Assembly: GCA_023489205.1 (NCBI GenBank)
Contig: JAMDDF010000141.1
Span: 1 to 9,684, forward strand
Origin: Actinomycetota bacterium
GTDB taxonomy: Bacteria; Actinomycetota; Acidimicrobiia; Acidimicrobiales; Palsa-688
Direction: 5' to 3'
Length of the DNA stretch: 9,684 nucleotides
Both the position numbers and the translations under genes were made by a program. The notes below the pieces were generated by a model that did not search any database, was not told the origin of the DNA, and saw only the letters and a program-made list of their open reading frames with translations. Shown piece after piece: positions 1-9,684 of this stretch. How positions within the stretch are numbered: the first letter of the stretch is position 1; each line of letters begins with the position of its first letter.

Positions 1-843
1 CCGAAGGCCTGGGGCAGCACCCGGTTCGACCAATGCGTGAGAGTGAGCGGCACAGCCGATGCCGGCGTACTCTCCTTGGGACCAATAGAGCTGGTTGTGA
101 GCGCACTCAGCCCCCGGCAGCGCCCAGTTGGAGATCTCGTACCACTCGAAACCTTCTGCCCCCAAAACGGCGTCCGCCAACGCGTACTTGTCGGCCTGGT
201 CGTCGTCGTCGGGGTAGCGGGCCATGTCTTTGGACAAAGGAGTGCCTGCTTCGACGCTCAGCGCATAAGCCGAGACATGCACCGGGGGAGGTGACAGCGA
301 AAGTACCGAGACGAGCGTCTCGTTCCAATCGGCCAAGGACTCCCCGGCTGCCCCGAAGATCAGGTCGACGTTGTAGGCGCCGGCAAAGCCGGCCTCCCCG
401 GCGAGCTCGACCGCACGGCGTAGCGCAGAAGGTCGGTGCTGCCTGCCAAGAGACCCAAGGACGTGGGGGACCATCGACTGAGCGCCAAAAGACAGGCGCG
501 CGACGCCAGCCTGGCGGTACGCAGCAAGCTTGGAGGCCGTGACCGTCTCTGGGTTGCACTCGACGGTCACCTCGGCGTCGCTGGCGAGGCCGCAAGCGTC
601 CTTGAGCGCCGACAAGACCTCTAGGAGCAGGCTAGCCGGCAAAAGCGAAGGCGTACCCCCGCCGAAGAAAGCCGACGTGGCACTCCGCCGGGGCGCCTGC
701 AACCGGGCGGCGACCTCCTTGGTGCATGCGCCCACGTAGCGCTCCCAGATCGCCTCGCGCCCGACCCAGGTCGCGAACGCGCAGTAGTCGCAACGGTGCT
801 GGCAAAAAGGGATGTGGACGTAGACGCCGAAAGGCTCCCGCAC
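1..843 (-). CDS. hemW: HemW-type radical SAM protein (heme chaperone; formerly called oxygen-independent coproporphyrinogen oxidase-like), 3' end outside window
   Basis: The minus strand is open from GTG at 843 to the window edge, giving 281 residues with the C-terminus missing. The protein begins MREPFGVYVHIPFCQHRCDY; Cys14, Cys18 and Cys21 form the radical SAM CxxxCxxC cluster site, and the next conserved position is Phe (CDYCAF). That Phe marks HemW and separates it from true coproporphyrinogen dehydrogenase HemN, which has a fourth Cys there. The SAM-binding GGGTPS motif, VECNPE, RLSFGAQS, NVDLIFG and YEISNWA follow in family order. HemW is known to bind heme and deliver it to target proteins; it does not make protoporphyrinogen. 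An in-frame TAG lies just upstream and no Shine-Dalgarno is seen, so GTG 843 is the likely start, perhaps on a leaderless mRNA. One oddity: the usual GIGPGAHS segment reads GIGCAAHS. Divergent from fabD. Confidence 0.9.
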   Translation of the reverse strand, partial: MREPFGVYVHIPFCQHRCDYCAFATWVGREAIWERYVGACTKEVAARLQAPRRSATSAFFGGGTPSLLPASLLLEVLSALKDACGLASDAEVTVECNPETVTASKLAAYRQAGVARLSFGAQSMVPHVLGSLGRQHRPSALRRAVELAGEAGFAGAYNVDLIFGAAGESLADWNETLVSVLSLSPPPVHVSAYALSVEAGTPLSKDMARYPDDDDQADKYALADAVLGAEGFEWYEISNWALPGAECAHNQLYWSQGEYAGIGCAAHSHALVEPGAAPGLR

Positions 844-866
844 GTCTCGATTAACCTAGCTGAGCT
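844..866. promoter_or_regulatory. Shared divergent promoter region of hemW and fabD with overlapping -10 boxes
   Basis: Only 23 bp separate the two GTG start codons. On the plus strand TAACCT (852-857) fits the TAnnnT -10 pattern and leaves 9 nt before the fabD GTG. On the minus strand TAGGTT (858-853) fits the same pattern and leaves 9 nt before the hemW GTG. The two boxes overlap almost completely (TTAACCTA read one way, TAGGTTAA the other). I see no convincing -35 element on either side. Transcription from these boxes would begin at or within a few bases of each start codon, so both messages would be leaderless or nearly so. Start sites are predicted, not shown. Confidence 0.5.
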
Positions 867-1814
867 GTGCTGGTTGTGCTGTTCCCCGGGCAAGGCTCCC
901 AAAGACCTGGCATGGGCGCGCCATGGCAGGACCACCCTTCTTGGGAGCTGGTAGGCCAGATCTCTGAAGCGGTGGGGCGTGACGTAGCCAAGCTCCTGGT
1001 CGACGCCGGGGCAGAGGAACTGCGTGCCACCCGCAACGCCCAGCTCGCTACCTTCGCCCTCAGCCTAACGGTCCTCGACGCAGCGAGGGCTGGCCCGCTC
1101 GGCCGCGTCGCACCGAGCCTGTGGAAGGCGGTAGCGGGCCACAGCCTCGGGGAGTACAGCGCGCTCGTGGCAGCGGGCGCTGTCGATTTCCAACAAGGAG
1201 CCCGCCTGGTAAACGCCAGGGGCGAAGCCATGCAGGCTGCCGCTGACGCCGAGGAGGGCACCATGGCGGCGGTGCTCGGGATGGACCTGAGCACCCTGGC
1301 CGAGATTTGCCAAGGTACTGGTGGCGCCTGGGTGGCCAATGACAACGCTCCTGGACAGGTGGTGGTCGCGGGCACGCGCTCGGGCGTCGCCGAGGCCAGC
1401 GAGCGAGCGCTCGAAGCGGGCGCCAAGCGGGTCGTCCCCCTACAGGTTGGCGGAGCGTTCCACACCCCCATGATGGCGCCTGCCCTGGCCCGTCTCCAAG
1501 CTGCGCTCCAAACAACGGCGTTCACGCGTCCTGCTTGGCCTATCGTGTCTAACCTCGACGCGAGCGCCCACTGGGACGGCTTTTGCGCCCTGCTGTTGGC
1601 CCAGCTGTGCTCCCCGGTGCGCTGGAGGGAGTCTCTCCTAGCGCTCGGGCAGGAGGCAGGCACCCTGTTCGTAGAGCTCGGGCCGGGTACGGAGCTGTCG
1701 GGGATGGTCCGCCGGACAGTCCCCGGCGCTAGAAGGGCAAACGTCGCCCGGCCCGAAGACCTCGCTGGGCTCGAGGTAGCGCTCGAGGCCACGCTCGGAC
1801 CGGCGCTCGGCTAG
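867..1814 (+). CDS. fabD: Malonyl-CoA:ACP transacylase FabD
   Basis: A protein of 315 residues, the usual FabD length (about 300-320). It transfers malonyl from CoA to acyl carrier protein, supplying the extender unit for type II fatty acid synthesis in the cytoplasm. The N-terminal FPGQGSQ carries the oxyanion-hole Gln9. GHSLGEYSAL contains the nucleophile Ser93. Arg118 (NARGEAM) should bind the malonyl carboxylate, and GAFHTPMM contains the catalytic His199. NDNAPGQVVVAG and ELGPGTELSGM are further family motifs. The start is GTG at 867, because a TGA lies in frame two codons upstream and the protein begins exactly where FabD proteins normally do. There is no Shine-Dalgarno; a -10-like TAACCT lies 9 nt upstream. 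No other fab genes adjoin it here: hemW is divergent and a gene of unknown function converges on its 3' end with a 15-bp gap. No terminator is visible. Confidence 0.96.
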   Translation: MLVVLFPGQGSQRPGMGAPWQDHPSWELVGQISEAVGRDVAKLLVDAGAEELRATRNAQLATFALSLTVLDAARAGPLGRVAPSLWKAVAGHSLGEYSALVAAGAVDFQQGARLVNARGEAMQAAADAEEGTMAAVLGMDLSTLAEICQGTGGAWVANDNAPGQVVVAGTRSGVAEASERALEAGAKRVVPLQVGGAFHTPMMAPALARLQAALQTTAFTRPAWPIVSNLDASAHWDGFCALLLAQLCSPVRWRESLLALGQEAGTLFVELGPGTELSGMVRRTVPGARRANVARPEDLAGLEVALEATLGPALG

Positions 1815-1829
1815 CTGTAGGGGGCCTCG

Positions 1830-2372
1830 CTATAGGGCGCCTGGTAAAGAGCCGGCCCGCTCGGCACCGAGCCAGTGGCGCCAGTTCGCCGACAACCCGG
1901 CCTTGACCTGGTCGGGCGACATCTCGAGGACCTCGCGGGAGACCAAGTCAACAAGCGCGCGCTGGCGCGTGTAGTCGTGGGCGACGCCGGCGAAAAGGGG
2001 ACGCCGGTAGGCGACAAGATCACCCGGCGCCCCAGGCCCGAAGCCCCAAAGTGCAAACGCCAGTTCCATATCGTGCACAACGGGCCCCCGATGGAACATC
2101 GAGGCGCGCCGGGCACCACAAACGAAGCAGCCAGCGACCACGTCAGCTTTGTGCTCGCCGTCGGCCAGGACCGCCCGCTCGGCCACTTTGTTCGCGAGCT
2201 TGAGGCCGAAGCCTAAGTCTGGGCCGGTCGAGCCGAGCTCCCGGCCTTGGGGTTGACGAAGGTTGGCGATCTCGCCGGGGCGGTCCTGGAGCCAGTGCCC
2301 GGGCGTGGACAACCGGTACAAAGGCCGGACCCTGTCACCTTTCATCAGCGGCACGTAATCGGGTTGCGCCAT
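1830..2372 (-). CDS. Conserved-looking protein of unknown function, last gene after cimA
   Basis: A 180-residue protein whose family I cannot name. It begins MAQPDYVPLMKGDRVRPLYR, has a Gly/Pro-rich N-terminal part with Asp/Arg pairs (DRPGE near 30, GSTGPDLG near 48), then a central stretch AGCFVCGARRASMF (residues 80-93) with a CxxC pair and a likely amphipathic helix VVHDMELAFALWGF (98-111). The C-terminal third looks helical and ends in NWRHWLGAERAG. There is no signal peptide or transmembrane segment. I judge it coding because it fills the gap between cimA and fabD neatly, has balanced composition and lies on the operon strand. The ATG has GGAG touching it, too close for a normal Shine-Dalgarno. 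Only 35 bp follow the cimA stop, so read-through from the leuB operon is likely. I recall similar unassigned proteins in actinobacteria, from memory only. Confidence 0.72.
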   Translation of the reverse strand: MAQPDYVPLMKGDRVRPLYRLSTPGHWLQDRPGEIANLRQPQGRELGSTGPDLGFGLKLANKVAERAVLADGEHKADVVAGCFVCGARRASMFHRGPVVHDMELAFALWGFGPGAPGDLVAYRRPLFAGVAHDYTRQRALVDLVSREVLEMSPDQVKAGLSANWRHWLGAERAGSLPGAL

Positions 2373-2380
2373 CTCCGAGC

Positions 2381-2386
2381 AAGCTA
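2381..2386 (-). promoter_or_regulatory. Possible -10 box for the unknown gene at 1830-2372
   Basis: In the 35-bp gap after cimA the minus strand reads TAGCTT, a TAnnnT match, followed by 8 nt and the ATG at 2372. That spacing would make a leaderless transcript, as seems to be the case for other genes here. There is no clear -35 match. A six-base match of this looseness is expected often by chance, and operon read-through is an adequate alternative. Confidence 0.25.
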
Positions 2387-2407
2387 GCGGGCCCGGGGCG
2401 TCGAGGC

Positions 2408-4048
2408 CTACTCGCCGGTACCGGCCAGCTCGTGCTCGGTAGCACCGCCGTGGAGCAGCCCGAAGACGATGGAGTCCGACAGGGCCGCCCAGGAGGCTTC
2501 GATCACATTCTCAGACACGCCAATGGTCGTCCACGTGCGCTCACCGTCGGTAGAGTCGATGAGCACTCGCGTCACCGCAGCCGTGCCCTTGGAAGACTCG
2601 ATGACGCGTACCTTGAAGTCGGTTAGGTGGATGGCGGCTACCTCGGGGTGGCTGCGGCCAAGGGCCTTGCGCAGCGCAGCGTCCAGGGCGTTCACGGGGC
2701 CATTGCCCTCGGCGACCTCCATGATCCGCTCGTCACCTACGTAAAGCTTGATCGTCGCCTCGGTCGAGAAGCTCCCGTCGGGGCGCAGCTCGGTCATGAC
2801 CCGGTGCGACTCCAACCGGAAAAACGACTGCTTCCATCCCGTAGCGGCCCTCATCAAAAGCTCTAGCGAGGCGTCCGCCACCTCGAAGTGGTAACCCCCG
2901 TGCTCAAGCTCCTTCAGCCTCTCCACCACATATGAGGTCTCCTCCGAAGACAGCTCCAGGCCCATCTGGGCCGCTTTCAGGGCAACGCTCGAACGCCCCG
3001 ACATCTCCGAGACGACAAAGCGCGTGGTGTTGCCCACGGCCTCGGGCTCCACGTGGGAGTAGGCGCTCGGCGCCCGCGCGATGGCGCTGGTGTGGATCCC
3101 CGCCTTGTGGGCAAACGCGGACACTCCCACGAAGGGCTGGTGCGCCGGCGGCACAAGGTTGACGATCTCTGCGATATGGCGCGCTACCGGTGTGAGGAGC
3201 CGGAGGCGGTCGGTGCCGATAGTCTCGACGCCGAGCTTCAATGACAGGTCCGCGATGACTGCCGTCAGGTCCGCGTTGCCCGTGCGCTCGCCGTAACCGT
3301 TGACGCAGCCTTGCACGTGGTCAGCCCCTTCGAGCACCCCCACCAGCGAGTTCGCGACCGCGCAGCCAGAGTCGTTGTGGAAGTGCACGCCAAGGCTGCC
3401 CCCCACGGCCCCCCGCACCGCCCGCACTACCTCAGCGGCTTGGTGGGGCAGCATCCCTCCGTTGGTGTCGCAAAGCACCGGGGTGGCACCGCAGCCCTCG
3501 ATGACGGCGAGGAACTCCCTAGCGAAACCGGGGTCTTCAAAGTAGCCGTCGAAAAAGTGCTCTGCGTCAACGAACACGGTCTTAGCGTTGTTGCGCAGGA
3601 ACGTCACCGAGTCCGCCACCATGTCGAGGGCCTCCGCCCTTGTCGTGCGCAGCGTCTCGGTGATGTGCCAGGGCGACGACTTGGCGACCAAGCACACGTG
3701 GCTCGTGCCGGCACCGGCGAGCTCGGCCATGACGGGGTCGTCCTCGGCCCGGGCACCTGCCTTGCGTGTCGAACCGAACGCCACCAGCTTGGCGTCGGCC
3801 AAGGCGAGCTCGCCGGCAGCTGCACGCTCGAAGAACTCCTTGTCCTTGGGGTTTGCCCCCGGCCAGCCCCCCTCGACGTAGTGGACCCCCAACCTGTCCA
3901 GTTGCTCCGCCACCCGCAGCTTGTCGGCCACAGTCAGCGAAAGGCCCTCAGCCTGGCTGCCATCGCGAAGGGTCGTGTCGAAGATCTCCACGCGGGAGGG
4001 AGGCTGGCCCTGAAAAGCGCTGGCAGGCCCGTGCCCCTCAGCTGACAT
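2408..4048 (-). CDS. cimA: (R)-citramalate synthase CimA
   Basis: A 546-residue DRE-TIM metallolyase that condenses acetyl-CoA with pyruvate to citramalate, the first step of the threonine-independent isoleucine route. The TIM-barrel domain opens with FDTTLRDGSQAEG (residues 23-35, catalytic Arg28-Asp29). YVEGGWPGANPKD (58-70) and DAEHFFDGYFEDP (161-173) are CimA-type signatures not shared by 2-isopropylmalate synthase. HFHND (222-226) supplies the metal-binding histidines, followed by NGYGERTGNADL and AFAHKAGIHTSAI. The C-terminal part from about 385 (GYHFEVADASLELL to GVSENVIEASWAAL) is the LeuA-dimer regulatory domain, which in the family binds the end product, isoleucine. ATG 4048 overlaps the last 11 bases of ilvE, suggesting translational coupling; no clear Shine-Dalgarno is seen. 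The length fits the long CimA class. Confidence 0.95.
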   Translation of the reverse strand: MSAEGHGPASAFQGQPPSRVEIFDTTLRDGSQAEGLSLTVADKLRVAEQLDRLGVHYVEGGWPGANPKDKEFFERAAAGELALADAKLVAFGSTRKAGARAEDDPVMAELAGAGTSHVCLVAKSSPWHITETLRTTRAEALDMVADSVTFLRNNAKTVFVDAEHFFDGYFEDPGFAREFLAVIEGCGATPVLCDTNGGMLPHQAAEVVRAVRGAVGGSLGVHFHNDSGCAVANSLVGVLEGADHVQGCVNGYGERTGNADLTAVIADLSLKLGVETIGTDRLRLLTPVARHIAEIVNLVPPAHQPFVGVSAFAHKAGIHTSAIARAPSAYSHVEPEAVGNTTRFVVSEMSGRSSVALKAAQMGLELSSEETSYVVERLKELEHGGYHFEVADASLELLMRAATGWKQSFFRLESHRVMTELRPDGSFSTEATIKLYVGDERIMEVAEGNGPVNALDAALRKALGRSHPEVAAIHLTDFKVRVIESSKGTAAVTRVLIDSTDGERTWTTIGVSENVIEASWAALSDSIVFGLLHGGATEHELAGTGE

Positions 4049-4961
4049 ATTCGACCCAGTGCTGGTAGCGGTCCACCTCTCCCCGCACGGCAGCCTTATA
4101 GACCTCTTGGACCTTGCGGGTCACAGGGCCCGGGCTGCCGTCGCCCACGAGGCGGTCGTCCACCGAACGCACAGGCACCACTTCAGCCGCCGTCCCAGTC
4201 AAGAACACCTCGTCAGCAGTGTACAGGTCGCTGCGCAAGATGTTCGCTACCTCGACCTCTAGGCCGATGTCGTGAGCGATCGCCGCTATCGAGGACTGCG
4301 TTATACCCTCAAGGGCCCCGGCAGAGACGGGCGGGGTGACGAGGCGGTCATTACGCCAGACAAAGATGTTCTCGCCTGTGCACTCGCTCACGTAACCCTG
4401 AGGCGAGAGAAGCACGGCCTCGTCGTAGCCGGCGTTCAACGCCTCGGCCTTGGCCATGGAGGAGTTGACGTACATGCCCGTACCTTTGGCCGCCGGGGGT
4501 AGGGCATTGGGGTCGTGGCGCTGCCACGAGCTCACCTTCAACCGGACACCGTTTTGCACACCCTCGTCACCGAGGTAGGCGCCCCAGGGCCAGACCGCGA
4601 CAGAAACGTTGACCTGGCAGTTGAGGGTCAATAGGCCCATCTCCCCGTAACCGAGGTACACGAGCGGCCTTATGTAGCACTCGTCCACCTTGTTGGCCAC
4701 GACAGTCTGCTTCACGGCCTCCACGAGCTGCGCCTCGCTGTAGGGGATGTCTATCAAGAAGATCTTGGCCGAGCTAAAAAGCCTCTTTACGTGGTCGGAC
4801 AGGCGGAAGATCCCAGGCCCGCGCTCCGTGTGGTACGCGCGGACCCCCTCGAAGACACCGCATCCGTAGTGCAGCGAGTGAGTAAGGACGTGGATCTTGG
4901 CGTCGTCCCAGGCGACGAGCTCCCCGTCCATCCAGATGTAATCGGTCTTGGTGATCGGCAC
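4038..4961 (-). CDS. ilvE: Branched-chain amino acid aminotransferase IlvE
   Basis: A 307-residue fold-type IV PLP enzyme of the usual bacterial IlvE length. It transaminates the 2-oxo acids of isoleucine, valine and leucine with glutamate as donor. HYGCGVFEGVRAY (31-43) is the substrate-pocket signature. Lys159 in AAKGTGMYVNSS is the expected Schiff-base lysine. GYVSECTGENIFVW (189-202) carries the PLP-contacting Glu193, and EGITQSSI and LTGTAAEVVPV bind the cofactor phosphate in this family. Start is GTG at 4961, giving the normal MPITKTDYIWMDGELV opening. A GAAAGGG (4980-4974) inside the end of leuB lies 12 nt upstream and is a rather distant Shine-Dalgarno. The leuB stop is 7 bp upstream and the 3' end overlaps cimA by 11 bp, so the three genes form one operon. 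A D-amino acid aminotransferase or aminodeoxychorismate lyase is unlikely given these motifs and this context. Confidence 0.95.
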   Translation of the reverse strand: MPITKTDYIWMDGELVAWDDAKIHVLTHSLHYGCGVFEGVRAYHTERGPGIFRLSDHVKRLFSSAKIFLIDIPYSEAQLVEAVKQTVVANKVDECYIRPLVYLGYGEMGLLTLNCQVNVSVAVWPWGAYLGDEGVQNGVRLKVSSWQRHDPNALPPAAKGTGMYVNSSMAKAEALNAGYDEAVLLSPQGYVSECTGENIFVWRNDRLVTPPVSAGALEGITQSSIAAIAHDIGLEVEVANILRSDLYTADEVFLTGTAAEVVPVRSVDDRLVGDGSPGPVTRKVQEVYKAAVRGEVDRYQHWVEYVS

Positions 4962-4968
4962 TACCAGC

Positions 4969-5964
4969 TCACACCCTTTCTGCTATTGCGTCACCGAACT
5001 GGCTCGTAGTCATAGAAGCGGGAGGCTCGAAACCCTGAACGGCCTTGGTGATGCGAGCCGCGGCGTCCCCGAGGCCCAGGTAGTCGAGCATCATGGCGGC
5101 CGAGACGATCGCCGCCGCCGGGTTGGCCTTGCCGGTGCCGGCGATATCAGGAGCGCTGCCGTGGACGGGTTCGAAAAGCGACGGCCCGGTGCGTGCCGGG
5201 TTCAGGTTCGCCGAAGCGGCCCGGCCGATCCCCCCGGTGATCGCGCCCGCCAGGTCGGTCAGGATGTCGCCGAAGAGGTTGTCGGTCACCACTACGTCGT
5301 AGCGGCCCGGCGACTCCACCATGTAGATGCAAGCGGCGTCCACGTGGTGGTAGTCCGTCTCGACTCCAGGGTGCTCGGCGGACACTTCTGCGAAGGTCCT
5401 CCGCCAAAGGTCGCCCGAGTAGTTAAGCACATTGGTCTTGTGGACAAGTGTCAGGTGGCGCCGACGCTCCTCTGCGAGCTCGAAGGCGAAGCGGACGCAG
5501 CGCTCCACGCCAAAGCGTGTGTTCAGGGAACCTTGGGTTGCCACCTCTGCGGGCGTCCCCTTGCGCAGGAAACCGCCCTCGCCAGCGTAGGGCCCTTCGG
5601 TGTTCTCCCTCACTACCGCGAAGTCGACCGGGACGCCGGCCCCGACGCTCGCCTGGGCGTGAAAAGGCCTCAGGTTGATGTACAGGTCCAGCTCGAAGCG
5701 CAAGCGCAGCAGGAGCCCCCGCTCTAGCACCCCCGGAGGGACCAGAGGAGACCCGACAGCACCGAGCAAGATGGCGTCAAAGCCGCGCAGCTGCGTCAGG
5801 GTCTCATCGGGGAGGACCTCGCCGGTAGCCAGGTACCTCTTGGCACCAAGGTCGAAATAGGCCGTGTCCAGCTCAGCGCCAGCCGCGCGCGCCACCTTCA
5901 ACGCCTCGGCCACCACTTCGCCCCCGATGCCGTCACCGGCGATGACAGCAACTTTATGGCTCAC
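4969..5964 (-). CDS. leuB: 3-isopropylmalate dehydrogenase LeuB (probably also acts on 3-methylmalate)
   Basis: A 331-residue beta-decarboxylating dehydrogenase. It oxidises 3-isopropylmalate to 2-oxoisocaproate in leucine synthesis and, in organisms with CimA, 3-methylmalate to 2-oxobutyrate. It opens [26 protein letters not shown] holds the substrate arginines Arg89 and Arg99, [13 protein letters not shown] holds Arg119 and Tyr126, Lys176 (HKTNVL) is catalytic, and Asp209, Asp233 and Asp237 ([16 protein letters not shown]) bind the divalent metal. [18 protein letters not shown] is the NAD-binding segment. I chose GTG at 5964 because AGGAGG (5976-5971) sits 6 nt upstream and the protein then begins where LeuB normally does. 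The longer TTG start at 6051 would add 29 low-complexity residues. First structural gene of the operon, behind a probable attenuator. The RENTEG form is usual in short actinobacterial LeuB proteins. Confidence 0.95.
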
Positions 5965-5966
5965 AA

Positions 5967-6037
5967 CGCTCCTCCTTGCTTGTTCTGCTCGCCTGTTCTG
6001 CTTGCTCGCTTGCCGTGCCTGTTGGTTGTTGCTCGGT
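5967..6037 (-). other. 71-nt stretch without T (no U in the RNA) in the leuB leader
   Basis: From 6037 to 5967 the minus strand has no T at all and is made of A, C and G with recurring GAGCA, AAGCA and AGAAC words, for example GAGCAAGCAGAACAGGC followed by GAGCAGAACAAGCAAGG. It ends just beyond the leuB AGGAGG. Without U it can form few A-U or G-U pairs, so it may act as an open landing area for ribosomes after the attenuator. No function is demonstrated. It could encode a low-complexity peptide only if the TTG at 6051 were used. Confidence 0.6.
5971..5976 (-). promoter_or_regulatory. Perfect Shine-Dalgarno of leuB (AGGAGG)
   Basis: The minus strand reads AGGAGG, then AGCGTT (6 nt), then GTG AGC CAT AAA. 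This is the only textbook ribosome binding site in the window and it fixes the leuB start at 5964. It fits a gene translated from a long leader, unlike its probably leaderless neighbours. Confidence 0.9.
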
Positions 6038-6087
6038 AGATGCTTGCTCAAAGGTCCCTATAGCACCCGTGACCCTGGCCCTATATG

Positions 6088-6115
6088 AAAACGACCGCCC
6101 CATGGGGGACGGTCG
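6088..6115 (-). terminator. Intrinsic terminator of the leuB-operon attenuator
   Basis: On the minus strand CGACCG (6115-6110) pairs with CGGTCG (6097-6092). Inside, CCC (6107-6105) pairs with GGG (6100-6098) around a CATG loop, with a two-base TC bulge on the left side. TTTT (6091-6088) follows directly. A stable GC hairpin ending in a T run is a Rho-independent terminator. It lies after the putative promoter and leader peptide and about 120 nt before leuB, so it would stop transcription before the structural genes. The T run is short, so termination may be partial. On the plus strand the hairpin is not followed by T residues, which fixes the direction. Confidence 0.75.
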
Positions 6116-6117
6116 GG

Positions 6118-6146
6118 CTTGACGCGTGCGCAGGGCACACGTCAAG
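6118..6146 (-). promoter_or_regulatory. 12-bp hairpin starting at the leader-peptide stop codon
   Basis: On the minus strand CTTGACGTGTGC (6146-6135) and GCACGCGTCAAG (6129-6118) form a 12-bp stem with one G-U pair and a five-base loop. The left arm contains the leader-peptide TGA (6144-6142). The right arm ends two bases before the base of the terminator stem. This is the position of the pause, or 1:2, hairpin of ribosome-mediated attenuators: a ribosome finishing or stalled on the leader peptide would cover its left arm. Confidence 0.7.
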
Positions 6147-6189
6147 TGGCGATCACTACGATGGCCCGCAAGCCGACGGCCCGGTTCAT
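6142..6189 (-). CDS. Branched-chain amino acid leader peptide, 15 residues
   Basis: ATG at 6189 opens a 15-codon ORF, MNRAVGLRAIVVIAT, stopping at TGA 6144-6142. Six residues are branched-chain: Val5, Leu7 and an unbroken Ile10-Val11-Val12-Ile13. The ORF lies between a promoter and a hairpin-terminator pair, upstream of leuB-ilvE-cimA, as expected of an attenuator leader. Ribosome stalling on the Ile/Val run when charged tRNA is scarce would alter folding of the RNA downstream. There is no Shine-Dalgarno; the -10 box ends 8-10 nt before the ATG, so the peptide is probably translated from a leaderless transcript. The best-studied actinobacterial precedent is attenuation of ilvBNC in Corynebacterium glutamicum, also with a short branched-chain-rich leader. 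An ORF this short could arise by chance, but its position and composition together make that unlikely. Confidence 0.75.
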   Translation of the reverse strand: MNRAVGLRAIVVIAT

Positions 6190-6197
6190 AGGTCTTC

Positions 6198-6229
6198 AAA
6201 GTATCGCAGCCCGTAGCCTCCCTCGTCAA
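6198..6229 (-). promoter_or_regulatory. Promoter of the leuB-ilvE-cimA operon
   Basis: On the minus strand TTGACG (6229-6224) matches the -35 consensus in five of six bases. GATACT (6205-6200, spacing 18) or the overlapping TACTTT (6203-6198, spacing 20) serves as the -10. The leader ATG follows 10 or 8 nt after the -10, so transcription should start at or next to it. This is the best sigma-70-type promoter in the window. It lies back to back with the greA promoter. Confidence 0.7.
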
Positions 6230-6242
6230 CACCAAGCGCTGG

Positions 6243-6248
6243 TACCCT
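6243..6248 (+). promoter_or_regulatory. Probable -10 box of greA, leaderless start
   Basis: TACCCT (6243-6248) matches TAnnnT, and exactly 6 nt separate it from the greA ATG at 6255. No Shine-Dalgarno lies before the ATG and no -35 stands out. The spacing predicts transcription starting at the A of the start codon. Confidence 0.5.
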
Positions 6249-6254
6249 TCCGCT

Positions 6255-6722
6255 ATGGGTACGACGAAGTTGTCGGCTTCCACTTACCAACGCCTCCAGG
6301 CCGAGCTCGACGACCTAAAAACGCGGGGCAGGGTGGACATAGCCCGGGCCATCGAGGCGGCGCGCGCCCTGGGTGACCTCTCTGAAAACGGCGACTACCA
6401 CGCGGCCAAGGACGCCCAGGGCAAGATGGAGGCCCGCATCCGCCAACTCGAGGCGATGCTGGAAGATGCCGAGATCGTAGAGACTGCTGGCCCCGCTGAA
6501 GAGGTCGCCACCGGCGTGACGGTGAGGCTGCGCTACGCCGGCGACGACGAGGTCGAGCGCTACCTGGTGGGCTCGATCGAAGAGCGCGACTCGGGAGCCC
6601 CAGTGATCTCGCCAGGCTCGCCCCTTGGCCAGGCCTTGATGGGCCGGCGGGCTGGCGAGAGCGTTACCTACGAGGCTCCCAGCGGCAAGCTCGAGGTCGA
6701 GATCGTGTCCGTCGGCGACTGA
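6255..6722 (+). CDS. greA: Transcription elongation factor GreA
   Basis: A 155-residue protein of the normal GreA length. It enters the RNA polymerase secondary channel and stimulates cleavage of backtracked RNA to rescue stalled complexes. The N-terminal coiled coil spans roughly 9-75. Its tip, GDLSENGDYHAAKDAQG (residues 40-56), carries the acidic pair Asp41 and Glu44 that coordinates the second Mg2+ in GreA. The C-terminal FKBP-like domain (about 80-155) includes VISPGSPLGQALMGRRAGES. ATG at 6255 gives the standard N-terminus and is preceded by a -10-like TACCCT 6 nt away with no ribosome binding site. It stands alone: divergent from the leuB leader and separated from metH by 109 bp. A Gfh-type anti-GreA paralogue is unlikely because the acidic tip is intact. 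Confidence 0.96.
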   Translation: MGTTKLSASTYQRLQAELDDLKTRGRVDIARAIEAARALGDLSENGDYHAAKDAQGKMEARIRQLEAMLEDAEIVETAGPAEEVATGVTVRLRYAGDDEVERYLVGSIEERDSGAPVISPGSPLGQALMGRRAGESVTYEAPSGKLEVEIVSVGD

Positions 6723-6831
6723 GCGCACAGCGGGCAAGCTCGAGCTAGCTAGGCCCTACCAAGCGGGCCCAGGCCGGCCCAAAGACACCTTGAGCGCGTC
6801 AAAATAAACGTGGCCCCATAAAATTAGCCCG
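6723..6831 (+). promoter_or_regulatory. greA-metH gap with probable metH -10 box (TAAAAT, 6819-6824)
   Basis: The 109-bp gap holds TAAAAT at 6819-6824, a five-of-six match to TATAAT, lying 7 nt before the metH GTG. A TTGAGC at 6790-6795 is 23 bp further upstream, too far for a standard -35. There is a 10-bp palindrome AGCTCGAGCT (6737-6746) and a small GGGCC/GGCCC inverted repeat (6765-6769, 6776-6780) with no T run. I see no cobalamin or SAM riboswitch; a start site this close to the GTG would leave no room for one. Confidence 0.55.
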
Positions 6832-9684
6832 GTGAACGAGCGTTCGGAGCGTTACTTAGAAGCCGTCCACGACGGCCTTGTCATTTTTGACGGGGCTACC
6901 GGGACCAACATACAAGAGCTGTCACTAGGCGCCGCCGACTTCGGGGGCCCCGACCTGGAAGGCTGCAACGAGCAGCTGTGCAAGACAAGGCCCGACGTCA
7001 TCGCCGGGCTTCACCGGTCGTTTTTCGACGTCGGCTGCAACGTTGTCGAGACAAACAGCTTCGGGGCGCTCCCCTGGGTCCTGGCCGAGTACGCCATCGC
7101 AGGCAGCGCCGCCGAATTGGCCCGCTCGGCCGCCACCATCGCGCGGAGCGTGGCAGACGAGTACCCCGGGGACCGCTGGGTAGCCGGCTCGCTCGGGCCT
7201 GGGACCAAGGTCGCCTCGCTTGGCCAGATCGGCTTCGCCGAAATGCGCGACGGCTACCAGACCACAGCCACGGGCCTCCTGGAAGGCGGGGTAGACCTCC
7301 TCTTGATCGAGACCGTACAAGACCTGCTCCAGGCCAAGGCAGCCATGATCGGCTGCCGGCGGGCGATGGAGGCGACCGGCCGCCAAGTACCGCTCCAGGT
7401 GCAGGTCACGATCGAGACGACCGGGCGGATGCTCATGGGCAGCGAGATAGGCGCTGCGCTCACGACCCTCGATGCCATGCGACCTGACGTGATCGGGCTC
7501 AACTGCGCCACCGGGCCCGAAGAGATGGGGGAGCACCTGCGCTACCTTTCTGCGCACTGCCGCGTGCCGGTCTCCTGCCAGCCCAATGCTGGCCTACCCT
7601 CGGTCGTCGACGGCAAGATGCACTACGACCTGACGCCGGCACAGCTCGCCGAGTACCACCACCGCTTTGTAACCGAGCTCGGGATCTCGGTGGTGGGCGG
7701 GTGTTGCGGGACCACGCCCGCGCACCTGCGGGCGGTCGTCGAAAGCCTCGCCGGCGTATCACCGCTTACGCGCGAGCCTGATTTCGAGCCTGGCTGCGCC
7801 TCTCTTTACACCCACGTCCCCTACGACCAGGCGCCCTCGGTGCTAAACATCGGCGAACGGACCAACGCCAATGGTTCGAGGGCCTTTCGCGAGTCCATGC
7901 TCGCCAAGGACTGGGACGCGTGCGTCTCTTTGGCTAAAGGCGCCGTTCGTGGCGGCAGCCACGTGATCGACGTTTGCGTCGACTATACCGGCGCGGACGG
8001 CGTATCGGACATGGCCGAAGTAGCGGGACGCTTCGCGACCCAGTCCACGCTCCCGCTGATGCTCGACTCGACCGAGGCGCCGGTAATCGAGTGCGGCCTG
8101 CAACGCGTCGGGGGCAAGCCGTTCATCAACTCGGTCAACCTGGAAGAGGGGGACGGGGCGGGGACGCGCCTCGACAAGTTCTTGCGCCTAGCGCGCGAGT
8201 ACGGGACAGCTGTGGTCTGCACCTGCATTGACACCCAGGGCCAAGCTCGCACTGCCGAGCACAAGCTCGCCGCGGCCCGCGCCATCTACGAGATCGCTGT
8301 CGAGCGCTACGACATGCGAGCCGAGGACCTTTTCTTCGACGCCTTGGTGCTGCCGGTGTCTACCGGCATGCAGGAGAGCCGGCGCGACGCCCTCGAGACT
8401 ATAGAGGCCATTAAGCTCATAAAGGCTGCCCTACCTGGCGTACGCACGCTGCTTGGGATTTCCAACGTGAGCTTCGGCCTCACAGCGCCGGCGCGCCAGG
8501 CCTTAAACTCGGTGTTCCTCCACGAGTGCCAGGAGGCGGGCCTCGATGCTTCGATCGTCAACTCAGGGCGTATCGTGCCCCTTGCCAGGCTGGCGCCCGA
8601 AGTCCTAAAGGCCTGCTCGGACCTGGTTTACGACCGTCGTTCCGCTGGCTACGACCCCCTCGCGCAGCTGCTCGGGCTCTTCGAGGGCGTCAGGTCGCCC
8701 GCCGACCAGGCCGAGGACAAAAGCTCCTGGCCTATCGGGCGCCGTCTCAGCCAGCGCGTAGTCGAGGGGGCGCGTGAGGGCTTGGAGGCCGAGCTTGACG
8801 AGGCCCTCGGGACGGGGATGCCGGCACTAGAGGTAGTGAACGGCCCCTTGATGGACGGGATGAAAACCGTGGGAGACCTCTTCGGCTCTGGCCAGATGCA
8901 ACTGCCCTTCGTGTTGCAGTCTGCAGAGGTTATGAAGGCCGCGGTCGCGTACTTGGAACCGCACATGCCGCGCTCGGGCGGGCGCTCCAGGGGCAAGGTG
9001 GTGCTTGCCACCGTAAAAGGCGACGTGCACGACATCGGCAAGAACCTGGTCGACATCATACTCACCAACAACGGCTACGAAGTTCACAACCTAGGCACCA
9101 AAGTGCCCATATCGGAGATGGTGCAAAAAGCCGAAGAGGTGGGTGCCGACGCCATCGGGATGTCCGGGTTGCTCGTAAAGTCGACCCTCATAATGAGGGA
9201 CAACCTCCTCGAGCTAAACGACCGGGGGCTTTACCGCTACCCAGTCCTGCTCGGCGGCGCCGCCCTCACCCGCACCTACGTCGAGCGTGACCTGCGCTCG
9301 CAGTACAACGGCCGTCTGTTTTACGGTAAGGACGCCTTCGAAGGCCTGCGGACGATGGACCGCCTGATGGAGCTGGCGCTCGAGGGCCGCGACGACCCCG
9401 ACTTCGGCCGCGCCCTCGGTGGCCGAGCCGGCGTCGCTCCACGAGGTACGCCGGCCATCCCAAAGCACCACGACGGGGGGCCTCCTTCCAGGGCTCCCTC
9501 AGTGGCAGCCGACAACCCAGTGTTCGAGCCGCCATTTTTGGGCTCCCGTTTAGAAAAAGGGTTACCTCTAGAGGAGATCACGAAGTACCTAAACGAAACC
9601 TCGCTCTACCGTAACCAGTGGGGCTACAGGCCCGAGCCGGGCGAAAGCGACGGGGACTTCAAGGCCCGCGTCCGCGCCGTGCTG
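6832..9684 (+). CDS. metH: Cobalamin-dependent methionine synthase MetH, 3' end outside window
   Basis: 951 codons are open to the window edge; full MetH proteins have about 1,150-1,250 residues. It methylates homocysteine from 5-methyltetrahydrofolate using methylcobalamin. Domains in order: homocysteine-binding barrel (about 1-320) with zinc cysteines Cys225 (LNCATGP) and Cys291-Cys292 (GGCCGTT); pterin-binding barrel (about 335-600) opening VLNIGERTNANGS; helical cap (about 640-720) with MDGMKTVGDLFGSGQMQLPF; B12 domain (about 722-850) with KGDVHDIG, where His733 is the lower cobalt ligand, plus MSGLLVKST and LGGAALTRTYV. A Pro/Gly-rich linker follows, then YLNETSLYRNQWGYRP, which begins the SAM-binding reactivation domain; the rest is cut off. 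GTG 6832 is the only usual start codon after an in-frame TAA at 6805. No ribosome binding site is seen. TTA codons occur several times. Confidence 0.96.
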   Translation, partial: MNERSERYLEAVHDGLVIFDGATGTNIQELSLGAADFGGPDLEGCNEQLCKTRPDVIAGLHRSFFDVGCNVVETNSFGALPWVLAEYAIAGSAAELARSAATIARSVADEYPGDRWVAGSLGPGTKVASLGQIGFAEMRDGYQTTATGLLEGGVDLLLIETVQDLLQAKAAMIGCRRAMEATGRQVPLQVQVTIETTGRMLMGSEIGAALTTLDAMRPDVIGLNCATGPEEMGEHLRYLSAHCRVPVSCQPNAGLPSVVDGKMHYDLTPAQLAEYHHRFVTELGISVVGGCCGTTPAHLRAVVESLAGVSPLTREPDFEPGCASLYTHVPYDQAPSVLNIGERTNANGSRAFRESMLAKDWDACVSLAKGAVRGGSHVIDVCVDYTGADGVSDMAEVAGRFATQSTLPLMLDSTEAPVIECGLQRVGGKPFINSVNLEEGDGAGTRLDKFLRLAREYGTAVVCTCIDTQGQARTAEHKLAAARAIYEIAVERYDMRAEDLFFDALVLPVSTGMQESRRDALETIEAIKLIKAALPGVRTLLGISNVSFGLTAPARQALNSVFLHECQEAGLDASIVNSGRIVPLARLAPEVLKACSDLVYDRRSAGYDPLAQLLGLFEGVRSPADQAEDKSSWPIGRRLSQRVVEGAREGLEAELDEALGTGMPALEVVNGPLMDGMKTVGDLFGSGQMQLPFVLQSAEVMKAAVAYLEPHMPRSGGRSRGKVVLATVKGDVHDIGKNLVDIILTNNGYEVHNLGTKVPISEMVQKAEEVGADAIGMSGLLVKSTLIMRDNLLELNDRGLYRYPVLLGGAALTRTYVERDLRSQYNGRLFYGKDAFEGLRTMDRLMELALEGRDDPDFGRALGGRAGVAPRGTPAIPKHHDGGPPSRAPSVAADNPVFEPPFLGSRLEKGLPLEEITKYLNETSLYRNQWGYRPEPGESDGDFKARVRAVL

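Follow-up and report, generated by a model that had tools for sequence, protein, structure and literature searches.

The leuB-ilvE-cimA genes on the minus strand of the analyzed window (the whole 9,684-nt stretch of DNA) are preceded by a short ORF and two hairpins, raising the question of whether this leader is a genuine regulatory element and, if so, which signal it reads. The initial annotation had interpreted it as a ribosome-mediated attenuator, and comparison with related leaders lent support to that interpretation through covariation of the stems and retention of the Ile/Val codon run. As judged from the sequences, the leader is very likely a ribosome-mediated transcription attenuator of leuB-ilvE-cimA that senses charged isoleucyl- and valyl-tRNA.

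All three genes were identified by NCBIfam models: leuB, 3-isopropylmalate dehydrogenase (4969..5964, minus strand, GTG start; NF002898, 489 bits vs. a cut-off of 393), ilvE, branched-chain aminotransferase (4038..4961, minus strand; NF005146, 430 bits vs. 279) and cimA, citramalate synthase (2408..4048, minus strand; TIGR00977, 623 bits vs. 450). The genes located 3' of the leader, both here and in relatives, are thus those that make the amino acid predicted to be sensed. A Shine-Dalgarno-like AAGGAGG was found in the sequence ahead of leuB (5971..5977, minus strand). The nearest named relatives of LeuB include Acidimicrobiales metagenome assemblies (90% identity). Upstream, greA (6255..6722, plus strand) is divergent from leuB, so the second hairpin terminates no gene lying upstream of the leader; a divergent greA was a common neighbour in Acidimicrobiia loci. 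On the other side of the operon, a 180-codon ORF (1830-2372, minus strand) between fabD (867-1814, plus strand) and cimA had no NCBIfam match at E ≤ 0.001.

On the minus strand, the order of elements is a 15-codon leader ORF, a first hairpin (P1), a second hairpin (P2) and leuB-ilvE-cimA. The ORF (6142..6189, minus strand; MNRAVGLRAIVVIAT, followed by the stop codon TGA at 6144-6142) contains the annotated Ile-Val-Val-Ile run, encoded by ATC GTA GTG ATC at positions -6 to -3 before the stop, one codon farther from it than the usual -5 to -2 of relatives, in which the Ile/Val run is also in frame. P1 (6118..6146, minus strand), obtained by folding and by covariation in relatives, comprises 12 bp (5' arm 6146-6135, loop 6134-6130, 3' arm 6129-6118) and encloses the stop codon within its 5' arm; the hairpin reported at the ORF stop is therefore present, yet shifted: it begins 2 nt ahead of the stop. 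P2 (6092..6115, minus strand) is a 10-bp terminator hairpin (arms 6115-6106 and 6101-6092, 4-nt loop) followed in the sequence by the T run TTTT (TTTTCATAT; 6088..6091, minus strand), just as the initial annotation had described. No base belongs to both P1 and P2 in the window, and the same holds for nearly all relatives. Two features of attenuators, a codon run for the product amino acids and a terminator between the ORF and the first gene, were accordingly found in the window on the basis of sequence and covariation.

Taken by themselves, the flanking signals were less informative. A consensus scan yielded a -35-like TTGACG (6224..6229, minus strand; alone not above chance) and, 18 nt apart from it, a -10-like GATACT (6200..6205, minus strand) located 10 nt ahead of the start codon of the uORF, which would make the transcript near-leaderless; the promoter matches underlying the earlier description of a good promoter are thus present, but a single match of this kind agrees with chance expectation (0.6). 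T-tailed hairpins in the window numbered nine against an expectation of 5.7 ± 2.6, with no clear excess as a group, P2 having the longest and most G-C-rich stem among them. The case for the element rests on conservation.

Conservation was evaluated in LeuB neighbourhoods from named genome records (80 loci) and from a class scan (145 loci) of 395 genomes, 305 of which contained LeuB at E ≤ 1e-80. A T-tailed hairpin with CCG[TC][CT]C was present in 108 of 197 unique regions upstream of LeuB (≥ 60% identity, window included). After L144 and two leaders containing N were dropped, 95 of the 105 usable leaders, including that of the window, were kept as non-near-identical (alignment A2). The order of in-frame Ile/Val run, stop codon, P1 beginning in the stop codon, P2 and T run was conserved in A2. 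Double changes were detected in 8 of 9 P1 pairs, and the covariation of this stem (0.363 vs. 0.200 shuffled) was not reached in any of 500 shuffles. P2 was paired in 97.6% of cases and also covaried (0.195 vs. 0.121 shuffled), its invariance at the CCG[TC][CT]C positions being partly built in by the selection of A2, which did not touch P1 or the codons. Compensatory change in both stems and an Ile/Val run retained in frame near the stop, the comparative signs that the initial annotation had proposed looking for, were thus both observed. A U.G wobble in the P2 stem CCGUCC/GGGCGG (A2 columns 89 and 106) was kept in 82 of the 95 leuB leaders, the other 13 having stronger pairs. The leader element reported ahead of leuB is real.

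The same architecture was found in leaders preceding cimA and ilvB. Double changes occurred in 17 of 20 P1 and P2 pairs of cimA-type leaders (39 loci; 0.516 vs. 0.192) and in 16 of 20 pairs of ilvB-type leaders (49 loci; 0.404 vs. 0.193), these alignments (A4 and A5) being outside the training set of the covariance model but fitted to it, which favours its structure. A crude hairpin finder, which accepted P1 starts at offsets of 0-4 nt from the first base of the stop and no others, placed the start of P1 at 0-2 nt within the stop codon for 102 of 110 leuB-type, 43 of 45 cimA-type and 50 of 51 ilvB-type leaders; these counts are conditional on that limit. P2 mostly followed 0-6 nt after P1, the two hairpins can coexist, and a one-base overlap was detected by the same finder in seven leaders (2 leuB-type, 5 ilvB-type). 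A recognisable -10 was present in 103 of 209 leaders, with a start codon 6-10 nt on in 94 of these.

With the covariance model built from A2, matches were obtained in 266 of the 395 class genomes at E ≤ 0.01, with two matches in many of these, and in a phylum-wide scan at E ≤ 0.001 in 43 of 396 genomes; both tallies are lower bounds, as the strict filters of these scans lose weak matches. One genome (G763) gave a model match in one search and none in the large strict-filter scan, and the copy in the window, though part of the training set, scored only 36 bits. Altogether, 245 matches (209 non-redundant) were examined, and 242 of them had leuB (134), cimA (54) or ilvB (54) no more than 440 nt downstream, the leuB share being inflated because many matches came from loci fetched around leuB, some more than once. 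The three others were at contig or locus ends, among them L305, whose sequence continues into a start resembling that of IlvB (MKVTGAQS). The gene following each match was taken as the one with the nearest start in tblastn searches, for which leuB, cimA and ilvB were the only queries. The 16-genome, phylum and Phytohabitans-class scans were genome-wide and not centred on leuB; the matches examined comprise 30 of 45 in the 16 genomes, 30 of 37 in the class of Phytohabitans, and those of the class and phylum scans that did not score low. All 30 examined matches from the 16 genomes preceded leuB (13), cimA (3) or ilvB (14). In the class of Phytohabitans (Actinomycetes), 36 of 296 genomes matched, and the 30 loci examined preceded cimA (23) or ilvB (7). 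The cimA form was found in named genera including Phytohabitans, Modestobacter, Micromonospora and Blastococcus.

Several features of the terminators and their genomic context were also recorded. The ilvB leaders of like architecture share many genomes with leuB or cimA leaders (L266-L279, L298-L305, L306-L345), and their terminator arms are often CGACCTCCC and GGGAGGTCG. In the class of Phytohabitans (L350-L379), the terminator arms of cimA and ilvB leaders are often ACCTC(C/T)C and G(G)GAGGT; these look like anti-SD and SD sequences, although this may be a coincidence. A 20-base terminator pattern allowing two mismatches proved useless genome-wide, its matches being about as frequent as those of a reversed control; exact copies occurred once each in 4 of 10 genomes, among the matches listed.

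The position of the leader was compared with the arrangement of the operon in 126 non-redundant loci in which both genes could be seen. Where cimA lay ≤ 120 nt from the preceding gene, the leader was at leuB in all 94 loci (107 with duplicates), and where the gap exceeded 300 nt it was at cimA in all 17 (19 with duplicates); at gaps of 120-300 nt, it was at cimA in eight loci and at leuB in seven (nine and seven with duplicates). The leader therefore goes with cimA, being at leuB in contiguous operons and at cimA once cimA has split off. The initial annotation had supposed that the element governs the citramalate route to isoleucine, and this link turned out firmer than claimed, since the leader stands at cimA when cimA leaves the operon and its codons there are almost all Ile. 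Neither a model match nor a branched-chain-rich uORF was found in 22 distinct contiguous leuB-ilvE-cimA loci (26 with duplicates; e.g., L006, L015, L022 and L027), apparently reflecting loss of the element from intact operons; half of these 22 loci have ≤ 105 nt ahead of leuB, which is insufficient for a leader, and the other 11 have room.

For the comparison of control codons among the 209 non-redundant leaders, P1 pairing alone determined which stop codon was taken, in place of an earlier choice that maximised Ile/Val. At codons -2 to -5, leuB-type leaders (113) carried 226 Ile, 151 Val and 5 Leu out of 452, cimA-type leaders (45) 148 Ile, 3 Val and 9 Leu out of 180, and ilvB-type leaders (51) 30 Ile, 114 Val and 57 Leu out of 204; no label permutation out of 2000 was as extreme. 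In the leuB-type leaders, the three amino acids filled 382 of 452 cells in frame, compared with 46 cells, every one of them Leu, in one of the two remaining frames and 6 in the last. Ile and Val were nearly absent from the out-of-frame readings. The sets outside the model, from which redundancy was not removed, showed the pattern again, with 58 Ile, 11 Val and 1 Leu out of 92 for 23 cimA leaders and 6 Ile, 18 Val and 1 Leu out of 28 for seven ilvB leaders. Control codons thus differ by target, with Ile ahead of cimA alone, Ile and Val ahead of leuB-ilvE-cimA, and Val and Leu ahead of ilvB. Two synonymous codons were enriched over the genes: GTA accounted for 47% of the Val codons of leuB-type leaders and 68% of those of ilvB-type leaders vs. 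4% in genes, and ATT for 47% of Ile codons in leuB-type and 45% in cimA-type leaders vs. 15% in genes, whereas ATT was not enriched in ilvB-type runs (13% vs. 15%). CimA commits to isoleucine, which fits the Ile-only codons of its leaders, and IlvB serves all three branched-chain amino acids, in agreement with Val and Leu codons. For leuB-ilvE-cimA the fit is looser and the product logic imperfect: IlvE acts for Ile and Val, yet LeuB has a role in leucine too, and leuB-type leaders contain almost no Leu codons.

In the proposed mechanism, the near-leaderless transcript would be translated from its 5' end. With ample Ile and Val, the ribosome would reach the stop codon, and RNA polymerase would form P2 and halt before leuB; with either amino acid short, the ribosome would pause at the codons just ahead of the stop and transcription would continue. 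The ribosome footprint reaches some 12 nt downstream of the A site, so a ribosome at codons -5 to -3 would leave P1 largely free, whereas one on the stop codon would cover the 5' arm. The preferred sign follows this geometry: a ribosome on the stop codon would cover the entire 5' arm of P1, one stalled some codons earlier would leave most of P1 free, and P1 would then form under starvation and oppose P2.

The opposite polarity, as in trp, in which a stalled ribosome would mask P1 and its freed 3' arm would pair with the 5' arm of P2 as an antiterminator, seems rather unlikely. When leuB-type leaders were folded with the P1 5' arm masked and the P2 3' arm not yet made, 51% of the P2 5' arm paired upstream vs. 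38% in shuffled sequences, as this reading would predict; however, cimA-type leaders were barely above shuffles (0.45 vs. 0.40) and ilvB-type leaders were not (0.25 vs. 0.30). The two arms moreover showed no covariation (0.098 vs. 0.097 shuffled), and their pairing was hardly stronger than in shuffled sequences (-6.8 vs. -6.2 kcal/mol, with -16.8 for the terminator) and, with shorter arms, weaker (-5.2 vs. -5.7). A ribosome at -5 to -3 would also barely touch P1, masking less of it than a ribosome on the stop codon would; the sign would then be wrong unless release were fast. The search for an antiterminator by covariation, energy and folding, which paired the arms of P1 and P2 with one another and the 45 nt preceding the stop with every arm, returned nothing convincing. 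Pairing of the P1 5' arm with the P2 3' arm (1:4) was in slight excess (0.126 vs. 0.098 shuffled) and was discarded as implausible co-transcriptionally. An uORF that is sensed but acts through Rho or translational coupling, with P2 merely a weak or 3'-end-protecting hairpin, would account for the absence of an antiterminator, and Rho has been proposed for some actinobacterial leader peptides without terminators (cys; PMC1262725). Yet P2 is T-tailed and covarying, and 177 nt separate the uORF stop from leuB in the window, which makes coupling to leuB unlikely; we regard this explanation as improbable.

Readings that dispense with codon sensing fare still worse. Two conserved hairpins ahead of a biosynthetic operon, and a P1 foot (GCGCG) nearly invariant across cimA leaders, would suit a ligand-binding riboswitch, a T-box or a protein-bound leader, but the upper part of P1 varies freely provided that pairing holds, Rfam covariance models of riboswitch, T-box and leader families matched neither the window (E ≤ 5) nor any of 10 relatives (E ≤ 0.1), and in-frame Ile/Val/Leu codons tracking the target genes would not be expected, leaving such a leader very improbable. 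The chance-level promoter match and hairpin count described above are what a fortuitous ORF before an ordinary constitutive terminator would produce; this possibility is contradicted by the comparative data, namely a codon run conserved by frame and position in 209 non-redundant leaders and covariation of both P1 and P2, and it can practically be dismissed. Returning to the preferred attenuator, in which the ribosome on the stop codon permits termination, its parts, their order, nearly fixed spacing, covariation and codon content were read directly from the leaders, while the switching step and its sign are what we infer, given that P1 does not overlap P2 and no antiterminator was found. A kinetic or steric antiterminator may be compatible with the failed search. 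More tentatively, it is possible that these leaders represent a shared Actinomycetota attenuator without a conventional antiterminator, having the stop codon as the foot of a terminator-abutting hairpin and reused before ilvB, leuB-ilvE-cimA and cimA with its codons rewritten (Val and Leu, Ile and Val, Ile only, respectively), in which occupancy of the stop codon by the ribosome, not a competing hairpin, would decide termination.

The predicted role of the leader is that this actinobacterium very probably senses its own isoleucine and valine supply through it, its relatives varying the amino acids tested according to the genes that follow. In many actinobacteria, cultured and uncultured alike, the citramalate route to isoleucine would thereby be under a specific control that can be tested. 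One architecture with three targets and three codon sets also resembles a natural mutagenesis series, through which both the specificity of the codons and the part played by a stop-codon hairpin without an evident antiterminator become directly testable.

In the E. coli ilvGMEDA and trp attenuators, control codons are cognate to the pathway product and a terminator precedes the first gene. The leader described here resembles them in both respects and differs in having no demonstrable 2:3 antiterminator and in carrying its control codons upstream of hairpin 1 instead of within it. Closer relatives are found among Actinobacteria, where ilvB attenuation is established (PMC1262725, PMC10272879, PMC11857589, PMC13236596), including the Corynebacterium ilvB-II motif (PMC10272879). 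Streptomyces lividans has the leader peptides leuL1 (leuA), leuL2 (leuS) and ilvL (ilvBHC) (PMC8079986), which, like the present one, are leaderless, contain cognate codons and belong to an actinobacterium; unlike it, none of the eight in Table 4 of that source serves cimA or leuB. The available portions of PMC8079986, PMC2965389, PMC8632094, PMC3223726 and PMC13158618 contain no cimA or leuB attenuator, and no description of attenuation of cimA or leuB-ilvE-cimA was found among the best-ranked 7-20 of up to 941 open-licence papers per search, judged by title, beginning of the abstract or selected passages, although an earlier report is possible. With the actinobacterial ilvB(NC) attenuators, the leader shares a short branched-chain uORF and a hairpin followed by a T-tailed terminator, several of them also being leaderless or without a ribosome binding site. 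A single covariance model moreover matches leuB, cimA and ilvB leaders, the comparison with the published ilvB-II being by architecture and not with its model. Differences lie in the target, here leuB-ilvE-cimA or cimA, and in the codons, here Ile and Val or Ile only, with almost no Leu; since the leader in the window precedes leuB and not ilvB, it was not filed as ilvB-II. In the C. glutamicum ilvB model (PMC11857589), three hairpins include an antiterminator overlapping the terminator, whereas P1 is rooted here in the stop codon and shares no bases with the terminator. For M. tuberculosis ilvB1, PMC13236596 reports that changing the leader LVVI codons to AAAA abolished induction and proposes that the antiterminator is prevented from forming when a ribosome occupies the stop codon, a sign that suits the geometry of window-type leaders. 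Judged by its sequence features, the leader would thus be a ribosome-mediated attenuator that stands near the actinobacterial ilvB leaders without belonging to them.
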